The notes under the pieces are model-generated. The model had not been told where the DNA came from and searched no databases. It saw only the letters and a list, made by a program, of their open reading frames with translations. Shown here in pieces: positions 1 through 63,476 of a DNA stretch of 63,476 nucleotides (the stretch's first letter is position 1; every line of letters starts with the position of its first letter). Source of the stretch: an uncultured Bacteroidota bacterium (lineage in GTDB: Bacteria; Bacteroidota; Bacteroidia; AKYH767-A; JABDAW01); the NCBI GenBank assembly GCA_903844645.1, contig CAIMUP010000058.1:1-63476 (forward strand), in the 5' to 3' direction. Both the position numbers and the translations under genes were made by a program.

Positions 1-260
1 ACCTTCCCCAGCGGAATCCCCCGACCATAATCCCTCACATTCACCATCTTATCCTTCACCGAAATCTCGATAGATTTCCCATACCCCATCACATACTCAT
101 CAATACAATTATCAATGATCTCCTTCAGCAACACATAGATCCCATCATCCTGCGCCGACCCATCGCCCAGCTTCCCGATATACATACCCGGTCTCAACCT
201 GATATGCTGCTTCCAATCAAGGGATTTTATACTATCATCATTATAAATTGCTTCAGCCAT
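1..260 (-). CDS. parE: DNA topoisomerase IV subunit B, N-terminal part (cut by window edge)
   Basis: The first ~86 residues of a GHKL-type type II topoisomerase B subunit are readable on the minus strand from the ATG at 258-260. Visible motifs are [12 protein letters not shown] (start of the ATPase domain), the N box [11 protein letters not shown], and [12 protein letters not shown], which carries the DxGxG ATP-lid motif. The GDGSA..DGIYVL spacing resembles Bacteroidota ParE more than GyrB, so topoisomerase IV (chromosome decatenation, with ParC) is the preferred call; GyrB is the alternative. The 3' end lies outside the window. A minus-strand TAGTTTTG box at 293-300 fits as its promoter. Confidence 0.85.
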
Positions 261-292
261 TTTCCTTATTATTTATGATTTATTTTCGACCG

Positions 293-300
293 CAAAACTA
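293..300 (-). promoter_or_regulatory. -7 promoter box of parE
   Basis: TAGTTTTG read on the minus strand matches the Bacteroidota TAnnTTTG -7 element, 33 nt upstream of the parE ATG. Confidence 0.6.
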
Positions 301-333
301 CTAAAATTAATCAACGTAATAATGAGCATTATA

Positions 334-383
334 ATCATCGTCGTGTTGCTGCTCCCAAGAGGTCGCAGTCACACGACGATGAT
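334..383. repeat. Dispersed two-stem hairpin, copy A
   Basis: A perfect 13-bp outer stem (334-346 with 371-383, ATCATCGTCGTGT) flanks a 24-nt apical part that starts TGC and ends GTC and holds a weaker inner stem. It belongs to a five-copy family (also 27769, 55147, 59658, 63172). It begins 7 nt past the stop of the 391-1680 gene, so it could also act at the 3' end of that transcript. Confidence 0.75.
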
Positions 384-390
384 AAAAACA

Positions 391-1680
391 TCAATCCGAG
401 TCCGAACTCGTATCATCCAATTGATCCTCTTTCTTTCCATTGAAACTTTCCATCATTCGTTGCGCTACCGAACGCTGAACAATTGATTGAACACTTGGAT
501 TCATATTTTTTAACTTGAATATATTATTGAAACCATAAAAACCAAAGTTCGTCACTAGCTTTCCAATAAGCTCATCTGCAAACGATGATGAAACAATGTT
601 CACTCCAGTAAAATCAAGTGTAATATTCTTATTTGTCTGTTTATAAATATTGATCAATTCATTCCTGATTTTCTCACCGGATTTTCTTGTACCAACCCCA
701 GATTCTTTACTTTGCAAATCAATATTTATATTACCAATATTGTCCTCCAATGATTCCATTTTAAGATTAACTGGTTCATATCCTCCAAGTGCTTTGGAGA
801 TAGAAATTTCTTTACTATAATCAATTTGAAAATCCACTATGCAACCGTTGTCATAAGGTAGTTGAGGAATACGATCATAAGTTTTAAATTTATTATTTGT
901 CAAATTATAGGAAGCTGAATTTGAAATAATATTTAGTATTCCAGTATTCTCACTTACTATTTGATGAAGCCCCCATAATCCATTTCCTTGCCCAATCTTT
1001 TTATCTCTTGTGACCCCTTCTTTTACTGCAAGTTTTAATGCCTCAACAGGATTTTTTGGCTTATGAACAGAGGAAGTGAGCAAAGAATTATAGATGCCTT
1101 GCCCTGTATCATAAACACAAAAAACAAAATGTTTTGTTTTAGGATGAACTTGACCCATTACATAGCCATAGCTTCGGCTTGAATGCTGCAAAACATTATC
1201 CAGAACCTCATTGATAGACCATTCAAATCCTTCTAAAACACCTTTCTCGCAAACAATAATTTGAGATAATTCATCAACAAAAGAATTTATCAAAAGATAT
1301 ATATCATCAGCACTGTCAAATCTCCAAATCTTATCCAAACTTGCCTTTTGAGCAAGCTTTTTGTTTTCCTGAACTCGAAGCGGAGATTTAATCGATAACT
1401 TTTTCAAATACTCCGTCAAATAATAAAATTCAAAAGTAATCCCTTTCCCAATCATGTTTTCAATTATTCCAGCCATAGGCACGCTAATATTTGGAAATGC
1501 TGCCTTGGTATTTTTAAAGTTAAGAATCAAATTCTTATTGTTTGAATTAAGGGTAATATTGAGAATATCAATAAACTCCGAAACAACTCTTGGATTAGTT
1601 AAGTTGTCAAATATTAACTCTTGCCCCTCCTGTTTAATTAAAGGTTCAGCCGAAGATTTCGTTTTCATTTTCTTTATCAT
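391..1680 (-). CDS. GHKL ATPase with C-terminal STAS-like (DUF4325-type) domain
   Basis: Predicted cytoplasmic regulator of 429 aa. The centre is a histidine-kinase-type ATPase fold: N box ~154-162 (SINEVLDNV), DTGQG ~191-195, and GQGNGLWG ~230-237. No phosphoacceptor H box or membrane segment is seen, so it is more like an anti-sigma/serine kinase than a sensor kinase. Residues ~333-410 (ITLDFTGVNIVSSSFADELIG) resemble the STAS-like DUF4325 domain, and residues ~20-90 look like a second, degenerate STAS-like segment. By family analogy it may work in partner switching, but no target is encoded beside it. The tail is acidic and Ser/Asp-rich. A minus-strand -7 box lies at 1691-1698, just upstream of the ATG. 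Confidence 0.75.
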   Translation of the reverse strand: MIKKMKTKSSAEPLIKQEGQELIFDNLTNPRVVSEFIDILNITLNSNNKNLILNFKNTKAAFPNISVPMAGIIENMIGKGITFEFYYLTEYLKKLSIKSPLRVQENKKLAQKASLDKIWRFDSADDIYLLINSFVDELSQIIVCEKGVLEGFEWSINEVLDNVLQHSSRSYGYVMGQVHPKTKHFVFCVYDTGQGIYNSLLTSSVHKPKNPVEALKLAVKEGVTRDKKIGQGNGLWGLHQIVSENTGILNIISNSASYNLTNNKFKTYDRIPQLPYDNGCIVDFQIDYSKEISISKALGGYEPVNLKMESLEDNIGNINIDLQSKESGVGTRKSGEKIRNELINIYKQTNKNITLDFTGVNIVSSSFADELIGKLVTNFGFYGFNNIFKLKNMNPSVQSIVQRSVAQRMMESFNGKKEDQLDDTSSDSD

Positions 1681-1690
1681 TTATTGGCTG

Positions 1691-1698
1691 CAAAATTA
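1691..1698 (-). promoter_or_regulatory. -7 promoter box of the GHKL/STAS-like gene
   Basis: TAATTTTG on the minus strand, 11 nt upstream of the ATG at 1680, matches TAnnTTTG and supports that start. Confidence 0.6.
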
Positions 1699-1851
1699 CT
1701 ATAAAAAACTAAATCAAATAACCTTAACCAAATCCCTTTACAAAAAACTTTACCCCTTTGCGTTAATTTTTCCTTTTGGAATAGGATAAATTTCCCATTC
1801 AGCCCCTAATAAAATCCCCCTTCCCCAAGCCTTCCACCCTCAAAAACCCGC

Positions 1852-2100
1852 CGGAGATACTTAATCGTTCGTCGGACTCACTTAATCGTCCATCTGAGAC
1901 CTGTAAAACTCATCGGAGACACTTAAATGCTCATCGGAGACACTCAATCGTCCATCTGAGACCTATAAAACTCATCGGAGACACTTAATCGTTCGTCGGA
2001 GACACTCAATCGTCCATCCGAGACATATAAAACTCATTGGAGACACTTAAATGTTCGTCGGAGACACTTAATCGTCAATCCGAAACACTTAATCGTCTCC
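1852..2100. repeat. 21-bp array 1 (12 units)
   Basis: Twelve head-to-tail units start at 1852, 1873, 1894, 1914, 1935, 1956, 1976, 1997, 2018, 2038, 2059 and 2080. Nine are 21 bp and every third early unit is 20 bp, which gives a 62-bp super-unit. The core is CGGAGACACTTAATCG, with a variant GAGACCTATAAAACTCAT. The array fills the gap between the divergent GHKL and sigma-factor genes and ends in GTCTCC, the inverse of GGAGAC. Confidence 0.9.
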
Positions 2101-2140
2101 TATCCCCCAAATATCCCCTCAATCTTCCCCGCCAATTTAG

Positions 2141-2148
2141 TATCTTTG
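2141..2148 (+). promoter_or_regulatory. -7 promoter box of the ECF sigma gene
   Basis: TATCTTTG is an exact TAnnTTTG box. It overlaps a possible TTG start at 2146, so translation must begin downstream, at the ATG 2197. Confidence 0.7.
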
Positions 2149-2196
2149 TCGTGGCATAATCCAAATTACGCAACCAAAGAAAGAGGTAAAACGTCT

Positions 2197-2789
2197 ATGT
2201 ATTCAAATCGAACAACGTTGGAAAGAGAAGCTGAAGATGCCTTGATAAAGGGGTGCATAGATATGGATAGAAGGGCTCAAACAAGCCTTTACAACCTGTA
2301 TTGTGCCAAGATGTTCGCCGTTTGTTTTAAATATTCATCCAGCAGGGAGGAGGCAGAGGACACCTTCCACGAAGGATTTATGAAAGTGTTTCAAAAAATA
2401 CATACCTTTAAAAAAGAAGGGTCATTAGAAGGGTGGATTCGGGTTATCATGGTCAATACAGCCCTCGAAAAGTACAGGAAAAACAAGCGCATGGTAGTGC
2501 TCGTAAGCATTGATGAAAACTATATAGAACGCGATTCTAATTCTTCGGATGACATCTTCAGTAAATTTGAAGCAGATGAGTTATTGCTCTTGATTCATAA
2601 ACTGCCCCCCCCCAGTATAAAATGGTTTTTAACCTATATGAATTCGAGGGTTTGAAGCATAAAGAGATTGCAGAAGAGCTGGGCATTACCGAGGGTACCT
2701 CGAAATCGAATTTGTCTAGGGCGAAAGCACTCCTTCAAAAGGCGATTAAAAAAAATGACATTAATTTCGACGAAACAATTTATAAATAA
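2197..2789 (+). CDS. ECF RNA polymerase sigma factor, frame broken at a poly-C tract
   Basis: Residues from the ATG at 2197 give a normal sigma-70 region 2 (SSREEAEDTFHEGFMKVFQKIHTF then GWIRVIMVNTALEKYRK) and a linker. At 2614-2622 a run of nine C shifts the frame, and the current frame stops at 2653-2655 without region 4. In another frame the sequence continues perfectly as QYKMVFNLYEFEGLKHKEIA followed by ELGITEGTSKSNLSRAKALL, the region 4 helix-turn-helix, and stops at 2787-2789. A run of 7 (or 10) C would restore a ~197-aa ECF factor. This may be phase variation, a real mutation or a sequencing error. The stop overlaps the ATG of the next gene by one base, which suggests translational coupling with its probable regulator. 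Confidence 0.8.
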
Positions 2790-4201
2790 TGGAAGAAAAT
2801 ATCACCCCCAACAAAGGTTTGCAAATGTTGCGAGACCGATTTAAAATGAATCCCCCCGATGATGTCTGGAAAAAACTTGATGCCGACTTAGAAAGGCAAA
2901 GAACAATGCTATACAGAGACCGCGGCAATAGGTTTAAAATGTTATCTATCGTGTTGGCTTTGTTGTTGGTTTCTTTTGTTTCGTATTTCTTTTTATCTAC
3001 TAATCGTTTTAATTCTGTAGGTGATTCTTCAAGGGTAAAAATTACTGATGCGGCTTCTATTAGTGGAGTTACAGCGACTTCTAAAGGGGAAGAAAGGAGA
3101 ATGAATACACTATTAGAAAGTAATTCTTCTGTTGTGTCATCTTCCACAAAAAACAATTCTGGGGCGAAAAGTAATTCAAACACCAGCACGGCTGTTATGG
3201 AGGAAAAGGCAATTCAAAATTCATCATCTAAAAATATTATTAATGAAAATAATGGAGCAAAGGAAACCATTACTTCTGCAAATGAATCAGGATTAAATCC
3301 TATTAAGGAAGCTGTGAGGAAAATTGAATCGGATGAAACTAATTTAGTATTTGCAAAGACTTTTGTTCAATCAAAAACGGATAAGGCAGAAGAGGATAAA
3401 TTGTCTGAAACCACAGTGAACAGTGGAGATTCCACATCGAAACAACCGATGAAAGATTCAATTGCAGCAAAGGAAAAGAGTAAAATATCGCATTGGACTT
3501 TATCCGCTTTTTATGGACCAAACATCTTTGCGGAAAATCGGTTGAAAGTTTTGAATGAAAAGTTTGTAACCCTTATTAACTCATATAGTGATTTGTCAGT
3601 TGAAGATTATTCATTCAATTCGGGACTTTTATTGGGATATAATCTTGCTAAACATTGGAGTGTTTCATCAGGAGGTATTTATTCCACAATAGCCTATACA
3701 TCTACGTATTCGACACTACATGCAAGCATTGGATCTGATAATTTATATCATTATAAATATCATTCTTCATGCGGAAGTCTTGAAATTCCGAATGATGAAA
3801 ATGTAGTTTTAAAGAAAACGGATAGCCTCAAAACTTCGGCTACTTGTTCGCAAGTAATAAAGATTTTAAGTGTGCCGATTATGATTAAATATCAGACGAC
3901 GAGGAATAGATTTACCATGTATGCTACTACTGGAATAGCGGTAAATTTTATCATGAATCAAATAGCTAAAGTACAGATAGCATCTTCAAATTATACTATC
4001 ACAAACACTATTACAGGGCAAAAAAAAATGAACTATAGTTACCTGATCGGAACAGGATTAGATTACAATTTGAATAACGGAATGAGTATTTTTATTGAAT
4101 CTTCCTTTAATACTTCTATTACTTCACTTACCAATAATGGTTTTTATAATTGTTATCCCTATTCTTTCGGATTTCATGCTGGTTTAACTTTGCATTTATG
4201 A
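2789..4201 (+). CDS. Sigma-factor-linked membrane protein with beta-barrel-like C-terminus
   Basis: 470 aa. A ~48-residue N-terminal cytoplasmic part (MLRDRFKMNPPDDVWKKLDA) precedes one membrane helix (~50-68, MLSIVLALLLVSFVSYFF). Then comes a long Ser/Asn/Lys-rich linker (~70-225) and a C-terminal region from ~230 (HWTLSAFYGPNIF..., GLLLGYNLAKHWSVSSGGIYST, ending GFHAGLTLHL) that looks like an outer-membrane beta-barrel (PorT/OmpA-like) fold. Its start overlaps the sigma-factor stop by 1 nt. Position and topology suggest an anti-sigma or signal-relay role; no known anti-sigma domain is recognised. An ECF gene followed by such a helix-plus-barrel protein is a common Bacteroidota arrangement. 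Confidence 0.65.
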   Translation: MEENITPNKGLQMLRDRFKMNPPDDVWKKLDADLERQRTMLYRDRGNRFKMLSIVLALLLVSFVSYFFLSTNRFNSVGDSSRVKITDAASISGVTATSKGEERRMNTLLESNSSVVSSSTKNNSGAKSNSNTSTAVMEEKAIQNSSSKNIINENNGAKETITSANESGLNPIKEAVRKIESDETNLVFAKTFVQSKTDKAEEDKLSETTVNSGDSTSKQPMKDSIAAKEKSKISHWTLSAFYGPNIFAENRLKVLNEKFVTLINSYSDLSVEDYSFNSGLLLGYNLAKHWSVSSGGIYSTIAYTSTYSTLHASIGSDNLYHYKYHSSCGSLEIPNDENVVLKKTDSLKTSATCSQVIKILSVPIMIKYQTTRNRFTMYATTGIAVNFIMNQIAKVQIASSNYTITNTITGQKKMNYSYLIGTGLDYNLNNGMSIFIESSFNTSITSLTNNGFYNCYPYSFGFHAGLTLHL

Positions 4202-4223
4202 TTTTTGTTTGGGGTGAATATTG

Positions 4224-4231
4224 TAATTTTG
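4224..4231 (+). promoter_or_regulatory. -7 promoter box of the radical SAM cluster
   Basis: TAATTTTG, matching TAnnTTTG, 22 nt upstream of the ATG at 4254. Confidence 0.6.
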
Positions 4232-4253
4232 CCGAATCAAGAAGATTTTTTCC

Positions 4254-5753
4254 ATGAATAATATAATTCTGTTTAATCCGCGTAGTGCCAATTCTAAAGC
4301 GCGTATCCCTAATTCAATTCTTGCCGTTGCTGCTTCTATTGAAGGTAAATATGATTACGTTATTGTTGATGGCAACCTCGAAAAAGATCCTTTAAATAAA
4401 ATTCTTCAATACCTTTCGACCGGAAAATATAAGTATTTTGGGAGTACCGTTATGCCCGGTCCGCAATTAAAACAAGCCATTCCTTTTTCTAATATTATTC
4501 GTGAGAAATATCCACAGGTAAAGATAATTTGGGGGGGATATTTTCCTTCAACACATCCAAAAGTGGTGCTGAATTCTGTGTTTGTAGATTATATTATCAA
4601 TGGTCCTGGCGATAAAACATTCCCCGATTTGATTGATGCATTAGAGAAAAATAAATCTGTTAATACCATCCATAATTTGATATACAAAGATGGCGAGGAG
4701 GTTGTAAAAACGCCTAAAGATGATCTATACGATTTGGATTCTTTGCCAGAATTACCTTATGCTAAACTGAATTCTTTTTATCCCATACAGAAATATTTAG
4801 GAAAGACCTATCTCGGCACGAAAACTATTGCTTATCATTCCAGTTTTGGTTGCCCGTTTACCTGTTCTTTCTGTGCTGTCGTCCCTATTTATGAGGCGCG
4901 ATGGAAAGGTAAATCGGCTTTGGGAATTTATCATGACATTAAATTCTTAAAAGATACATATGGCGGCAATGCGATAGAGTTTCATGACAATAATTTCTTC
5001 GTTTCCGAGAAAAGAGTTATCGAGTTTTCGGATTTAATACAGAAGGAAAACATGATATGGTGGGGCGAAGGCAGAATAGATACGATCAATAAATATTCTG
5101 ATACTACTTTAAAGAAAATGCGTGATGCAGGTTGCAAAATGATCTTCTTCGGAGCCGAAACGGGTAACGATGCGGTCTTAAAAAGGATGGACAAGGGCGG
5201 AACACAATCATCTAAACAGATAAAAGAATTCGCGGCGAGGATGGCACTATTCGATATTATCCCGGAATACTCGTTTGTGCTCGGAATCCCTGCGGATACG
5301 CCCGAATTGGTTATGAAACAAATTGATGAAGACATAAAATTTATCAAAACTATCAAGGAAATTAATCCGAAGACAGAGATCATTATTTACCTCTATAGTC
5401 CCGTCCCGACGGAAGGTTCGGAAATGTTCAAATCGGTGTTGAATAGTGGCTTTCATTATCCAAAAAAGTTGGAAGATTGGCTAAGTCCCGCCTGGGAAAA
5501 CTTTGATTTGAGGAAAAACCCCTTGACCCCGTGGCTGACTGCCGAGATGGTGGATAAAATTCGTAATTTTGAGACCGTTTTGAATGGATATTATCCCACA
5601 ATATCTGACATCAAACAGTCTTCTGTGAAGATAAATGCCATGAAAAGGCTATCCTCCGTTCGGTATCATCAGAATTGGTATCGGTTTCCGTTCGAAATAA
5701 AAGTTTTACAAAAGATTTTGAAGTATCGCCAACCGGAAGTGGAAGGATTTTAG
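4254..5753 (+). CDS. Cobalamin-binding-type radical SAM protein (first)
   Basis: 499 aa, cytoplasmic. The N-terminal ~150 residues fit the B12-binding Rossmann-like fold of class B radical SAM enzymes (VKIIWGGYFPSTHPKVVL, YIINGPGDKTFPDLI), without the DxHxxG base-off motif. The radical SAM core starts at ~195 with the [4Fe-4S] motif C200-x3-C204-x2-C207 (FGCPFTCSFC), followed by FHDNNFF and FFGAETGNDAVLKRMDKGG, typical of the SAM-binding barrel. Enzymes of this architecture do methylations, ring contractions or C-C couplings on lipids, peptides or antibiotics; the substrate here is unknown. It leads a five-gene same-strand cluster (to 10056) with two methyltransferases, a nucleotidyltransferase and a second enzyme of the same class. 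Confidence 0.85.
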   Translation: MNNIILFNPRSANSKARIPNSILAVAASIEGKYDYVIVDGNLEKDPLNKILQYLSTGKYKYFGSTVMPGPQLKQAIPFSNIIREKYPQVKIIWGGYFPSTHPKVVLNSVFVDYIINGPGDKTFPDLIDALEKNKSVNTIHNLIYKDGEEVVKTPKDDLYDLDSLPELPYAKLNSFYPIQKYLGKTYLGTKTIAYHSSFGCPFTCSFCAVVPIYEARWKGKSALGIYHDIKFLKDTYGGNAIEFHDNNFFVSEKRVIEFSDLIQKENMIWWGEGRIDTINKYSDTTLKKMRDAGCKMIFFGAETGNDAVLKRMDKGGTQSSKQIKEFAARMALFDIIPEYSFVLGIPADTPELVMKQIDEDIKFIKTIKEINPKTEIIIYLYSPVPTEGSEMFKSVLNSGFHYPKKLEDWLSPAWENFDLRKNPLTPWLTAEMVDKIRNFETVLNGYYPTISDIKQSSVKINAMKRLSSVRYHQNWYRFPFEIKVLQKILKYRQPEVEGF

Positions 5754-5762
5754 CTGTTGGAA

Positions 5763-6440
5763 ATGACTTTCAGACAACTCCTCAAAGCGTTTCTTAACAA
5801 GACTTTTAAACCCATAGTGTCTTTATATCTTTCTGATGAAAATTTTTATCGGTACGATGATATTTCGGTCGTTATTATGCCCGAAGTGTTCCATCCGGGT
5901 TTGTTTTTTAGCACTAAAATATTGATTGATTATCTTAATGATAACATAAAATTCGATGCTATACAGTTCCTCGATTTAGGTTGTGGATCGGGATTGATTT
6001 CGATACTTGCAGCAAAGAAAAATGCTGTCGTTTTTGCCTCCGATATTAACATTCATGCCATAAATAATACCTTAAAAAATCTGGAAATGAACAAGCAAAA
6101 AGCTACCGTTATCTATTCCGATTTATTTGATCAGATTCCGCGCCAAATATTCGATATTATTGTCATCAATCCTCCTTATTTCAGAGGAATTGCCCAAAAT
6201 GATGCCGAAAAAGCATGGTATGCCGGCAAGGATTTGGAGTTTTTTCAGAATCTTTTCCAACAACTTCCCGATTTTATGAACTTCGATTCCGAGACAATCA
6301 TGATTCTATCCGATGAATGTGAAATTGGGAAGATAAGAGAATATGCCGAAACCAATAATTTCTTGATGGTAGAAGTTTATCGTAAAGAAAGATATTGGGA
6401 AATTAATTTTATCTTTAAAATTACTAAAAATAAAAATTAA
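5763..6440 (+). CDS. Class I SAM methyltransferase with NPPY motif
   Basis: About 225 aa from the ATG at 5763, 9 nt after the previous stop; a TTG at 5757 in the same frame is the less likely start. Motif I is FLDLGCGSGLISI (~70-82), acidic loop ASDIN (~92), and motif IV is INPPY (~135-139). NPPY is characteristic of N-methyltransferases acting on amide or exocyclic amines (HemK/PrmC and N6-adenine families), so the target could be a protein glutamine, a nucleic acid or a small-molecule amine. Genomic setting between radical SAM and nucleotidyltransferase genes favours a role in the same pathway. Confidence 0.8.
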   Translation: MTFRQLLKAFLNKTFKPIVSLYLSDENFYRYDDISVVIMPEVFHPGLFFSTKILIDYLNDNIKFDAIQFLDLGCGSGLISILAAKKNAVVFASDINIHAINNTLKNLEMNKQKATVIYSDLFDQIPRQIFDIIVINPPYFRGIAQNDAEKAWYAGKDLEFFQNLFQQLPDFMNFDSETIMILSDECEIGKIREYAETNNFLMVEVYRKERYWEINFIFKITKNKN

Positions 6441-6511
6441 TCTTTCAAATAATGAAAACCTTGTTGTCATTAAAATTCCAATTTCTATCATCCCAGAGGC
6501 GATATAACACG

Positions 6512-6679
6512 GAATTTTTGGAAGAGCATAACGAATTTTTGGAAGAGCATAACGAATTTTGGGAATTCAATATTCTATTTTTGGAAAAGCATATTCTATT
6601 TTTGGAAAAAGATATTCTATTTTTGGAATTCGTTATACTATTTTTGGAATTCAATATTCTATTTTTGGAAAAGAATATG
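6512..6679. repeat. 21-bp array 2 (8 units)
   Basis: Eight exact 21-bp units start at 6512 and run without interruption to 6679. The common core is ATTTTTGGAA, with variable ends (AGAGCATAACG, AAAGCATATTCT, ATTCGTTATACT, ATTCAATATTCT). ATAACGAATT (units 1-3) and AATTCGTTAT (unit 6) are inverted copies. It fills the 6441-6801 gap inside a same-strand cluster. The apparent reading frame 6452-6802 is a by-product of the repeat and is not called. Confidence 0.9.
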
Positions 6680-6801
6680 GAATTGCAGAAGGAACGTACA
6701 GAATGGCTCCTTTACCCTCCGATGACGCTCCCAAATAGTATATTCGCCGCCCCGAAAAGAACCTTATCCTGCCGAATCCCTATAAATTCACTTTCAATCT
6801 G

Positions 6802-7761
6802 ATGAATAGCGCAAAAAATCTTACTGAAGTACCCATAGAAACAAAGTGTAGCAGCCTTCAGGTAGCAATTATCAAAACAATCCTGTATTTCGATGTCTTC
6901 AAATACCCTATTACCGCTATCGAATTACATCGTTTTTGTCAAAATATCCATGCCAATTCCGAAGAAATTAATGAAGCCATGGACGGACTTATCAAGAGGA
7001 ATTTGGTGAAGACAATGAACGGTTTTATTTTTATTGGCAATGGCGAAGCAATGATAAAAAGAAGGGTGGAAGGGAACTTGATGGCAAAAAAATACTATCA
7101 AAAAGCCTGGAAATATTCCAAAATTATCTCCTTTTTTCCCTATGTCGAAGGCATTGGTATCACAGGGTCGTTGTCGAAGAACTATATGGAAAAAGAGAGC
7201 GACATAGATTATTTTATCATCAGTAAATCCGGTAGATTATGGGTATGTCGCACATTCTTAGTGTTGTTTAAGAAGATTTTTCTGCTCAATTCTCATCAAT
7301 ATTTTTGCATAAATTATTTTATTGATACCGATTCCTTGGAGATTCAGGATCGAAATATTTTCACCGCAACCGAATTGGTTTTTGTGATGCCTACTTTCAA
7401 TATTAATTTGTATAATTCTTGGATGGATGCTAATAGCTGGACTAAAGAATACTACCCGAACTTCCCCAAACAACAACTGTTTGGTGACATTCACACAAAA
7501 AATTATCGGATAAAAACCTTGCTGGAAAAAATACTGAATACAAGCCTCGGCGAGCAGATGGACACTCTTTTTTTTAAGATAACTTTGCGCCATTGGAAGT
7601 ATAAATTTAAAGAATTTAATGACGAAGAATTTGATTTGAAGATGCGAACCCGTAAAAATATTTCCAAACATCATCCCAACGGATATCAAACAAAAGTGTT
7701 GAATGCTTTAACAGAAAAAATCTTGCATTACGAGGAAGAATTCGGCATCAGTTTAAGCTAA
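6802..7761 (+). CDS. Nucleotidyltransferase-fold protein with N-terminal winged-helix-like region
   Basis: 319 aa. Residues ~20-85 (QVAIIKTILYFDVFKYPITAIEL...GLIKRNLVKTMNGFIFI) look like a winged helix. The DNA-polymerase-beta-type nucleotidyltransferase signature follows: G122-S123 ... SDIDYFII with D134 and D136 as metal ligands (ITGSLSKNYMEKESDIDYF). Such proteins transfer NMPs to small molecules or proteins; no substrate can be named. The stop (TAA) overlaps the ATG of the next radical SAM gene by one base (7761), so the two are very likely co-translated and act together. Confidence 0.7.
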   Translation: MNSAKNLTEVPIETKCSSLQVAIIKTILYFDVFKYPITAIELHRFCQNIHANSEEINEAMDGLIKRNLVKTMNGFIFIGNGEAMIKRRVEGNLMAKKYYQKAWKYSKIISFFPYVEGIGITGSLSKNYMEKESDIDYFIISKSGRLWVCRTFLVLFKKIFLLNSHQYFCINYFIDTDSLEIQDRNIFTATELVFVMPTFNINLYNSWMDANSWTKEYYPNFPKQQLFGDIHTKNYRIKTLLEKILNTSLGEQMDTLFFKITLRHWKYKFKEFNDEEFDLKMRTRKNISKHHPNGYQTKVLNALTEKILHYEEEFGISLS

Positions 7762-9209
7762 TGGCCGCACTACTTTTTACACATTCATACTTCCTCCGCT
7801 TCGATTCAAAACAATGGAAGCAACAACAACCATATCCGCCCCTGGCAACCATCTATGCTGCATCGGTAATGCGACAAAATGGCAACCAGGTAGCATTATT
7901 CGATTCCATGTTTGCCAAAAATCCGAATGAATTAATACCGTTTCTCGAAAAAGAAAAACCGAAGTATTTAATAATCTATGATGACGGATTTAATTACCTC
8001 ACAAAGATGTGCCTGACCAATATGCGCGACGCGGCATTCGATATGATTCGCCTCGGAAAAGAAGCCGGATGCAAAGTAATTGTTTCGAGTTCGGATTCAA
8101 CAGATCGCTATCAAGAATATTTGGATAAAGGTGCCGATATAATTATTATAGGTGAAGGCGAAATAACACTGTTGGAAGTAATAAATAGTATCGAACAACA
8201 ACAATCGCATGAAGAAATAAAAGGTATTGCATTTATTAAAAATGAAAAAGTTATAAAGACCGCAAAGCGTGATGTATTGAGGGATTTGGATACACTACCC
8301 ATGCCAGCGTGGGATCTGATCGAGATGGAAACTTATCGTAATACCTGGATAAATACATGGGGTTATTTTTCTTTGAATATGAGCACCACGCGGGGATGTC
8401 CTTTTAAGTGTAATTGGTGTGCAAAACCGATCTATGGAAATCGTTATAATGTGCGATCACCAAAGAATGTCGTGGAAGAAATGGAGTATTTAAAAACACA
8501 CTATCAGTTTGATCATATTTGGTTTACTGATGACATTTTTGGATTACAACCAGGCTGGATAAATGCCTTTGCCACGCTTACGGAAGGTAAGAATTATCGC
8601 TTTAAAATACAATCTCGCGTAGATTTATTATTGGAAGAAAATAACATCATAGCCTTAGCCAAAGCAGGATGCGAAACCGCTTGGGTAGGAGCAGAATCCG
8701 GCTCGCAAAAGATACTTGATGGGATGGATAAAGGTACAACGATCGAACAGATATATACCGCCACAAAACTTTTGAAGAAGAACGGCATCAAACCCGCATT
8801 CTTCCTGCAATTTGGATACCTTGGCGAAACAATGGATGATATAGAACAAACAATTAAGATGCTGCTTGACCTAATGCCTGATGACATCGGCGTTTCTGTA
8901 TCATATCCTTTGCCGGGAACGAAGTTTTATGACCTTGTAAAAGATGAACTTAAAGAAAAAACAAACTGGAAGGATTCGGATGAATTAGTCTTGATGTTTC
9001 AAAACACTTATAAACCTGAATTTTATAAACACTTGCACCGTCTGATACATAAGAAATATCGGAAACAACAAGGCTTTCAAACGCTGAAAGACATTATCGC
9101 CGAGCCAGGAGGTATGGACTATAATAAATTGATCAAGGTGTTATCCTTATGCTATTATATTCCTGCTGCATCGGTGCTGAATTACCGGCTGAAAGCATTA
9201 AAGAAATAA
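7761..9209 (+). CDS. Cobalamin-binding-type radical SAM protein (second)
   Basis: 482 aa. The N-terminal half has a B12-binding-like fold (YPPLATIYAASVMRQNGNQV ..., GADIIIIGEGE ~123-133). The radical SAM [4Fe-4S] site is TTRGCPFKCNWC with C213, C217 and C220, followed by WFTDDIFGL and AWVGAESGSQKILDGMDKGT. It belongs to the same broad class as the 4254-5753 product, though the two are clearly diverged and not recent duplicates. It starts on the stop codon of the nucleotidyltransferase and is followed 10 nt later by a methyltransferase, so the last three genes form a tight block. Product unknown. Confidence 0.85.
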   Translation: MAALLFTHSYFLRFDSKQWKQQQPYPPLATIYAASVMRQNGNQVALFDSMFAKNPNELIPFLEKEKPKYLIIYDDGFNYLTKMCLTNMRDAAFDMIRLGKEAGCKVIVSSSDSTDRYQEYLDKGADIIIIGEGEITLLEVINSIEQQQSHEEIKGIAFIKNEKVIKTAKRDVLRDLDTLPMPAWDLIEMETYRNTWINTWGYFSLNMSTTRGCPFKCNWCAKPIYGNRYNVRSPKNVVEEMEYLKTHYQFDHIWFTDDIFGLQPGWINAFATLTEGKNYRFKIQSRVDLLLEENNIIALAKAGCETAWVGAESGSQKILDGMDKGTTIEQIYTATKLLKKNGIKPAFFLQFGYLGETMDDIEQTIKMLLDLMPDDIGVSVSYPLPGTKFYDLVKDELKEKTNWKDSDELVLMFQNTYKPEFYKHLHRLIHKKYRKQQGFQTLKDIIAEPGGMDYNKLIKVLSLCYYIPAASVLNYRLKALKK

Positions 9210-9219
9210 GGAATCAATC

Positions 9220-10056
9220 ATGATTAAGCAAGAGGAATTAGTAAGCGAAGCCTTTTCTATACAGGCAGCCGAATTTGATACCTTGGATAATGAAAATCCT
9301 ATTCTGCAATGGATGCGAAACATAGTAAGGCAATACGTTTTATCTTCGTTGAAGGGAAATAGCACCATCCTTGAATTAAATGCAGGCACTGGCTTGGATG
9401 CGGTGTATTTTTCCTTGCGAGGACATCATGTTTTGGCGACAGATAATGCAATGGGTATGATTCAGGAGATCAATAAGAAGATTAAAGCATACAGCCTCGA
9501 AGAAAACCTACAAGTAAGGCAATGTTCCTTCAACGATTTATCCCAAATAATGCCTCAAAGGTTCGATTGTATATACTCTAACTTCGGGGGATTGAACTGT
9601 GCCGAAGATTTACATAACGTCATCCAGCAATTCGATGATTTATTAAACCCGAACGGCATCGTAACCTTAGTAATCATGCCTCCGATATGCCCGTGGGAGC
9701 TACTATCCTTATTCAAAGGAAACTTTAAGATGGCATTCCGAAGGATGAAAGGTCTGGATTACAAATCCAGACCAGCGAATCGCAACCCGAGACCCGCAAA
9801 ATCGCATCTCGAGGGTATTTATTTCGATACTTATTACTATTCGCCGAGCTTTGTGAAGAAGGCTTTTGGTGCGAAGTATAAAATGATTCATCTGCAAGGA
9901 TTAGCCAGCATCAGCCTGCCGCCATATAAGGAAAAATTTGCCATCAACAATCCTAAATTATACAAAACCCTTGCCGCGATAGACCAGAAGATTAGTCGCA
10001 TGCCGCCCTTTTGTTATTGGGCGGACCATTATGTAATCTCATTCCTAAAGAAATAA
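9220..10056 (+). CDS. Class I SAM-dependent methyltransferase
   Basis: 278 aa. Motif I ILELNAGTGLDAVYFSLRGH (~48-66) departs from the usual GxGxG but keeps the AGTG core; the acidic residue after strand 2 is in LATDNAMGM, and the post-I region is FDCIYSNFGGLNC. The C-terminal half (KMAFRRMKGLDYKSRPANRN..., FDTYYYSPSFVKKAFG) is typical of UbiE/COQ5-like small-molecule methyltransferases. It is the last gene of the radical SAM cluster, 10 nt after the preceding stop; the APC permease after it has its own promoter. Confidence 0.8.
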   Translation: MIKQEELVSEAFSIQAAEFDTLDNENPILQWMRNIVRQYVLSSLKGNSTILELNAGTGLDAVYFSLRGHHVLATDNAMGMIQEINKKIKAYSLEENLQVRQCSFNDLSQIMPQRFDCIYSNFGGLNCAEDLHNVIQQFDDLLNPNGIVTLVIMPPICPWELLSLFKGNFKMAFRRMKGLDYKSRPANRNPRPAKSHLEGIYFDTYYYSPSFVKKAFGAKYKMIHLQGLASISLPPYKEKFAINNPKLYKTLAAIDQKISRMPPFCYWADHYVISFLKK

Positions 10057-10094
10057 CCCACGAGGGCGAGAAATTTTACTTCCATGGTAAAAAG

Positions 10095-10102
10095 TAGTTT
10101 TG
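10095..10102 (+). promoter_or_regulatory. -7 promoter box of the APC permease
   Basis: TAGTTTTG, matching TAnnTTTG, 23 nt upstream of the ATG at 10126. Confidence 0.6.
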
Positions 10103-10125
10103 TCGCCGAATAAAACTAAAGAACA

Positions 10126-11589
10126 ATGGAAGAAACAAAACCAACAGAATTTAAAAGATCATTAGGATTGATTGATGCGACAATGATAGTCGCCGGTTCG
10201 ATGATCGGTTCCGGCATTTTTATCGTCAGTGCCGACATCGGGAGAACGGTAGGCGGAGGCGGCTGGATGATGCTTGTATGGCTCATTACGGGCTTGGTAA
10301 CGATCATCGCGGCATTGAGTTATGGCGAGCTTGCGGGCATGATGCCCAAGGCAGGTGGGCAGTATGTTTACCTGCGCGAAGCCTACAATCCGCTGGCGGG
10401 TTTTGCTTATGGATGGACGCTTTTTATGGTGATACAAACGGGCACGATAGCCGCAGTAGCAGTAGGGTTCGCGAAATTCACGTCCGTCTTTATTCCGCAA
10501 TTGGGGCAGCGGAATATCTTGATGACCATCGGCTCGTTCAGCGTGAATGCCGCACAGATACTGGCAATCGCGACCATCGTACTCTTAACCATCACCAATA
10601 TTCGCGGCGTAAATCTGGGGAAAACCATCCAGACTTTCTTCACCACTACGAAGCTCATTGCGCTATTCGGATTAATAATTTGTGGCATCATCGTAGGCTC
10701 GAAAAGCTCTACGTTTTCATTAAATATGAATACCTTTTGGGATGCGAATACCACGACCGTGAATGACAAAGGAGTCCTCTCCATCATCCCGATTGCAGGT
10801 ATCGGAATCCTTACTGCCATGGGCGTAGCGATGGTGGGCAGCCTGTTCTCCAGCGATGCGTGGAACAACGTAACCTTCATTGCGGGGGAGATAAAAAATC
10901 CGCAAAAGAATATCCCGCTGGCACTCTTTTTCGGGACGCTGATCGTAACGATTATTTACATTTTGGCGAACTTAGTTTACATCATGGTTTTGCCGATGGC
11001 AGGTACGCCAAACGCGACCGACGTGATAGGGCATGGTATCCAATTCGCGACGGCAGACCGAGTAGGCACTGCCGCTACTTCCGCCATCTTTGGCGACATC
11101 GGGGTGTATGTCATGGCGGCATTGATTATGGTGAGCACGTTCGGCTGCAACAACGGCTTGATTTTAGCCGGTGCACGCGTTTATTATGCCATGTCGAAGG
11201 ACGGTTTATTTTTCCGCCAGGCGGGGGTATTAAATTCCAAGGACGTACCCGCGAATTCCCTTATCTTCCAAGGTATTTGGGCAAGCATTTTATGCCTTTC
11301 CGGCACCTACGGGCAGTTGTTGGATTACATTATTTTCGCCGCCTTATTATTTTATATTCTTACCATCGGCGGCATCTTTATCTTGCGCAGGAAAAAACCT
11401 GATGCACCCCGTCCTTACAGGGCTTGGGGCTATCCCGTACTGCCGGCATTATATATCCTCATCGCTGCCGCCATCTGCATAGATTTATTAATTTATAAGC
11501 CCGCCTTTGCCTACCCGGGATTAATAATTGTAGTCCTCGGAATACCGGTTTATTTTCTCCAGAAAAGAGGGAGGGGAATGGGGAGTTGA
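10126..11589 (+). CDS. APC-superfamily amino acid permease
   Basis: 487 aa inner-membrane transporter with about 12 hydrophobic segments. The first helix carries the conserved substrate-backbone motif (GSMIGSGIFIVSADIG, ~24-39), and ELAGMMPKAGGQYVYLREAY (~66-85) is the APC family signature. The C-terminal loop FILRRKKPDAPRPYRAWGYP is typical of the amino acid/polyamine/organocation family. Likely a proton-coupled amino acid symporter or exchanger; substrate unknown. Base composition is visibly richer in G+C (many GCG, CGC and GGC codons) than its neighbours. Its own promoter separates it from the radical SAM cluster. Confidence 0.88.
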   Translation: MEETKPTEFKRSLGLIDATMIVAGSMIGSGIFIVSADIGRTVGGGGWMMLVWLITGLVTIIAALSYGELAGMMPKAGGQYVYLREAYNPLAGFAYGWTLFMVIQTGTIAAVAVGFAKFTSVFIPQLGQRNILMTIGSFSVNAAQILAIATIVLLTITNIRGVNLGKTIQTFFTTTKLIALFGLIICGIIVGSKSSTFSLNMNTFWDANTTTVNDKGVLSIIPIAGIGILTAMGVAMVGSLFSSDAWNNVTFIAGEIKNPQKNIPLALFFGTLIVTIIYILANLVYIMVLPMAGTPNATDVIGHGIQFATADRVGTAATSAIFGDIGVYVMAALIMVSTFGCNNGLILAGARVYYAMSKDGLFFRQAGVLNSKDVPANSLIFQGIWASILCLSGTYGQLLDYIIFAALLFYILTIGGIFILRRKKPDAPRPYRAWGYPVLPALYILIAAAICIDLLIYKPAFAYPGLIIVVLGIPVYFLQKRGRGMGS

Positions 11590-11628
11590 GAAACGAAAAT
11601 TGAGCATGGAAAACGAGGCATAAAATAC

Positions 11629-11799
11629 GAGTTGCGAGGCATTAAATGGTGGTTGCGAAATAATATTTCGCAACTGCCAAATATAATTTCGCAGTTGTTA
11701 TTCAATATTAATAGTTGCGAAATATGTTTTCGCAACTGTGATGAAAGTTTTCGCAACTGCCAAATAATATTTCGCAACTGCGAAAAATGTTTTCGCAAC
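11629..11799. repeat. 21-bp array 3 (8 units, mixed orientation)
   Basis: TTTCGCAACTG cores start at 11666, 11687, 11728, 11749, 11770 and 11791, and the inverse GTTGCGA cores at 11631, 11652 and ~11714. Spacing is 21 bp, with one 41-bp step across an inverted unit. The array forms perfect inverted pairs such as TTGCGAAATaatATTTCGCAA. It occupies most of the 11590-11923 gap. Confidence 0.88.
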
Positions 11800-12001
11800 G
11801 GCTGATGAGCCAATCGGAAGTCTGTTTTATGCTTCCAAAAGAGCGATTTCCCTTATAAAATCTCTATTCTGAACGATTTTATGAGCGACTGTCAAAACAA
11901 AATTTATACTTAATTAAAAAATAAATGGCAAGAAAGAAAAAAGAAATGCACAAGAAATGGGAGCCTAAAGAGGAGAAAGGCTGGCTTGATTTAATCGCTC
12001 A

Positions 12002-12649
12002 TTGGATGAACATCTTCTGGCATTGCAAGACGATTTGGGCATCTCGGATGACGATTTGGAATTGATCCAGAAGCATCATTTGGGATGCAAATATGTATTT
12101 GATTGCTGCGAGGCGGCGAGTACCAGCGCGATGGAGGCGAATAAATTTAAACAAGCCCAGTTGAATGGTCCGGCATCTGTTTCGATGGAAACCCATTTGC
12201 ATGTGCCGATTTATCCGACCCCTCCTGCAGAAATTTTGCCGGATATGAAAGGAGCCATTCGCGCCCTACGAGGACGGCTGATGAAAGGCGGAGGATGGAC
12301 CGATACAATCGGGAAAATGTTGCATCTGATCGGTGCCGAAGATTTGTTTAATGAAGATAAATACAAGCCTAAAGTTCGGATTACGACCGAGGCAGGAAAA
12401 TTTTTTTTCAGCCTCAAAGGAATCAAGCATTTGCAAGGACACAATATCTATCTGAAAGTTGCAGGGACAACGATTTGGGAACGCAAAATTTTCTTTGGCG
12501 GCGCAAAATTCACCCTCGAACGCCATGCCGAAACGGAAACCGAAGCATTGGAAGTTTTTTTGAAAGGAGTGATAAAAAATAAGGAAGTCGGCGTCGAATC
12601 CGACACCCATCAACTGGCATTTAAGAACAAGCCGAAAGCGACAGAATGA
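12002..12649 (+). CDS. Hypothetical protein, 5' part probably shifted out of frame
   Basis: The readable frame opens only at a TTG at 12002, because a TGA lies in frame at 11987-11989. Just upstream, an ATG at 11924 opens another frame for 26 codons (MARKKKEMHKKWEPKEEKGW then LDLIAH) and then runs out at 12062-12064. Joining the two near 12002-12004 by adding one T gives LDLIAHLDEHLLALQDDLGIS, a natural helix, so a one-base deletion or sequencing error is likely and the full gene would be 11924-12649 (~242 aa). The N-terminal half is helical, the middle is Pro-rich (PIYPTPPAEI) and the C-terminal half looks beta-sandwich-like (VRITTEAGKFFFSLKG, YLKVAGTTIWERKIFFG). I recall similar helical plus fibronectin-like hypothetical proteins in Bacteroidota; function unknown. 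Confidence 0.6.
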   Translation: MDEHLLALQDDLGISDDDLELIQKHHLGCKYVFDCCEAASTSAMEANKFKQAQLNGPASVSMETHLHVPIYPTPPAEILPDMKGAIRALRGRLMKGGGWTDTIGKMLHLIGAEDLFNEDKYKPKVRITTEAGKFFFSLKGIKHLQGHNIYLKVAGTTIWERKIFFGGAKFTLERHAETETEALEVFLKGVIKNKEVGVESDTHQLAFKNKPKATE

Positions 12650-12701
12650 GAAATATTTTATAAATTTCTTAACAAATCCTTTTTTTATAAAAACAAATTT
12701 C

Positions 12702-12709
12702 TAAATTTG
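12702..12709 (+). promoter_or_regulatory. -7 promoter box of the ACIII-cox operon
   Basis: TAAATTTG matches TAnnTTTG. It is the only good box upstream of actA, 81 nt before its ATG, and presumably drives the whole respiratory operon. Confidence 0.6.
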
Positions 12710-12738
12710 CGCCCTCGACAAAAAAGAAATATCCCAAA

Positions 12739-12786
12739 ATGAACGCCAATAAAACAGAAAAATCGCTCCTCGCTTTAACGCATTAA
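12739..12786 (+). CDS. Possible 15-aa leader peptide before actA
   Basis: An ATG at 12739 opens a 15-codon frame (MNANKTEKSLLALTH) that stops at 12784-12786, only 3 nt before the actA ATG. It lies wholly within the leader downstream of the -7 box. The tight stop-to-start spacing could couple translation to actA. It may equally be a chance frame; no homologue can be checked here. Confidence 0.25.
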   Translation: MNANKTEKSLLALTH

Positions 12787-12789
12787 ACT

Positions 12790-14034
12790 ATGAGAAAAAC
12801 CCTTATATATCGCAGTCTTCAGATACTTTCGGCAATGGCTTTTGTAGTGCTGATTTCATCTGCTACTTTCGCTCAAGATGGAGCGGCATTGTTCAGCGGA
12901 AATTGCACCAGTTGCCATGCCGTCGGCAAAGAAGTCCTCGGTCCAGACCTGAAAGATGTCTCGAAAAGAAGAAATTTGGAATGGATTACCAAGTGGGTAA
13001 AGAATTCAGGAGCCGTCATCGCTTCCGGCGATCCTTATGCTACCTCGCTCTTCGCGAAATTCAACAAGACCGTCATGCCTCCGCAGAATCTTAAAGATGA
13101 TGATATCAAAGCTATCGTGGCATACATTGATGCCGAAAGTGCAAAGGCACCAAAGAAAGTTGTTGTAGCAGCATCCGGAACGAGTGGAAAAGCAGAAGGC
13201 GATAATTTAGGATTGATACTTGTGGTTTGCGGCATCATATTATTAATATTAGTATTAGTGCTTGGCAAGGCAGTGAAGGGCTTAAATAAAGTGGTGAGGC
13301 AAAAAGAAGGCTTACCTGCTCCTATCGAACGGAAACCATTGGCAGCACTTTGGTTTTGGATGAGGAATAATAAAAAGTTGGTAGCAATCATCTTAATTGT
13401 ATTTATGTCATGGAGCACCGTGAAGGGTTGGGATACTTTGTGGAATATCGGTGTAACTACCGGCTACCAACCAGATCAACCGATTCAGTTCTCACATAAA
13501 ATTCATGCCGGTGATAATGGAATTAATTGCGTGTATTGCCACTCTGGAGTTGAGCACAGCAAGACTGCTGGAATTCCTACCGCTAATGTTTGTATGAATT
13601 GTCATAAAGCAATTAAGGAAAGCGATGTTCAATTAGATAATGGAGCGGTTGCTACCGAAGAAATCGGGAAGATATATAAGGCATTGGATTATAATCCAAG
13701 CACACAGCAATATGGTAATAATCCAAAACCAATTGAATGGAACAGAGTTCATAACTTGCAGGATTTCGTGTATTTTAATCACAGCCAGCACGTGAAAGTT
13801 GGAAAGATTGAATGCCAGACTTGTCATGGTCCGGTTCAGGAAATGACAACAGCTAAACAGTATTCCAAACTAACAATGGGCTGGTGTATAGATTGCCACT
13901 TGGCTACACCTGTTCAAGTTAAGGGAAATCATTACTACGATAAAATTGTAGATTACATGGATCATAAGCATCCGGGAGATACTATCAAAGTCGCTAATAT
14001 CGGCGGAACCGAGTGTGCACGTTGTCATTATTAA
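12790..14034 (+). CDS. actA: Alternative complex III subunit ActA, hexaheme cytochrome c
   Basis: 414 aa. A signal peptide (to ~28, ATFAQ) is followed by a class I cytochrome c domain (CTSCH 39-43, distal Met in VMPPQN), a membrane helix (~140-160), a second (~196-210), and a pentaheme periplasmic domain with CVYCH ~247, CMNCH ~268, CQTCH ~342, CIDCH ~366 and CARCH ~409. This mono-heme plus pentaheme fusion is typical of Bacteroidota ActA. The protein passes electrons from the quinol-oxidising core of alternative complex III towards the terminal oxidase encoded at the end of the operon. First gene of the operon, preceded by a possible leader peptide. Confidence 0.92.
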   Translation: MRKTLIYRSLQILSAMAFVVLISSATFAQDGAALFSGNCTSCHAVGKEVLGPDLKDVSKRRNLEWITKWVKNSGAVIASGDPYATSLFAKFNKTVMPPQNLKDDDIKAIVAYIDAESAKAPKKVVVAASGTSGKAEGDNLGLILVVCGIILLILVLVLGKAVKGLNKVVRQKEGLPAPIERKPLAALWFWMRNNKKLVAIILIVFMSWSTVKGWDTLWNIGVTTGYQPDQPIQFSHKIHAGDNGINCVYCHSGVEHSKTAGIPTANVCMNCHKAIKESDVQLDNGAVATEEIGKIYKALDYNPSTQQYGNNPKPIEWNRVHNLQDFVYFNHSQHVKVGKIECQTCHGPVQEMTTAKQYSKLTMGWCIDCHLATPVQVKGNHYYDKIVDYMDHKHPGDTIKVANIGGTECARCHY

Positions 14035-14064
14035 TATTCGAATAAAAACAGAAATAGAAAGAAT

Positions 14065-17000
14065 ATGGAAAAGCAATATTGGAAGGGCTTAGAGGAATTA
14101 CGAAACGACCCTGAATTCGAGAAATTAAAGAATCAGGAGTTTGCCGAAGAGCTTCCTTTAGAAGAAATATTTAGCAGCAAAGCAGAAGCAAATAACACCA
14201 CCGGTCGTCGGGATTTCCTGAAGATACTGGGCTTTGGTGTGGGTGTCGCAACGCTTGCCGCTTGTGAGGCTCCGGTAAGGAAGACGATTCCTTATTTGAT
14301 TAAACCAGAGGAAATAGTTCCTGGCGTTGCTAATTATTATGCTTCCTCCTATTTCGATGGAAGAGATTATTGCAGCATCATCGTGAAGACTCGCGAAGGT
14401 CGCCCAATCAAGATTGAGGGTAACGAGTTATCTCCTATAACTAAAGGAGGAACTAATGCCCGCGTTCAGGCTTCTGTTTTGAGTTTGTATGATTCTTCAC
14501 GATTGAAGACTCCTTTAATAGATAAGGGACCTGCCACTTGGAATAGAGTTGATAAGGCGGTTACAGATAAATTAGTTGCATTGTATGGAGCGAGCAAACC
14601 AGTTGAGGAAGTAAAGGATAAGAAAGGAAAGGTTGTTAAGGGAGGTGCAGCAAAAGGTAATGCGGCTGCGGGTAAGAGTGGTAATTTGAGAATCCTTTCT
14701 TCTACTATTATCAGTCCTTCTACAAAAGCTGTTATTGGAGATTTCATAAATAAATATCCCGGCACCAAACATATTACTTACGATGCTGTTTCTTTTTCCG
14801 GAATGCGCATGGCTAATGAAGAAACATTTGGCAGTGCAATGATTCCATCTTATCGTTTTGATAATGCAAAGGCAATCGTTAGTTTTGATGCAGATTTTCT
14901 GGTGAATTGGTTATCTCCGATTGAATATTCAAAACAGTATGTTGCAAAACGTAAACTTCGTGGCAGCAACAAAGATGCTTCGATGTCTAAGCATATTCAA
15001 TTTGAAACTGCGCTTTCTGTAACTGGTAGTAATGCTGATAAGAGAATTGCTATAAAACCATCTGAAATGGGATCAGCGGTTCTCTCATTATATAATAAGA
15101 TTGCTAGCAAAGCTGGAGAGCCAACATACAATGGCAGCGATCTTGGCAAAGCCGATGAATCAATTAAAGAAGCTGCAGATGAATTGTGGAGAAATAAAGG
15201 AAATGCTTTGGTGGTTTCTGGTTCTAATGATAAGAATGTTCAGATTTTGGTGAATCAAATCAATCAGCTATTGGGTAGTTATGGTGTTACGATTGATACC
15301 ACAACTCCAAGTAATCTTCAGCAAGGAAATGATGCCGAAGTTAAGGAGTTGATTGATGACATGAACAATGGAAAGGTTGATGGATTGATTTTATATAATG
15401 TTAATCCTGTTTATACTTTAGGTAAGGCTCAAGCCGATGCATTCAAAACTGGTTGTGCGAAAGTTAGTTTGAAAGTAACCTTCACAGATCGTGAAGATGA
15501 AACTGCTTCTATTGATGGTTTTATTGTTGCGCCGGATAATCATTACTTGGAATCTTGGAATGATGCCGAACCAAAGAAAGGTCATGTCAGTTTATCTCAG
15601 CCAACTATTAATCCTTTGTTCTCAACAAGAGCAGCGCAGGAAAGTTTGATGATTTGGGCTGGTATTGAAAACAAATCTTACCACGATTACATTCAGGATC
15701 ATTGGAAAAAGAATTTCTTCCATGAAGGCAAGACTAAAGAGAAACACTTGATGTTTGAAGACTTCTGGAATAAGAGTTTGCAAGACGGTGTTGTTGAATT
15801 AACTGCCGAAGCAGCTCCGATTGAAAAAGGAAAAGATAAGCCAAAAGAAGTTGCTAAGGATAATTCAAAAGATAAAACCAAAGCCGCTCCAAGGACCGCA
15901 AATAAAACTGCCGAAGCTGCTGCCGGTATTCAGAAATCTTCCGGAAGTGGTTTTGAATTGGTGGTTTATGAAAAGACTGGTCTCGGAAATGGCAACCAGG
16001 CTAACAACCCTTGGTTGCAGGAATTACCTGATCCAATCTCTAAGGTTTGTTGGGATAATTATTTAGCTTTATCTCCGGGCACTGCCAAGAGGATGAATTT
16101 CAAACAAGGTGATGTTGCTACGGTTTCTGTTAATGGATATTCTGTTGATGTAGTTGTGTTGGAGCAACCTGGTCAGGCTGCCGATACCGGCTCTTTGGCT
16201 ATCGGGTATGGCAGAACTAATGCTGGTAAAACAAGCAGTTCCAAGACCAAAGTTATCGGTGTTAATGCTTATCCGTTCTCTCAATTTGTGAATGGAAGTA
16301 TTCAATATTTCACTGCTGCTGATGTTAAGAAAACTGCCAAGACTTATGAATTAGCTTCTACCCAAACTCATCACACAATGATGGGCAGACCAGTTGTTAA
16401 GGAAGCTTCTTTGGAGGAATATCGCAAAGATGGAAAGGCTGGAAACGAGCAGGAATATGTTGTTACGATGGATGGCAAGCAGAAGCCCGAAGATGTGGAT
16501 TTGTGGGCTTCCAAAGAAAATCCTGGTCATCCGCGACCAAACCATCAATGGGGTTTGTCCATTGATTTGAATTCATGTATCGGATGTGGTGCTTGCGTCA
16601 TTGCTTGTACTGCTGAAAATAATGTCCCTGTTGTTGGAAAAGCGGAGGTAATGCGTAGCCGTGAAATGCACTGGATGCGTATTGACAGGTATTATTCAAG
16701 CGATGCCAAAAAGGGAGATTTATCAAACATGGAGCATCCCGCAGAGCAGCCGCAAGTGGTTTTTCAACCGATCATGTGTCAGCATTGCAACCATGCGCCA
16801 TGCGAAACGGTTTGCCCGGTTATCGCGACAAGCCATAGCTCTGAAGGCTTGAACCAAATGACTTATAACCGTTGCGTTGGTACGAGATATTGCGCCAATA
16901 ACTGCCCATATAAAGTTCGTCGTTTCAACTGGTTTAAATATGCTGACAATCCAAAATTCGACTTCAACATGAATGATGATTTGGGCAAGATGGTATTGAA

Positions 17001-17307
17001 TCCAGATGTCGTGGTTCGTTCACGAGGCGTTATGGAAAAATGCTCTATGTGTGTTCAGCGGATTCAGGAAACGAAATTAGTTGCGAAGAAAGATAAACGC
17101 AAAATAAAGGATGGCGAAATCAAGATGGCATGTTCGCAAGCCTGCCCGACTAATGCCATTACTTTTGGAGATTGGAATGACACGAATAGCGAATTGAGCC
17201 TACAAGGCAAGGAAGAAAGGTCATACCATTTGCTGGAAGAATTGGATGTTAAGCCGAATGTGGTTTATCAAACCAAGATCAGGAATGTGGAGGAAGCTAA
17301 GGCGTAA
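14065..17307 (+). CDS. actB: Alternative complex III subunit ActB, iron-sulfur protein
   Basis: 1,080 aa. The N-terminus has a Tat motif (GRRDFLKILGFGVG, RR at 48-49) running into a lipobox-like LAAC with Cys67. The large first part resembles a molybdopterin-oxidoreductase fold that in ActB carries no molybdenum; the last ~240 residues are ferredoxin-like with Cys clusters at CIGCGACVIAC (~838), CQHCNHAPCETVCP (~906), CVGTRYCANNCP (~938), CSMC (~993) and CSQACPTNA (~1024). It supplies the Fe-S wire of the complex. Two Lys/Ala/Gly-rich low-complexity insertions (~190-210 and ~590-625) are unusual and look like surface loops. Confidence 0.92.
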   Translation: MEKQYWKGLEELRNDPEFEKLKNQEFAEELPLEEIFSSKAEANNTTGRRDFLKILGFGVGVATLAACEAPVRKTIPYLIKPEEIVPGVANYYASSYFDGRDYCSIIVKTREGRPIKIEGNELSPITKGGTNARVQASVLSLYDSSRLKTPLIDKGPATWNRVDKAVTDKLVALYGASKPVEEVKDKKGKVVKGGAAKGNAAAGKSGNLRILSSTIISPSTKAVIGDFINKYPGTKHITYDAVSFSGMRMANEETFGSAMIPSYRFDNAKAIVSFDADFLVNWLSPIEYSKQYVAKRKLRGSNKDASMSKHIQFETALSVTGSNADKRIAIKPSEMGSAVLSLYNKIASKAGEPTYNGSDLGKADESIKEAADELWRNKGNALVVSGSNDKNVQILVNQINQLLGSYGVTIDTTTPSNLQQGNDAEVKELIDDMNNGKVDGLILYNVNPVYTLGKAQADAFKTGCAKVSLKVTFTDREDETASIDGFIVAPDNHYLESWNDAEPKKGHVSLSQPTINPLFSTRAAQESLMIWAGIENKSYHDYIQDHWKKNFFHEGKTKEKHLMFEDFWNKSLQDGVVELTAEAAPIEKGKDKPKEVAKDNSKDKTKAAPRTANKTAEAAAGIQKSSGSGFELVVYEKTGLGNGNQANNPWLQELPDPISKVCWDNYLALSPGTAKRMNFKQGDVATVSVNGYSVDVVVLEQPGQAADTGSLAIGYGRTNAGKTSSSKTKVIGVNAYPFSQFVNGSIQYFTAADVKKTAKTYELASTQTHHTMMGRPVVKEASLEEYRKDGKAGNEQEYVVTMDGKQKPEDVDLWASKENPGHPRPNHQWGLSIDLNSCIGCGACVIACTAENNVPVVGKAEVMRSREMHWMRIDRYYSSDAKKGDLSNMEHPAEQPQVVFQPIMCQHCNHAPCETVCPVIATSHSSEGLNQMTYNRCVGTRYCANNCPYKVRRFNWFKYADNPKFDFNMNDDLGKMVLNPDVVVRSRGVMEKCSMCVQRIQETKLVAKKDKRKIKDGEIKMACSQACPTNAITFGDWNDTNSELSLQGKEERSYHLLEELDVKPNVVYQTKIRNVEEAKA

Positions 17308-17350
17308 TAAGATAATAAATTATTAAAGATGATGCTACGGAGTTTTAGAT

Positions 17351-17746
17351 ATGATGAGCAAAGAGGAACATATAAATTATTGGATTATGAATGCAGATAG
17401 AGATTGGGTAAGAGCTGAAAGGTGTTTTAAGGATAAGGATTTTGTATTCTGTTTGTTCTTAATTCATTTATCTTTGGAAAAAATTTGCAAGGGATTGTGG
17501 GTCAAATATAATGAAGGAAATACGCCACCAAAAATCCATAACTTAGTAAAAATTCTTGACCAGACTTCTTTGAAATTTAATTCAGAGCAAACTGACTTAA
17601 TGTTAAGCATGAATACTTATCAATTAGAAGGCAGATATACTGATTACCAGGATAAAATTTATAAAACAGCAACTAAAGAGTTTACACAAAATCTGATGGA
17701 TGAATCAGAATCATTAAAGAAATGCTTACTAGAAAAACTGCAATAA
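17351..17746 (+). CDS. HEPN domain protein (toxin-like partner)
   Basis: 131 aa (start at 17351, or the adjacent ATG 17354). The sequence WIMNADRDWVRAERCFKDKD...FCLFLIHLSLEKICKGLWV and KIHNLVKILDQ matches the helical HEPN fold (PF05168-type). I see no clear RNase Rx4-6H motif, so ribonuclease activity is uncertain. It overlaps the downstream nucleotidyltransferase gene by 25 bp, the usual HEPN-MNT toxin-antitoxin layout. In such pairs the MNT protein can AMPylate and silence the HEPN protein. The pair sits between actB and actC, on the operon strand. Confidence 0.75.
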   Translation: MMSKEEHINYWIMNADRDWVRAERCFKDKDFVFCLFLIHLSLEKICKGLWVKYNEGNTPPKIHNLVKILDQTSLKFNSEQTDLMLSMNTYQLEGRYTDYQDKIYKTATKEFTQNLMDESESLKKCLLEKLQ

Positions 17747-18057
17747 AACTAATCAACGATTTCATATCGGCTTGTGCTGAAAGGAATATTACTTTTCAAA
17801 AGGTTATTCTTTTTGGGTCGGTTGCTAGTGGAAGGACACATCAATATTCTGATATTGATGTGGCATTTGTTTCTGACCAATTTACCGGTAACCCATTTTA
17901 TGATTTGAAAAGCCTTAATCCAATAAAAATCGCAGATCACAAGTTTTTAGATATTGAACCTCTCACATTCACACCTAAAGAATTTGAAAGCGGCGATGAT
18001 ACATTTTTAGAAGAAGTCGTTAAAAAAACTGGCATTGAAATTCCATTAAATAACTAA
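17722..18057 (+). CDS. MNT-type minimal nucleotidyltransferase (antitoxin-like partner)
   Basis: 111 aa. The signature ILFGSVASGRTHQYSDIDVAF (two halves: GS at 32-33, D44 and D46) is the minimal nucleotidyltransferase motif. It starts inside the 3' end of the HEPN gene (25-bp overlap), so expression is coupled. By family knowledge it is the antitoxin of a HEPN-MNT pair, acting by NMP transfer to the partner. The C-terminal half is short and acidic. The neighbouring 21-bp array 4 follows 40 nt after its stop, and actC comes next. Confidence 0.8.
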   Translation: MLTRKTAIKLINDFISACAERNITFQKVILFGSVASGRTHQYSDIDVAFVSDQFTGNPFYDLKSLNPIKIADHKFLDIEPLTFTPKEFESGDDTFLEEVVKKTGIEIPLNN

Positions 18058-18096
18058 AATGACCACCCCGATACATATCCCAAATACTAAAATGAG

Positions 18097-18297
18097 TAAA
18101 TCGCAATCGGTATGCTTGTCTACCAAATCAGTAGACCTGTCTACCAAATTGGTACGCTTGTCTACCAAATCGGTACGCCTGTCATTCAAGTTGGTACGCT
18201 TGTCTACCAAATCGGTACGCCTGTCATCCAAGTTGGTACGCTTGTCTACCAAATCGGTAGACCTGTCTACCAAGTTGGTACGCCTGTCTACCAACTA
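18097..18297. repeat. 21-bp array 4 (8 full units plus partial ends)
   Basis: Full units start at 18118 and then every 21 bp to 18265, with degenerate partial units at 18097 and 18286. The core GTCTACCAAATCGGTA alternates with GTCATTCAAGTTGGTA, and 3' ends alternate CGCTT, CGCCT and GACCT. Units are self-complementary, for example GTCTACC-AAATC-GGTAGAC. The array lies inside the respiratory operon, between the MNT gene and actC. Confidence 0.92.
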
Positions 18298-18357
18298 CTT
18301 CAACTACCCTATAATACCATTGTTAATCAATTAAATAATAAGAAATAATAAATCACT

Positions 18358-19749
18358 ATGAGTGAAATAGTAATAAGTGCAGTTCGGGATCCCTTGGTAT
18401 TAGGCGAGAAAACCTACCACCAGATCACCGAAGATGTATGCAGACCAGTCGAGGGCAAAGCCAATAAATGGTGGTGGCTTTCCTTTATCATTTCGGCAAC
18501 TTGTATGACGTGGGGAATTTGCTCCCTCGCCTACACCATCGGCAACGGAATCGGGTCGTGGGGCTTGAATAAAACCGTCGGATGGGCATGGGATATCACC
18601 AATTTCGTTTGGTGGATCGGTATCGGACACGCCGGAACTTTGATTTCCGCTATCCTTTTATTATTCCGCCAACGCTGGAGGATGTCCATCAACCGTTCGG
18701 CAGAAGCCATGACGATTTTCGCGGTAGTTTGTGCGGGATTATTTCCATTGTTTCACACCGGTCGTCCTTGGTTAGATTATTGGATGTTGCCATTGCCAAA
18801 CCAATTCGGCTCGCTGTGGGTGAACTTCAATTCACCACTGCTTTGGGACGTTTTCGCTATCTCGACCTACTTCTCTGTATCATTGGTTTTCTGGTATTTA
18901 GGATTAATTCCTGACTTAGCCACCATCCGCGACAGAGCAATTAAGCCAGCATCGAAGTTCATCTATGGAACACTTTCATTTGGCTGGAAAGGCACGGCAA
19001 GAGACTGGAGTCGTTATGAGGAAGTTGCCTTGGTATTGGCAGGAATCTCGACACCACTTGTACTCTCGGTTCACACGATTGTATCCATGGACTTCGCTAC
19101 ATCAATCCTTCCAGGTTGGCATACTACTATCTTCCCTCCATACTTCGTTGCGGGAGCTATTTTCTCTGGCTTCGCGATGGTATTGACCTTGATGTTAGTA
19201 GCAAGAAAAGTGCTTGACTTAGAAGAATATATCACGATTCAGCATATCGAATCTATGAATAAAGTTATTATTCTAACGGGATCTATCGTTGGAATTGCAT
19301 ACCTCACCGAGTTCTTTATCGCTTGGTATTCGGGCAATAATTATGAAGCATACGCATTTATTAACAGAGCAACGGGACCCTACTGGTGGGCATACTGGTC
19401 AATGATGACTTGCAATGTAATCACGCCACAATTATTTTGGTTTAAGAAAATCAGGACGAGCGTTATCGCTACATTTATCATTTCTATTTTCGTAAATATC
19501 GGGATGTGGTTCGAGCGTTTTGTAATTATTGTAACTTCATTGCACAGAGATTTCCTTCCATCAAGCTGGACGATGTATCATCCGACCTTTATTGAAATGG
19601 GAATCTTTATCGGCACCATCGGATTGTTCTTTACATTATTCTTGGTTTTCGCAAGAGTATTTCCGGTAATCGCCTTGAACGAATTAAAGACAGTTTTGAA
19701 AGCAACCAGTGATAAATCACACAAAAATATACCACACCACCATGAGTAA
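18358..19749 (+). CDS. actC: Alternative complex III subunit ActC, NrfD/PsrC-like membrane protein
   Basis: 463 aa with about ten membrane helices (for example SFIISATCMTWGICSLAYTI, ~40-60). NrfD-family landmarks include WWIGIGHAGTLISAILLLF and FPLFHTGRPW. It is one of the two quinol-site membrane subunits of alternative complex III and is thought to contact the Fe-S domain of ActB. Its 3' end overlaps actD by 8 bp. Its distance from actB (about 1 kb, filled by HEPN-MNT and array 4) is unusual, because these genes are normally adjacent. Confidence 0.93.
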   Translation: MSEIVISAVRDPLVLGEKTYHQITEDVCRPVEGKANKWWWLSFIISATCMTWGICSLAYTIGNGIGSWGLNKTVGWAWDITNFVWWIGIGHAGTLISAILLLFRQRWRMSINRSAEAMTIFAVVCAGLFPLFHTGRPWLDYWMLPLPNQFGSLWVNFNSPLLWDVFAISTYFSVSLVFWYLGLIPDLATIRDRAIKPASKFIYGTLSFGWKGTARDWSRYEEVALVLAGISTPLVLSVHTIVSMDFATSILPGWHTTIFPPYFVAGAIFSGFAMVLTLMLVARKVLDLEEYITIQHIESMNKVIILTGSIVGIAYLTEFFIAWYSGNNYEAYAFINRATGPYWWAYWSMMTCNVITPQLFWFKKIRTSVIATFIISIFVNIGMWFERFVIIVTSLHRDFLPSSWTMYHPTFIEMGIFIGTIGLFFTLFLVFARVFPVIALNELKTVLKATSDKSHKNIPHHHE

Positions 19750-20260
19750 AAAATTGATATTAGGAGTTTATGACGACGATCACGATATCGTAGTCGGAGC
19801 AAAGAAAATACGTGAGATGGGATTGAAGATTACCAATGTTTGGAGTCCTTTTCCGATACATGGAATTGACCCAATCATCGGCGTCCCAAGGACAAGAATT
19901 TCCATGTGCGCCTTTCTTTATGGAGCCACTGGAACTACGCTTGCCTTGTTGATGTTTTGGTATATGATGGTACATGATTGGCACATTGATATCGGTGGTA
20001 AACCGAACTTTGCGCTGTATAAAAATTTACCAGCGTTCATTCCGGTAACCTTTGAATCAACAGTGCTTTGTGCTGCACATGGTATGTTCATTACTTTTTT
20101 ATTGAGAAGTAAAATATTGCCTGGAGTTACTGCTTCCAATCCAGATCCAAGGACTACTGATGATAAATTTATTATGCAGATAGAAGTGAAGGATACCGAT
20201 AATTTGGATCAGATAAAAAGCATCCTGAAATCAACGGGAGCTTCAGAAGTTAGAGTTTAA
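19742..20260 (+). CDS. actD: Alternative complex III subunit ActD (DUF3341)
   Basis: 172 aa from the ATG at 19742, which overlaps the end of actC by 8 bp; an in-frame upstream start would lie inside actC and is rejected. The N-terminal part (LILGVYDDDHDIVVGAKKIR, then TNVWSPFPIHGID) is the DUF3341 signature. Two membrane helices follow (~45-70, FLYGATGTTLALLMFWYMM; and ~87-113, FIPVTFESTVLCAAHGMFI). The C-terminal ~45 residues form a small alpha-beta domain. It is a structural subunit of the ACIII membrane arm. Confidence 0.92.
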   Translation: MSKKLILGVYDDDHDIVVGAKKIREMGLKITNVWSPFPIHGIDPIIGVPRTRISMCAFLYGATGTTLALLMFWYMMVHDWHIDIGGKPNFALYKNLPAFIPVTFESTVLCAAHGMFITFLLRSKILPGVTASNPDPRTTDDKFIMQIEVKDTDNLDQIKSILKSTGASEVRV

Positions 20261-20279
20261 TGTTTATAAAAATTGACGT

Positions 20280-20975
20280 ATGAAATTTAGAATTAATCTC
20301 TTCGCAAAACTGACTAAGACCAGCCTGATATACTTTCTATTCGGCATTGGAATAGTTACGATGATTGTCGGTTGTAATGATGCAGCCAATAATCCCGGCT
20401 ATGAATTTATGCCTGATATGTATCGTGGTCCATCTTATAAACAAAATTCCAGGAACCCAAACTTCAAAGATAGTTTGACAAACAGAAGACCTGTTACTGG
20501 CACGATTGCCAGGGATCAAGCTATGCCATTTGCTTTCCCAAATACTAATGAAGGTTATGAAGCGGCAGGTAAAGAATTAATGAGTCCACTCGCTAAGACG
20601 CCCGAAAATCTGGCTGAAGGGAAAAGATTATTCGAGATCTTTTGTATTCACTGCCATGGACCGGAAGGTAAAGGAAATGGTTCGATTGTGGCGAATGGAA
20701 AATTTCCACCACCACCTTCTTATTCAGGACCATTGAAAGATTTGCCTGAAGGAAAAATGTTTTGGACGATTACCTATGGAAAGAACTTAATGGGCTCTCA
20801 CGCATCTCAATTAGAGCAAAACGACCGTTGGAAAATTATTCAATACATTCAAACATTACAAAAGTTGGGTGGCGATGTTGCTTCGGCTGATTCAACAGCA
20901 TCTAAGAAAGATACTGCGATGGCTCCAAAAATGGCAGCGAAAGCTCCCGCAAAGGCGAGAGCAAAAACCAAGTAA
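20280..20975 (+). CDS. actE: Alternative complex III subunit ActE, monoheme cytochrome c lipoprotein
   Basis: 231 aa. The N-terminal hydrophobic stretch ends in a lipobox (MIVGC, Cys32), so the protein is probably lipid-anchored on the periplasmic face. One haem motif CIHCHG lies at ~122-127 in a class I cytochrome c fold, with a Met in KNLMGSHASQL as likely distal ligand. Conserved ActE-like text is YEFMPDMYRGPSY and PVTGTIARDQAMPF. The last ~25 residues are Ala/Lys-rich and probably disordered. It carries electrons out of the complex. Confidence 0.92.
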   Translation: MKFRINLFAKLTKTSLIYFLFGIGIVTMIVGCNDAANNPGYEFMPDMYRGPSYKQNSRNPNFKDSLTNRRPVTGTIARDQAMPFAFPNTNEGYEAAGKELMSPLAKTPENLAEGKRLFEIFCIHCHGPEGKGNGSIVANGKFPPPPSYSGPLKDLPEGKMFWTITYGKNLMGSHASQLEQNDRWKIIQYIQTLQKLGGDVASADSTASKKDTAMAPKMAAKAPAKARAKTK

Positions 20976-21002
20976 ATAAGATTAACAAAAAAAGACAAGG
21001 AT

Positions 21003-22178
21003 ATGGAATTTAATTTCACAAATAATAGCAAAAACTTTTTCCGGGTTCTGATGGCTATTGGCGTTCTTACGATAATTGTTGGGTTCTTGATGAATCCACA
21101 TAGGACCTGGGCGGCATTATTAGTTAATAATTTTTACTTCACAGCAATCGCCTTGTGCGGCACCTTTTTTGTAGCTGTAAATTACATTGCGCAAGCCGGA
21201 TGGGCAGTTGGATTCAAGCGCGTACCAGAGGCAATGGGACAATTTATTTTATTCGGAGGCATCGGGATGATATTAATATTTCTCTTCGGTCACCACGATT
21301 TATACCACTGGACACATCCCGAAAATTACGTCAAAGAAACTCCCGATTATGATGCAATATTAGATGGCAAAAAAGGCTTTTTGAATATCCCATTTTATTC
21401 CATTCGTCTCGTAGCCTACTTCCTGATTTGGGCGGGCTTCACCTATTGGTTAAGGAAGGAATCATTAGCCGAGGACTTAACCGGCGGCATCGGTCATTAC
21501 GATAAAAGTGTGAAAATCGGCACTGTTTACATCATCCTTTTCGGCATCACATCTTCAACATCGGCTTGGGATTTCCTGATGTCGGTAGATGCACATTGGT
21601 TCAGCACTTTGTTCGGATGGTACACTTTCGCGGGGCTGTTCGTTAGCGGTTTGGCGACGATGTGTATGCTTATTATATACCTGAAATCAAAAGGTCATTT
21701 AGGCAACGTGAACGAAAACCATTTACACGATGTGGGGAAATTCATGTTCGCGTTCTCCATCTTCTGGACGTATCTTTGGTTCTCCCAATTCATGCTGATT
21801 TGGTATGCCAACTTGCCAGAAGAGGTAACTTATTTCAAAGCCCGTTGGGATCATTACAGATTCATTTTCTGGCTGAATTTCTTCATCAATTTCTGCTTCC
21901 CATTCTTGGTTTTGATGACGAGAGATGCGAAACGAAAAGTGAAAGTATTAATCATCGCCGGCACGGCAATCATCATCGGACATTGGTTAGATGTTTATTT
22001 AATGGTCATCCCGGGCACCATCGGCAACGAATGGCACGGCTTTAATTTAATAGAATTCGGAGTGATGTTCGGATATGCAGGCGCATTCCTTTTCGTGGTA
22101 TTCACATCCTTAACCAAAGCTCCTCTTATCGCCAAAAACCATCCTTTATTAGCCGAAAGCATGGCGCATCATATTTAA
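21003..22178 (+). CDS. actF: Alternative complex III subunit ActF, membrane protein
   Basis: 391 aa with about ten membrane helices, for example GVLTIIVGFLMNPHRTWAAL near the N-terminus and FMFAFSIFWTYLWFSQFMLI in the centre. The sequence belongs to the ActF/NrfD-like quinol:cytochrome c oxidoreductase membrane subunit family. It is the second quinol-module subunit. After its stop the operon is interrupted by array 5 (22230-22418) before coxB. Confidence 0.92.
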   Translation: MEFNFTNNSKNFFRVLMAIGVLTIIVGFLMNPHRTWAALLVNNFYFTAIALCGTFFVAVNYIAQAGWAVGFKRVPEAMGQFILFGGIGMILIFLFGHHDLYHWTHPENYVKETPDYDAILDGKKGFLNIPFYSIRLVAYFLIWAGFTYWLRKESLAEDLTGGIGHYDKSVKIGTVYIILFGITSSTSAWDFLMSVDAHWFSTLFGWYTFAGLFVSGLATMCMLIIYLKSKGHLGNVNENHLHDVGKFMFAFSIFWTYLWFSQFMLIWYANLPEEVTYFKARWDHYRFIFWLNFFINFCFPFLVLMTRDAKRKVKVLIIAGTAIIIGHWLDVYLMVIPGTIGNEWHGFNLIEFGVMFGYAGAFLFVVFTSLTKAPLIAKNHPLLAESMAHHI

Positions 22179-22229
22179 AATTTAATGACCACAAATATAA
22201 ATATCAGGAATATGGTGAATAAAATGGAG

Positions 22230-22418
22230 TTGGATTCCCACGATACCAAGTTGGATTCCAAGGAAACCAATTTGGATTCCCACGATACCAAATTGGATTC
22301 CAAGGAAACCAATTTGAATTTCCACGATACCAAGTTGGATTCCAAGGAAACCAAAATGGATTCCCACGATACCAAATTGGATTCCTACGATACCAAATTG
22401 GTTTCCAAGGATACCACA
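22230..22418. repeat. 21-bp array 5 (9 units)
   Basis: Nine exact 21-bp units run from 22230 to 22418. Two versions alternate: TTGGATTCCCACGATACC and TTGGATTCCAAGGAAACC, each closed by AA plus a variable base. Because the unit starts TTGG and ends CCAA, adjacent units create CCAAxTTGG palindromes. Four of the six reading frames are free of stops through the whole array. It fills the actF-coxB gap within the operon. Confidence 0.93.
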
Positions 22419-22481
22419 GCCAATTTTTATGCTCTGAATGCAATAACAATTAACAATAATCAAATTTAATATACCACAATA

Positions 22482-23510
22482 ATGATAACGTTTCTCGGAT
22501 TAATCGTAACAATACTCGTAATAATTGCTGTAGCTCGGATCATAAGAATATTAGAGCTGACCGCGAAATTAAGCCCTCCGCCGGCAGAAGAAATTACCGA
22601 TAAGGATAACAATTCGCAAGGGAATATTACTCTTGTTTTCCTATTTCTTTTTATGTTTTTTATATTTTATACCACCTGGCGATACAGCAAATTCATCCTT
22701 CCCGTCTCAGCTTCAAAGCATGGGGTGGAGATTGATATGCTGATGAATGTGAACTATGTTTTGATATTTGTGGTCTTCTTTATTACCCAAATTTTACTGT
22801 TCTATTTTGCCTGGAAATACAAGCATAATAGCAATCGCAGGGGTGAATATATTCCCGAAAATCATAAGTTAGAATTGATTTGGACGATTATTCCTACTAT
22901 CGTTTTGGGAGGAATGATTGTTTATGGATTGTCTGTTTGGAATGGCATTACACAAAGCGACCACTCGAAAGAAACTAATGTTCAATTAATAGAATTATAT
23001 GCAAAGCAATTCGACTGGACGGCGCGCTATCCAGGAAAAGATAATAAATTAGGCAGTGCTTATTTCATGAATATTGCTCCGAACAATCCTCTTGGAATAG
23101 ATTCATTAGATAAACATGGCGTAGGCTGCGACGATGTTTTGACCAAAGAATTGCACTTGAAAGTGAATCAGCCAACTAACTTTTATATCCGTGCGCAAGA
23201 TGTAATTCACAGTTTGTATCTGCCACATTTCCGCTTGCAGATGAATGCCGTACCAGGGATGACTACTCAATTTTATTTTGTGCCAACGATTACGACGGCT
23301 AAGATGCGGGAAATTACGAAGAATGATAAGTTTGATTACATCCTACTATGTAATAAGATTTGTGGCGCGGCACACTATACCATGCGAATGAAAGTGGTAG
23401 TGGATGACGATGTTCAATTCACTGAATGGATGAGCAAACAGAAGCCGATAGTTGAAACAAATGTTGCAAGCACTACTCCTGCCGAAGGAAATGTAATTGC
23501 TTTAAAATAA
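22482..23510 (+). CDS. coxB: Cytochrome c oxidase subunit II
   Basis: 342 aa. An extra N-terminal helix (~1-24) and a second (~48-70) precede the two usual subunit II helices (VLIFVVFFITQILLFYFAWK ~93-112; LIWTIIPTIVLGGMIVYGLS ~132-151). The periplasmic cupredoxin domain contains the Cu-A ligands: His in DVIHSLYLPHF (~245) and CNKICGAAHYTM (~289-300). No C-terminal cytochrome c domain is fused, so electrons presumably arrive from ActA or ActE directly. It follows the ACIII genes, as in other Bacteroidota. Confidence 0.94.
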   Translation: MITFLGLIVTILVIIAVARIIRILELTAKLSPPPAEEITDKDNNSQGNITLVFLFLFMFFIFYTTWRYSKFILPVSASKHGVEIDMLMNVNYVLIFVVFFITQILLFYFAWKYKHNSNRRGEYIPENHKLELIWTIIPTIVLGGMIVYGLSVWNGITQSDHSKETNVQLIELYAKQFDWTARYPGKDNKLGSAYFMNIAPNNPLGIDSLDKHGVGCDDVLTKELHLKVNQPTNFYIRAQDVIHSLYLPHFRLQMNAVPGMTTQFYFVPTITTAKMREITKNDKFDYILLCNKICGAAHYTMRMKVVVDDDVQFTEWMSKQKPIVETNVASTTPAEGNVIALK

Positions 23511-23540
23511 TAAATTAACGAAAAAGAACAATATAGGGAT

Positions 23541-25352
23541 ATGGAAAATCAAGCACACGCAATAGAACACCACGACGCTCACGGGCATGATGATCATCAT
23601 CATGAACAAACTTTCTGGACGAAATACGTTTTCAGTACTGACCATAAAATGATCTCGAAGCAGTTTTTGATAACTGCTATCATCATGGCTTTGCTGGCAA
23701 TGTTTATGTCCATGACCTTCAGGCTGCAATTAGGATGGCCCGATAGTAAGTTTCCTTTTCTGGAAAAGATTCTCGGACATTGGGCAAAAGGTGGTAAGTT
23801 AGATCCTACTTTTTATCTTTCATTAGTGACGATACATGGAACCATCATGGTGTTCTTTGTATTGACCGGTGGATTGAGCGGAACCTTTGCGAACCTGCTG
23901 ATACCATTGCAAGTTGGGGCGCGAGATATGGCATCAGGATTTCTGAATATGTTGTCTTATTGGTTTTTCTTCGGCTCTTGTTGCGTAATGACCGCTTCTC
24001 TATTGTTTGAAGACGGTGCGGCTTCTGGTGGCTGGACAATTTATCCTCCCTTGAGTGCTTTGCCACAAGCTATCGGAGGGTCGGGATTAGGGATGACATT
24101 ATGGTTGGTGAGTATGGTTTTATTCATTGGTTCGGCGTTGTTGGGGGGTATTAATTATGTAGTAACCGTAGTGAATATGAGAACCAAAGGTATGAGCATG
24201 ACTCGCCTACCATTAACTATTTGGTCGTTTATGATTACTGCTATTTTGGGGATTCTTTCTTTCCCAGTATTATTCGCGGCGGCTTTACTTTTAGTATTTG
24301 ATAGAAGTTTCGGAACAAGTTTTTACCTGTCTGATATTTTCATTAATGGAGTTCCTTTAGAGCACCACGGTGGTAGCCCGATTCTGTTCCAACATTTATT
24401 CTGGTTCCTTGGTCACCCCGAAGTTTATATCGTTCTGTTACCTGCTCTTGGTATCACATCAGAAGTTATCGCGACACAATCTCGCAAACCAATCTTCGGT
24501 TACAAAGCGATGATTGGTTCGATGTTATTTATCGCATTCCTTTCGTTTGTTGTTTGGGGACACCACATGTTTATTACCGGAATGAATCCTTTCTTAGGCT
24601 CGGTATTCGTGTTTACAACGCTGCTTGTTGCTATCCCTTCTGCGGTAAAAGTATTTAATTATATTGCCACCATATTCAAAGGAAATATTGTTTACAGCCC
24701 TGCGATATTGTTCGCTATCGGGTTGGTATCGTTCTTTATTTCAGGAGGAATCACAGGTATCATCTTAGGAGATTCGGCATTAGATATTCCATTACACGAT
24801 ACCTACTTTGTCGTCGCTCACTTCCACATCGTAATGGGTAGTTCAGCTATCTTCGGAATGTTCGCGGGTATCTATCATTGGTTCCCAAGAATGTTCGGCA
24901 GGATGATGAATAAGACCCTCGGCTACTGGCACTTTTGGCTTACGCTGATATGCGTTTACGGGGTATTTTTCCCGATGCACTTCTTAGGCTTGGCAGGCGT
25001 TCCGAGAAGATATTATGCCAACACGGCTTACGACCAATTCGATCAATTAGTGAACATCAATTCCATGATCAGCATCTTTGCGCTTGTGGCTGGAGTTGCT
25101 CAATTAGTTTTCGTGTTCAACTTCTTCTACAGCGTTTTCAGAGGAAAGAAAGCATCACAGAATCCTTGGAATTCAAGCACTCTGGAATGGACTGCTCCTG
25201 TTGAACATATTCATGGTAACTGGCCCGGAGAAATCCCAACGGTTTACCGCTGGCCCTACGATTACAGCAAGCCAGGTGCTGAAAAAGATTTCATTTTGCA
25301 GACAGTGCCGCATTCGGAAACGGAATCTTCTAACCACGCCGGAATGTTATAA
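23541..25352 (+). CDS. coxA: Cytochrome c oxidase subunit I
   Basis: 603 aa, twelve or more membrane helices. Haem and copper ligands are clear: HGTIMVFFVLTGG (~98, low-spin haem), WFLGHPEVYIVLLPALG (~290, Cu-B His and cross-linked Tyr), WGHHMF (~340, two Cu-B His), and HDTYFVVAHFHIVMG (~418, haem ligands). The N-terminus is His-rich (AIEHHDAHGHDDHHHE). It is the catalytic, proton-pumping subunit of a haem-copper oxidase; the YSPAILF/HPEVY combination fits an A-type enzyme. It ends the operon, with a terminator hairpin at 25377-25417. Confidence 0.96.
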   Translation: MENQAHAIEHHDAHGHDDHHHEQTFWTKYVFSTDHKMISKQFLITAIIMALLAMFMSMTFRLQLGWPDSKFPFLEKILGHWAKGGKLDPTFYLSLVTIHGTIMVFFVLTGGLSGTFANLLIPLQVGARDMASGFLNMLSYWFFFGSCCVMTASLLFEDGAASGGWTIYPPLSALPQAIGGSGLGMTLWLVSMVLFIGSALLGGINYVVTVVNMRTKGMSMTRLPLTIWSFMITAILGILSFPVLFAAALLLVFDRSFGTSFYLSDIFINGVPLEHHGGSPILFQHLFWFLGHPEVYIVLLPALGITSEVIATQSRKPIFGYKAMIGSMLFIAFLSFVVWGHHMFITGMNPFLGSVFVFTTLLVAIPSAVKVFNYIATIFKGNIVYSPAILFAIGLVSFFISGGITGIILGDSALDIPLHDTYFVVAHFHIVMGSSAIFGMFAGIYHWFPRMFGRMMNKTLGYWHFWLTLICVYGVFFPMHFLGLAGVPRRYYANTAYDQFDQLVNINSMISIFALVAGVAQLVFVFNFFYSVFRGKKASQNPWNSSTLEWTAPVEHIHGNWPGEIPTVYRWPYDYSKPGAEKDFILQTVPHSETESSNHAGML

Positions 25353-25376
25353 AAGATTTTATCAAATAAAAAACAG

Positions 25377-25417
25377 GAAGCCCTTCGATAACGCATCGGA
25401 GGGCTTTTCTTTTTTTA
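25377..25417 (+). terminator. Rho-independent terminator after coxA
   Basis: AAGCCCT...AGGGCTT stem with loop, followed by TTTTCTTTTTTT, 25 nt after the coxA stop. Confidence 0.85.
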
Positions 25418-25530
25418 TGTTTAGAGGAATTCTGATACCTGATAAAACGGCTTCGAGAGAGGGAAAGGATACTTAAATAATGGAGCAGAGGTTGCCGATT
25501 CAATGAAAAAATATTTCCTGTTTTCCGATG

Positions 25531-25795
25531 CCTCTAAATGTTGGTATTTGGAGGTATTTCTACTTAGCGGATGCTCCAAATGTTGATTTTTGGAGGTATT
25601 TCTACTTAGCGGATGCTCCAAATGTTGATTTTTGGAGGTACTTCTACTTAGCGGATGCTCCAAATATTGACTTTTGGAGGTACTTCTACTTAGCGGATGC
25701 TCCAAATATTGACTTTTGGAGGTACTTCTACTTAGCGGATGCTCCAAATGCAGACTTTTGAAAAGAATCCTACTTTCCTTTGCCTCCAAATGTCG
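25531..25795. repeat. 21-bp array 6 (6 units of 42 bp)
   Basis: Units of exactly 42 bp start at 25531, 25573, 25615, 25657, 25699 and 25741, with a partial seventh at 25783. Each is two different 21-bp halves: GCTCCAAATGTTGATTTTTG and GAGGTATTTCTACTTAGCGG. CTCCAAA and TTTGGAG within a unit are inverted, giving a stem. It lies downstream of the coxA terminator. Confidence 0.92.
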
Positions 25796-25978
25796 TTTTC
25801 AGATGATTTTTGAAGTTTGAATTGTTTTTGGAACTGAATGTTGATAAGTTAAAGTTTTGCCATTCCTATCCTAAAAAGCAAAATAAATGGAGATAAAACT
25901 TTTGAATGTATTGAATAACCGAATTAAATGTCGTACTTTGCAGCCACAGAAAAATTTAGATTATTAAAAAATAATATT

Positions 25979-26932
25979 ATGAATACAGGATTTCATCCTT
26001 TCAAAAATTTTGTCCTTACAAGTTGCCAGGGCAGCAAAGTAAAATTAGGTCGCGTTGGCGAGTATCTGTTTATCGGCTTGACCGAGAATCATGGCGACAG
26101 TTTTATCAACGTTGTTTTGATAGAATTTACCCCCTTCCGAACCGCCTATAAAGCGGATTATCTGGCTCGCCAAACAACTCCCGGAGCACAACATGGGTCG
26201 GTTGTTTTGAAGAACCAGGTGATGGGGGAAATCCATAGCCACGATTTAGCCGTTTGGGATAACGGAATTCAAAGTCATTTCCTGAAGGGAACTGCGGAAT
26301 ATGCCGCCATATTTCCTTACGGACATTCTAAGATGTTTGAAGGCGGCGTGGATGATCAGTTGGTCGAATTCGCTGCCATCATTGACAGGATGGATCCTTA
26401 CTCCGTACTGTCCACCATTCAGGCAGCCATGGGGACGAAATATGGGATCGCTTTCGGAGCCCAATTTGTATTGGGAGAAAATAAAATCGGGGTCAAAACA
26501 ACCGCCTCCAACTTGGCTACCGAATACGATATTTATGGAGATAAAATCTTTAAAATCTATGGCGAATTGGTGCATCAATATGGAGCTAATGAAGACATCC
26601 TCGGCTTGTATATTGATAAGTTTGAATTGATGAGCAGACCGGAAGATAATGTCATCACCCAAACCGTTGCCAAACATACCATCGCCGAAATCGCCGTTCG
26701 TACCCGCCTGGCAGACGAAGTACTGACCATCATTAATCTTGAAGCCACGGATTTGAAGTTCTTCGTCGTCCGCAAACCAGGCGAAGCACACGGGATATTT
26801 GTCATCGTCCCCGCCGGAGCCACCATGTCCTTCCCACGCTCTGCCTTCGGCAATATTTTATATAGATATTTTATGGTCGAAAACGACAGCCTGACCGCCA
26901 TCGGTCGCTTCGAAATAACCTTCCCGAACTAA
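25979..26932 (+). CDS. Hypothetical protein, no signal peptide
   Basis: 317 aa from the ATG at 25979. The frame is open from 25928, but the upstream part contains a promoter-like TACTTTGCAGCC (25933-25944), so the later ATG is preferred. I do not recognise the family. It is rich in beta-prone stretches (VGEYLFIGLTENHGDSFINV, KFFVVRKPGEAHGIFVIVPA), has no membrane segment and ends in a strand-like RFEITFPN. It is on its own transcription unit between array 6 and the outer-membrane protein gene, 45 nt before it. Confidence 0.7.
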   Translation: MNTGFHPFKNFVLTSCQGSKVKLGRVGEYLFIGLTENHGDSFINVVLIEFTPFRTAYKADYLARQTTPGAQHGSVVLKNQVMGEIHSHDLAVWDNGIQSHFLKGTAEYAAIFPYGHSKMFEGGVDDQLVEFAAIIDRMDPYSVLSTIQAAMGTKYGIAFGAQFVLGENKIGVKTTASNLATEYDIYGDKIFKIYGELVHQYGANEDILGLYIDKFELMSRPEDNVITQTVAKHTIAEIAVRTRLADEVLTIINLEATDLKFFVVRKPGEAHGIFVIVPAGATMSFPRSAFGNILYRYFMVENDSLTAIGRFEITFPN

Positions 26933-26977
26933 ACGGTTAGAGGTTTATGGTTTGAAATTTGATCCCTAAAAATAGTG

Positions 26978-27748
26978 ATGAAATTACCCAGAATACTAAT
27001 CCTCCTTCTCCTACTATCCACCGAAATCAACGCCCAAACTTTGTATGTAAGCGGTATGTTTGGGATGGGAGCGAACAGCGGTCCTATGTTGTTTTATAAT
27101 CCTGGAAGCACTACCCTCGCCACCGGATTCTCTGCCCTGATAGGCGTACCGGTTTACCAGCAAAAGATTAATATAGAATTGGAATATGCCCATCATGCTA
27201 CCGGTTTCAAACAGGGTGGCAGCAATCCTATCGGTTCATTTTCCATTAACCGTTCCGAATTGATGCCTGCTATAAAAATATTTTTTGGACAGACCCAGTA
27301 TTCCTTTTATGCCAAGCTGGGCATCGTCCTCGATTTCGGGGGAATGGTGGAGCAAGATAGGATTTTTGCCGTCTTCGATTCCATTCCGAGGCTGCCCGAT
27401 CCCGCCCATCCCGAGATATTTTATACCACCGCCATTACCCAAGGAAAAATGGCGGTTGGCGCAACATGGGCATTGGGATATAACTTTAAATTGACCCATC
27501 AGCTATCCGTTTTCGCGGAGATGAATTATATCGGATTCCAATGGACAGCTACCCATGCCGAGGTCGTGGAATCCACCAACAGCAACTTGGCTAATTATAC
27601 CATCGAACAAAAGCAAACCGATTACAGCGAGAGTCCTTCCATCTATCATTATCCGAGTCAGCCCTCACAAAAAAGCGTTCCCGCCAATAACTTCAGCAAT
27701 ATCGGGGTAGGAGTGGGGCTTACTTTTTATTTCGGGAAGGGGCTTTGA
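26978..27748 (+). CDS. Outer-membrane beta-barrel protein
   Basis: 256 aa from the ATG at 26978 (a GTG at 26975 is an alternative). The signal peptide is MKLPRILILLLLLSTEINAQ. Alternating strands follow, such as INIELEYAHHATGF, YSFYAKLGIVLDFGG, and QLSVFAEMNYIGFQW, with the terminal strand NIGVGVGLTFYFGKGL ending near an aromatic residue, as barrels of the OmpA/OmpW size do. Function unknown; it may share a transcript with the preceding gene (45-nt gap). Confidence 0.75.
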   Translation: MKLPRILILLLLLSTEINAQTLYVSGMFGMGANSGPMLFYNPGSTTLATGFSALIGVPVYQQKINIELEYAHHATGFKQGGSNPIGSFSINRSELMPAIKIFFGQTQYSFYAKLGIVLDFGGMVEQDRIFAVFDSIPRLPDPAHPEIFYTTAITQGKMAVGATWALGYNFKLTHQLSVFAEMNYIGFQWTATHAEVVESTNSNLANYTIEQKQTDYSESPSIYHYPSQPSQKSVPANNFSNIGVGVGLTFYFGKGL

Positions 27749-27768
27749 GAGAAGAATCGTAACTCGAG

Positions 27769-27817
27769 TCGTCGTTTTATTGCATTCCCCAAAAAGGGGA
27801 ATATCATAAAACGAAGA
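27769..27817. repeat. Dispersed two-stem hairpin, copy B
   Basis: Outer stem TCGTTTTAT/ATAAAACGA (27772-27780 with 27806-27814), asymmetric TGC/ATC internal loop, inner stem ATTCCCC/GGGGAAT with an A5 loop. Same architecture as copies A, C, D and E. It lies 23 nt after the outer-membrane protein stop. Confidence 0.75.
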
Positions 27818-27976
27818 ATAAAATTCATAATCTGACAAGAGAATAACGAATCAAAACGGAAGCATTTTTCCCATTTTGCCTGTAAATAGAGCCGCAGGTG
27901 TTTGATTTCTTTTTTGAGATAATATGGATTAATGAACAATATTTATGAATAAGGCTTGTATGTTGAGTTATTTTAG

Positions 27977-27984
27977 TATATTTG
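27977..27984 (+). promoter_or_regulatory. -7 promoter box of the RRM protein gene
   Basis: TATATTTG followed by CCGCC matches TAnnTTTG, 25 nt before the ATG at 28010. Confidence 0.7.
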
Positions 27985-28009
27985 CCGCCTAATTAAATAA
28001 TATATTAAC

Positions 28010-28354
28010 ATGAGAATTTTCGTAGGTGGTCTTCCCTATAGTACAGAGGAAGGCGAAGTAAGGGAGCATTTTGAAAAGTTCGGTACAGTTGCTTCTGTAA
28101 AAATTATTACCGACAAAATGACCGGTCGTAGCAAAGGTTTTGGCTTTGTCGACATGGAAAACGATGAAGAAGCCAATAAAGCGATGTCCGAATTAAATGG
28201 ATTGGAACTTGATGGTAAAAAATTAACCGTAAATGTTGCGGAAGAAAGAAAACCAAGGGAAGCTGGTAGCGGTGGTTTCAATCGCGGCGGCGGAAACCGT
28301 GGCGGCGGAGGTGGTGGCTACAACAAAGGTCGTAGCGACAACAACCGTTGGTAA
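28010..28354 (+). CDS. RRM-type RNA-binding protein with Gly/Arg-rich tail
   Basis: 114 aa. One complete RRM: RNP-2 is IFVGGL (~3-8) and RNP-1 is SKGFGFVDM (~42-50). The tail from ~85 is Gly/Arg/Asn-rich (FNRGGGNRGGGGGGYNKGRS), like cyanobacterial Rbp and eukaryotic glycine-rich cold-shock proteins. It is expected to bind single-stranded RNA in the cytoplasm, perhaps in cold adaptation or RNA turnover. It has its own promoter and terminator. The DEAD-box helicase at 61110-63038 has a similar Gly/Ser-rich tail and could be a functional companion. Confidence 0.92.
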   Translation: MRIFVGGLPYSTEEGEVREHFEKFGTVASVKIITDKMTGRSKGFGFVDMENDEEANKAMSELNGLELDGKKLTVNVAEERKPREAGSGGFNRGGGNRGGGGGGYNKGRSDNNRW

Positions 28355-28384
28355 TCTGTTTCGACAGGTTTTCAGAAAAAACTA

Positions 28385-28415
28385 AAGGGAGATATTTTTA
28401 TCTCCCTTTTTTTAT
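28385..28415. terminator. Bidirectional terminator between RRM gene and mlaF
   Basis: AAAGGGAGATA-TTTTT-TATCTCCCTTTTTTT forms a strong stem with T tract on one strand and A tract on the other; it serves two convergent genes. Confidence 0.85.
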
Positions 28416-29161
28416 TTCTTCAACTTCTTCATAATGCGAGAGGCGAAAATGAAGTCATTAAATTCTTTATTGTCCACATCGTAAATTTCGTGGTTGGTAC
28501 CTTCCCACCATACTTTCCCTTTGTGGATATAAACAATGTTTTCGCCCATCTCGACCACCGTATTCATATCGTGGGTATTGATGATGGTCAGTATGTCGAA
28601 CTCCTTTGTAATCTCTTCAATAAGATTATCAATAACGATGGAAGTGCGAGGATCTAAACCAGAGTTGGGTTCATCGCAAAAGAGATACTTCGGTTTCATC
28701 GCGATGGCACGGGCAATGGCAACACGCTTCTTCATCCCGCCACTTAATTCCGAAGGAAAAAGTTTATTGACATTAGGAAGATTAACCCGCTGCAAACAAA
28801 AATTAACGCGGTCTAATTTCTCCTCGCGGCTCATGGTAGAAAACATGTTTAAGCCAAACATAATATTCTTCTCTACATTTAATGAATCGAACAAAGCACC
28901 GCCCTGAAACACCATGCCTATCTCTTGCCGGATGTGTTTGCGCTCCTTGAAATCCATGTCAGAGAAGTTGCGGTCATCATACACTATCTGTCCTTTGTCC
29001 ACTTCATACAAGCCCACCATGCACTTAATCAAAACCGTTTTCCCTGAACCACTGCCGCCAATTACGAGATTCATTTTCCCCTTCTCGAACGTTACCGAAA
29101 CATCTTCGAGAACTTGCTTGTTGCCAAATGATTTGTAGATATTTTTAACCTCAATCTTCAT
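28412..29161 (-). CDS. mlaF: MlaF-type ABC transporter ATP-binding protein
   Basis: 249 aa from the ATG at 29161, which overlaps the mlaE stop as ATGA; the frame extends upstream only into mlaE. Walker A is GGSGSGKT (~35-42), the Q loop is MVFQGGALFDSL, the ABC signature is LSGGMKKR (~139-146), Walker B is YLFCDEP (~159-165) and the H loop is INTHDM. FQGGALFDSL is typical of the MCE-linked (Mla) ATPases, which power phospholipid or sterol-like lipid transport between membranes. The substrate-binding MlaD/MCE partner is not encoded in this window. Confidence 0.9.
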   Translation of the reverse strand: MKIEVKNIYKSFGNKQVLEDVSVTFEKGKMNLVIGGSGSGKTVLIKCMVGLYEVDKGQIVYDDRNFSDMDFKERKHIRQEIGMVFQGGALFDSLNVEKNIMFGLNMFSTMSREEKLDRVNFCLQRVNLPNVNKLFPSELSGGMKKRVAIARAIAMKPKYLFCDEPNSGLDPRTSIVIDNLIEEITKEFDILTIINTHDMNTVVEMGENIVYIHKGKVWWEGTNHEIYDVDNKEFNDFIFASRIMKKLKK

Positions 29162-29898
29162 ATCAATAATAATTGGGTTAATACATAATCCATAAATAAT
29201 ATCAAGACACTCGACCATACTACTGCTCGTGTACTCGACTGCCCCACTTCCAATGCCCCGCCTTCTGTATAGAAGCCTTGATATGCCGAAACCGAGGTAA
29301 TAATAAAGGCAAACATAACCACTTTTATCGAGGCAAAGGTGATGTTATAAGTATCGAAGCCGCTTAATAATCCTCTGCGGAATTCATGCGAATTAATCAA
29401 ACCCGTTATCGAACCAGCCATCCAGCCGCCACCAATACCGACAAACATCGTGATAAGAATTAAGAAAGGAAGGATCAACATAGCGGCAATAATCTTAGGT
29501 AAAACCAAGTAGCCTGATGAGTTGATGCCCATAATTTCGAGTGCATCTATTTGTTCTGTAACACGCATGGTTCCTAATTGTGAGGCAATGCTCGACCCAA
29601 CCTTCCCCGCAAGCACCAAGCATACAACGGTAGGAGAAAATTCAAGAATAACAGCATCGCGGGTAACGATGGCAATGGCATAAATCGGGACTAACGGACT
29701 CACCAAATTATGTACGCTTTGGATGGTGAGCACCGCGCCCATGAATACCGAAATCAAGACGGAGATGCCCAAAGAGCCATAGCCGATGTCTATCATCTCG
29801 AGTTTTATTTGTTTATAATAAACAGAGATTTTCTCCGGCTTGAGGAATAATCCCTTCATGAAAATACAATAACGCCCTATGTGAAAAAGTGTGTGCAT
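29158..29898 (-). CDS. mlaE: MlaE-type ABC transporter permease
   Basis: 246 aa, five to six membrane helices. Family hallmarks are the N-terminal HIGRY, SLGISVLISVFMGAVLTIQ (~59-77), SSIASQLGTMRVTEQIDALE (~107-126) and GYLVLPKIIA. This is the MlaE/YrbE permease of MCE lipid-transport systems. It is translated with mlaF (4-nt ATGA overlap). A minus-strand -7 box at 29917-29924 gives a short leader and supports the start at 29898. Confidence 0.92.
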   Translation of the reverse strand: MHTLFHIGRYCIFMKGLFLKPEKISVYYKQIKLEMIDIGYGSLGISVLISVFMGAVLTIQSVHNLVSPLVPIYAIAIVTRDAVILEFSPTVVCLVLAGKVGSSIASQLGTMRVTEQIDALEIMGINSSGYLVLPKIIAAMLILPFLILITMFVGIGGGWMAGSITGLINSHEFRRGLLSGFDTYNITFASIKVVMFAFIITSVSAYQGFYTEGGALEVGQSSTRAVVWSSVLILFMDYVLTQLLLI

Positions 29899-29916
29899 GC
29901 TTAATTTTTAGAGCCG

Positions 29917-29924
29917 CAAAAATA
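29917..29924 (-). promoter_or_regulatory. -7 promoter box of mlaEF
   Basis: TATTTTTG on the minus strand; back-to-back with the plus-strand box at 29939. Confidence 0.65.
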
Positions 29925-29938
29925 GGAAAATGGTTTTC

Positions 29939-29946
29939 TACTTTTG
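29939..29946 (+). promoter_or_regulatory. -7 promoter box of the LuxE-like gene
   Basis: TACTTTTG, matching TAnnTTTG, 31 nt upstream of the ATG 29978; divergent from the mlaEF promoter. Confidence 0.65.
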
Positions 29947-29977
29947 CGGGCATGAATAAGAACCTACTTTTTGTCTT

Positions 29978-30970
29978 ATGAATCCACAGCCGGAAGAATT
30001 AGAACATCGTATCTTTGAGATAAAAACGGATGCCGATTTCCTCGAATGTGCCTTGTCGATATTCCATTTTCAGGCAGCGAATAATCCTGTTTATCGCGAG
30101 TATATTCAGTTATTAAAAGTCAATCCCGATGCCGTGGAAAGGCTCGATCAAATCCCGTTTCTCCCTATTGAGTTCTTTAAATCTCTTGCCATCATTTCAG
30201 GTACGCATCCTACTGAAATTATCTTTGAAAGCAGCGGCACTACAGGCTCTACACCCAGCAAACATCATGTATCCAAAATAGAATTATACAAAACGAGTTT
30301 CCGCAAAGGCTTTGCGTATTTCTATGGTTCGATCAAGGAGTATTGCATCCTCGCCTTGTTGCCTTCGTATCTTGAACGCGACCATTCTTCCTTGATAGTT
30401 ATGGTGAACGATTTGATTCTTCAAAGCAACAATCCGGACAGTGGTTTTTATCTCCATAATAGATTTGATTTAGTGAATAAGTTAAACAAGTTGAAGGGTG
30501 AATCTAAGAAGGTGTTGCTCCTCGGCGTGTCCTTTGCTTTGTTGGATTTGGCAGAACAGCACGAGTTAAACCTCTCCAATAGCATCATCATGGAAACGGG
30601 CGGCATGAAAGGAAGGCGGCAAGAATTAATCAGAAATGAACTCCACGAAATCCTTTGCAACCGATTCCATACCGCCGCGATTCATTCGGAATATGGGATG
30701 ACGGAACTCCTCTCCCAAGCCTATTCCTTCGGCGATGGCATCTTCCAAAGTCCGCCTTGGATGAAGATATTAATTCGCAATATCAACGACCCGATGTCCT
30801 TCTTATCATCCCAAAAAACGGGCGGCATCAACATCATAGACCTCGCCAATATCTACTCCTGCGCCTTCATCGCCACGCAAGATTTGGGTAAGATTAGCGA
30901 TGATAATTCCTTTGAAGTCCTCGGACGATTCGACAACAGCGATTTGCGGGGATGCAACTTGATGATATAG
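29978..30970 (+). CDS. LuxE-like acyl-activating (acyl-protein synthetase) family protein
   Basis: 330 aa. The adenylate-binding signature FESSGTTGSTPSKH lies at ~83-96, followed by METGGMKGRR (~206) and the EYGMTELLSQAYS motif (~243), as in LuxE and related members of the ANL superfamily. The known reaction is ATP-dependent activation of a carboxylic acid and transfer to a protein thiol. In Bacteroidota relatives the acyl substrate is mostly unknown. The gene is monocistronic, divergent from mlaEF. Confidence 0.82.
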   Translation: MNPQPEELEHRIFEIKTDADFLECALSIFHFQAANNPVYREYIQLLKVNPDAVERLDQIPFLPIEFFKSLAIISGTHPTEIIFESSGTTGSTPSKHHVSKIELYKTSFRKGFAYFYGSIKEYCILALLPSYLERDHSSLIVMVNDLILQSNNPDSGFYLHNRFDLVNKLNKLKGESKKVLLLGVSFALLDLAEQHELNLSNSIIMETGGMKGRRQELIRNELHEILCNRFHTAAIHSEYGMTELLSQAYSFGDGIFQSPPWMKILIRNINDPMSFLSSQKTGGINIIDLANIYSCAFIATQDLGKISDDNSFEVLGRFDNSDLRGCNLMI

Positions 30971-30989
30971 TTATTCTTCTTTTATTTCC

Positions 30990-30997
30990 TAAATTTG
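30990..30997 (+). promoter_or_regulatory. -7 promoter box upstream of 31125 gene
   Basis: TAAATTTG followed by CCCC matches TAnnTTTG; it implies a leader of ~120 nt before the ATG at 31125. Confidence 0.55.
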
Positions 30998-31124
30998 CCC
31001 CTCAAGTAATTTACTTGCTTCCTCCTCTCCAGACATTGTAAACTGGCTCTACAAAGGGACTAATCGGATTCGCTGCATCGCCAAACGAAGTCTAACAATT
31101 CAATTAAATTAAATAATAAATAAA

Positions 31125-31952
31125 ATGAAAAAAGTAAATCTGATTTTAGTAACGTTGATGTTTATCATCAACCAAAAAATTTACCGGACTGCAAGAAGTC
31201 TGACGGTCATTAATCCTATTAATGATGAAAGTAAAACAATCGGTCTTGGCAAGCCTCCCAAAAGAAAAAAAGCCAGAAGCATCCCCTTCATGTTCGGTGG
31301 AATGAAGATTATTTTTGCCGGCAATGACCGCTCCGGCAAGGGTATTTATCTGATGGCGGCACCGAATCCAAACCCTGTCATTACCGCCACTATCAATGCT
31401 CCGGATTCTGCCGAAGGCAAGGCTTTGCTTGCCGAGAGTATCCGCGACAAGGGAGCGAGTACGACGTATGTTACGATACCTCCCGGACAACTCCTTGCCC
31501 TTACTCCGCTTATCGCTGCTCTTCGTGCTGCGGTAGGAGTAGCTGCCGTTGATTATGCCTGGGATCAGTTGAATACAAAGCTCAAATTATTGATGCGGAT
31601 TATACAGGACGAAATGGATTTACTGAAACCTCAAAGCGTGATTATTTGTGTCCATTACGGCTATCACCCAAAGGGTCGTGGAGGGTCTCACGCACAAATT
31701 TTTGGAGGAGAATCAGGTGCTGTTGCAGGAAGTATTGATTTAATATTTCCGATAGGTCAGGATGGATGCTGTTATGATATTAGGCTTTGGAATGTCGCGA
31801 GAACCACCTACACCAGAGCACTTCCGAGCGACGTCGGACATGCCCATATTGACAGCTTGGTTTCCGGTGAAATGCAAAGGGTATCGGTTGCCGAAATCCG
31901 TCATGGATTGCTGGTGAGAGAAAGTCAAATCATAGAAGTCAGAGCAAAGTAA
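31125..31952 (+). CDS. Hypothetical protein with hydrophobic N-terminus
   Basis: 275 aa. The first ~20 residues (KKVNLILVTLMFIINQKIY) are hydrophobic but lack a clean signal-peptidase site, so the location is uncertain. A basic stretch (KPPKRKKARSIP) follows, then beta-rich text with NPNPVITATINAPDSAEG, and a C-terminal half containing ICVHYGYHPKGRGGSHAQIF and GCCYDIRLWNVARTTYTR. I recognise no family. Strong terminator and palindrome elements follow it directly. Confidence 0.65.
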   Translation: MKKVNLILVTLMFIINQKIYRTARSLTVINPINDESKTIGLGKPPKRKKARSIPFMFGGMKIIFAGNDRSGKGIYLMAAPNPNPVITATINAPDSAEGKALLAESIRDKGASTTYVTIPPGQLLALTPLIAALRAAVGVAAVDYAWDQLNTKLKLLMRIIQDEMDLLKPQSVIICVHYGYHPKGRGGSHAQIFGGESGAVAGSIDLIFPIGQDGCCYDIRLWNVARTTYTRALPSDVGHAHIDSLVSGEMQRVSVAEIRHGLLVRESQIIEVRAK

Positions 31953-31963
31953 AAGACTCCAAT

Positions 31964-31997
31964 TTTACTAAAGCTTTGAGCTTTAGTAAAGTTTTTT
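31964..31997 (+). terminator. Rho-independent terminator
   Basis: Twelve-bp perfect stem TTTACTAAAGCT/AGCTTTAGTAAA with TTG loop and a T6 tract, 12 nt after the stop of the 31125-31952 gene. Confidence 0.85.
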
Positions 31998-31998
31998 C

Positions 31999-32056
31999 AG
32001 CCACGAATTCCACGAATTATGGTTTCAATAATTCGTGAAATTCGTGGCTTTTTTTA
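31999..32056. repeat. AGCCACGAATT palindrome, copy 1
   Basis: Two 22-nt arms (31999-32020 and 32028-32049), complementary but for one mismatch, around a 7-nt loop, followed by a T tract. Arms begin AGCCACGAATT. A second copy lies at 43331-43383. It sits immediately behind a complete terminator. Confidence 0.8.
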
Positions 32057-32086
32057 TTTAATCATATTTCTTATTCATGAATTTCC

Positions 32087-32279
32087 TCGACATTAAAGTG
32101 TTCCCCCTCGACATTAAAGTGTCCCCCCTCGACATTAAAGTGTTCCCCTTCGACATTAAAGTGTTCCCCTTCGACATTAAAGTGTCCCCCTTCGACATTA
32201 AAGTGTCCCTCTTCGACATTAAAGTGTCCCCACTCGACATTAAAGTGTCCCCCCTCGACATTAAGATGTCGAGGGGGAA
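32087..32279. repeat. 21-bp array 7 (9 units, inverted last unit)
   Basis: Units start every 21 bp from 32087 to 32255. The core TCGACATTAAAGTGT is joined by a C-rich spacer (CCCCC, with T substitutions). The final unit runs into its own inverse: CCCCCTCGACAT-TAAG-ATGTCGAGGGGG, a 12-bp perfect stem. It fills the 31953-32406 gap together with the terminator and palindrome. Confidence 0.93.
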
Positions 32280-32355
32280 CATATCTGTGTCGTCTTTTTT
32301 TATCTTTAAGAAAGCCCTATTTATCATCACTTTACGCCTTACCCCCTCCGAAGCT

Positions 32356-32390
32356 ATTGCGGCAATGATTTCTTTTTTCCTAATTTTGCC
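32356..32390 (+). promoter_or_regulatory. Promoter block of T9SS beta-helix gene (shared with 60054-60088)
   Basis: A 35-nt block ending in the -7 box TAATTTTG (32381-32388) and GCC. It is identical at 33 of 35 positions to 60054-60088, upstream of another T9SS-secreted protein gene. Confidence 0.65.
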
Positions 32391-32406
32391 ATTCAATAAA
32401 TAATTA

Positions 32407-33690
32407 ATGAAGATGAAAACACGGATACTATTAATCGTAATGCTCGCCATCCTGGGCTTGAGCGGGAAAGCTACAAATGTAAGTGGTGGAATTTTTTCTA
32501 ATACAACATGGATTTTGGTAAATAGTCCATACATCGTTACCGATACCGTGGTGGTATTCCCTGGGGTAACGTTGACTATTGAAGCAGGGGTTGTGGTAAA
32601 ATTTGATACTAATCAGTATCTCGAAATCAGGCAGGCACAACTTATAGCAATAGGTACTGCCTTTGATTCAATAACCTTTACTAGCAATGTTATAACTTCA
32701 AATAATAGTTTTTACCCTGGTATTTATCTAAATGGGGGATCAATGATTACACAAATAAATTATTGTAGTTTTTCAAACGCAAACAAGGCTGTTTATACAA
32801 GTGGGTTTTCTTATACTTTGAATATTAAAAATTCTACCTTTCAAAATAATTATTATGGATTATGGTTTCCCTCAACTTTAAATGTCATAAATATAGATTC
32901 CTGTAATTTCTATAACCATGGATGGGGAGGTATTTTGGGGTATGGTCACTTAACTATAGATCATTGTGAATTTTCAAATAACCTCCAAGGTGCTGTGTTG
33001 GAAGGAGATGCGGTGATGAAAAATTGCATTGTAGATTCTAATAACTATGGAATACTTTCGGTTCATGGTGATACAATAATAAATAATCAGATAAAATATA
33101 ATGGGACAGGAATTTATTTACAAAATGGAGGCTTCCCCCTTGCATACGTTTTTCAAAATATTATTGAATATAACTCTACAGGAATAGAAACATTTAATTC
33201 TAACAACATTATTATATGCAATAGAATTTGCGGTAATACCTCTTTGGGAGTATACTATAATGTTCCTAACAATAACTCAAGTATCCAGAATAACTATTGG
33301 TGTACTACAGATTCAACCACGATAGCTTCTTATATCTATGATGGATATGATAACATAAATTTAGGTCTTTTATCATTTATGCCAATTGATACAAATCAAT
33401 GCTCTCCGCAAATAGTAACTCTTACAAATGAAAAAATTATAGAAAAGAATTCCCTTCTCCTCTACCCCAATCCCTTCTCCACTCAAACAATACTGACCAT
33501 TCAAGGCACCTATCATAATCCCACCTTATTAATCTACAACCTCCTTGGGCAAGAAGTAAGAAGCATACCCATAGGCACAAGCAAGCAAGTAACCATTCCC
33601 CGCGGCAACCTACCCGCAGGTATGTATTTCTATAAATTGATAGAAGATACTAAAGAGGTCATCGGCATCGGGAAGCTGCTGGTGGAATAA
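32407..33690 (+). CDS. T9SS-secreted right-handed beta-helix protein
   Basis: 427 aa. Signal peptide to ~22 (ILLIVMLAILGLSGKA). The body (~25-335) is a series of short strands rich in Asn, Gly, Tyr and Ile (TLTIEAGVVVKFDTNQYLEI, ILGYGHLTIDHCEFSNNLQG, NIIICNRICGN), as in parallel beta-helix (PbH1) proteins. The last ~80 residues (LLYPNPFSTQTILTIQG ..., LPAGMYFYKLIEDTKEVIG) are a type A T9SS C-terminal sorting domain. The mature protein is therefore expected on the cell surface or outside. Possible carbohydrate binding or lyase role, not proven. Confidence 0.85.
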   Translation: MKMKTRILLIVMLAILGLSGKATNVSGGIFSNTTWILVNSPYIVTDTVVVFPGVTLTIEAGVVVKFDTNQYLEIRQAQLIAIGTAFDSITFTSNVITSNNSFYPGIYLNGGSMITQINYCSFSNANKAVYTSGFSYTLNIKNSTFQNNYYGLWFPSTLNVINIDSCNFYNHGWGGILGYGHLTIDHCEFSNNLQGAVLEGDAVMKNCIVDSNNYGILSVHGDTIINNQIKYNGTGIYLQNGGFPLAYVFQNIIEYNSTGIETFNSNNIIICNRICGNTSLGVYYNVPNNNSSIQNNYWCTTDSTTIASYIYDGYDNINLGLLSFMPIDTNQCSPQIVTLTNEKIIEKNSLLLYPNPFSTQTILTIQGTYHNPTLLIYNLLGQEVRSIPIGTSKQVTIPRGNLPAGMYFYKLIEDTKEVIGIGKLLVE

Positions 33691-33703
33691 CAGGGTTTAA
33701 AGT

Positions 33704-34573
33704 TTAAACCTCAAACTCCTCCAACAAACTTTCCAGTTCCGCTACCTTGTCATCGTGCCCCAGTTTGGTATAAGCAAAGATGAGATTGCGAATCATACGC
33801 TGAATAATTTCGACATTCGTGCAGGGCTCGTAGTAGTGCGGATGCGGCTTAATTTTTAATTGCTTAAGGAATTTATCTATCTCGTTTCTCGGAAAAATAG
33901 ACCCCTTGCTGAAGGCATTGATGTAGAATAAAACCTTCACCTCTTGCTCCCCCGGCAACGGTTCAGATGGGTTCTCATTCAGGTATGCCAACACAAAATG
34001 TTCCGGCAGATTCACCCCAAAGATAGGCATCTCCAAGTCCTTCGCCAGCTCCGCATAGATAATCGAAAGCAACAACGGATTACCCTTTTTAGTCTCCAAA
34101 ACAGAGTTGATAAAAGAGTTCTGCGGAGCATGATAATTCGTCGTATTCCCCCCGAAACCATGCCCATCGAAGAAGACATGATTCAGGATGCGAACCTTCT
34201 CCATCGCCGTCAGATGGTCGTTCATTTCTATCCACGCATCGCGATGAATCTCGGCTAATTGCGCCCTTATCTTCGCCTCATCGAGGTCAGGATATTGATA
34301 CCGCGCAATGAGGATGGCACCTTTTAATAAATCAGGAGACTCCTCGCGGCTCCACAGTTTCAGTTCTGCTTTAAGGTTTTGGAATTGGATTTTATGAATT
34401 ATTTCTTCGATATTATGCTGCAAGGTCGGGTCGAAGGAATGTTCCCATGCACTCTCTAAGTAAGGGATTACGGTCGCCCCAAACGATAATATCCGCTCCT
34501 GAATCAGTCTTGATATTTCAGGATCAGGGTCGTCCAGCAGCTTGATTAATGATTCTATTTCTTTGGTATCCAT
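33704..34573 (-). CDS. SirB1-like transglutaminase-fold protein
   Basis: 289 aa. The centre (LNHVFFDGHGFGGNTTNYHA ~130-149, then GNPLLLSIIYAELAKDLEMP and GVNLPEHFVLAYL) is the SirB1 N-terminal signature, a transglutaminase-like fold in which the usual catalytic Cys is not evident. An N-terminal HEAT-like helical region (~1-60) and a C-terminal TPR-like tail (MIRNLIFAYTKLGHDDKVAE) flank it. Biochemical role unknown. It faces the beta-helix gene across a 13-nt gap that contains a small TTTAAA inverted repeat. Confidence 0.78.
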   Translation of the reverse strand: MDTKEIESLIKLLDDPDPEISRLIQERILSFGATVIPYLESAWEHSFDPTLQHNIEEIIHKIQFQNLKAELKLWSREESPDLLKGAILIARYQYPDLDEAKIRAQLAEIHRDAWIEMNDHLTAMEKVRILNHVFFDGHGFGGNTTNYHAPQNSFINSVLETKKGNPLLLSIIYAELAKDLEMPIFGVNLPEHFVLAYLNENPSEPLPGEQEVKVLFYINAFSKGSIFPRNEIDKFLKQLKIKPHPHYYEPCTNVEIIQRMIRNLIFAYTKLGHDDKVAELESLLEEFEV

Positions 34574-34648
34574 TTGTAACTATTTGAGGTGGTAAAACTC
34601 CTAAAAAAACAGGTTGATATGAATCTGTTTTCTATAAATTATCAACGG

Positions 34649-35908
34649 TTAATTGTTGAAAGTCCGTAACGCTTTTCCTTTCATCTTCCAATTGATGTAA
34701 GGAGTATTTTTCGATTTGGAAAGGATGTCCTTTTCAGTGAATGTCCACTCCGATTCGGTATCGAATAAGGTAAGGTTTGCACGCTCTCCTTCATTGATTT
34801 GAGGGATGGCAAGGTTTAATAGTTTCCTTGGATTAATGGCTATCTTTTGAATTAATTCTTCGGTGGATAAAGTATCGCTCAAGAAGTTATTCGCCAAGCC
34901 GAAGAAGGTCTCCAACCCGATACTACCATTGGCTGCATGCTCAAATTCACACTGTTTGTTTTCAATGTTTTCGGGAGTATGATCGCTGCAAATAACATCT
35001 ATGGTTCCATCTTTTAAACCTTGTTTGAGAGCAGTAATATCATCCTTCGATCTCAAGGGCGGAAGGAACTTGAAGTTGCTATCGAAGTCGTGCAGGTATT
35101 CATCATCGAGGATTAAATTATTAATGCAAACATCGGCAGTTACCTTAAGTCCTTTTGCCTTAGCCTGCCTGATTAACTCAACAGAATGAGCAGTGGAAAC
35201 ACAAGTAAAATGGATGCGGGCATCGGCGTATTCAGCAAGATTAAGATCACGAATAATCATTACCTCTTCGGACAACGAAGGGATCCCTTTAAGACCCAAT
35301 GAAGTACTCATAATACCTTCATGCATCTGACCATTGTGGGCAAGGCTTTCATCATAAGGAAAGGAAACTACGATACCATTGAAGTTCTTGGAATACATCA
35401 AAGCTCGTAACATCAATCCGCTTTCTTTGATGGGGTTCTTATCATCAGTAAAAGCAACAGCACCGGAAGAATGCATGTCATACATTTCAGCAAGTTCCTT
35501 ACTTTCTCGCTTTACTGAAATAGCACCGAAAGGAAAGACGTGAACGGCATGACCTTTTGCGCTGTTGATTAAGTATTCGATACTTGATTTATTATGTATG
35601 GAAGGATTGGTTGAAGGCATAATACCAACACCCGTGAAGCCACTGTTTGCAGCTACTTTCAAACCATTTTGCAAGTCTTCTTTATACTCATAACCAGGAT
35701 CGCAGAAGTTTACTTTCATATCGAACCAACCAGGAGAAATGTGTTGCCCTTTGGCATCAATCATCTCTACATCTTTTCCAATAATTCTAACCGCTCTATT
35801 AATCTTTTCGATGATTCCATCTTTAATAAAAATATCCCTTTTCTTCTTGTTATGAGGAGAATTGGGATCAACGATTTTTACGTTTTTAATTAGTAGTTTC
35901 ATGGGCAT
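34649..35908 (-). CDS. Dihydroorotase-family amidohydrolase lacking the metal-binding HxH
   Basis: 419 aa (ATG at 35908; the ATG at 35902 is equally possible). Overall it aligns with the PyrC/AllB amidohydrolase barrel: N-terminal beta sandwich (MKLLIKNVKIVDPNSPHNKK), GFTGVGIMPSTNPSIHNKSS, the late Asp in ICSDHTPE and AINPRKLLNL. The diagnostic DxHxHxRDPG is here D63-M-K65-V-N67-F-C69-DPG, so both metal-ligand His and the Arg are missing. It is probably a non-catalytic homologue or one with altered chemistry. Stop and start of this and the BatA-like gene are 5 nt apart, so they form an operon. Confidence 0.85.
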   Translation of the reverse strand: MPMKLLIKNVKIVDPNSPHNKKKRDIFIKDGIIEKINRAVRIIGKDVEMIDAKGQHISPGWFDMKVNFCDPGYEYKEDLQNGLKVAANSGFTGVGIMPSTNPSIHNKSSIEYLINSAKGHAVHVFPFGAISVKRESKELAEMYDMHSSGAVAFTDDKNPIKESGLMLRALMYSKNFNGIVVSFPYDESLAHNGQMHEGIMSTSLGLKGIPSLSEEVMIIRDLNLAEYADARIHFTCVSTAHSVELIRQAKAKGLKVTADVCINNLILDDEYLHDFDSNFKFLPPLRSKDDITALKQGLKDGTIDVICSDHTPENIENKQCEFEHAANGSIGLETFFGLANNFLSDTLSTEELIQKIAINPRKLLNLAIPQINEGERANLTLFDTESEWTFTEKDILSKSKNTPYINWKMKGKALRTFNN

Positions 35909-35913
35909 TTATT

Positions 35914-37956
35914 TTATCTCCATAGTCTTAATAATAGTTCTTCCACGGCAAAGAAAATAAGGGCAAAGATGATGCAATATTTCCAAAGTTGGATGCCGCT
36001 TTCTAATTGTGCTAATTGCTTAGACATGCTTGGCAAATCAGATTTAATGATCTCCGCATTGTTGATATGATATTGTGCTGCCAAATCTTCTAATTCGCTT
36101 GGGGTATAGCATTTCAAATCGGATTCTTTGCGGTCATAATTGAAGGAGTAGGTGGCTAATGATTTATTATCCGATGAGAGATGATAATTGCCTGCTGATT
36201 TGATTTGATTGTGGACAAAGATGGAGTAGATATTATTCGCCATTCGATGCTCTGGTATGACATCGAAACTCAACTCCTTGTTGACAAGATGGAAGACATT
36301 GTCACCGGTTAATTGCATCTTATCATAATCGAAAGTTTCGTCTCTGCCTATGGTATAAGAGAGGCGATTATTGGTAACGCTTAACAATGCTATCTTGAAG
36401 AACGTTGGGACGAAGATGGCATGTTGCACGAAGTTGCTAAAGTCTTTATTCAGTGGGATTGAGGAGAGATAGACTTTACCTTTTTCTACAGAATACTTGC
36501 TCAAGAAACTCTCGCCATTCTCTAAAGTCAGGAGGGGTTGTTCGGTTGTTTTGGTATTCTTTGTGAAGCTATAATGTTTACTTACTACCGGCAAGTCGAG
36601 GTTGTCATTTAGCTTTGTGAAGACTTCTTTATAGACATCATCATCGAGGTTTATTTTGCCGACTTTCATAGAAGTTGATTGAAGGTTGCCGAAGTTGTTG
36701 CAGCCGAGCATTTGCATCAAATCATTGTATGAAGATTGATTGATATCTGCCGCAGGAAATACTATTAAACTACCGCCTTTGCGAATGTATTTATTCAATT
36801 CCTGAATCAAGCCGGAGGAGATCGTATTGAGCTCGTTCAGGATGATTAGATTATTAGAATTAAAGCCGGAATAATCAATTTGTTTCTCTGAAGAATTCTT
36901 GAAAATGAAAGAAGAATCCTTACCATACAATGCATGAAGATAAGCATTTTCTTTTTCTCCATTAATGCAAAGAATATTTAGTTGAGTGGCTATCTCGAAG
37001 GAGAAAAAATAGTTGTCGTCGAAGGTGACGGGATGATCGGCAATGGAGATTAATCCATCTTGCCAACCTGTTTCGGAGAGGGTGAAGGAGAGGGTATCAA
37101 TTACTGAATTATTAGCAGGAATGGTAACGCTGCCGGGAGACTTTTGGGTGCCATTAATTAATAATTTGACGGGTATATTTTCCACCGTTTCGTTGGAATA
37201 ATTCTTTATCCGTGCCAAAAGATGAATCGTTTCATTCACCTTCCTTACCGGGGATGAAAACCAGCAACTGTCTATAAAAACATTGCTTATTTTTTGTGAT
37301 TCAAAGGGAACAAAACGGATGCTCAAGGCAGTATCTAATTTTATTTTATCCAAATCTGCCATTGTTTTTTGGAAGTCGGAAAGGAGATAGGCGAGGGGCT
37401 TTTTTGCATGGGCAGAATTAACCGTTTCATCTTGACGGGAAAGGATTTCGGAGACGTTTTTTGTCGAGGGGCTGCTCTTCACTTCATCTAATTGTTGGAG
37501 GAATTCTTCGCGATTCATCAAACGCTGATGACGGGCTTCAAAATCATTCGTCAGGAGTTGAAATTTATCCGAAGGTTTGTATGCTTTGGCAATCTCTCCT
37601 GCCTTATTCTTGGCCTGTTCCAGCAATGTTCCGTTCTTCCCGACGGCATCCATGCTGAAGGAATTATCTACATAAATACTGACGGCTCTTTCGGATTCTA
37701 CAACGGCATTTTTAGCGACCGGAATGTAAGGCTGGGCGAAGGCGAATACCAAGAAACATACCGCCAATATTCTCATTAATAATACCAACAAATGTTTCAA
37801 TCGCGATTTCGATTGGGTGTCGCGCTTGACTTCTTTGATGAAACGGACATTGGTGAAGGCTATCTTTTTGAACTTGCGGAAGTTGAAAAGATGGATTATT
37901 ATCGGTATTGCGACGGCGGTGAGTGCGAATAAGAAGGTAGGGAATACAAAATTCAT
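35914..37956 (-). CDS. BatA-type membrane protein with VWA-like domain
   Basis: 680 aa. The N-terminal ~75 residues with two membrane helices (FPTFLFALTAVAIPIIIHLF and LLVLLMRILAVCFLVFAFAQ) match the BatA N-terminal domain. A von Willebrand A-like domain follows with MIDAS motif D97-N-S-F-S (IYVDNSFSM). The long middle (~250-640) is beta-rich and periplasmic, and a C-terminal helix (YCIIFALIFFAVEELLLRLW) anchors the end. Bat proteins are linked to stress tolerance and envelope functions in Bacteroidota; the exact role of this stand-alone form is unknown. A TATTTTCG box at 37962-37969 lies almost on the ATG. Confidence 0.82.
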   Translation of the reverse strand: MNFVFPTFLFALTAVAIPIIIHLFNFRKFKKIAFTNVRFIKEVKRDTQSKSRLKHLLVLLMRILAVCFLVFAFAQPYIPVAKNAVVESERAVSIYVDNSFSMDAVGKNGTLLEQAKNKAGEIAKAYKPSDKFQLLTNDFEARHQRLMNREEFLQQLDEVKSSPSTKNVSEILSRQDETVNSAHAKKPLAYLLSDFQKTMADLDKIKLDTALSIRFVPFESQKISNVFIDSCWFSSPVRKVNETIHLLARIKNYSNETVENIPVKLLINGTQKSPGSVTIPANNSVIDTLSFTLSETGWQDGLISIADHPVTFDDNYFFSFEIATQLNILCINGEKENAYLHALYGKDSSFIFKNSSEKQIDYSGFNSNNLIILNELNTISSGLIQELNKYIRKGGSLIVFPAADINQSSYNDLMQMLGCNNFGNLQSTSMKVGKINLDDDVYKEVFTKLNDNLDLPVVSKHYSFTKNTKTTEQPLLTLENGESFLSKYSVEKGKVYLSSIPLNKDFSNFVQHAIFVPTFFKIALLSVTNNRLSYTIGRDETFDYDKMQLTGDNVFHLVNKELSFDVIPEHRMANNIYSIFVHNQIKSAGNYHLSSDNKSLATYSFNYDRKESDLKCYTPSELEDLAAQYHINNAEIIKSDLPSMSKQLAQLESGIQLWKYCIIFALIFFAVEELLLRLWR

Positions 37957-37961
37957 CGGGG

Positions 37962-37969
37962 CGAAAATA
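37962..37969 (-). promoter_or_regulatory. Variant -7 box, nearly leaderless
   Basis: TATTTTCG on the minus strand differs by one base from TAnnTTTG and lies only 5 nt from the ATG, so the transcript may be nearly leaderless. The same variant occurs at 57276-57283. Confidence 0.45.
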
Positions 37970-38100
37970 AGTAAAAGTTGGTAGATGAACGGGAATTAGG
38001 GGGTGGAATTATAAAAGCCAACCTGAATGGCTTCTTGGGGGTATTTTGTGAATGCCAGATAATGGGAATAATTATGATTATCAAGTATATAAGTCATAAA

Positions 38101-38218
38101 AGAAAGCGTAAATTTCCCAAATTTGCGCTTTTATTTCCTAAATTTGCGCGTAAATTCCCCGAGTTTGCTCTTAAATCTTTTGGGTTTGCGCGCAAATTTC
38201 TCTGGTTTGCGCTTTAAT
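38101..38218. repeat. 21-bp array 8 (5 units plus degenerate flank)
   Basis: TTTGCGC-type cores start at 38122, 38143, 38164, 38185 and 38206, exactly 21 bp apart. AAATTTGCGC is linked to a T/C-rich half (TTTTATTTCC, GTAAATTCCCC). TTTGCGCGCAAA (38185-38196) is a perfect palindrome. It lies between the BatA-like gene and the terminator of the 38295 gene. Confidence 0.87.
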
Positions 38219-38225
38219 TTCCAAA

Positions 38226-38257
38226 AAAATCCCGTGAATTGGTGTATTCACGGGATT
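38226..38257 (-). terminator. Rho-independent terminator of the 38295-39299 gene
   Basis: Stem AATCCCGTGAAT/ATTCACGGGATT (38228-38239 with 38246-38257) and, reading on the minus strand, a T7 tract. It lies 37 nt past the stop at 38295. Confidence 0.88.
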
Positions 38258-38294
38258 CATTAGTGAGGGTAATTCGTTTACCGTTTTATCTGTT

Positions 38295-39299
38295 TTAGAA
38301 TCGGTATGGGATGCCGATTCGGCATTTCACAGTGGCATAAACATTATCGAAAGTATCTTGCGATATTCCGGGTAATACCGCCAATTCGGCTCCTAAAGAG
38401 AAGACCGAAAAGTAATGAACTTCGGCACCTATTCTCCATCCTAATCCTGATTTCGGAACGGTATTATCCAAGCGATAACGGGTGGAATAAGCGGGAATCG
38501 TGTAGGCACTGTTGTTGGTATTTGCCTTGGTTGTCCAAAAAATATCATCAATATTGTTGCGCATCGGGATGATGATATTGACATAATATTTTAAGAATGC
38601 GCGGTTGCTCTTTTCGCCGTATTCAGAGAAGGTTGCGGATACATCGGTGATGGTTCCGAAGGCGGCTCCGATATTTAAAAAAGTATAATCTTGCATGGTG
38701 GTAAAATGGCTGTTGCCGACATCGCCGGGGGTGGTGGTTTTTACCCAAACATTTTTGGCTGATAATTGCTCTACATCGAACTTTCCATCCACATGCAGCA
38801 AGTTATATCCAGTTGCCATGCCTGCTTCAGGACCTACGAACCATTCGTAATTGGCATCCACATGGGTAATGGTATTTAAGGTAATACGGGAGCCGATATT
38901 CTCTGACTTCAGGGTAATAGGAATTTTACCTTCCTTTTCATTGCGGAAATAATATCCGGCTAAGAATTCAAAGTTCTTCTTCTTCAAATCGCCATTCACG
39001 GACGAGGCGAGGATAGGGTCGGAGGCTAAATTCAAATCCACATACGTCATCGTGTATTCCAATTTGGCGTAGAAGTTTTTGTACAACGCAGTGATTTGAG
39101 GATCGAGGCTCATCATAAATGTTTTGCTAATGCCCATATCGAGGATGCCGAGATCGCCACGGATAAAGCCGCCGCCAGTATTGGCATTCAAATCAGAATA
39201 AGTCAGGGTTTCTCCATCGCCATGCTTACCGAAAAGCTGTGCAAACGAAGTAGTTGAAAATGCGACAAGCGCAACGATTATTAATAGATAATTCTTCAT
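38295..39299 (-). CDS. Secreted or outer-membrane protein, unknown function
   Basis: 334 aa. Signal peptide MKNYLLIIVALVAFSTTSFA-Q. The body has barrel-like strands (YKNFYAKLEYTMTYVDLNLA, KKNFEFLAGYYFRNE, RAFLKYYVNIIIPMRNNIDD) and ends ATVKCRIGIPYRF, with a terminal aromatic Phe as in outer-membrane beta-barrels. It lies 12 nt downstream of a lipoprotein gene and so is probably its operon partner; a strong terminator follows. Confidence 0.75.
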   Translation of the reverse strand: MKNYLLIIVALVAFSTTSFAQLFGKHGDGETLTYSDLNANTGGGFIRGDLGILDMGISKTFMMSLDPQITALYKNFYAKLEYTMTYVDLNLASDPILASSVNGDLKKKNFEFLAGYYFRNEKEGKIPITLKSENIGSRITLNTITHVDANYEWFVGPEAGMATGYNLLHVDGKFDVEQLSAKNVWVKTTTPGDVGNSHFTTMQDYTFLNIGAAFGTITDVSATFSEYGEKSNRAFLKYYVNIIIPMRNNIDDIFWTTKANTNNSAYTIPAYSTRYRLDNTVPKSGLGWRIGAEVHYFSVFSLGAELAVLPGISQDTFDNVYATVKCRIGIPYRF

Positions 39300-39311
39300 G
39301 GTATAATATTA

Positions 39312-39968
39312 TTATGGTTGGGTCATGTTAGCTGAAATGGTAAAAACAACAGTGTTAACGGAATAGAATACCCATTTTTCACTGCATAATGTAACTGCGT
39401 ATTTACCGCCTGTTTTGGTTACGGTAACAGTACCTGCAAGCCCTAATGGATAGGCTTGATAGTACCCATACATATGCGACTGTCCTCCGTTATAATACAA
39501 ATAGATATACGCTTCACCGGTAGTTGTTGGCGGTGAATCAACATCGGTATAGGTATGGGTAGTTAATGGCGCACTGCCGAGTAACTTTATCCAAATAGTA
39601 CCAAAGGTACTTGTTCCTTTAAATTCAAATAACCCCGAACCGGAATTATAACTCGAACTCGTAAGGGTAATTGGATAAGTGCCTTCACCATAACCTTGAC
39701 CAGGATAGTCGCAGGAAATGACAAGTGAATTAGTGCCGACAGAACAAGGTAAAGAAGTGGCAGTACATGCTTTGCAAGGACCTCCGCAGTCAATGTCGGT
39801 TTCGCCACTATCCAAAACCCCATTCGAGCAATGGTGCGGCGTTGGCGTAATAGTATCCAACGGATACCCTTCGGCTTTAATGTTTCTTTCAATGTGGTCG
39901 CGGCAACCGATATATAATAACGGAATGACGAACAAGACCACCACGAGGGGGATAAAGTACTTTTTCAT
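39312..39968 (-). CDS. Lipoprotein with Cys-rich DCGGxCxxC motif
   Basis: 218 aa. Signal sequence with lipobox LLYIGC (Cys22). Residues ~47-68 (HCSNGVLDSGETDIDCGG-PCKAC) are the short Cys/Asp-rich motif often found near the N-terminus of Bacteroidota surface proteins, probably disulfide-bonded and perhaps Ca-binding. The remainder is beta-rich (GTYPITLTSSSYNSGSGLFE, AGTVTVTKTGGKYAVTLCSE) and could be one Ig-like or jelly-roll domain. First gene of a two-gene unit with the 38295 product. Confidence 0.75.
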   Translation of the reverse strand: MKKYFIPLVVVLFVIPLLYIGCRDHIERNIKAEGYPLDTITPTPHHCSNGVLDSGETDIDCGGPCKACTATSLPCSVGTNSLVISCDYPGQGYGEGTYPITLTSSSYNSGSGLFEFKGTSTFGTIWIKLLGSAPLTTHTYTDVDSPPTTTGEAYIYLYYNGGQSHMYGYYQAYPLGLAGTVTVTKTGGKYAVTLCSEKWVFYSVNTVVFTISANMTQP

Positions 39969-40121
39969 TTTCTTTTATATTTAATTAATGTTAGTAAGGG
40001 CGTAAATTAAATAAAAAATTTGTTAATCCAACCCTCCAATTCCTGAAAATTTTTGGCAAAGAGATGCCCCGTAACGGAAATAACGCTGATAATGATTGTT
40101 TTAACATGAATCCGGCTTGGG

Positions 40122-40263
40122 ATTTTGTGTATCAAACCTGACATTTTGTGTATCAGAATTGACATTTTGTGTATCAGAATTGACATTTTGTGTATCAGAA
40201 TCGAGATTTTGTGTATCAGAATCCTTCCTCCCTAAAAGGCAAAAGGGTTTTGATACACAAAAT
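40122..40263. repeat. 21-bp array 9 (5 units plus inverted terminal copy)
   Basis: ATTTTGTGTATCA cores start at 40122, 40143, 40164, 40185 and 40206, exactly 21 bp apart. The inverse TGATACACAAAAT stands at 40251-40263, so the last units can fold onto it. It fills the 39969-40328 gap between two minus-strand genes. Confidence 0.92.
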
Positions 40264-40328
40264 TATTCATGGGAATTAATTTTTTTGGGGATTAATGACG
40301 GTTATTTCTGAACCGATTACGAGGGAGG

Positions 40329-41669
40329 CTAATGGAGGTCAAAAATCGTTTCATTAAACCGGATTCCGTAAACATTCAGTTCCTCCAAAACAGGTTCGTA
40401 AATCGCTTTGAAGACAGGCATCTGGACTCCCCGCTCCTCGATTTTTTCATTAAGAATCAGCTTCGCCGCGATGCCCAACGGGATGCCGACCGTCTTCGCC
40501 ATCGCAGTCTGAATTTCGTCATCGCCCCTCACCACGAGGGTCGAAATGAGCTTCTTTTTCTTGCCCTCCACAAGGTATTCAAATTGATGCTGCATGATGA
40601 TCATATCCTGCTCCCCGGGCAGCAGCATCCACTTTTTTTCTAATAACTTTTGGAGGATAAAAGCCGGCGTCGCGTTCGGAATTCCGATCACGGTGTCGGA
40701 GAATAATCCGAGCCATTTAATCTTCATCATCACCTCCGAATCAATGTCCTCATGGATGAATTTTGCGAAGGCAGCTTCGATAGTTTCTCCCTTATTAACA
40801 GGCGGAAGGAAGGCTTTCATCAGCATAGAATAAGATAAATGTTCCGAGTCCTCGATACGGTAACTGTCATCCGTCAAACCTGCCTGTACCAAGGCATTCC
40901 ACGCCTTGCAGTAGCCCGTATTGCGCAACGTACCGCGAAGAATGGTGGGCACATTTTGTAATTTATAAGGGATTCTATACGATAACGAATCGCGATTGGC
41001 ATACCCCTCGAATTGTCCGTAGCCATCAATATCCAGCACCTCCGTTTCGGTGAATAAACGGTTGTAAGGGATGTAGCGATACTCGTTATTCTCGATGTAT
41101 TTTGCCGTTCCCTGCCCCGCTAATATTACGTTTCGCGGATTCCACGTGAATTTATATCCCCAAGGATTGTCGTTGAATTCGGGAGCCACCAAGCCGCCGG
41201 TGAAGGATTTGAAAGAAAGGATCGTGCCGCCAGCTTCCTGTATTTCATTGATAATTTTCATGGCAGACAGATGGTCAATGCCCGGGTCTAAGCCCATTTC
41301 GTTTAATAAAATGATGCCCGCGTTCTTGGCTTGCGCATCCAATGCTTTTATTTTATCAGAGATGTAGGAAGCAGTTACCATGTTCTTCCTGAATGCCACG
41401 CAATCCTCCGCCACCAGGTAATGCAAATCAGGCGGCAACATAGAGATAACGAGGTCAGCATGAAGAATCTCGAAGTGTCTTTGCTCTTTATTATTGACAT
41501 CGAATTGGATGGCGCGCATGTTATTCATTCCTTTGGTTTTTTGCATTGCCGAATCAATGGAAACATCGGCAACTGTGATCTTCCACGAGTGTTTCGGGGA
41601 AGTATCGGAGAAGTATTTAATCAAAGCCGAAGACGATCTGCCGGCACCAAGCAACAAGATATTAGACAT
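40329..41669 (-). CDS. Saccharopine dehydrogenase-like oxidoreductase
   Basis: 446 aa from the ATG at 41669; the frame runs further upstream, but a -7 box at 41693-41700 excludes that part. The N-terminus is an NAD(P)-binding Rossmann motif (NILLLGAGRSSSALIKYF). LLNEMGLDPGIDHLSAMKII and SFTGGLVAPEFNDNPWGYKF are strong signatures of the saccharopine dehydrogenase / LYS9-like family (lysine metabolism: reversible glutamate-semialdehyde or saccharopine oxidoreduction). The C-terminal substrate domain is full length. Likely cytoplasmic; the exact substrate in Bacteroidota is not settled. Confidence 0.88.
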   Translation of the reverse strand: MSNILLLGAGRSSSALIKYFSDTSPKHSWKITVADVSIDSAMQKTKGMNNMRAIQFDVNNKEQRHFEILHADLVISMLPPDLHYLVAEDCVAFRKNMVTASYISDKIKALDAQAKNAGIILLNEMGLDPGIDHLSAMKIINEIQEAGGTILSFKSFTGGLVAPEFNDNPWGYKFTWNPRNVILAGQGTAKYIENNEYRYIPYNRLFTETEVLDIDGYGQFEGYANRDSLSYRIPYKLQNVPTILRGTLRNTGYCKAWNALVQAGLTDDSYRIEDSEHLSYSMLMKAFLPPVNKGETIEAAFAKFIHEDIDSEVMMKIKWLGLFSDTVIGIPNATPAFILQKLLEKKWMLLPGEQDMIIMQHQFEYLVEGKKKKLISTLVVRGDDEIQTAMAKTVGIPLGIAAKLILNEKIEERGVQMPVFKAIYEPVLEELNVYGIRFNETIFDLH

Positions 41670-41692
41670 ACTATAGTTATTAATAAAGGCTG

Positions 41693-41700
41693 CAAAATTA
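41693..41700 (-). promoter_or_regulatory. -7 promoter box of the saccharopine dehydrogenase-like gene
   Basis: TAATTTTG then GCAGCC on the minus strand; fixes the start at 41669. Confidence 0.7.
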
Positions 41701-41774
41701 AAGATAAGGGAATGAAAATTTCTCTGCATCAAAAAATATTTTGGTCTATTCATGTTAAATTCATTCGGACTACC

Positions 41775-41782
41775 TATTTTTG
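41775..41782 (+). promoter_or_regulatory. -7 promoter box of the 41815 gene
   Basis: TATTTTTG, matching TAnnTTTG, 32 nt upstream of the ATG 41815; excludes an in-frame ATG at 41752. Confidence 0.7.
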
Positions 41783-41814
41783 CACCATTATTAACAATAA
41801 AAATTTATAAAAAA

Positions 41815-42237
41815 ATGAAAAATTTAATTCTTGTTATTGCCGCAGTTTGTTTTGCCGCAATCGTTTCAGCGCAGAACGCAACTCCTGCTGCTACCAATGG
41901 TGCTAAACCAGCTTCAGCTCAAGCTGCTCCTGCTGCTACTACACCTGCAACTGCAAAACCAACACCAGTTTCTTGGTATGGTTGTCCTAAATGTGACTTC
42001 ACTAGTCAGAAAGAAGGAAAATGTCCAACTCATGCAACCGCTTTGGTGAAAGACCGTGCTTACTTCTGTGAGGATGGATCTACATCTGAAAAAGCTGGAA
42101 AATGCAAAGATGGAAAAGACATGGCGATGATGGATTGCAAAGCCAAAATGATGAGTGCTCGTGCTAAGATGAAAGATGCTAAACCAGCATCTACACCTGC
42201 TGCCGCTCCTGCAAAGGCTGATCCTGCTAAGAAATAA
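41815..42237 (+). CDS. Small secreted protein with heavy-metal-binding-like Cys motifs
   Basis: 140 aa from the ATG at 41815. Signal peptide MKNLILVIAAVCFAAIVSA-Q, then an Ala/Pro/Thr-rich linker. The core WYGCPKCDFTSQKEGKCPTH (~55-74) and YFCEDGSTSEKAGKCKDG resemble repeats of the HMBD-type heavy-metal-binding motif (YxCPMCP...GKCPxCGMxL), with Cys and His as possible ligands. The C-terminus is again Ala/Lys/Pro-rich. Periplasmic metal binding is a reasonable inference, not demonstrated. Own promoter and strong terminator. Confidence 0.8.
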   Translation: MKNLILVIAAVCFAAIVSAQNATPAATNGAKPASAQAAPAATTPATAKPTPVSWYGCPKCDFTSQKEGKCPTHATALVKDRAYFCEDGSTSEKAGKCKDGKDMAMMDCKAKMMSARAKMKDAKPASTPAAAPAKADPAKK

Positions 42238-42261
42238 TTTTATTTCTTAATCATCAATGAA

Positions 42262-42295
42262 TCACCACCGGTTGAATAAGCCGGTGGTTTTTTTA
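42262..42295 (+). terminator. Rho-independent terminator
   Basis: ACCACCGG / CCGGTGGT stem with loop TTGAATAAG and a T7 tract, 27 nt after the 42237 stop. Confidence 0.88.
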
Positions 42296-42309
42296 TTTCT
42301 GCTATTATC

Positions 42310-42317
42310 TATCTTTG
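42310..42317 (+). promoter_or_regulatory. -7 promoter box of the desaturase gene
   Basis: TATCTTTG followed by CGCCC, 29 nt upstream of the ATG 42347. Confidence 0.7.
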
Positions 42318-42346
42318 CGCCCAATAATTAATTAAAATATTCAGCT

Positions 42347-43084
42347 ATGGCTATCCTCATTTTTTTCCTCGCTCATTGGTATCTTTCGTTGTTCACGCAA
42401 TCATTTTTCTTACATCGGTATGCGGCTCACAAGGCGTTCACAATGTCGAAGGGGGCGGAGAAATTCTTCTTCATCCTGTGTTATTTCTTTCAAGGGTCCT
42501 CGTATCTTAGTCCTAAGGGATATGCGACGTTGCACCGAATGCATCATTCGTATGCCGATACCGAATTAGACCCGCATTCTCCGCAATATTCCAAAAATGT
42601 ATGGGACATGATGTGGAAAACAAAAATCATTTATTCAAATATCTATTACGAAAGGATAGACCTCGACAAGCATTTTACGGATGATATTCCGGAATGGAAA
42701 TGGATTGACAAAATAGCCGATTCGTGGTGGTCGCGGATTGCTTGGGGGATATTTTATATCTCTTTTTACATCGGGTTTGCGCACCATTGGTGGATGTTTT
42801 TATTGTTGCCTATTCATTTTTTGATGGGTCCTTTCCACGGGGCTATCATCAATTGGTTTGCTCACAAGTTCGGGTATATTTCTTTCAAGATGAAGGATAC
42901 GTCGAAGAATTTTTTATTCCTCGATTTTTTGATGCTTGGCGAGAGTTATCATAACAATCATCATCGCCATCCGAAGGATCCGAACTTTGGCAAACGGTGG
43001 CATGAATTGGATCCTATTTATCCGGTCGTGTTGTTCTTTAATTTTATCGGTTTGATAAAATTAAAAAAGCAGTCTTCGGTATAA
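42347..43084 (+). CDS. Membrane fatty acid desaturase (acyl-CoA desaturase family)
   Basis: 245 aa integral membrane protein. The three di-iron His boxes are HRYAAH (~23-28), HRMHH (~63-67) and HNNHH (~204-208), the pattern of delta-9-type acyl-CoA/acyl-lipid desaturases. Hydrophobic segments flank them (ILIFFLAHWYLSLFTQSFFL, FYISFYIGFAHHWWMFLLLP). It would introduce a double bond into membrane fatty acids using O2. Somewhat short at the N-terminus compared with longer desaturases but complete in motifs. Confidence 0.9.
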   Translation: MAILIFFLAHWYLSLFTQSFFLHRYAAHKAFTMSKGAEKFFFILCYFFQGSSYLSPKGYATLHRMHHSYADTELDPHSPQYSKNVWDMMWKTKIIYSNIYYERIDLDKHFTDDIPEWKWIDKIADSWWSRIAWGIFYISFYIGFAHHWWMFLLLPIHFLMGPFHGAIINWFAHKFGYISFKMKDTSKNFLFLDFLMLGESYHNNHHRHPKDPNFGKRWHELDPIYPVVLFFNFIGLIKLKKQSSV

Positions 43085-43210
43085 TTATCCAATAAAACTT
43101 TGCCCTTTGTAATCCTTTAGGGTTTTGTCCTGTTATTAAATGAGGAAAACGTAAAGTGCTGTTAAATACCGCTTTGTTAGGTATTAAAAAAGCTACATAA
43201 GACATTATCC

Positions 43211-43280
43211 TACCTACATTCTTAAATGTAGGTAATACATTCTTGAATGTAGGTCATACATTTTGAATTGTAGGTGGTAT
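43211..43280. repeat. 21-bp array 10 (3 units)
   Basis: ACATT cores start at 43216, 43237 and 43258, exactly 21 bp apart. Each unit is itself palindromic: ACATTCTTGAATGTAGGT, with CCTACATT...AATGTAGG stems. It is the shortest array of the set. Confidence 0.82.
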
Positions 43281-43330
43281 TGTTTGAACTCGCAGCAGGA
43301 TTATCTCTTATGGGATTGATAGAACAAGAA

Positions 43331-43383
43331 AAGCCACGAATCTCACGAATTAAATGTACCCTAATTCGTGAAATTGGTGGCTT
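43331..43383. repeat. AGCCACGAATT palindrome, copy 2
   Basis: Arms 43331-43352 and 43362-43383 (starting AAGCCACGAAT) are complementary with two mismatches around a 9-nt loop. Same family as 31999-32056. It lies 20 nt beyond the 3' end of the giant minus-strand gene and may terminate it. Confidence 0.75.
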
Positions 43384-43403
43384 CTTCTCGGTAGTATCTG
43401 TCC

Positions 43404-46400
43404 TTATTTAATAATCGCGATCCGTCCTTTGGCGGTTATGCCTTCGGTATCTTTTATCTGCCAATAATAAATGCCATTATCGAGGATGGAAACATCTATC
43501 GCTTTCGTTCCATCCGCACCCTTCATCCCCGTTAAGGGCATGGTATAAACCGTTCTGCCGGTAATGTCGGTGACGAGGAATTGAGAGTTGAGAGTTGACA
43601 ATTGAGCGTGATGATACACCAAGGTAAAGGTTCCATTATTGGGATTTGGGAAGAGGGCGAAACGGGTATTTGATGATAGGTCTATGCCGTTGGTCGTTAA
43701 TACGGTATAGCTGGTAGAAGAGGCTGTGCATCCCGAGGCATTCGTAACCATTACAGTATAATTTCCTGACGAAGGAGGGAGGATATTATTGAGAGTATCA
43801 TGAAGAATGGCTGTATCATTTCGATACCATTGGTAATGAAAAGTTGGATCGTAATTGGTCGAAATATTATTTGAAACTGGAAAAATAGAAGGGGTAGGAG
43901 GGGAGGGGTTGACGGTAATATTTATTGAATCTCCGAAGAGGCTTGTTCCGCAAGCATTCTTGGCATATACTTTTAGGTAGCCGCTCTGCGAACCTACGGT
44001 ATCTATTATCGCCAAGGTATCGGAATTGCCGATCCAGGTTGCGGGATTTGTCCAGATATAGCTCAAGGTGTTGGAATTATTCGAGGCATAAGGAGTGCGG
44101 TAAGCATGGATGGTATTTTGACAAACAATGAGCGGTCCGGTAATGGTATCAGGTCGGCGTGGCAAACCGGTATCTACGCTTACATAGAGCCATCCGCTTC
44201 CATACGTTGCCCCACATTGGTTATGAGCAACTAATCGAATGAATTCACTTACTGTACCTATGGTTACTGAATCAGTCGTCGTAGTTGAATTATTACTAAT
44301 CCAATCTCCAGGATTCTGTAATTGCCATGAATAATAGGTAGCACCTGAAACGGTATCAGCTTGATAAGTTGCTAACGAACCATGACACAAATGCGAAGGA
44401 CCAACTGGTGTGGTAGAGGGGGTTGACGGCGTACCAAGAATGTGTACAATAATCATTTGCGGGAGGCTGGTATCGCAACCGTTGTATGCCGTTACCCAAA
44501 TTGTATCTAAGCCAGCATTGCCTCCAGCATCGGCAGTGATGCTGGTGGTATTCTGCCCCGCTGTCAAGGTCATTCCCGAAGGCAATGTCCAGATATAACC
44601 TGTTGCACTATTCACTGCGGTAATGGAATAAGGAATATGAGGGTGATTGATGCAAGTAGAATCAGCTCCGATAATCGGTCCGGGTTGTAGCGGAGGGGTG
44701 GTAACGGAGATATTCAGATAGCTATAGTTGGTGCTCGTTCCGCAAGCATTTTGCGACTTCACTCTTAACTGTCCGCTTACAGTTCCTACAGTTGCCAGCA
44801 GGGTTTCAGTAGTTCCTGATGTGATCCATCCGTTGGTAAGATTATACCAAAGATACCCCAAAGCACCTGGTACAGGAGTTATGGAATAAGTTTGCTGCGT
44901 TAATGAACAAACCGCTTGCGGACCGGTGATGTTTCCGGGTTGAGCAGGGACTAATATTACAGAATCATACGATACACGGGCAGGGCTTGAACCGCAAGCA
45001 TTGTTAGCCGTTACCGATACATTTCCACTTGTAGTTCCGGCTGTAATATGAATGGTATCAGTGGTGGAAACACCCGTCCATCCGATAGGTTTTGTCCATG
45101 TATAAGAAGTAGCACCAGCCACCGAATCAACAAAGAAAGTTTGGAATGTTCCTTGACAAAAAGTGGTGCTGCCAGTGATAGGTCCGGGTTGTTGAGAAAC
45201 AGTCATTACACTGACTGCAAAAGAATCAAGGGCACTATATCCAAAGCTGTTATGAGCTACCACAGTAACATATCCCGAACCAGCCCCAACCGTCATGATG
45301 ATGGAAGTATCTTGTTGCACTCCGGTCCAGCCGGCAGGCATTGTCCATAGATAATCTGTGGCACAAGGAACAGAATGAATAGAATAAGTTAGATGAGCAG
45401 CAAGACATGGGGAAGCATATCCGGTAATACCTGTTGGAGTTCGAGGAAGGGTATCAACAACAATGGTAATTGACCGGGAAAGACCCATGCCACATGAATC
45501 AATGGGAGCAACAGTGATGATTCCGCCAACATTGTTTGAAGTAACGAATATAGAATCTGCTGTTGAGCCACCCGTCCATCCATTAGGTAAGGTCCAACTA
45601 TAAGAAGCTGCATTAAGAACAGGAGCAACTTTGTAAAGATTGGTAGTCCCTGAACAAATAGTTGCCGAACCGATAATGGCAGCAGGTTGAGGAGGAACAG
45701 TATTGACTGTTACGGCTAATGTTCTTGGAATACTATTTCCACAAATGTTGGTAGCAATAACAGTAACCAATCCGCTTGAATCATGGACAGTAGCCGTTGC
45801 AGAAGTACCGTTGTTGATGCTTGTCCAACTTGCAGGAAATGTCCAGTTGTATCCAGTTGTATTTGAATCTGGAGGAATAGAATAGGTTTGAATCGTTCCA
45901 TTGCAGAAAGAAGTATTTCCAGTAATAATAGCGGGTTGTGCGGGCACGTGGTTTATGGCAACAGGCATTGCTAATGAACTGCTTCCACATACATTGGATG
46001 CCATAATTTGAATGTTACCTGGATTGGAATTAGGAATAACAGTTACAAAATTTAAGTTAGGGACTCCAGACCATCCATTAGGGATGCTCCAAGAGTAAAA
46101 TGTAGCACCAACGCCATTAGTGTCAATAGAATAAACTTGCGATGAGCCAGGACAAACAAGATTGCTGCCAATAATGGAACTGTAGATTGTCGGAGTTGTG
46201 CAAGGAGCAAGTAAACGTACTCTGCTGTTTAAATAATCGCCGACATATACATTGCCGGATGGATCAACGCAAAGCCCGATAGGATTCTTTAACATGGCAT
46301 TTATTGCCAAACCATTATCTCCTGAATAGCCAGCAGTAGTATTTCCTGCAATAGGATGGATGTAGCCATCAGTGGAAATTTTCCTTATCAAATTATTTCC

Positions 46401-49400
46401 GCCATCAGCAATGAATACATTGCCGACAGCATCAACTGCTACGCCATAAGGAGAATTCAAATGTGCCAAAGATGCTAGCCCGCCATCACCGAAGTACCCT
46501 TGGGCAGTATCAGTCATCGAAGTAATGATTCCAGCATAAGATACTTTTCTGATGCAATTATTCCATGTGTCTGCGACATATATGTTTCCCAAAGCATCCA
46601 CCGCAACGCCTGAAGGATATTTTAATCGTGCTGAATCGGCGAGTCCGTTGTCTCCAGCATACCCAGAAAACGTACCCTTTCCTGCAATAGTTCTGATGGT
46701 ATCATTAGTACCTATTTTACGAATGCAATGGTTGTTCCTATCACCGATATAGATATTTCCAATATTGTCAATTGCAATTCCATAAGGGGAATTTAAGTAA
46801 GCATTAATCGCTTTGCCTCCGTCACCAATGAATGCAGGGCTGGTAAATCCACAAATGGTAGTTATGATTCCTGTAGCACCATTGATCTTTCTGATTCTGT
46901 TATTTCCATTATCAGCGATATAAACATTGCCCATTGCATCCACAGCAACTCCGGTGGGAAAAGAAACTTTAGATGACGTTCCAATAACTCCGTCAGGTCC
47001 AAAACCAGCAGTCCCAGTTCCAGCAATGGTTGTTATGAATCCAAAGATGTCCACTTTACGAATTCTGTGGTTTCTATAATCTGCGATATAAATATTACCT
47101 GTCGCATCCTTAGTAACGCCTACGACCGTATCTAATGAGGATATCGTAGCAAGAATATTATCAAAAGTAAATCCGGGCACGCTGTCTCCTGCAATGGTGC
47201 TAATGAGATAATTCGTAGTAGAGGAATTAGAATTAACAGTAACAGGAAAGGAACTTGGAAGAATACTGTTGCCGCAAGCATTGACAGTGTAAACAGAAAT
47301 ATTTCCAATAGATGCTCCTACGGTAACATTGATGGAGTTTGTTGTTGATGAGCCAGTCCACGAATTTGGTAAAATCCAAACATAGGTTGATGCGCCACTT
47401 ACTAGAGGTATGGAATAGCTCTGCTGGCTGCCAATCGTTACAGGAGATGTGCCAGTAATTGCCCCAGGTTGAGGTGGAACCATATTAACAGCGATTGCTG
47501 CAGTTTGAGAAGAACTACTTCCACAAACATTATTTGCCGTTGCTGAAATTGATCCACCGGATGTTCCGGCAATGGAATTGATAGTATTTGTTGATGATGC
47601 ACCAGACCATGTTCCGTTGGGCAATGCCCATGTGTAGCTTGTAGCATTTGAATCAGGAATTAAAGAATAAGATTGTGAAGAACCTTGGCAAACAGCAACC
47701 AAACCAAGAATAGAGGAGGGTGTTGCAGGTATAAATCGAACAGTAACAGGAAGTATTTGTGGAACACTATTACCTGAACTGTTATGTGCTACAACAGAAA
47801 TGTTTCCAGATAAGGTTCCAACAGTATCAACGATTGAGTTGGTAGAAGAAGAGCCAACCCATCCGGAAGGCATTGTCCAGATATAGTTTGTGGCACAGGC
47901 GACAGGCTGAATGGAATAAGTTTGAATTGAATTAGCACATGGAGAATCATTACCGGTAATGATTCCAGGGGATTGTAGTGTCGTGGTTACGGCAATTGCA
48001 AACGATGTTGGAGGGCTTGAACCACAAACATTGTTTGCCATAACTATTATATTTCCTCCTGTTGCTCCTGATGTTACATTGATAGAATCGGTTATTGATG
48101 AACCATTCCAGCCCGAAGGTATACTCCATGTGTATGATGTTGTGCTTGCAACAGATTCGATTGAATATTCACTCGATGAATTAGCACAAATGGTTGTGAA
48201 TCCTATGATTGATGAAGGTGCAGAAGGAACGGTCATTGCTATTACTGTCATTGTTCTTGCAATGCTGGATCCGCAACTGTTATTCGCAGTAACAGTAACA
48301 ATCCCGCTTGTGTCGTTAGTAGTTGCAGTTATTGAATTTGTAGATGAATTTCCACTCCATCCATTTGGATAAACCCAAGCGTAACTTGTTGCACCACCAA
48401 CAGGGGAAATGGAATATGTTTGAATACTATCACGACAAAATGTCGCAGCTCCTGTAATAGCTCCAGGTTGCGGAGGTATAGGGTTAATGGTTATAGTAGC
48501 TGTTTTTTCATAGACACTGCTGCCACAAATATTGTTGGCTTTTACTTTGATGATACCTCCATTTGAATTGGCAGAAGGGGAAATGGAATTTGTTAATGAG
48601 TTTCCAAACCAACCACCAGGTAGAGTCCATGTATAGCTCGTTGCTCCAGCCACATTATTGATAGAATACGTTTGTTGCGAACTAGCACAGACAACGAATG
48701 TTCCAGTTATTGTACTATCAAGGAAAACCGGAGGATTGCATGGTGTAAGTTGTCTGATTCTACTGTTAAGATAATCCCCAATTAAAATAGTTCCTGTTTG
48801 ATCAACACAAACACCTATTGGGCTTTTTAGGTAAGCAGATAAAGCCAATCCATTATCCCCAAAGAAGCCGGGCGTAGAAGTACCCGCAATAGGGTAGATG
48901 ATACCATTGGTTTTTATTTCACGAATAACATTGTTACCTCCATCGGCAACAAATACATTACCAATAGGATCAACTGCGACACCATAGGGATAATTAAATC
49001 GGGCATGTATAGCAACATCCCCGTCACCGCTATATCCCCGACTTGTATCAATATTGCCTATTGTAGAAATAATACCTAAAGTACTCAATTCACGAATACA
49101 GTTATTATAAGTGTCAGTAAAAAAGATATTGCCTAATGCATCAACAGCAATGCCCGATGGGTATTGCAACTTAGCGGAATCTCCAATCATTCCATCTCCA
49201 TAGAAACCCGCAATAGTTCCTCGCCCTGCAATTGTTGTAATCGTGTCATTCGGATTTATTTTTCTAATGCAATGATTGTTTCTATCCGAAAAATACACAT
49301 TGCCCGAATTATCGACTGCGATACCATAAGGGAAATGTAATGACGCGTTAGTTCCTTTAACTCCATCGCCGGAATAGCCTTGAATGGCACTTCCTGCAAT

Positions 49401-52400
49401 AGTAGTAATGATACCAGAAGTATTAATTTTTCTAATTCTGTTATTACCATTATCAGCAACGAAAATGTTGCCAACTATATCAATCGCAACACCCGTTGGG
49501 AAAGAAAGTTGGGCATTAATAGCAAGGATATTGTCATTGTTAAAACCTGCTATGCCCGTACCAGCAATTGTAGTAATAGTTCCATTTAAATCAATTTTTC
49601 TGATTCTATGATTACGATAATCTGCAACGTACATATTACCTGATACATCTTTTACAACACCCGCAACAGAATCTAAATGAGATGCTGTTGCAAAGATACT
49701 GTCTCCTGAATAACCAGCTGTACTATCACCTGCAACAGTGCTGATAATATAATTTGTAGAGGTTATATTTTGATTAATGGTAACACCTAATGATGCAAAA
49801 GGACCAACGCCACAATCATTAATTGCAGCAACAGAGACATAACCGATAGATGCACCAACAATAGGGCTAATGGATGTCGAATTTGATGTTCCTATCCAAA
49901 ATTGCGGAAGTGCCCATGAATACCCTAATGCACCAGAGACAGAAGGGATAGTATATGTAGGATTACTACCAACGGTAACATAATTACTACCACTTATCAC
50001 ACTTGGTTGAGACAGCAACAGATTAACAATTATGGCAAGGGTTTGAGAAGAACTTGTACCGCAGGAGTTGCTTGAACTTACACTAATAGTTCCACCTGAT
50101 AATCCAGCAATTGCAGTGATTGAATTAGTTGAAGAAACACCTGTCCATTCAACATTTGGTAAAGTCCAATTATAAGCTATAGCGTTTGCATCATTGATAA
50201 CAGAATAAGTTTGAGTAGTTCCCTGACAAACTGGTGATGACCCTACAATTGACGAAGGTGTAGAAGGAATCGAATTAACTGTTATTGCTAAAGTTTGAGC
50301 AGTACTACTATCTGTGCTGCTATGCGCTCTTACTGAAATAATTCCAGAAACAGCACCTACTGTAATGGTTATTGAATTGTTTGAAATAACACCAGTCCAT
50401 CCTATTGGTAGTGACCATGTATAACTTGTTGCACAAGAAATGGGAGCGATAGAATATGTATGTACAGTACCAGCACAAACCATAGTGGCTCCCGAAATAC
50501 TAACTGGTTGTTGAAGAGTATTCGTTACTGTCATAGACGCATTTTGAGGAGTACTTGAACCACAACTATTGTTGGCAGTTACGGTTACACTTCCGCCATT
50601 GATTCCTGAAATTGTGGAAATAGAGTCTATTGAAGAATTCCCAATCCATCCATTGGGCAATGACCAAGTATAGCTTGTGGAATTAGGGACAGATACTACA
50701 GAGTAGATATTAGAAGTTCCAGAACAAACTGTTGTAGGACCAATGATAAGATTGGGCATTGATGGCATAGTGTTTCCTGCAACTGTCAATGATCTTAGAG
50801 CACTGTTTCCACAAACATTTCCTGCAGATACACTAACTGTTCCACTTGTAGTATTTGTTACCGTTGTTAGAGAATCGGAGTTTGAAGATCCATTCCAACC
50901 ACTTGGTGCTGTCCATGTATAAGTTGTTGCTCCGGGAATTATTGCAACTGAATAAATTTGGGTAGTTCCCTCGCAGAAAATTGCATTGCCGACAATAGCT
51001 CCAGGCTGTGCAGGAACAGGGTTTAATGCTACCGTAATACTTTTTTGATATGCACTGTTTCCACAACTGCTGTTTGCTACAACTTTCACTTGCCCACCAG
51101 AGTTATTGGCAGTAACAGTAAGGGTATTTGTTGATGAGCTACCTGTCCAGCCGAATGGAAAAGTCCAGGTATAACCAGTTGCACCTGCGACAGGATTGAT
51201 CGAATATATTTGTTGGGTATTTGCACAAATTATGCTGTTTCCGGTAATCATGCTATCTAAGAAAATAGGAGGAGTGCAAGGAGATAAAATTCTTACCCTG
51301 CTGTTTAAATAATCGCCAATAAGAATATTACCTGTAGCATCAACAAATACACCGATAGGGGATTTCAATGTAGCCTGCAATGCCAAACCATTATCACCAG
51401 AGAAGCCTGCAAAGGATGTACCTGCAATAGGATAAATCTTACCATCACTTTTAATTTCTCTGATTACATTATTTCCTCCATCAGAGATATACACATTGCC
51501 AAGAGCATCAACAGCGACTCCATAAGGAGCACGCAAACGAGCATGGATAGCAGGTGTTCCATCACCAGCATAACCAGGGATAGTATCAACATTTGCAATG
51601 GTAGAAATGATTTCGTTGGTATTAATTTTACGAATACAATTATTGTAAGTATCGGCAAAGAACACATTACCCTTACCATCTACTGCGACACCCGAAGGAT
51701 ATTGCAACTTAGCAGAATCACCTGGTAAGCCATCACCATAGAATCCAGCAATAGTGCCTCTTCCAGCAATAGTTGTGATAGTATCGTTTGTTCCAATCTT
51801 TCGGATGCAATGGTTATTTCGATCTCCGAAATAAGCATTTCCTGCTGCATCAACAGCAATGCCATAAGGTGAATTTAATTGGGCATTAATTGCTTTACCG
51901 TTATCGCCGGAAAACCCTTGAGTAGTACCTGCAATAGTCGTGATGATACCACTTGTATTTATCTTTCGGATTCTATGACTTCCATTATCTGCAATAAAGA
52001 TATTTCCTACGGCATCAACTGCCACTCCTGTAGGAAAGGAAATAGTTGCCAGTGTTGCTTGATTGCCATCCCCTGTATGACCCGAAGTGCCATTACCACA
52101 TATTGTTGTGATGATTCCAAAACCATCAATTTTACGTATTCTATGGTTTCGATAATCGGCAATATACACGTTTCCGTTATTGTCCTTTGCTACTCCTGCA
52201 ATGGAATCCAAATGAGAAGATGTTGCAGCAACGTTATCAAAATTATACCCCGCAGTATTATCACCTGCTACGGTACTGATAATGTAATTCTGCGTAGTGA
52301 TGGTTTGATTAATCGTAATAGCCAATGATTGAGCAGGACCAATGCCACAAGCGTTGATTGCACTAACTGTAACATAGCCTATTGCCGCTCCCGCAGTAGC

Positions 52401-54908
52401 ATTCATTGTGGTTATTAATGATGAACCTGTCCATAATGATGGAAGTGTCCAGACATAACTTGTTGCTCCTATTACATTGGAAACAGAATAACTTTGATTG
52501 CTTCCAACATCAACACTTGTTAATCCTGTTATAACTCCTGGTTGGGCTGGTAGAAGATTCACCGTTACTGCCAGAGATTGTGCAGTGCTGACACCACAAA
52601 CATTATTTGCGGTAACGATTATACTCCCATTTAATGTTCCTGCAACGGCATTAATACTGTTTGTTGTAGAAGTGCCGCTCCATCCATTAGGCAAAGCCCA
52701 GATATAACTTGTTGCATTGCTGATGGGGGTAACAGAAAATGCTTGATTAGTCCCTTGGCAGAAGTTAATTAAACCATTAATAGATGCAGGTTGAACAGGG
52801 ATAGTATTAACATTGATACCCAGTTTTTGCGGAGCACTGTTACCAAGATAATTTGTTGCCATTACGCTGATGGTATCTGAAAGATTACTAACAATTATTG
52901 TGATGGAATCAACAGTGGAAGTTCCGCTCCATCCATTCGGTAAGGTCCATGTATAACTTGTGGCACAAGGCACATCCGCTATTCGATAGGTCTGTGAAGT
53001 CCCTGCGCAAACACTTACATTTCCTATAATGCTTCCTGGTTGTGTAAGTGTTGTATTCACTGTTATAGCAAGTGTTTGAGGTAGACCAGCACCACAGGTA
53101 TCATTGGCGGTTACGGATATGTTCCCACTTGTACTTCCGGATAATGTGGTGATGGAAGTTGTTGTGGAAGTACCGCTCCATCCTATAGGAAGCGACCAAG
53201 TATACGAGGTTGCGGTTGGGACAGATGCTATGCTATAAACTTGCGTAGTTCCCGGACAAATAGTTGTATTACCAGTGATAGTTCCCGGTTGTCCGGGAAC
53301 AGTATCTGCGGTGATGGTAAGTGTTCTTGCGAGGCTTGCACCGCAAGTATTATTTGCGGTAACGATGATGGTTCCGCTGACACTGTTAGGGATAGCTATT
53401 ATGGTATTGGATGACGAGGCGCCTGTCCAGTTAGTAGGTAATGTCCAGACATAAGATGTGGCGTTTGAGATAGGTGAGATAGAATACGATTGTCCTACTC
53501 CTGCACATACTAAAGTACTACCGATGATTACGCTTGGTTGTGTAGGAACGGAATTAACAGAGTCGTATAAACTCACGGTATTACTGCTTCCGCAAGAACT
53601 ATTGGCGGTAACACGAACATAACCACTGGCTGTACCATGTACCGTAGCATTGATGGTGACGGTAGTAGATGCACCAGTCCAGCTTGCAGGTAATGCCCAT
53701 GTATAACTCGTAGCTCCTGTCACTCCTGTAATGGAAAATGATTGTGTTGAATTAGGGCACACAAGGGTATTTCCGGTAATGCTGTTAGAGATAATTGGTG
53801 GAGAACAAGGCGTAAGTGTGCGCACTCTGTTGTTGGTGAAGTCGCCAAAGTAAATCGTCCCTGTACCATCGAGATAGAGGCTGATAGGACCGTTTAATTT
53901 TGCAGCAGATGCCAAGCCATTATCTCCACTAAAGCCTTGCGTAGTGCCTGCTAAGGGATAGATGTTATTATCTGTCTTCACTACTCTTATCACGTTATTG
54001 CTGTAGTCGGCGATGTAAACAAATCCTGCCGCATCAACGGCAACACTGTATGGATGATTCATAGTGGCGAGTATCGCGGCAGCTCCATCGCCATTACTAC
54101 CTGCAGTTCCGGTGCCGGCAATGGTGAAGATAGAATCATTTGAATTAACCTTACGTATCACATTATTCCAAGTATCGGCGATGAAGATATTCCCTAAATT
54201 ATCTACCGCAACGCCACCCGGATATTGCAACTTAGCCGAATCAGCCAATCCATTATCTCCTGTATATCCCGGAAAAGAAATTCCACGACCAGCAACAGTA
54301 GTGATAGTGTTATCAGTAGCTATTTTACGGATGCAATGATTGTTTCTGTCAGCGAAATAAATCACTCCGTTATTGTCTATTGCGATGCCATAAGGTTGGT
54401 TTAATTTTGCATTAATGGCGAGACCGTGATCGCCTGTGTATGCACCGCCACCGCCTACTCCTGCAATGGTTGTGATGATACCACTCGCATCTATTTTGCG
54501 AATCGTATTCCATCCATTCTCGGTAAAGTAGATATTATTATTGGCATCCACCACCAAGCCCGCAGGATTAAATACTTGTGCTGCAAAAGCAAAGTTATTA
54601 TCGCCACTATGGGCTGCCGTTCCATCGCCCGCAATGGTCGTGATGATACCTGTATTATCTATCTTTCGGATTCGATTATTACTATAATCGGCGATGTAGA
54701 TATTCCCATTTGCATCCTTGGCGATACCATTCGGATGGAACAATTCGGCAGTGGTAGCCTGTATACCATCGAAGTTAAAACCGCCAGCAGTGATGCCCGC
54801 AATGGTGTTGACGATGTACTGTGCTTTTGCTGCATTACCACCCATAAAATTGAGGGAGAGAACGGCAAGGAGTACGACAAGATTTTTCTTACAGAAAAGA
54901 TTCTTCAT
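43404..54908 (-). CDS. Giant T9SS-secreted protein with four NHL propellers and Ig/PKD-like domains
   Basis: About 3,834 aa from the ATG at 54908 (signal peptide KKNLVVLLAVLSLNFMGGNA; an upstream in-frame ATG at 54956 is not needed). Four NHL-repeat blocks of ~300 aa begin near residues 30, 875, 1,716 and 2,564, each opening like YIISTVAGDNTAGY and containing NIYIADYRNHRIRKID and GVAVDALGNVFIADGGNNVI repeats. Each is followed by a string of ~85-aa Ig/PKD-like units (QTYSIxPVxxATSYTWxLP, GSSTTNSI, SGxISVTANNxCG), longest after the fourth block. The last ~90 residues (FALFPNPNNGTFTLV..., YYWQIKDTEGITAKGRIAII) are a T9SS sorting domain. Predicted surface adhesin or scaffold. The four ~2.54-kb blocks are clear internal duplications. 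Confidence 0.92.
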   Translation of the reverse strand: MKNLFCKKNLVVLLAVLSLNFMGGNAAKAQYIVNTIAGITAGGFNFDGIQATTAELFHPNGIAKDANGNIYIADYSNNRIRKIDNTGIITTIAGDGTAAHSGDNNFAFAAQVFNPAGLVVDANNNIYFTENGWNTIRKIDASGIITTIAGVGGGGAYTGDHGLAINAKLNQPYGIAIDNNGVIYFADRNNHCIRKIATDNTITTVAGRGISFPGYTGDNGLADSAKLQYPGGVAVDNLGNIFIADTWNNVIRKVNSNDSIFTIAGTGTAGSNGDGAAAILATMNHPYSVAVDAAGFVYIADYSNNVIRVVKTDNNIYPLAGTTQGFSGDNGLASAAKLNGPISLYLDGTGTIYFGDFTNNRVRTLTPCSPPIISNSITGNTLVCPNSTQSFSITGVTGATSYTWALPASWTGASTTVTINATVHGTASGYVRVTANSSCGSSNTVSLYDSVNSVPTQPSVIIGSTLVCAGVGQSYSISPISNATSYVWTLPTNWTGASSSNTIIAIPNSVSGTIIVTANNTCGASLARTLTITADTVPGQPGTITGNTTICPGTTQVYSIASVPTATSYTWSLPIGWSGTSTTTSITTLSGSTSGNISVTANDTCGAGLPQTLAITVNTTLTQPGSIIGNVSVCAGTSQTYRIADVPCATSYTWTLPNGWSGTSTVDSITIIVSNLSDTISVMATNYLGNSAPQKLGINVNTIPVQPASINGLINFCQGTNQAFSVTPISNATSYIWALPNGWSGTSTTNSINAVAGTLNGSIIVTANNVCGVSTAQSLAVTVNLLPAQPGVITGLTSVDVGSNQSYSVSNVIGATSYVWTLPSLWTGSSLITTMNATAGAAIGYVTVSAINACGIGPAQSLAITINQTITTQNYIISTVAGDNTAGYNFDNVAATSSHLDSIAGVAKDNNGNVYIADYRNHRIRKIDGFGIITTICGNGTSGHTGDGNQATLATISFPTGVAVDAVGNIFIADNGSHRIRKINTSGIITTIAGTTQGFSGDNGKAINAQLNSPYGIAVDAAGNAYFGDRNNHCIRKIGTNDTITTIAGRGTIAGFYGDGLPGDSAKLQYPSGVAVDGKGNVFFADTYNNCIRKINTNEIISTIANVDTIPGYAGDGTPAIHARLRAPYGVAVDALGNVYISDGGNNVIREIKSDGKIYPIAGTSFAGFSGDNGLALQATLKSPIGVFVDATGNILIGDYLNSRVRILSPCTPPIFLDSMITGNSIICANTQQIYSINPVAGATGYTWTFPFGWTGSSSTNTLTVTANNSGGQVKVVANSSCGNSAYQKSITVALNPVPAQPGAIVGNAIFCEGTTQIYSVAIIPGATTYTWTAPSGWNGSSNSDSLTTVTNTTSGTVSVSAGNVCGNSALRSLTVAGNTMPSMPNLIIGPTTVCSGTSNIYSVVSVPNSTSYTWSLPNGWIGNSSIDSISTISGINGGSVTVTANNSCGSSTPQNASMTVTNTLQQPVSISGATMVCAGTVHTYSIAPISCATSYTWSLPIGWTGVISNNSITITVGAVSGIISVRAHSSTDSSTAQTLAITVNSIPSTPSSIVGSSPVCQGTTQTYSVINDANAIAYNWTLPNVEWTGVSSTNSITAIAGLSGGTISVSSSNSCGTSSSQTLAIIVNLLLSQPSVISGSNYVTVGSNPTYTIPSVSGALGYSWALPQFWIGTSNSTSISPIVGASIGYVSVAAINDCGVGPFASLGVTINQNITSTNYIISTVAGDSTAGYSGDSIFATASHLDSVAGVVKDVSGNMYVADYRNHRIRKIDLNGTITTIAGTGIAGFNNDNILAINAQLSFPTGVAIDIVGNIFVADNGNNRIRKINTSGIITTIAGSAIQGYSGDGVKGTNASLHFPYGIAVDNSGNVYFSDRNNHCIRKINPNDTITTIAGRGTIAGFYGDGMIGDSAKLQYPSGIAVDALGNIFFTDTYNNCIRELSTLGIISTIGNIDTSRGYSGDGDVAIHARFNYPYGVAVDPIGNVFVADGGNNVIREIKTNGIIYPIAGTSTPGFFGDNGLALSAYLKSPIGVCVDQTGTILIGDYLNSRIRQLTPCNPPVFLDSTITGTFVVCASSQQTYSINNVAGATSYTWTLPGGWFGNSLTNSISPSANSNGGIIKVKANNICGSSVYEKTATITINPIPPQPGAITGAATFCRDSIQTYSISPVGGATSYAWVYPNGWSGNSSTNSITATTNDTSGIVTVTANNSCGSSIARTMTVIAMTVPSAPSSIIGFTTICANSSSEYSIESVASTTSYTWSIPSGWNGSSITDSINVTSGATGGNIIVMANNVCGSSPPTSFAIAVTTTLQSPGIITGNDSPCANSIQTYSIQPVACATNYIWTMPSGWVGSSSTNSIVDTVGTLSGNISVVAHNSSGNSVPQILPVTVRFIPATPSSILGLVAVCQGSSQSYSLIPDSNATSYTWALPNGTWSGASSTNTINSIAGTSGGSISATANNVCGSSSSQTAAIAVNMVPPQPGAITGTSPVTIGSQQSYSIPLVSGASTYVWILPNSWTGSSTTNSINVTVGASIGNISVYTVNACGNSILPSSFPVTVNSNSSTTNYLISTIAGDSVPGFTFDNILATISSLDTVVGVTKDATGNIYIADYRNHRIRKVDIFGFITTIAGTGTAGFGPDGVIGTSSKVSFPTGVAVDAMGNVYIADNGNNRIRKINGATGIITTICGFTSPAFIGDGGKAINAYLNSPYGIAIDNIGNIYIGDRNNHCIRKIGTNDTIRTIAGKGTFSGYAGDNGLADSARLKYPSGVAVDALGNIYVADTWNNCIRKVSYAGIITSMTDTAQGYFGDGGLASLAHLNSPYGVAVDAVGNVFIADGGNNLIRKISTDGYIHPIAGNTTAGYSGDNGLAINAMLKNPIGLCVDPSGNVYVGDYLNSRVRLLAPCTTPTIYSSIIGSNLVCPGSSQVYSIDTNGVGATFYSWSIPNGWSGVPNLNFVTVIPNSNPGNIQIMASNVCGSSSLAMPVAINHVPAQPAIITGNTSFCNGTIQTYSIPPDSNTTGYNWTFPASWTSINNGTSATATVHDSSGLVTVIATNICGNSIPRTLAVTVNTVPPQPAAIIGSATICSGTTNLYKVAPVLNAASYSWTLPNGWTGGSTADSIFVTSNNVGGIITVAPIDSCGMGLSRSITIVVDTLPRTPTGITGYASPCLAAHLTYSIHSVPCATDYLWTMPAGWTGVQQDTSIIMTVGAGSGYVTVVAHNSFGYSALDSFAVSVMTVSQQPGPITGSTTFCQGTFQTFFVDSVAGATSYTWTKPIGWTGVSTTDTIHITAGTTSGNVSVTANNACGSSPARVSYDSVILVPAQPGNITGPQAVCSLTQQTYSITPVPGALGYLWYNLTNGWITSGTTETLLATVGTVSGQLRVKSQNACGTSTNYSYLNISVTTPPLQPGPIIGADSTCINHPHIPYSITAVNSATGYIWTLPSGMTLTAGQNTTSITADAGGNAGLDTIWVTAYNGCDTSLPQMIIVHILGTPSTPSTTPVGPSHLCHGSLATYQADTVSGATYYSWQLQNPGDWISNNSTTTTDSVTIGTVSEFIRLVAHNQCGATYGSGWLYVSVDTGLPRRPDTITGPLIVCQNTIHAYRTPYASNNSNTLSYIWTNPATWIGNSDTLAIIDTVGSQSGYLKVYAKNACGTSLFGDSINITVNPSPPTPSIFPVSNNISTNYDPTFHYQWYRNDTAILHDTLNNILPPSSGNYTVMVTNASGCTASSTSYTVLTTNGIDLSSNTRFALFPNPNNGTFTLVYHHAQLSTLNSQFLVTDITGRTVYTMPLTGMKGADGTKAIDVSILDNGIYYWQIKDTEGITAKGRIAIIK

Positions 54909-54953
54909 TTTTTTGTGATTAACTTTAAGGAGATTAACATTATTAATAATCGG

Positions 54954-54961
54954 CAAAGATA
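54954..54961 (-). promoter_or_regulatory. -7 promoter box of the giant NHL gene
   Basis: TATCTTTG then GCCG on the minus strand, 46 nt before the ATG 54908. Confidence 0.7.
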
Positions 54962-55004
54962 AGAAAAAAATAGTTATGAATTACATCTTGTGCAACTTTA
55001 TAAT

Positions 55005-55301
55005 TCATGGTTCAATCTTCTTTTTCACTGCAGATTTTTCACGGGCATGTTTTTTCTTCGCATCCTTCACATTTGCTAAAAGGATGGCATCGGCATTATC
55101 ATTAATGATTGAGGGGGTAAAATTACTAAAAGTTCGAGGCGCAATGATCATCTTCCTTTTATTGTTGCCCGCAAAAGCGGAGCAATCATAAAAGGAAGAT
55201 GATACGATGAGATGCCCCTCTACCGTAATTCCAATGTAATCATCATTGGTCGGCGTGTAATCGCCCTTTACTTGTCTTAAATAACTTGAATCTTTTTCCA
55301 T
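55005..55301 (-). CDS. Small hypothetical protein overlapping a hairpin element
   Basis: 98 aa, ATG at 55299-55301. Text such as DDYIGITVEGHLIVSSSFYD followed by CSAFAGNNKRKMIIAPRTF and a Lys-rich end (KDAKKKHAREKSAVKKK) is plausible protein, but no family is recognised. The middle (SSSFYDCSAFAGNNKRKMII) is encoded by the dispersed hairpin copy E, so either the element has been captured into a coding frame or the frame is fortuitous. No good -7 box is seen upstream. Confidence 0.4.
   Translation of the reverse strand: MEKDSSYLRQVKGDYTPTNDDYIGITVEGHLIVSSSFYDCSAFAGNNKRKMIIAPRTFSNFTPSIINDNADAILLANVKDAKKKHAREKSAVKKKIEP
55147..55203. repeat. Dispersed two-stem hairpin, copy E
   Basis: Perfect 16-bp outer stem ATCATCTTCCTTTTAT (55147-55162) with 55188-55203, TGT/ATC internal loop, inner stem TGCCCGC/GCGGAGCA with an A-rich loop. 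Longest outer stem of the family; its stem sequence differs from the other copies on both arms. Confidence 0.78.
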
Positions 55302-55371
55302 TTTTTTTAATTTTAATTTGGTTAATATATATTAATTTTACTGTATTCTACTTGTAATTGCAGTGTTTGTA

Positions 55372-55602
55372 ACTCCGTCCAGCTCAGACGGGACTCCGTC
55401 CAGCCCAGAAATAGTTATCGCTGGCTTGGAAATAGTTATCGCCAGCTCAGACGGGACTCCGTCCAGCCCAGAAATAGTTATCGCTGGCGTGGAAATAGTT
55501 ATCGCCAGCCCAGACGGGACTCCGTCCAGCCCAGAAATAGTTGTGGCTGGGCTGGAAATAGTTATCGCCAACCTGGAAATAGTTATCGCCAGCCCAGACT
55601 AC
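55372..55602. repeat. 21-bp array 11 (11 units, 63-bp super-unit)
   Basis: Exactly 231 bp, eleven 21-bp units. Three kinds rotate: ACTCCGTCCAGCCCAG, GTTATCGCTGGC and GTTATCGCCAGC, each with its own tail, giving a 63-bp period. CCAGCCCAG (55527-55535) and CTGGGCTGG (55547-55555) are perfect inverses. It lies in the 55302-55962 gap. Confidence 0.93.
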
Positions 55603-55677
55603 GAGAGATTTTCTCCCATCTTATTCCAAAGCCCCCCTCTGCACCTATGCCGCTTTTTAATATCAGTAATTCATGGT

Positions 55678-55887
55678 TTTGAATTCTATATCTCATGCTT
55701 TGAATTTGATATCCCGATAAACAAATCAGATATTTCAGGCTTAATATCCATAATCCCAATCCACAAACTCTTACATTTAAGGCACGAAACACGTGTTTCG
55801 TGCCTTAAATGTAAGAGTTCGTTCTTTGAATGTACGAGTTCATGCCTTGAGATTATGAGTTCATCTTTCGAGTGGATGAACGGGTAC
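55678..55887. repeat. 21-bp array 12 (10 degenerate units around a 54-bp palindrome)
   Basis: Units are recognisable every 21 bp at both ends: TTTGAATTCTATATCTCATG and TTTGAATTTGATATCCCG at the left, TTTGAATGTACGAGTTCATG, CTTGAGATTATGAGTTCATC and TTCGAGTGGATGAAC at the right. The centre is a perfect palindrome with 27-bp arms (55766-55792 and 55793-55819). The array therefore flips orientation in its middle. Confidence 0.78.
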
Positions 55888-55928
55888 TTTGTAATATCAA
55901 ATAAAAAGGAGGGGAATCGGGGTAGAAA

Positions 55929-55948
55929 GGGGCTTCAGCCCCGTGTTT
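55929..55948. terminator. Possible small terminator hairpin
   Basis: GGGGCTTCAGCCCC stem followed on the plus strand by GTGTTTTT; it lies 15 nt past the 3' end of the minus-strand 55963-56574 gene. The T tract faces away from that gene, so the role is unsure. Confidence 0.35.
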
Positions 55949-55962
55949 TTACTGAAACAAAA

Positions 55963-56574
55963 TCAAATCTTCAGCGACGCTCCGAAGGTAAAGTTCCGAA
56001 TGCCAAAACTTACCTCGCCAAAGACGCCAAGAAAGTTGAATGCCTCTAATCGCATTCCGAACATGCCGCCGTATCGAACTTGGTTATCGAATTTCAAAGG
56101 AAAGGGATAGCCTACCATGCCAGGATGCCCGTCGTACTTGGTGTTTACCTCGCTAAACTTTACGGGATTATAAGAAATTAAAGCCCCGATATAGGTATCC
56201 AAAAAGGGCATTCCCAAGAGATCTATGTGGTACGAAATTCGTGTTTCAATAATCTTATAATCCCACGTATAATCATAGTAAGTCAGGTTTCCGTACGCGC
56301 TTGTCGGATAGATATAATGTTTGGTCTGGGTACGAGTACCCAGGCTCATCCCGATACCGAAATATCCCGAATCCATCGGGATGATTCCTAAATCGCAAAC
56401 AATACCTTTGACAGGAGAGATATAATCGAAGTTCGAAACGACCATTTTTCCACCCGTAGCTTGGAATACCCCGAGTACCATATCGCCGCCATCAAAGGGT
56501 TTGTGCTGTGCCTTCGCGCTGAAAGTAGCGAGAAGAAAAAGAATAACTATTATTCGTTTAATTTTGTCCATCAT
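55963..56574 (-). CDS. Outer-membrane-like protein, tandem paralogue 1
   Basis: 203 aa. Signal peptide IKRIIVILFLLATFSAKA-Q, then HKPFDGGDMVLGVFQATGG and barrel-like strands ending VSFGIRNFTFGASLKI. It is a clear paralogue of the two genes upstream (same length, same landmarks GxGxGIxxG, RISYHIDLLGMPFLDTYIGA, KFDNxxRYGxMxGxR). The most diverged of the three: the GPCxGxGG motif is altered. Preceded by a minus-strand TATTTTTG box at 56601-56608, so it is separately transcribed. Confidence 0.78.
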   Translation of the reverse strand: MMDKIKRIIVILFLLATFSAKAQHKPFDGGDMVLGVFQATGGKMVVSNFDYISPVKGIVCDLGIIPMDSGYFGIGMSLGTRTQTKHYIYPTSAYGNLTYYDYTWDYKIIETRISYHIDLLGMPFLDTYIGALISYNPVKFSEVNTKYDGHPGMVGYPFPLKFDNQVRYGGMFGMRLEAFNFLGVFGEVSFGIRNFTFGASLKI

Positions 56575-56600
56575 CGTGTTATTAAAATGTTTTGAGGGGA

Positions 56601-56608
56601 CAAAAATA
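56601..56608 (-). promoter_or_regulatory. -7 promoter box of paralogue 1
   Basis: TATTTTTG then TCCCC on the minus strand, 27 nt upstream of the ATG at 56574. Confidence 0.6.
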
Positions 56609-56634
56609 GGAAAAATTTATTCAATAATATCCTT

Positions 56635-57243
56635 CTAAAGTTTCGCAGCAATGCCAAACGTAATATTGGTAATGCCAACCGAGACCTCGGTAAAGATGCC
56701 GAGTTGTTTGATAATATCGTATCGCGCCCCGAGCATAATCCCTAATTTATAGAAGGATTTGAAATCAAGCGGGTAGGGATAACCGAATTGTTTCGGATCA
56801 GTATAAAGATTGTCTTCCCACGTTATTTTGACGAGATTATATGAGAATATTCCGCCCACATAAGTGTCTAAATCTGGCACACCGAGCAGATCAATCCGAT
56901 ATGTAATACGCGTCGCAATGGAAGTATAATCCCACTTCCTATCGTAATAATACCGATGCGAGGGCGTACTAATAGGGTAAATATGATAGTCCTCAACAGA
57001 CCGAATACCAGCAATAAAGCCTAAGCCCCAGAAGCCTGAGTCCATCTGAATAGGAAGGGCAACATCCAAAGCGATGCCGTAAAGAGGAGTCATCTTGGAA
57101 TAGAAATGAACATCCATAATACCGCCCATTCCCATACAAGGACCGATGATAACATCACCAGCTTTGAAAGGTTTTTCCTGCGACCGGACATTCGTCACAG
57201 TGAATAAGAAAAGGAGAATAGTAAGAGGTTTTATGATTTTCAT
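56635..57243 (-). CDS. Outer-membrane-like protein, tandem paralogue 2
   Basis: 202 aa. Signal peptide MKIIKPLTILLFLFTVTNVRS-Q. EKPFKAGDVIIGPCMGMGGI, YGIALDVALPIQMDSGFWGL and ATRITYRIDLLGVPDLDTYV are shared nearly word for word with paralogue 3. Predicted 8-stranded outer-membrane barrel-like fold; function unknown. A variant TATTTTCG box lies at 57276-57283. Confidence 0.78.
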   Translation of the reverse strand: MKIIKPLTILLFLFTVTNVRSQEKPFKAGDVIIGPCMGMGGIMDVHFYSKMTPLYGIALDVALPIQMDSGFWGLGFIAGIRSVEDYHIYPISTPSHRYYYDRKWDYTSIATRITYRIDLLGVPDLDTYVGGIFSYNLVKITWEDNLYTDPKQFGYPYPLDFKSFYKLGIMLGARYDIIKQLGIFTEVSVGITNITFGIAAKL

Positions 57244-57275
57244 GATGGCACGTTTCGTTGTATAATTACTGGGGG

Positions 57276-57283
57276 CGAAAATA
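57276..57283 (-). promoter_or_regulatory. Variant -7 box of paralogue 2
   Basis: TATTTTCG then CCCC on the minus strand, one mismatch to TAnnTTTG, 33 nt upstream of the ATG. Confidence 0.4.
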
Positions 57284-57334
57284 GAAATCGGAAAGTAAAG
57301 AATAAGAGCGGGTTGTTTAGTAATATAAGTCCGT

Positions 57335-57943
57335 TTAATACTTATATGAAGCCCCGACCGTCAACCATGTAATGCCCGTACTGGCTTCTCCGAATACCCC
57401 GAACGATTTGTAAATATCGTATCGCGCTCCCAGCATAATGCCGTACTTTATGAAGTTCTTAAACTTCAATGGATAAGGGTATCCCCGCTTTGTCGGATCG
57501 GTCCAAAGGTTGTCTGTATATGTTATTTTAACTGTCGAATAAGAAGCGATTGTACCTACATAAGTATCTAAATTAGCCACGTGAAGTAGATCAATATGGT
57601 AAGCGACTCTTGTTGAAAATGTTACCCAAGACCAATGACGATCATAAAAGTATTTAGTTCCGAAGATGCTTATTGGATAGATGTAATATTTATCGCAATT
57701 TCGCAACCCGACCATTAAACCTACGCTGAAAAACCCGGAATCCATTTTGTACGGCAAACCATAATTTATAGCGAAACCTCGCAACGGCGACATATGGTCG
57801 TAGTAATGCACATCCATCTCCCCGCCAAACCCAGAACATGGACCGAATACCAAGTCGCCAGGCTTAAAAGGTTTCTCTTGGGCAGACGCATCCTGCATCG
57901 TTGAAAAGAGAAGGAAAAAAAGAAGGATGTTTATAGACTTCAA
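57335..57943 (-). CDS. Outer-membrane-like protein, tandem paralogue 3
   Basis: 202 aa. Signal peptide SINILLFFLLFSTMQDASA-Q. Landmarks EKPFKPGDLVFGPCSGFGGE, MDVHYYDHMSPLRGFAINYG and STRVAYHIDLLHVANLDTYV match paralogue 2. With its two neighbours it forms a tandem triplication on the minus strand, upstream-most of the three and divergent from lysS. Confidence 0.78.
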   Translation of the reverse strand: MKSINILLFFLLFSTMQDASAQEKPFKPGDLVFGPCSGFGGEMDVHYYDHMSPLRGFAINYGLPYKMDSGFFSVGLMVGLRNCDKYYIYPISIFGTKYFYDRHWSWVTFSTRVAYHIDLLHVANLDTYVGTIASYSTVKITYTDNLWTDPTKRGYPYPLKFKNFIKYGIMLGARYDIYKSFGVFGEASTGITWLTVGASYKY

Positions 57944-58036
57944 GATAGATGATATATTGTTTGAATCAGGTTTTATTTCAAATGGCCTTCTTACGGATAA
58001 ACTATAATATAGTTATATTCTCTACCCAACCTTTTC

Positions 58037-58044
58037 TATCTTTG
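58037..58044 (+). promoter_or_regulatory. -7 promoter box of lysS
   Basis: TATCTTTG followed by CCCCC, 20 nt upstream of the ATG 58065. Confidence 0.7.
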
Positions 58045-58064
58045 CCCCCTAATTAAATACCAAA

Positions 58065-59576
58065 ATGAGCCACGAATTATCAGAACAAGAAGTTATCAGA
58101 CGCAATTCTCTGAACGAAATCATTAAACTCGGCATCAACCCTTATCCTCCGGAATTATTCGAAGTAAACGTTTCCGCAGCCAATATCCACAAAAACTTTG
58201 AACGCGAAAAAGGCGACTATCAAAACATCAGCATTGCCGGCAGGATCATGACTCGCCGCATCATGGGCAATGCCTCCTTTGCCGAATTGCAGGATTCCAC
58301 AGGCAAAATTCAATTATACTTCAAGCGCGATGACATCTGCCCTGGCGAAGATAAAACGATGTATAATACCGTCTTCAAAAAGTACCTCGACATCGGTGAT
58401 ATCATCGGCATAAAAGGCTTCGTCTTCATCACTCAAACAGGCGAAATCACCATCCATGTTACAGAATATAAACTCCTCTGCAAAACCCTCCGTCCACTTC
58501 CGGTAGTGAAAGAAAAAGAAGGCGAAGTATTTGATGCCTTCTCCAATCCCGAACAACGTTATCGTCAGCGTTATCTTGATTTAATCGTCAATCATCAGGT
58601 AAAAGATACCTTCATCAAGCGCACCCAACTCACCAATTCCATGCGTTCCTACCTCAATCAAAAAGGCTATCTCGAAGTAGAAACGCCCATCCTCCAGCCC
58701 CTCTATGGCGGTGCAATGGCGCGCCCATTCAAGACACATCACAACACATTAGACATGACTTTGTATCTCCGCATAGCCAACGAACTCTACCTGAAACGCC
58801 TGATAGTAGGCGGTTTCGATGGCGTCTATGAATTCGCCAAAGACTTCCGCAACGAAGGCATGAGCCGCTTCCATAACCCTGAATTCACCCAAATGGAACT
58901 CTACGTAGCCTACAAAGATTACAACTGGATGATGGACACCGTCGAAGAAATGGTCGAACGCGTAGCCATGGACCTCCACGGCACCACAAAAGTCCAGGTA
59001 GGCGACAACATCATAGACTTCCAACGCCCCTGGAAACGCTATTCCATGTACGAAGCCATCCTCCATTTCACCGGCATAGACATCTCCGAAATGGATGAAA
59101 AAACAATGGCAGAAGCCGCCACCAACCTCGGCATCCAAGTAGATGCAACGATGGGCAGAGGCAAAATCATAGACGAAATCTTCGGCGAAACCTGCGAAGC
59201 CAAATTAATCCAACCCACCTTCATCACCGACTACCCCGTCGAGATGTCACCCTTAGCCAAGAAACACCGCACCATGCCCGGCTTAGTCGAACGCTTCGAA
59301 GGCATCTGCAATGGCAAAGAAATCTGCAACGCCTTCTCCGAACTCAACGACCCCATCGAGCAACGCCGCCGCTTCGAAGAACAACTCGAACTCGGCATCC
59401 GCGGCGACGAAGAAGCCATGATGCTCGACGAAGATTTCCTCCGCGCCATCGAATTCGGCTTACCACCCACGGCAGGCGTCGGCATCGGCATAGACCGCCT
59501 CTCCATGATCATGACCAACTCCGCCTCCATCCAAGACGTCCTCTTCTTCCCCCAGATGCGCGCCGAAAACCTGTAG
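58065..59576 (+). CDS. lysS: Lysyl-tRNA synthetase, class II
   Basis: 503 aa, the usual LysS length. An N-terminal OB-fold anticodon-binding domain (~55-165, ISIAGRIMTRRIMGNASFAE ... IQLYFKRDD) precedes the class II catalytic domain: motif 1 region near FLETPxLQP-like VETPILQPLYGGAMARPF, motif 2 FRNEGMSRFHNPEFTQME (~264-281) and motif 3 GVGIGIDRLSM (~478-488). It charges tRNA-Lys in the cytoplasm. The 3' half uses far more C-ending codons than the 5' half. A perfect 33-bp inverted repeat follows one base after the stop. Confidence 0.97.
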   Translation: MSHELSEQEVIRRNSLNEIIKLGINPYPPELFEVNVSAANIHKNFEREKGDYQNISIAGRIMTRRIMGNASFAELQDSTGKIQLYFKRDDICPGEDKTMYNTVFKKYLDIGDIIGIKGFVFITQTGEITIHVTEYKLLCKTLRPLPVVKEKEGEVFDAFSNPEQRYRQRYLDLIVNHQVKDTFIKRTQLTNSMRSYLNQKGYLEVETPILQPLYGGAMARPFKTHHNTLDMTLYLRIANELYLKRLIVGGFDGVYEFAKDFRNEGMSRFHNPEFTQMELYVAYKDYNWMMDTVEEMVERVAMDLHGTTKVQVGDNIIDFQRPWKRYSMYEAILHFTGIDISEMDEKTMAEAATNLGIQVDATMGRGKIIDEIFGETCEAKLIQPTFITDYPVEMSPLAKKHRTMPGLVERFEGICNGKEICNAFSELNDPIEQRRRFEEQLELGIRGDEEAMMLDEDFLRAIEFGLPPTAGVGIGIDRLSMIMTNSASIQDVLFFPQMRAENL

Positions 59577-59577
59577 C

Positions 59578-59654
59578 GTTTAAGGTTTAAAGTCTAAGGT
59601 TTAAGGTTTTGGATACGTCACAAAACCTTAAACCTTAGACTTTAAACCTTAAAC
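59578..59654. repeat. 33-bp perfect inverted repeat of TTTAAGG type
   Basis: Arms 59578-59610 and 59622-59654 are perfectly complementary (GTTTAAGGTTTAAAG... and ...CTTTAAACCTTAAAC) around an 11-nt loop. It begins one base after the lysS stop and is directly followed by hairpin copy C. A diverged equivalent stands at 63091-63170, again followed by a hairpin copy. Confidence 0.85.
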
Positions 59655-59657
59655 TTA

Positions 59658-59710
59658 ATCATCGTCATGTTGCACCACCGCGAAAAGCGGATGGTATCAC
59701 ATGACGATGA
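59658..59710. repeat. Dispersed two-stem hairpin, copy C
   Basis: Outer stem TCATCGTCATGT (59659-59670) with 59699-59710, TGC/ATC internal loop, inner stem ACCACCGC/GCGGATGGT with GAAAA loop. Same architecture as copies A, B, D and E. Confidence 0.8.
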
Positions 59711-59767
59711 AAAAACTTTAGTAAGGTTCATTTAAAACCTTCCATGCAAGACCATTTTGTAGCCACC

Positions 59768-59980
59768 TTAAATCATTTACGCCCTTCCTTAAATCATACT
59801 ACCACAAGATTTAAATCATTTACGCCCGGACTTAAATCATTTACACCCGGACTTAAATCATACTACCACAAGATTTAAATCATTTACACGCCGACTTAAA
59901 TCATTTACACTCGGACTTAAATCATTTACACCCAGACTTAAATCATTTACGCCCAGACTTAAATCATTTACACTTTAATC
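59768..59980. repeat. 21-bp array 13 (10 units)
   Basis: TAAATCAT cores start at 59769, 59790, 59812, 59833, 59854, 59876, 59897, 59918, 59939 and 59960; spacing is 21 bp, with two 22-bp steps where a variant unit (ATACTACCACAAGAT) is used. The main unit is TTAAATCATTTACACCC plus GGAC or AGAC. GATTTAAATC palindromes form at the variant joints. Confidence 0.92.
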
Positions 59981-60053
59981 TTCGACTGGGCAGATTTTCT
60001 CGTTATAAAAGGAGGTTTTCAGGTCTATAAAAGAGGAGTTTCTCAAAATGACA

Positions 60054-60088
60054 ATTGCGGGAATGATTTCCTTTTTCCTAATTTTGCC
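60054..60088 (+). promoter_or_regulatory. Promoter block of T9SS gene (shared with 32356-32390)
   Basis: 35-nt block with -7 box TAATTTTG (60079-60086), 33 of 35 positions identical to the block before the beta-helix gene. Confidence 0.65.
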
Positions 60089-60111
60089 CTAATAAAATAA
60101 AAACTACGCTG

Positions 60112-61035
60112 ATGAAAAACGCACTTCTATTATTAACTGTCATGGTATTAACGATTAATGGATACAGCCAATCTTGGGCACGGGCTGGGGCTACTTGGTA
60201 TTATACCGCACATTATAGCTATATTCCATACCCCGTTGATGGTTATGATAAATTTGAGAAAATAGGAGATACCTTGGTAGGAGGTAAATTATGTGATAAT
60301 ATTTATGAAACCTTTCATGTATTTAATTGGCAATTGAACGTTTGGATAACGGAACATAGTAATACTTTTACCTATCAAAGTAATGATACGGTTTTTTATT
60401 GGATGAATAATCGGTTTTGGATTTATGCAAATTATTCGGCACAGGTTGGCGATACTTGGAATTTTGCAAGAGATACTGCCTCATGCAGCGATTCAAGCTA
60501 CTTTCATGTAGATAGTCTGGGTCAAAGAATTATTGGGGTTGATACCTTACCGGTTTGGTATTTAACATCTCACTATTATACTGCAATTTTACCAATTACT
60601 CAAGTGGTTTTAACCAAAACTATCGGCTACGATATAACCATGTTTCCATTCGCTAATTGCCTTATTGATTATATTGTATGGGGTCCTTTTCGATGTTATT
60701 TTGATAGTTCAGGATTATCCTATTCTGTATTAACCCCCGGAGTACCCTATTGTGATTATACTATTGGCATTATAGAACCCACTCTGAATAAAACAGAAAT
60801 CTCCCTCTACCCCAGTCCCAACAAAGGCACCTTCACCATCCATTCTCCCCTCCCCCTTCTCAACTCTCAATTATTAATTACAGATGTGCTGGGAAGAACA
60901 GTCTATTCACAAACTTTCAAAAATTCAAAAGCAACCGAAACCATTACCATTCCATTAAGCGATGGTATCTACTTCTGGGCAGTAGTTGCTAATAATAAAA
61001 CGGTTGCTAAAGGCAAGTTTGCTGTGAATAAATAA
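60112..61035 (+). CDS. T9SS-secreted protein, unknown function
   Basis: 307 aa. Signal peptide to ~20 (LLLLTVMVLTINGYS-Q). The central ~200 residues are rich in Tyr, Trp and Asp (WARAGATWYYTAHYSYIPYP, TVFYWMNNRFWIYANYSAQV) and match no domain I know. The last ~80 residues (ISLYPSPNKGTFTIHSPLPL then LLITDVLGRTVYS and GIYFWAVVANNKTVAKGKFA) are a type A T9SS sorting domain, so it is exported across the outer membrane. Its promoter block is nearly the same as that of the 32407 T9SS gene. Confidence 0.82.
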   Translation: MKNALLLLTVMVLTINGYSQSWARAGATWYYTAHYSYIPYPVDGYDKFEKIGDTLVGGKLCDNIYETFHVFNWQLNVWITEHSNTFTYQSNDTVFYWMNNRFWIYANYSAQVGDTWNFARDTASCSDSSYFHVDSLGQRIIGVDTLPVWYLTSHYYTAILPITQVVLTKTIGYDITMFPFANCLIDYIVWGPFRCYFDSSGLSYSVLTPGVPYCDYTIGIIEPTLNKTEISLYPSPNKGTFTIHSPLPLLNSQLLITDVLGRTVYSQTFKNSKATETITIPLSDGIYFWAVVANNKTVAKGKFAVNK

Positions 61036-61054
61036 TATCAAAAGATGATCAAAC

Positions 61055-61092
61055 AAAAAGAGCGATACAAATTGTATCGCTCTCTTTTTATT
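61055..61092. terminator. Bidirectional terminator between T9SS gene and DEAD-box gene
   Basis: AGAGCGATACAA / TTGTATCGCTCT stem with A5 on the left and CTTTTT on the right, shared by two convergent genes. Confidence 0.88.
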
Positions 61093-61109
61093 TCAATGGA
61101 GTTTAAAAA

Positions 61110-63038
61110 CTACCACTCTTTGCGCTTCCTCTTTGGCTTACCGGTATCCGATGAAGCTGGCTTGGAATAGCTTGGTTTTGGAGAATCCTTCTTAAAGTTT
61201 GAACCTCCCGAATCACGCTTGCTATATCCAGATCCTCCACCAGAATCTCTTTTACTATAACCAGAACCTCCAGATCCACCAGATTCCCGTTTGTTATAAC
61301 TTGGCTTATCAGATGAATAACTTCTGCCGGACTTTTCCTTGGAATGGAAGCCGCGTGAGTGAGAATTATTCCCACCGCTTCCCCAATCCTTGCGACCTCC
61401 TCCACCACCTCTGTTTCTGCTTCCACCGCCACCTTGGCTACCGGATTTATCTGCACGAACTGGTCGTCCTCTATAAACTTCCCCTTGGAATGCCTCCAGA
61501 GCCTGATCAATAACTTCCGGTTCCACATCAATGAAAGAATAAACTCCCTTCACTTCAATCCTGCCAACTACTTCGCCCTTAATATCAGTGATGGAACAGA
61601 AATATTTCAACATGCTTCCCTTATCAAATCCATCCATAGAACCGAGATTCAAGAAGACCGTCGAACCTTTTCTAAAGCTTTCCTCGTTACTGGTATTTCT
61701 TCTGTCAAGATCAACATTAATATCCGGCGCATTGCGATAATATTCCAGAAAACGATTAAACTCAATCGAAGCAAATCGTTTGATTAATTCCTCCTTATCC
61801 AGATCTTTCAATTCTTCAAAAATCCCTGGCAAATATTTCTCAATCTCTTTTTCATTCACCTCGACCTTGTGAACTTTATTTATCAAATTAAACAACTGCT
61901 TCTCACAAACTTCAACGCCATCAGGAATCTTCCCGGCAACAAACTTCTTATTAATTTGTTTCTCGATATGACGAATCTTCCCGGTCTCTTTCATGTTAAT
62001 GATGGCAATCGAAACTCCCGACTTGCCCGCTCTGGCAGTCCGTCCGCTTCGATGTGTATAACTTTCTAATTCATCCGGCAAATCATAATTAATAACATGC
62101 GTCACATTATCAACATCAATTCCGCGAGCCGCCACATCGGTAGCAATCAGCAACTGCAATGACTTATCACGGAATCGCTTCATGACTTTATCCCGCTGCT
62201 GCTGACTCAAATCGCCATGCAAAGCATCGGCATTATAGCCATCCTTAATCAAGTTCTCCGCAACTTCCTGCGACTCCAACTTCGTCCGGCAAAATACAAT
62301 TCCAAAGATATCAGGATTAAAATCCACCAACCGTTTCAAAGCCCGATATTTATCGCGAGCATGCACAACATAATAAATATGCTCGATATTTTCGGCACCG
62401 GTATTCTTCTTCCCGACCGTCAATTCGAAAGGATCAGTCATGTAATTCTTCGAGATATTCCGAACCTCGCTCGGCATCGTCGCAGAAAACAACCACACCT
62501 TTTTCTCCTCCGGCGTATTCGACAAAATAGAATCAATATCCTCCCTGAAACCCATGTTCAACATTTCATCAGCCTCATCAAGAACCAAATATTCCACCTG
62601 CGAAATATCCACCGCCCGACGGTCAATCAAATCCAACAAACGACCCGGAGTAGCCACCACAATCTGCACCCCTTTCTTTATCTGCGCAATCTGCGTCTGG
62701 ATACTCGCGCCGCCATATACAGCCACGATACCCACGTTAGGCAGATACTTGGAATACGACTGCAAATCACCTGTAATTTGCATACACAGTTCGCGAGTCG
62801 GTGACAAAATCAACGCCTGTGGTTTCTTTTTCTGGAAGTCCAATGCCTGCAGCAAAGGCAATCCGAAGGCAGCAGTTTTGCCGGTGCCCGTTTGCGCCAA
62901 GCCGATCAAATCGCGGCTTCCTGGTTTTAACAGTTCAGGGATCGCCTGTTCCTGTATGGGGGTCGGCGTATCAAAGCCCAACTCGGTGATAGCTTTGACC
63001 AACTCTTCTCCGACACCCAATTCTTTAAATGAAATCAT
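61110..63038 (-). CDS. deaD: DEAD-box ATP-dependent RNA helicase with Gly/Ser-rich tail
   Basis: 642 aa. Helicase motifs: Q motif near FDTPTPIQEQAI, motif I AQTGTGKT (~48-55), Ia PTRELCMQI, Ib ATPGRLLD, II DEAD (~154-157), III SAT (~185-187), V TDVAARGIDV and VI HRSGRTARAG (~331). Residues ~460-535 (TVFLNLGSMDGFDKGSMLKY ... GVYSFIDVEPEVIDQALEAF) form a DbpA-type RNA-binding domain, and the last ~100 residues are low-complexity Gly/Ser/Lys/Arg repeats (GGSGYSKRDSGG). It probably remodels rRNA or structured mRNA, for example in the cold; given the many hairpin arrays here, structured transcripts are plentiful. CshA/DeaD family. Confidence 0.93.
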   Translation of the reverse strand: MISFKELGVGEELVKAITELGFDTPTPIQEQAIPELLKPGSRDLIGLAQTGTGKTAAFGLPLLQALDFQKKKPQALILSPTRELCMQITGDLQSYSKYLPNVGIVAVYGGASIQTQIAQIKKGVQIVVATPGRLLDLIDRRAVDISQVEYLVLDEADEMLNMGFREDIDSILSNTPEEKKVWLFSATMPSEVRNISKNYMTDPFELTVGKKNTGAENIEHIYYVVHARDKYRALKRLVDFNPDIFGIVFCRTKLESQEVAENLIKDGYNADALHGDLSQQQRDKVMKRFRDKSLQLLIATDVAARGIDVDNVTHVINYDLPDELESYTHRSGRTARAGKSGVSIAIINMKETGKIRHIEKQINKKFVAGKIPDGVEVCEKQLFNLINKVHKVEVNEKEIEKYLPGIFEELKDLDKEELIKRFASIEFNRFLEYYRNAPDINVDLDRRNTSNEESFRKGSTVFLNLGSMDGFDKGSMLKYFCSITDIKGEVVGRIEVKGVYSFIDVEPEVIDQALEAFQGEVYRGRPVRADKSGSQGGGGSRNRGGGGGRKDWGSGGNNSHSRGFHSKEKSGRSYSSDKPSYNKRESGGSGGSGYSKRDSGGGSGYSKRDSGGSNFKKDSPKPSYSKPASSDTGKPKRKRKEW

Positions 63039-63067
63039 TTTAATCTATTATTTTTTATTTACGGGCG

Positions 63068-63075
63068 CAAAGATA
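63068..63075 (-). promoter_or_regulatory. -7 promoter box of deaD
   Basis: TATCTTTG then CGCCC on the minus strand, 30 nt before the ATG 63038. Confidence 0.7.
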
Positions 63076-63090
63076 CGCATTCTCAAGGTG

Positions 63091-63170
63091 GTTTAAGGTT
63101 TAAGGATTAAAGTTTAAGGTTTTGGTTGTCGTTCAATAACCTTAAACCTTAGACTTTAAACCTTAAACTT
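63091..63170. repeat. Imperfect inverted repeat of TTTAAGG type
   Basis: Left part GTTTAAGGTTTAAGG and right part ACCTTAAACCTTAGACTTT mirror the perfect element at 59578-59654 with mismatches; hairpin copy D follows directly, as copy C does there. Confidence 0.75.
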
Positions 63171-63171
63171 C

Positions 63172-63224
63172 TTCATCGTTTTATTGCTGCACCGCCAAAG
63201 CGGATGCACGCATAAAACGATGAA
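63172..63224. repeat. Dispersed two-stem hairpin, copy D
   Basis: Outer stem TTCATCGTTTTAT (63172-63184) with 63212-63224, TGC/CGC internal loop, inner stem TGCACCGC/GCGGATGCA with CAAA loop. Confidence 0.8.
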
Positions 63225-63296
63225 AAATCCAATCCCAAACCCGATAATTCAACGAGAAAATAGCTTTTTCTATCCCATTAGAAGAAAAATAATTGG

Positions 63297-63340
63297 TATC
63301 AAATAAAATTTTTTTGGTACCAAATATTTTTTATTTGATA
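63297..63340. repeat. AT-rich inverted repeat before array 14
   Basis: TATCAAATAAAA (63297-63308) and TTTTATTTGATA (63329-63340) are perfect inverses; the interval holds GGTACC, itself palindromic. Confidence 0.6.
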
Positions 63341-63344
63341 TGCT

Positions 63345-63476
63345 CAAAACTTTTGAGTGATTAGCCAAAACTTTTGAGTAATTACTCAAAACCTCTGAGT
63401 GATTAGCCAAAACTTTTGAGTAATTACTCAAAACCTTTGAGTGATTAGCCAAAACCTTTGAGTGAGCACTCAAAAC
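63345..63476. repeat. 21-bp array 14 (6 units, continues past window end)
   Basis: CAAAACTTTTGAGT cores start at 63345, 63366, 63387, 63408, 63429, 63450 and 63471 (last cut). Tails GATTAGC and AATTACT alternate, giving a 42-bp super-period, and TTTTGAGTAATTACTCAAAA (63372-63391) is a perfect palindrome. Confidence 0.92.

Follow-up and report, generated by a model that had tools for sequence, protein, structure and literature searches.

Strand switching as a putative source of the inverted ends and palindromic units of genus-specific 21-bp intergenic arrays in an uncultured Bacteroidota bacterium

How does a tandem array come to end in an inverted copy of its own unit? The question is raised by a stretch of 63,476 nucleotides from an uncultured Bacteroidota bacterium (hereafter the window), which holds 14 arrays. 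These are numbered 1 to 14 from left to right, and we infer that this order matches the numbering of an earlier reading made from the letters alone, which had reported that array 7 ends in CCCCCTCGACAT-TAAG-ATGTCGAGGGGG and that array 9 consists of five direct copies of ATTTTGTGTATCA followed by one inverse TGATACACAAAAT. Both were found as described (Table 1), the direct copies in array 9 starting at 40122, 40143, 40164, 40185 and 40206. The promoter of a gene for a secreted protein (32407-33690) lies downstream of array 7, which is repeated beside a paralogue at G000:C9, and the G5-run boundary at the array's end is seen again in several paralogues with differing units.

Dyad symmetry in the window

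We compared the symmetry of each array with shuffles that permute the unit columns while keeping the periodicity. Significant dyad symmetry was found in 10 of the 14 arrays (3, 4, 5, 6, 8, 10, 11, 12, 13 and 14), with a permutation p of at most 0.003 in most of them, while arrays 1 (p 0.74), 2 (p 0.09), 7 (p 0.73) and 9 (p 0.83) showed none. The claim of the earlier reading that each array would fold as RNA into long stems was overstated, since the flagship arrays 7 and 9 have an inverted end unit but no internal palindrome, and arrays 1 and 2 likewise lack a significant dyad. Taken together, the observation stands at the two flagship sites and in the majority of arrays, and as a whole it is partly confirmed. 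The window also holds a perfect 54-bp palindrome (55766-55819) at the left edge of array 12, which that reading did not mention, and an intrinsic-terminator-like hairpin (~38230-38260) after array 8; units related to those of array 13 lie upstream of paralogous genes.

Table 1. Arrays and inverted end units of the window
Feature	Position	Strand	Description	Evidence
Array 1	1852..2096	.	superperiod 62 (20+21+21); without self-complementarity	TRF, dyad test
Array 2	6512..6684	.	period 21/63 bp; dyad not significant	TRF, dyad test
Array 3	11654..11807	.	palindromic units TTGCGAAA...TTTCGCAA	dyad p <0.001; fold z ~-6 on both strands
Array 4	18105..18294	.	units TTGGTA...TACCAA	dyad p 0.002
Array 5	22230..22416	.	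units TTGGATTCC...CCAA, 42-bp superperiod	dyad p 0.001
Array 6	25527..25750	.	superunit of 42 bp whose halves are inverted (CTCCAAAT ... ATTTTTGGAG)	dyad p 0.001
Array 7	32085..32264	.	21-bp unit CGACATTAAAGTGTCCCCCCT, 8.6 copies; non-palindromic internally	TRF, dyad test
Array 7 terminal inverted unit	32250..32277	.	CCCCCTCGACAT TAAG ATGTCGAGGGGG, 28-nt hairpin	sequence check
Array 8	38106..38226	.	palindromic unit GCGTAAATTTCCCAAATTTGC	dyad p 0.003
Array 9	40122..40223	.	5 direct ATTTTGTGTATCA copies, period 21; non-palindromic internally	TRF, dyad test
Array 9 inverted unit	40251..40263	.	single TGATACACAAAAT past array end	sequence check; 15-nt inverted flank match
Array 10	43211..43280	.	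units CTACATT CTTA AATGTAG	dyad p 0.003
Array 11	55379..55570	.	63-bp superunit	dyad p 0.025
Array 12 and palindrome	55766..55864	.	array proper 55797-55864	dyad p 0.045
Array 13	59767..59973	.	superperiod 64 (22+21+21)	dyad p 0.001
Array 14	63343..63476	.	CTCAAAACTTTTGAG units; contig end cuts array	dyad p <0.001; fold z -4.2/-5.0

Arrays are held at 21 bp while their units change

The genome contains ~950 intergenic short-repeat arrays, whose unit is nearly always 21 bases long. Within the 1.54 Mb scanned, 380 of 394 tandem arrays had a period of 21 or 42/63 (+/-1), a density of ~246/Mb by a looser criterion than that of the survey of prokaryotic satellites by Subirana and Messeguer (2019; PMC6749651). 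A stricter cut (at least 84 bp, peak lag identity at least 0.85) retained 312 arrays of this genome in the same ~1.54 Mb, and these, together with the TRF calls, are satellites as that survey defines them (internally regular arrays of four or more tandem units, each 10-200 nt long). Matching units were spaced by 21 bp 1298 times, by 20 bp 12 times and by 22 bp 16 times, and never by 18 or 24 bp. The unit sequence, on the other hand, is mostly specific to the array, 174 arrays falling into 145 unit clusters. No sub-period of 7 or 10-11 bp was found in the units, and a search of the array edges for a shared leader or mobile element by k-mer enrichment gave only paralogous promoters and terminator families. 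By crude counts, convergent gene gaps are enriched in arrays (34 arrays versus 43 gaps that are 100 bp or longer), and divergent gaps hold arrays as well. The short-read assemblies break at arrays (of 75 left contig ends, 35 fall inside one), so that the class is probably under-reported.

The trait is common to two genomes of the same genus and hardly seen in other relatives. Between species, array positions were kept (10/43 versus 5/155) despite changed units: the place orthologous to array 4 is occupied in G002 and G001 by arrays with different units, and that of array 5 carries GCAAAGCTCCTTTGC units in G002. At one locus (L106 versus L237) the array was absent from G002, and no clear single-copy seed was seen there. 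These data show that the arrays are genus-specific intergenic minisatellites whose length is held at 21 bp and whose unit sequence is free to change.

Twenty-one base pairs are also seven codons, and arrays encoding heptapeptide-repeat proteins would be consistent with the several arrays that lie inside ATG-started open frames (for instance 32077-32403 in the window) and with an excess of open frames (2.68 versus 2.0 in shuffles). We rejected this reading as wholly improbable, since neither codon-phased variation (z -0.3) nor frame-preserving length changes were found, unit-length errors being 1 bp and never 3; furthermore, stop depletion is alike on both strands (1.15 versus 1.20 open frames), and the superperiods of 62 and 64 break the frame. 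Products of a diversity-generating retroelement (DGR), a retron or another reverse transcriptase were likewise rejected, since G000, at 98.7% completeness, gave no RVT_1 match.

Self-complementarity and strand switching

Across the genome, array self-complementarity exceeded that of period-keeping shuffles (Wilcoxon p 5e-26), a result replicated in a second species, G002 (p 3e-5). The mean dyad z was 1.29, with p<0.05 in 36% of 288 arrays, the excess also held against dinucleotide-preserving shuffles, and at least 14 of 21 positions were matched in 28% of array units versus 8% of genomic 21-mers. The folding comparison proposed in the sequence-only reading gave energies below those of period-keeping shuffles (z -1.26 on one strand and -1.38 on the other; p<=0.05 in 35-38% of 128 arrays), rather than the equal energies that it had named as speaking against it. 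Sense and antisense strands folded equally (p 0.69), so that nothing points to RNA, and the idea that RNA folding is the relevant level was not borne out; within-unit covariation was weak as well (z ~1.9). That the arrays act as RNA hairpin chains or cruciforms, serving as terminators, insulators or mRNA stabilisers, would agree with the low fold energies and with the crude enrichment in convergent gaps, but we regard it as quite unlikely given the equal folding of the two strands, the arrays in divergent gaps, the weak covariation, and the lack of any Rfam family in the window.

Inverted copies are not confined to arrays 7 and 9. The genome-wide search for inverted terminal units, also proposed in that reading, found 29 of 146 arrays, versus 0.4 expected, with an exact inverted copy 12 nt or longer in their flanks of 80 bp, and inverted arms that matched exactly over 18 nt or more occurred in 9.8% of array-end windows versus 1.5% of array-free intergenic windows (~6x). 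The mark of template switching is new sequence that is the reverse complement of sequence nearby, and this is what we observed: variant 10-mers recurred nearby 508 times as the reverse complement versus 37 times reversed and 12 times complemented (in 82, 20 and 9 arrays, respectively), and in the non-palindromic arrays alone the counts were 79 versus 15 and 5 for the control transforms. Changes at mismatched opposed columns created a pair in 61.5% of cases versus 33.8% on shifted axes (56 arrays up, 18 down). In a paralogous gene family, moreover, arrays matched their own inverted flank more closely than the inverted flanks of the other members (p 0.0004).

The symmetry could in principle date from birth, since palindromes are recognised slippage sites and slippage duplication would favour those that already existed, giving palindromic units without later strand switching. 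A dyad excess without strong covariation would fit such a bias. We nevertheless consider it unlikely, since it leaves unexplained both the reverse-complement variants in non-palindromic arrays and the inverted end units of arrays that are not themselves palindromic, for instance 7 and 9.

The reading that we favour, with somewhat better than even confidence, is that these are fixed-period, lineage-specific satellites in which quasipalindrome-type template switching gave rise to the inverted ends and the palindromic units, the 21 bp being probably held by the helical phase of B-DNA. During replication, a nascent strand within an array would switch briefly to copying the opposite strand, leaving a copy in reverse complement next to the array or making an imperfect palindrome in a unit perfect, and slippage or unequal exchange would then spread the product along the array. 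Such switching is reported to create reverse-complement copies and to homogenise the arms of inverted repeats (PMC8794818, PMC8604942). The events are read here from footprints within genomes, with one genome per species compared. The hairpin-primed or template-switching origin suggested earlier is thereby partly supported, in its template-switching half; as to the birth of arrays from an inverted unit, inverted copying inside pre-existing arrays fits the data equally well. Paired columns were less variable than unpaired ones (0.196 versus 0.281, a comparison biased by choosing the pairs from the consensus), which selection on structure would produce too.

The loss of nucleases that trim hairpins or flaps may have permitted the switching, as a correlation suggests. 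SbcD reached the cut-off in none of the 21 genomes of the order searched, and XseA (ExoVII) is missing from G000, G001 and G002, but G003, which belongs to the same family, has it; absences in G002, which is 58% complete, count for little. The link is weak, however, since ExoVII is also absent from many members of the order whose small sampled portions showed no arrays. Loss of mismatch repair was ruled out, MutS being present.

Template switching by itself does not fix the period at 21. The length is probably held by helical phase, two turns of B-DNA being our leading idea. The arrays might then be platforms in two-turn register on which a DNA-binding (nucleoid) protein, either dimeric or polymerising, would read the helical phase and the two-fold symmetry instead of the sequence, the palindromes being kept for a dyad every 10.5 bp. 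Consistent with this are the period and its 1-bp errors, the equivalence of the strands in folding, the conserved positions, the less variable paired columns, and a predicted coherent bending at period 21 that is double the genomic background (0.83 versus 0.37; 0.40 at 20 and 0.43 at 22), from a curvature model based on wedge parameters. Nevertheless, real units bend like column-permuted ones (z 0.1), and we rejected units optimised for curvature, having found nothing beyond the effect of the period. Since covariation is also weak, about two-thirds of arrays have no significant dyad, and no candidate protein is known, we hold this reading to be doubtful. Equally tentative is its wider form, in which ~1000 arrays of the genus under selection on repeat length alone would constitute a sequence-agnostic chromosomal architecture, with units rewritten in both directions by strand switching and their symmetry read by a nucleoid protein.

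Comparison with known systems

With ~1000 satellites of one length and nearly as many sequences, selection on repeat length becomes separable from selection on sequence, and strand-switch mutation, usually inferred from rare events, can be read hundreds of times within one genome. The arrays also offer a test of how the hairpin-trimming nucleases SbcCD and ExoVII limit strand switching.

The nearest class is that of prokaryotic satellites (PMC6749651), likewise mostly short, with at least four tandem units of 10-200 nt and many genome-unique sequences. That survey, in which periods are mixed and many of the repeats are coding, gives 23 satellites/Mb for its densest bacterial replicon and 89/Mb for its densest archaeon, whereas the arrays described here have a single period and are intergenic, at the higher density given above by the looser criterion. 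Quasipalindrome template-switch mutation (PMC8794818, PMC8604942) similarly yields reverse-complement copies near the template, arms made alike and multi-base changes, but it is known from scattered single events, while the footprints seen here are concentrated in tandem arrays throughout a genome. The TAACTGA heptamer repeats of Beggiatoaceae, Cyanobacteria and some Bacteroidetes (PMC4679880) also form many intergenic direct-repeat arrays in few lineages with no assigned function; they consist of one fixed 7-bp sequence, in contrast to a 21-bp unit of no fixed sequence. REP/BIME elements are intergenic, palindromic and multi-copy too, but they have one sequence and a RAYT transposase in common, and this identity was rejected because there is no shared dispersed palindrome among the 145 unit clusters and the genome has a single Y1_Tnp match. 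Finally, CRISPR arrays too consist of direct repeats, often with dyadic units, but these are separated by unique spacers; this identity was rejected as well, since the arrays described here have no spacers, their units being contiguous at 21 bp, and carry a different unit at each locus.

Number and period of the arrays

The window comprises the complete contig G000:C58 from a draft Bacteroidota genome of 3.84 Mb. About 14 tandem arrays are present in it; they repeat at 21, 42 or 63 bp, apart from two at 62 and 64, are almost all intergenic, and have units that differ from array to array. In the 1.54 Mb surveyed, about 40% of this draft with its short contigs, 380 of 394 arrays belonged to the same class (period 21, 42 or 63, plus or minus 1; the 21-class), amounting to 246/Mb and about 4.8% of the sequence; extrapolation to 3.84 Mb gives an estimated total of about 950 arrays. 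The units formed 145 clusters among 174 arrays, and by crude ORF calls the gaps holding arrays were tandem in 63, convergent in 34 and divergent in 23 cases. Judged by contig ends, 21-class arrays appear to break the assembly; since 35 of 75 contig left ends fall within such an array, copy numbers may be wrong.

Matching units were spaced by 21 bp in 1298 cases, by 20 in 12 and by 22 in 16, and none of the spacings counted was 18 or 24. Because length errors are of one base around 21 and never of three, the period suggests a physical length, that of two turns of B-DNA; coding was excluded as its cause. Coherent bending was predicted at period 21 (0.83, against 0.37 for background, 0.40 for period 20 and 0.43 for period 22), as for any sequence repeated at 21 bp, and real arrays were predicted to bend no more than permuted ones. 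These predictions fit, but do not prove, selection on the period without selection on the sequence.

Some arrays lie within ATG-started open frames (see table). A common start (ATGACCAC.., MTTxIxI) is found in those at 18060, 22179 and L006, and at 18060 it is conserved in two genomes of the same genus (G001 and G002) despite different repeats. No codon signature was found in the arrays, which may include a small translated class.

Symmetry and inverted copies

The sequence-only reading held that the arrays are self-complementary and would form RNA stems, and both sequences that it named were present exactly as given (32250-32277 and 40122-40263). With its arrays 1-14 numbered as inferred here, self-complementarity was significant in 10 of the 14, but not in arrays 1, 2, 7 and 9, against period-keeping shuffles, which permute the columns of aligned units and preserve period, composition and copy divergence. 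The same excess was seen over 288 clean arrays of the own genome (mean z 1.29; p<0.05 in 36%; Wilcoxon p 5e-26), held against dinucleotide-preserving shuffles (mean z 1.27) and genomic 21-mers, and was replicated in 45 arrays of G002 (p 3e-5, mean z 1.54). RNA folding energies likewise fell below those of period-keeping shuffles (mean z -1.26 for one strand and -1.38 for the other), so the result that would have refuted the sequence-only reading did not appear. No RNA-level signal was seen, however, sense and antisense folding being no different (p 0.69), and the symmetry belongs to the DNA level. Hairpins are unlikely to be under strong selection, since units show little internal covariation (z about 1.9) and some two thirds of the arrays have no significant dyad; paired columns vary less than unpaired ones, a comparison biased by picking pairs from the consensus.

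For 29 of 146 arrays, the 80-bp flanks contained an exact inverted match 12 nt or more in length, with 0.4 such arrays expected when flanks are swapped. Exact inverted repeats with arms of at least 18 nt occurred in 9.8% of array-end windows versus 1.5% of array-free intergenic windows. The 97-nt repeat at L011 may represent an invertible segment or may stem from the assembly. Within a paralogue family, arrays showed a closer fit to their own flank, inverted, than to the inverted flanks of other members (p 0.0004). Variant 10-mers (in-array, at least three positions off consensus and unique in direct orientation) recurred nearby as the reverse complement in 508 cases, the reversal in 37 and the complement in 12; in non-palindromic arrays the counts were 79, 15 and 5. 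At opposed columns mismatched in the consensus, single changes yielded a Watson-Crick pair in 61.5% versus 33.8% for shifted axes (56 arrays up, 18 down), a measure that does not separate palindrome decay from palindrome repair.

Coordinates of inverted repeats, open frames and other repeats (L-numbers, other sampled loci; G000, own genome)
Feature	Location	Detail
Perfect inverted repeat, no loop	window 55766-55819	26-27 bp arms
Perfect inverted repeat, no loop	L018:13218	26-27 bp arms
Long perfect inverted repeat	L116	32 bp
Long perfect inverted repeat	L020	46 bp
Long perfect inverted repeat	L011:3498-3762	97 bp; flanks a 21-class array
Open frame holding array	window 32077-32403	
Open frame holding array	window 18060-18330	
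Open frame holding array	window 22179-22470	
Open frame holding array	L006:17642-17910	
Terminator-like palindrome	window 31957-32055, 43317-43381	GCCACGAATTyCACGAATT...AATTCGTGGC; several genome copies, also on G000 C118, C141, C98, C1
Hairpins with tandem-heptamer arms	window 59578-59658, 63090-63170	GTTTAAG / AAACCTT
Array of 21-bp palindromic units	L058:11271-11545	ATACAATTGTAT; distant Bacteroidetes MAG RH-15aug16-189
7-bp tandem arrays	L162:3560-3976	G002
7-bp tandem arrays	L170:2116-2198, 9355-9412, 10371-10417	G003, same family

Proposed copying mechanism and possible nuclease background

We infer that strand-switch copying makes the inverted ends, the symmetry and the reverse-complement variants: it would generate reverse-complement segments in and beside arrays, and its products would afterwards spread along the array. 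Such copying would be the quasipalindrome or template-switch process already described (PMC8794818, PMC8604942), which does not by itself fix the 21-bp period. SbcD was found at the cut-off in none of the 21 genomes of the order searched, and ExoVII (XseA) in none of three genus members, the same-family genome having XseA. A permissive background is thereby suggested, but is only a lead, because several other genomes of the order also lack XseA. MutS is present, and no reverse transcriptase was found in the genome.

Turnover and occurrence in relatives

At two window loci, G002 carries arrays at the corresponding place with unrelated units, as does G001 at one of them. Arrays kept their position at 10 of 43 gene sides, more often than in the control (5 of 155; Fisher p 1e-4). 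Some 20 secreted-protein paralogues have arrays upstream of the same promoter, with units that are nearly identical, show graded resemblance or have no evident relation. One G002 locus is missing its array entirely. Arrays therefore persist, switch unit, and are gained or lost.

The trait is present in same-genus genomes, each species being represented by one draft: G001 has 111/Mb (54 kb sampled), and 484 kb of G002 contained 66 arrays. None occurred in the 39 kb sampled from G003, a member of the same family, and other Bacteroidota had two across 80 loci (0.98 Mb). The array at L058 is possibly an independent occurrence. In a published satellite survey that used a different criterion, the densest bacterial replicon had 23 satellites/Mb (PMC6749651), compared to 246/Mb in the own genome.
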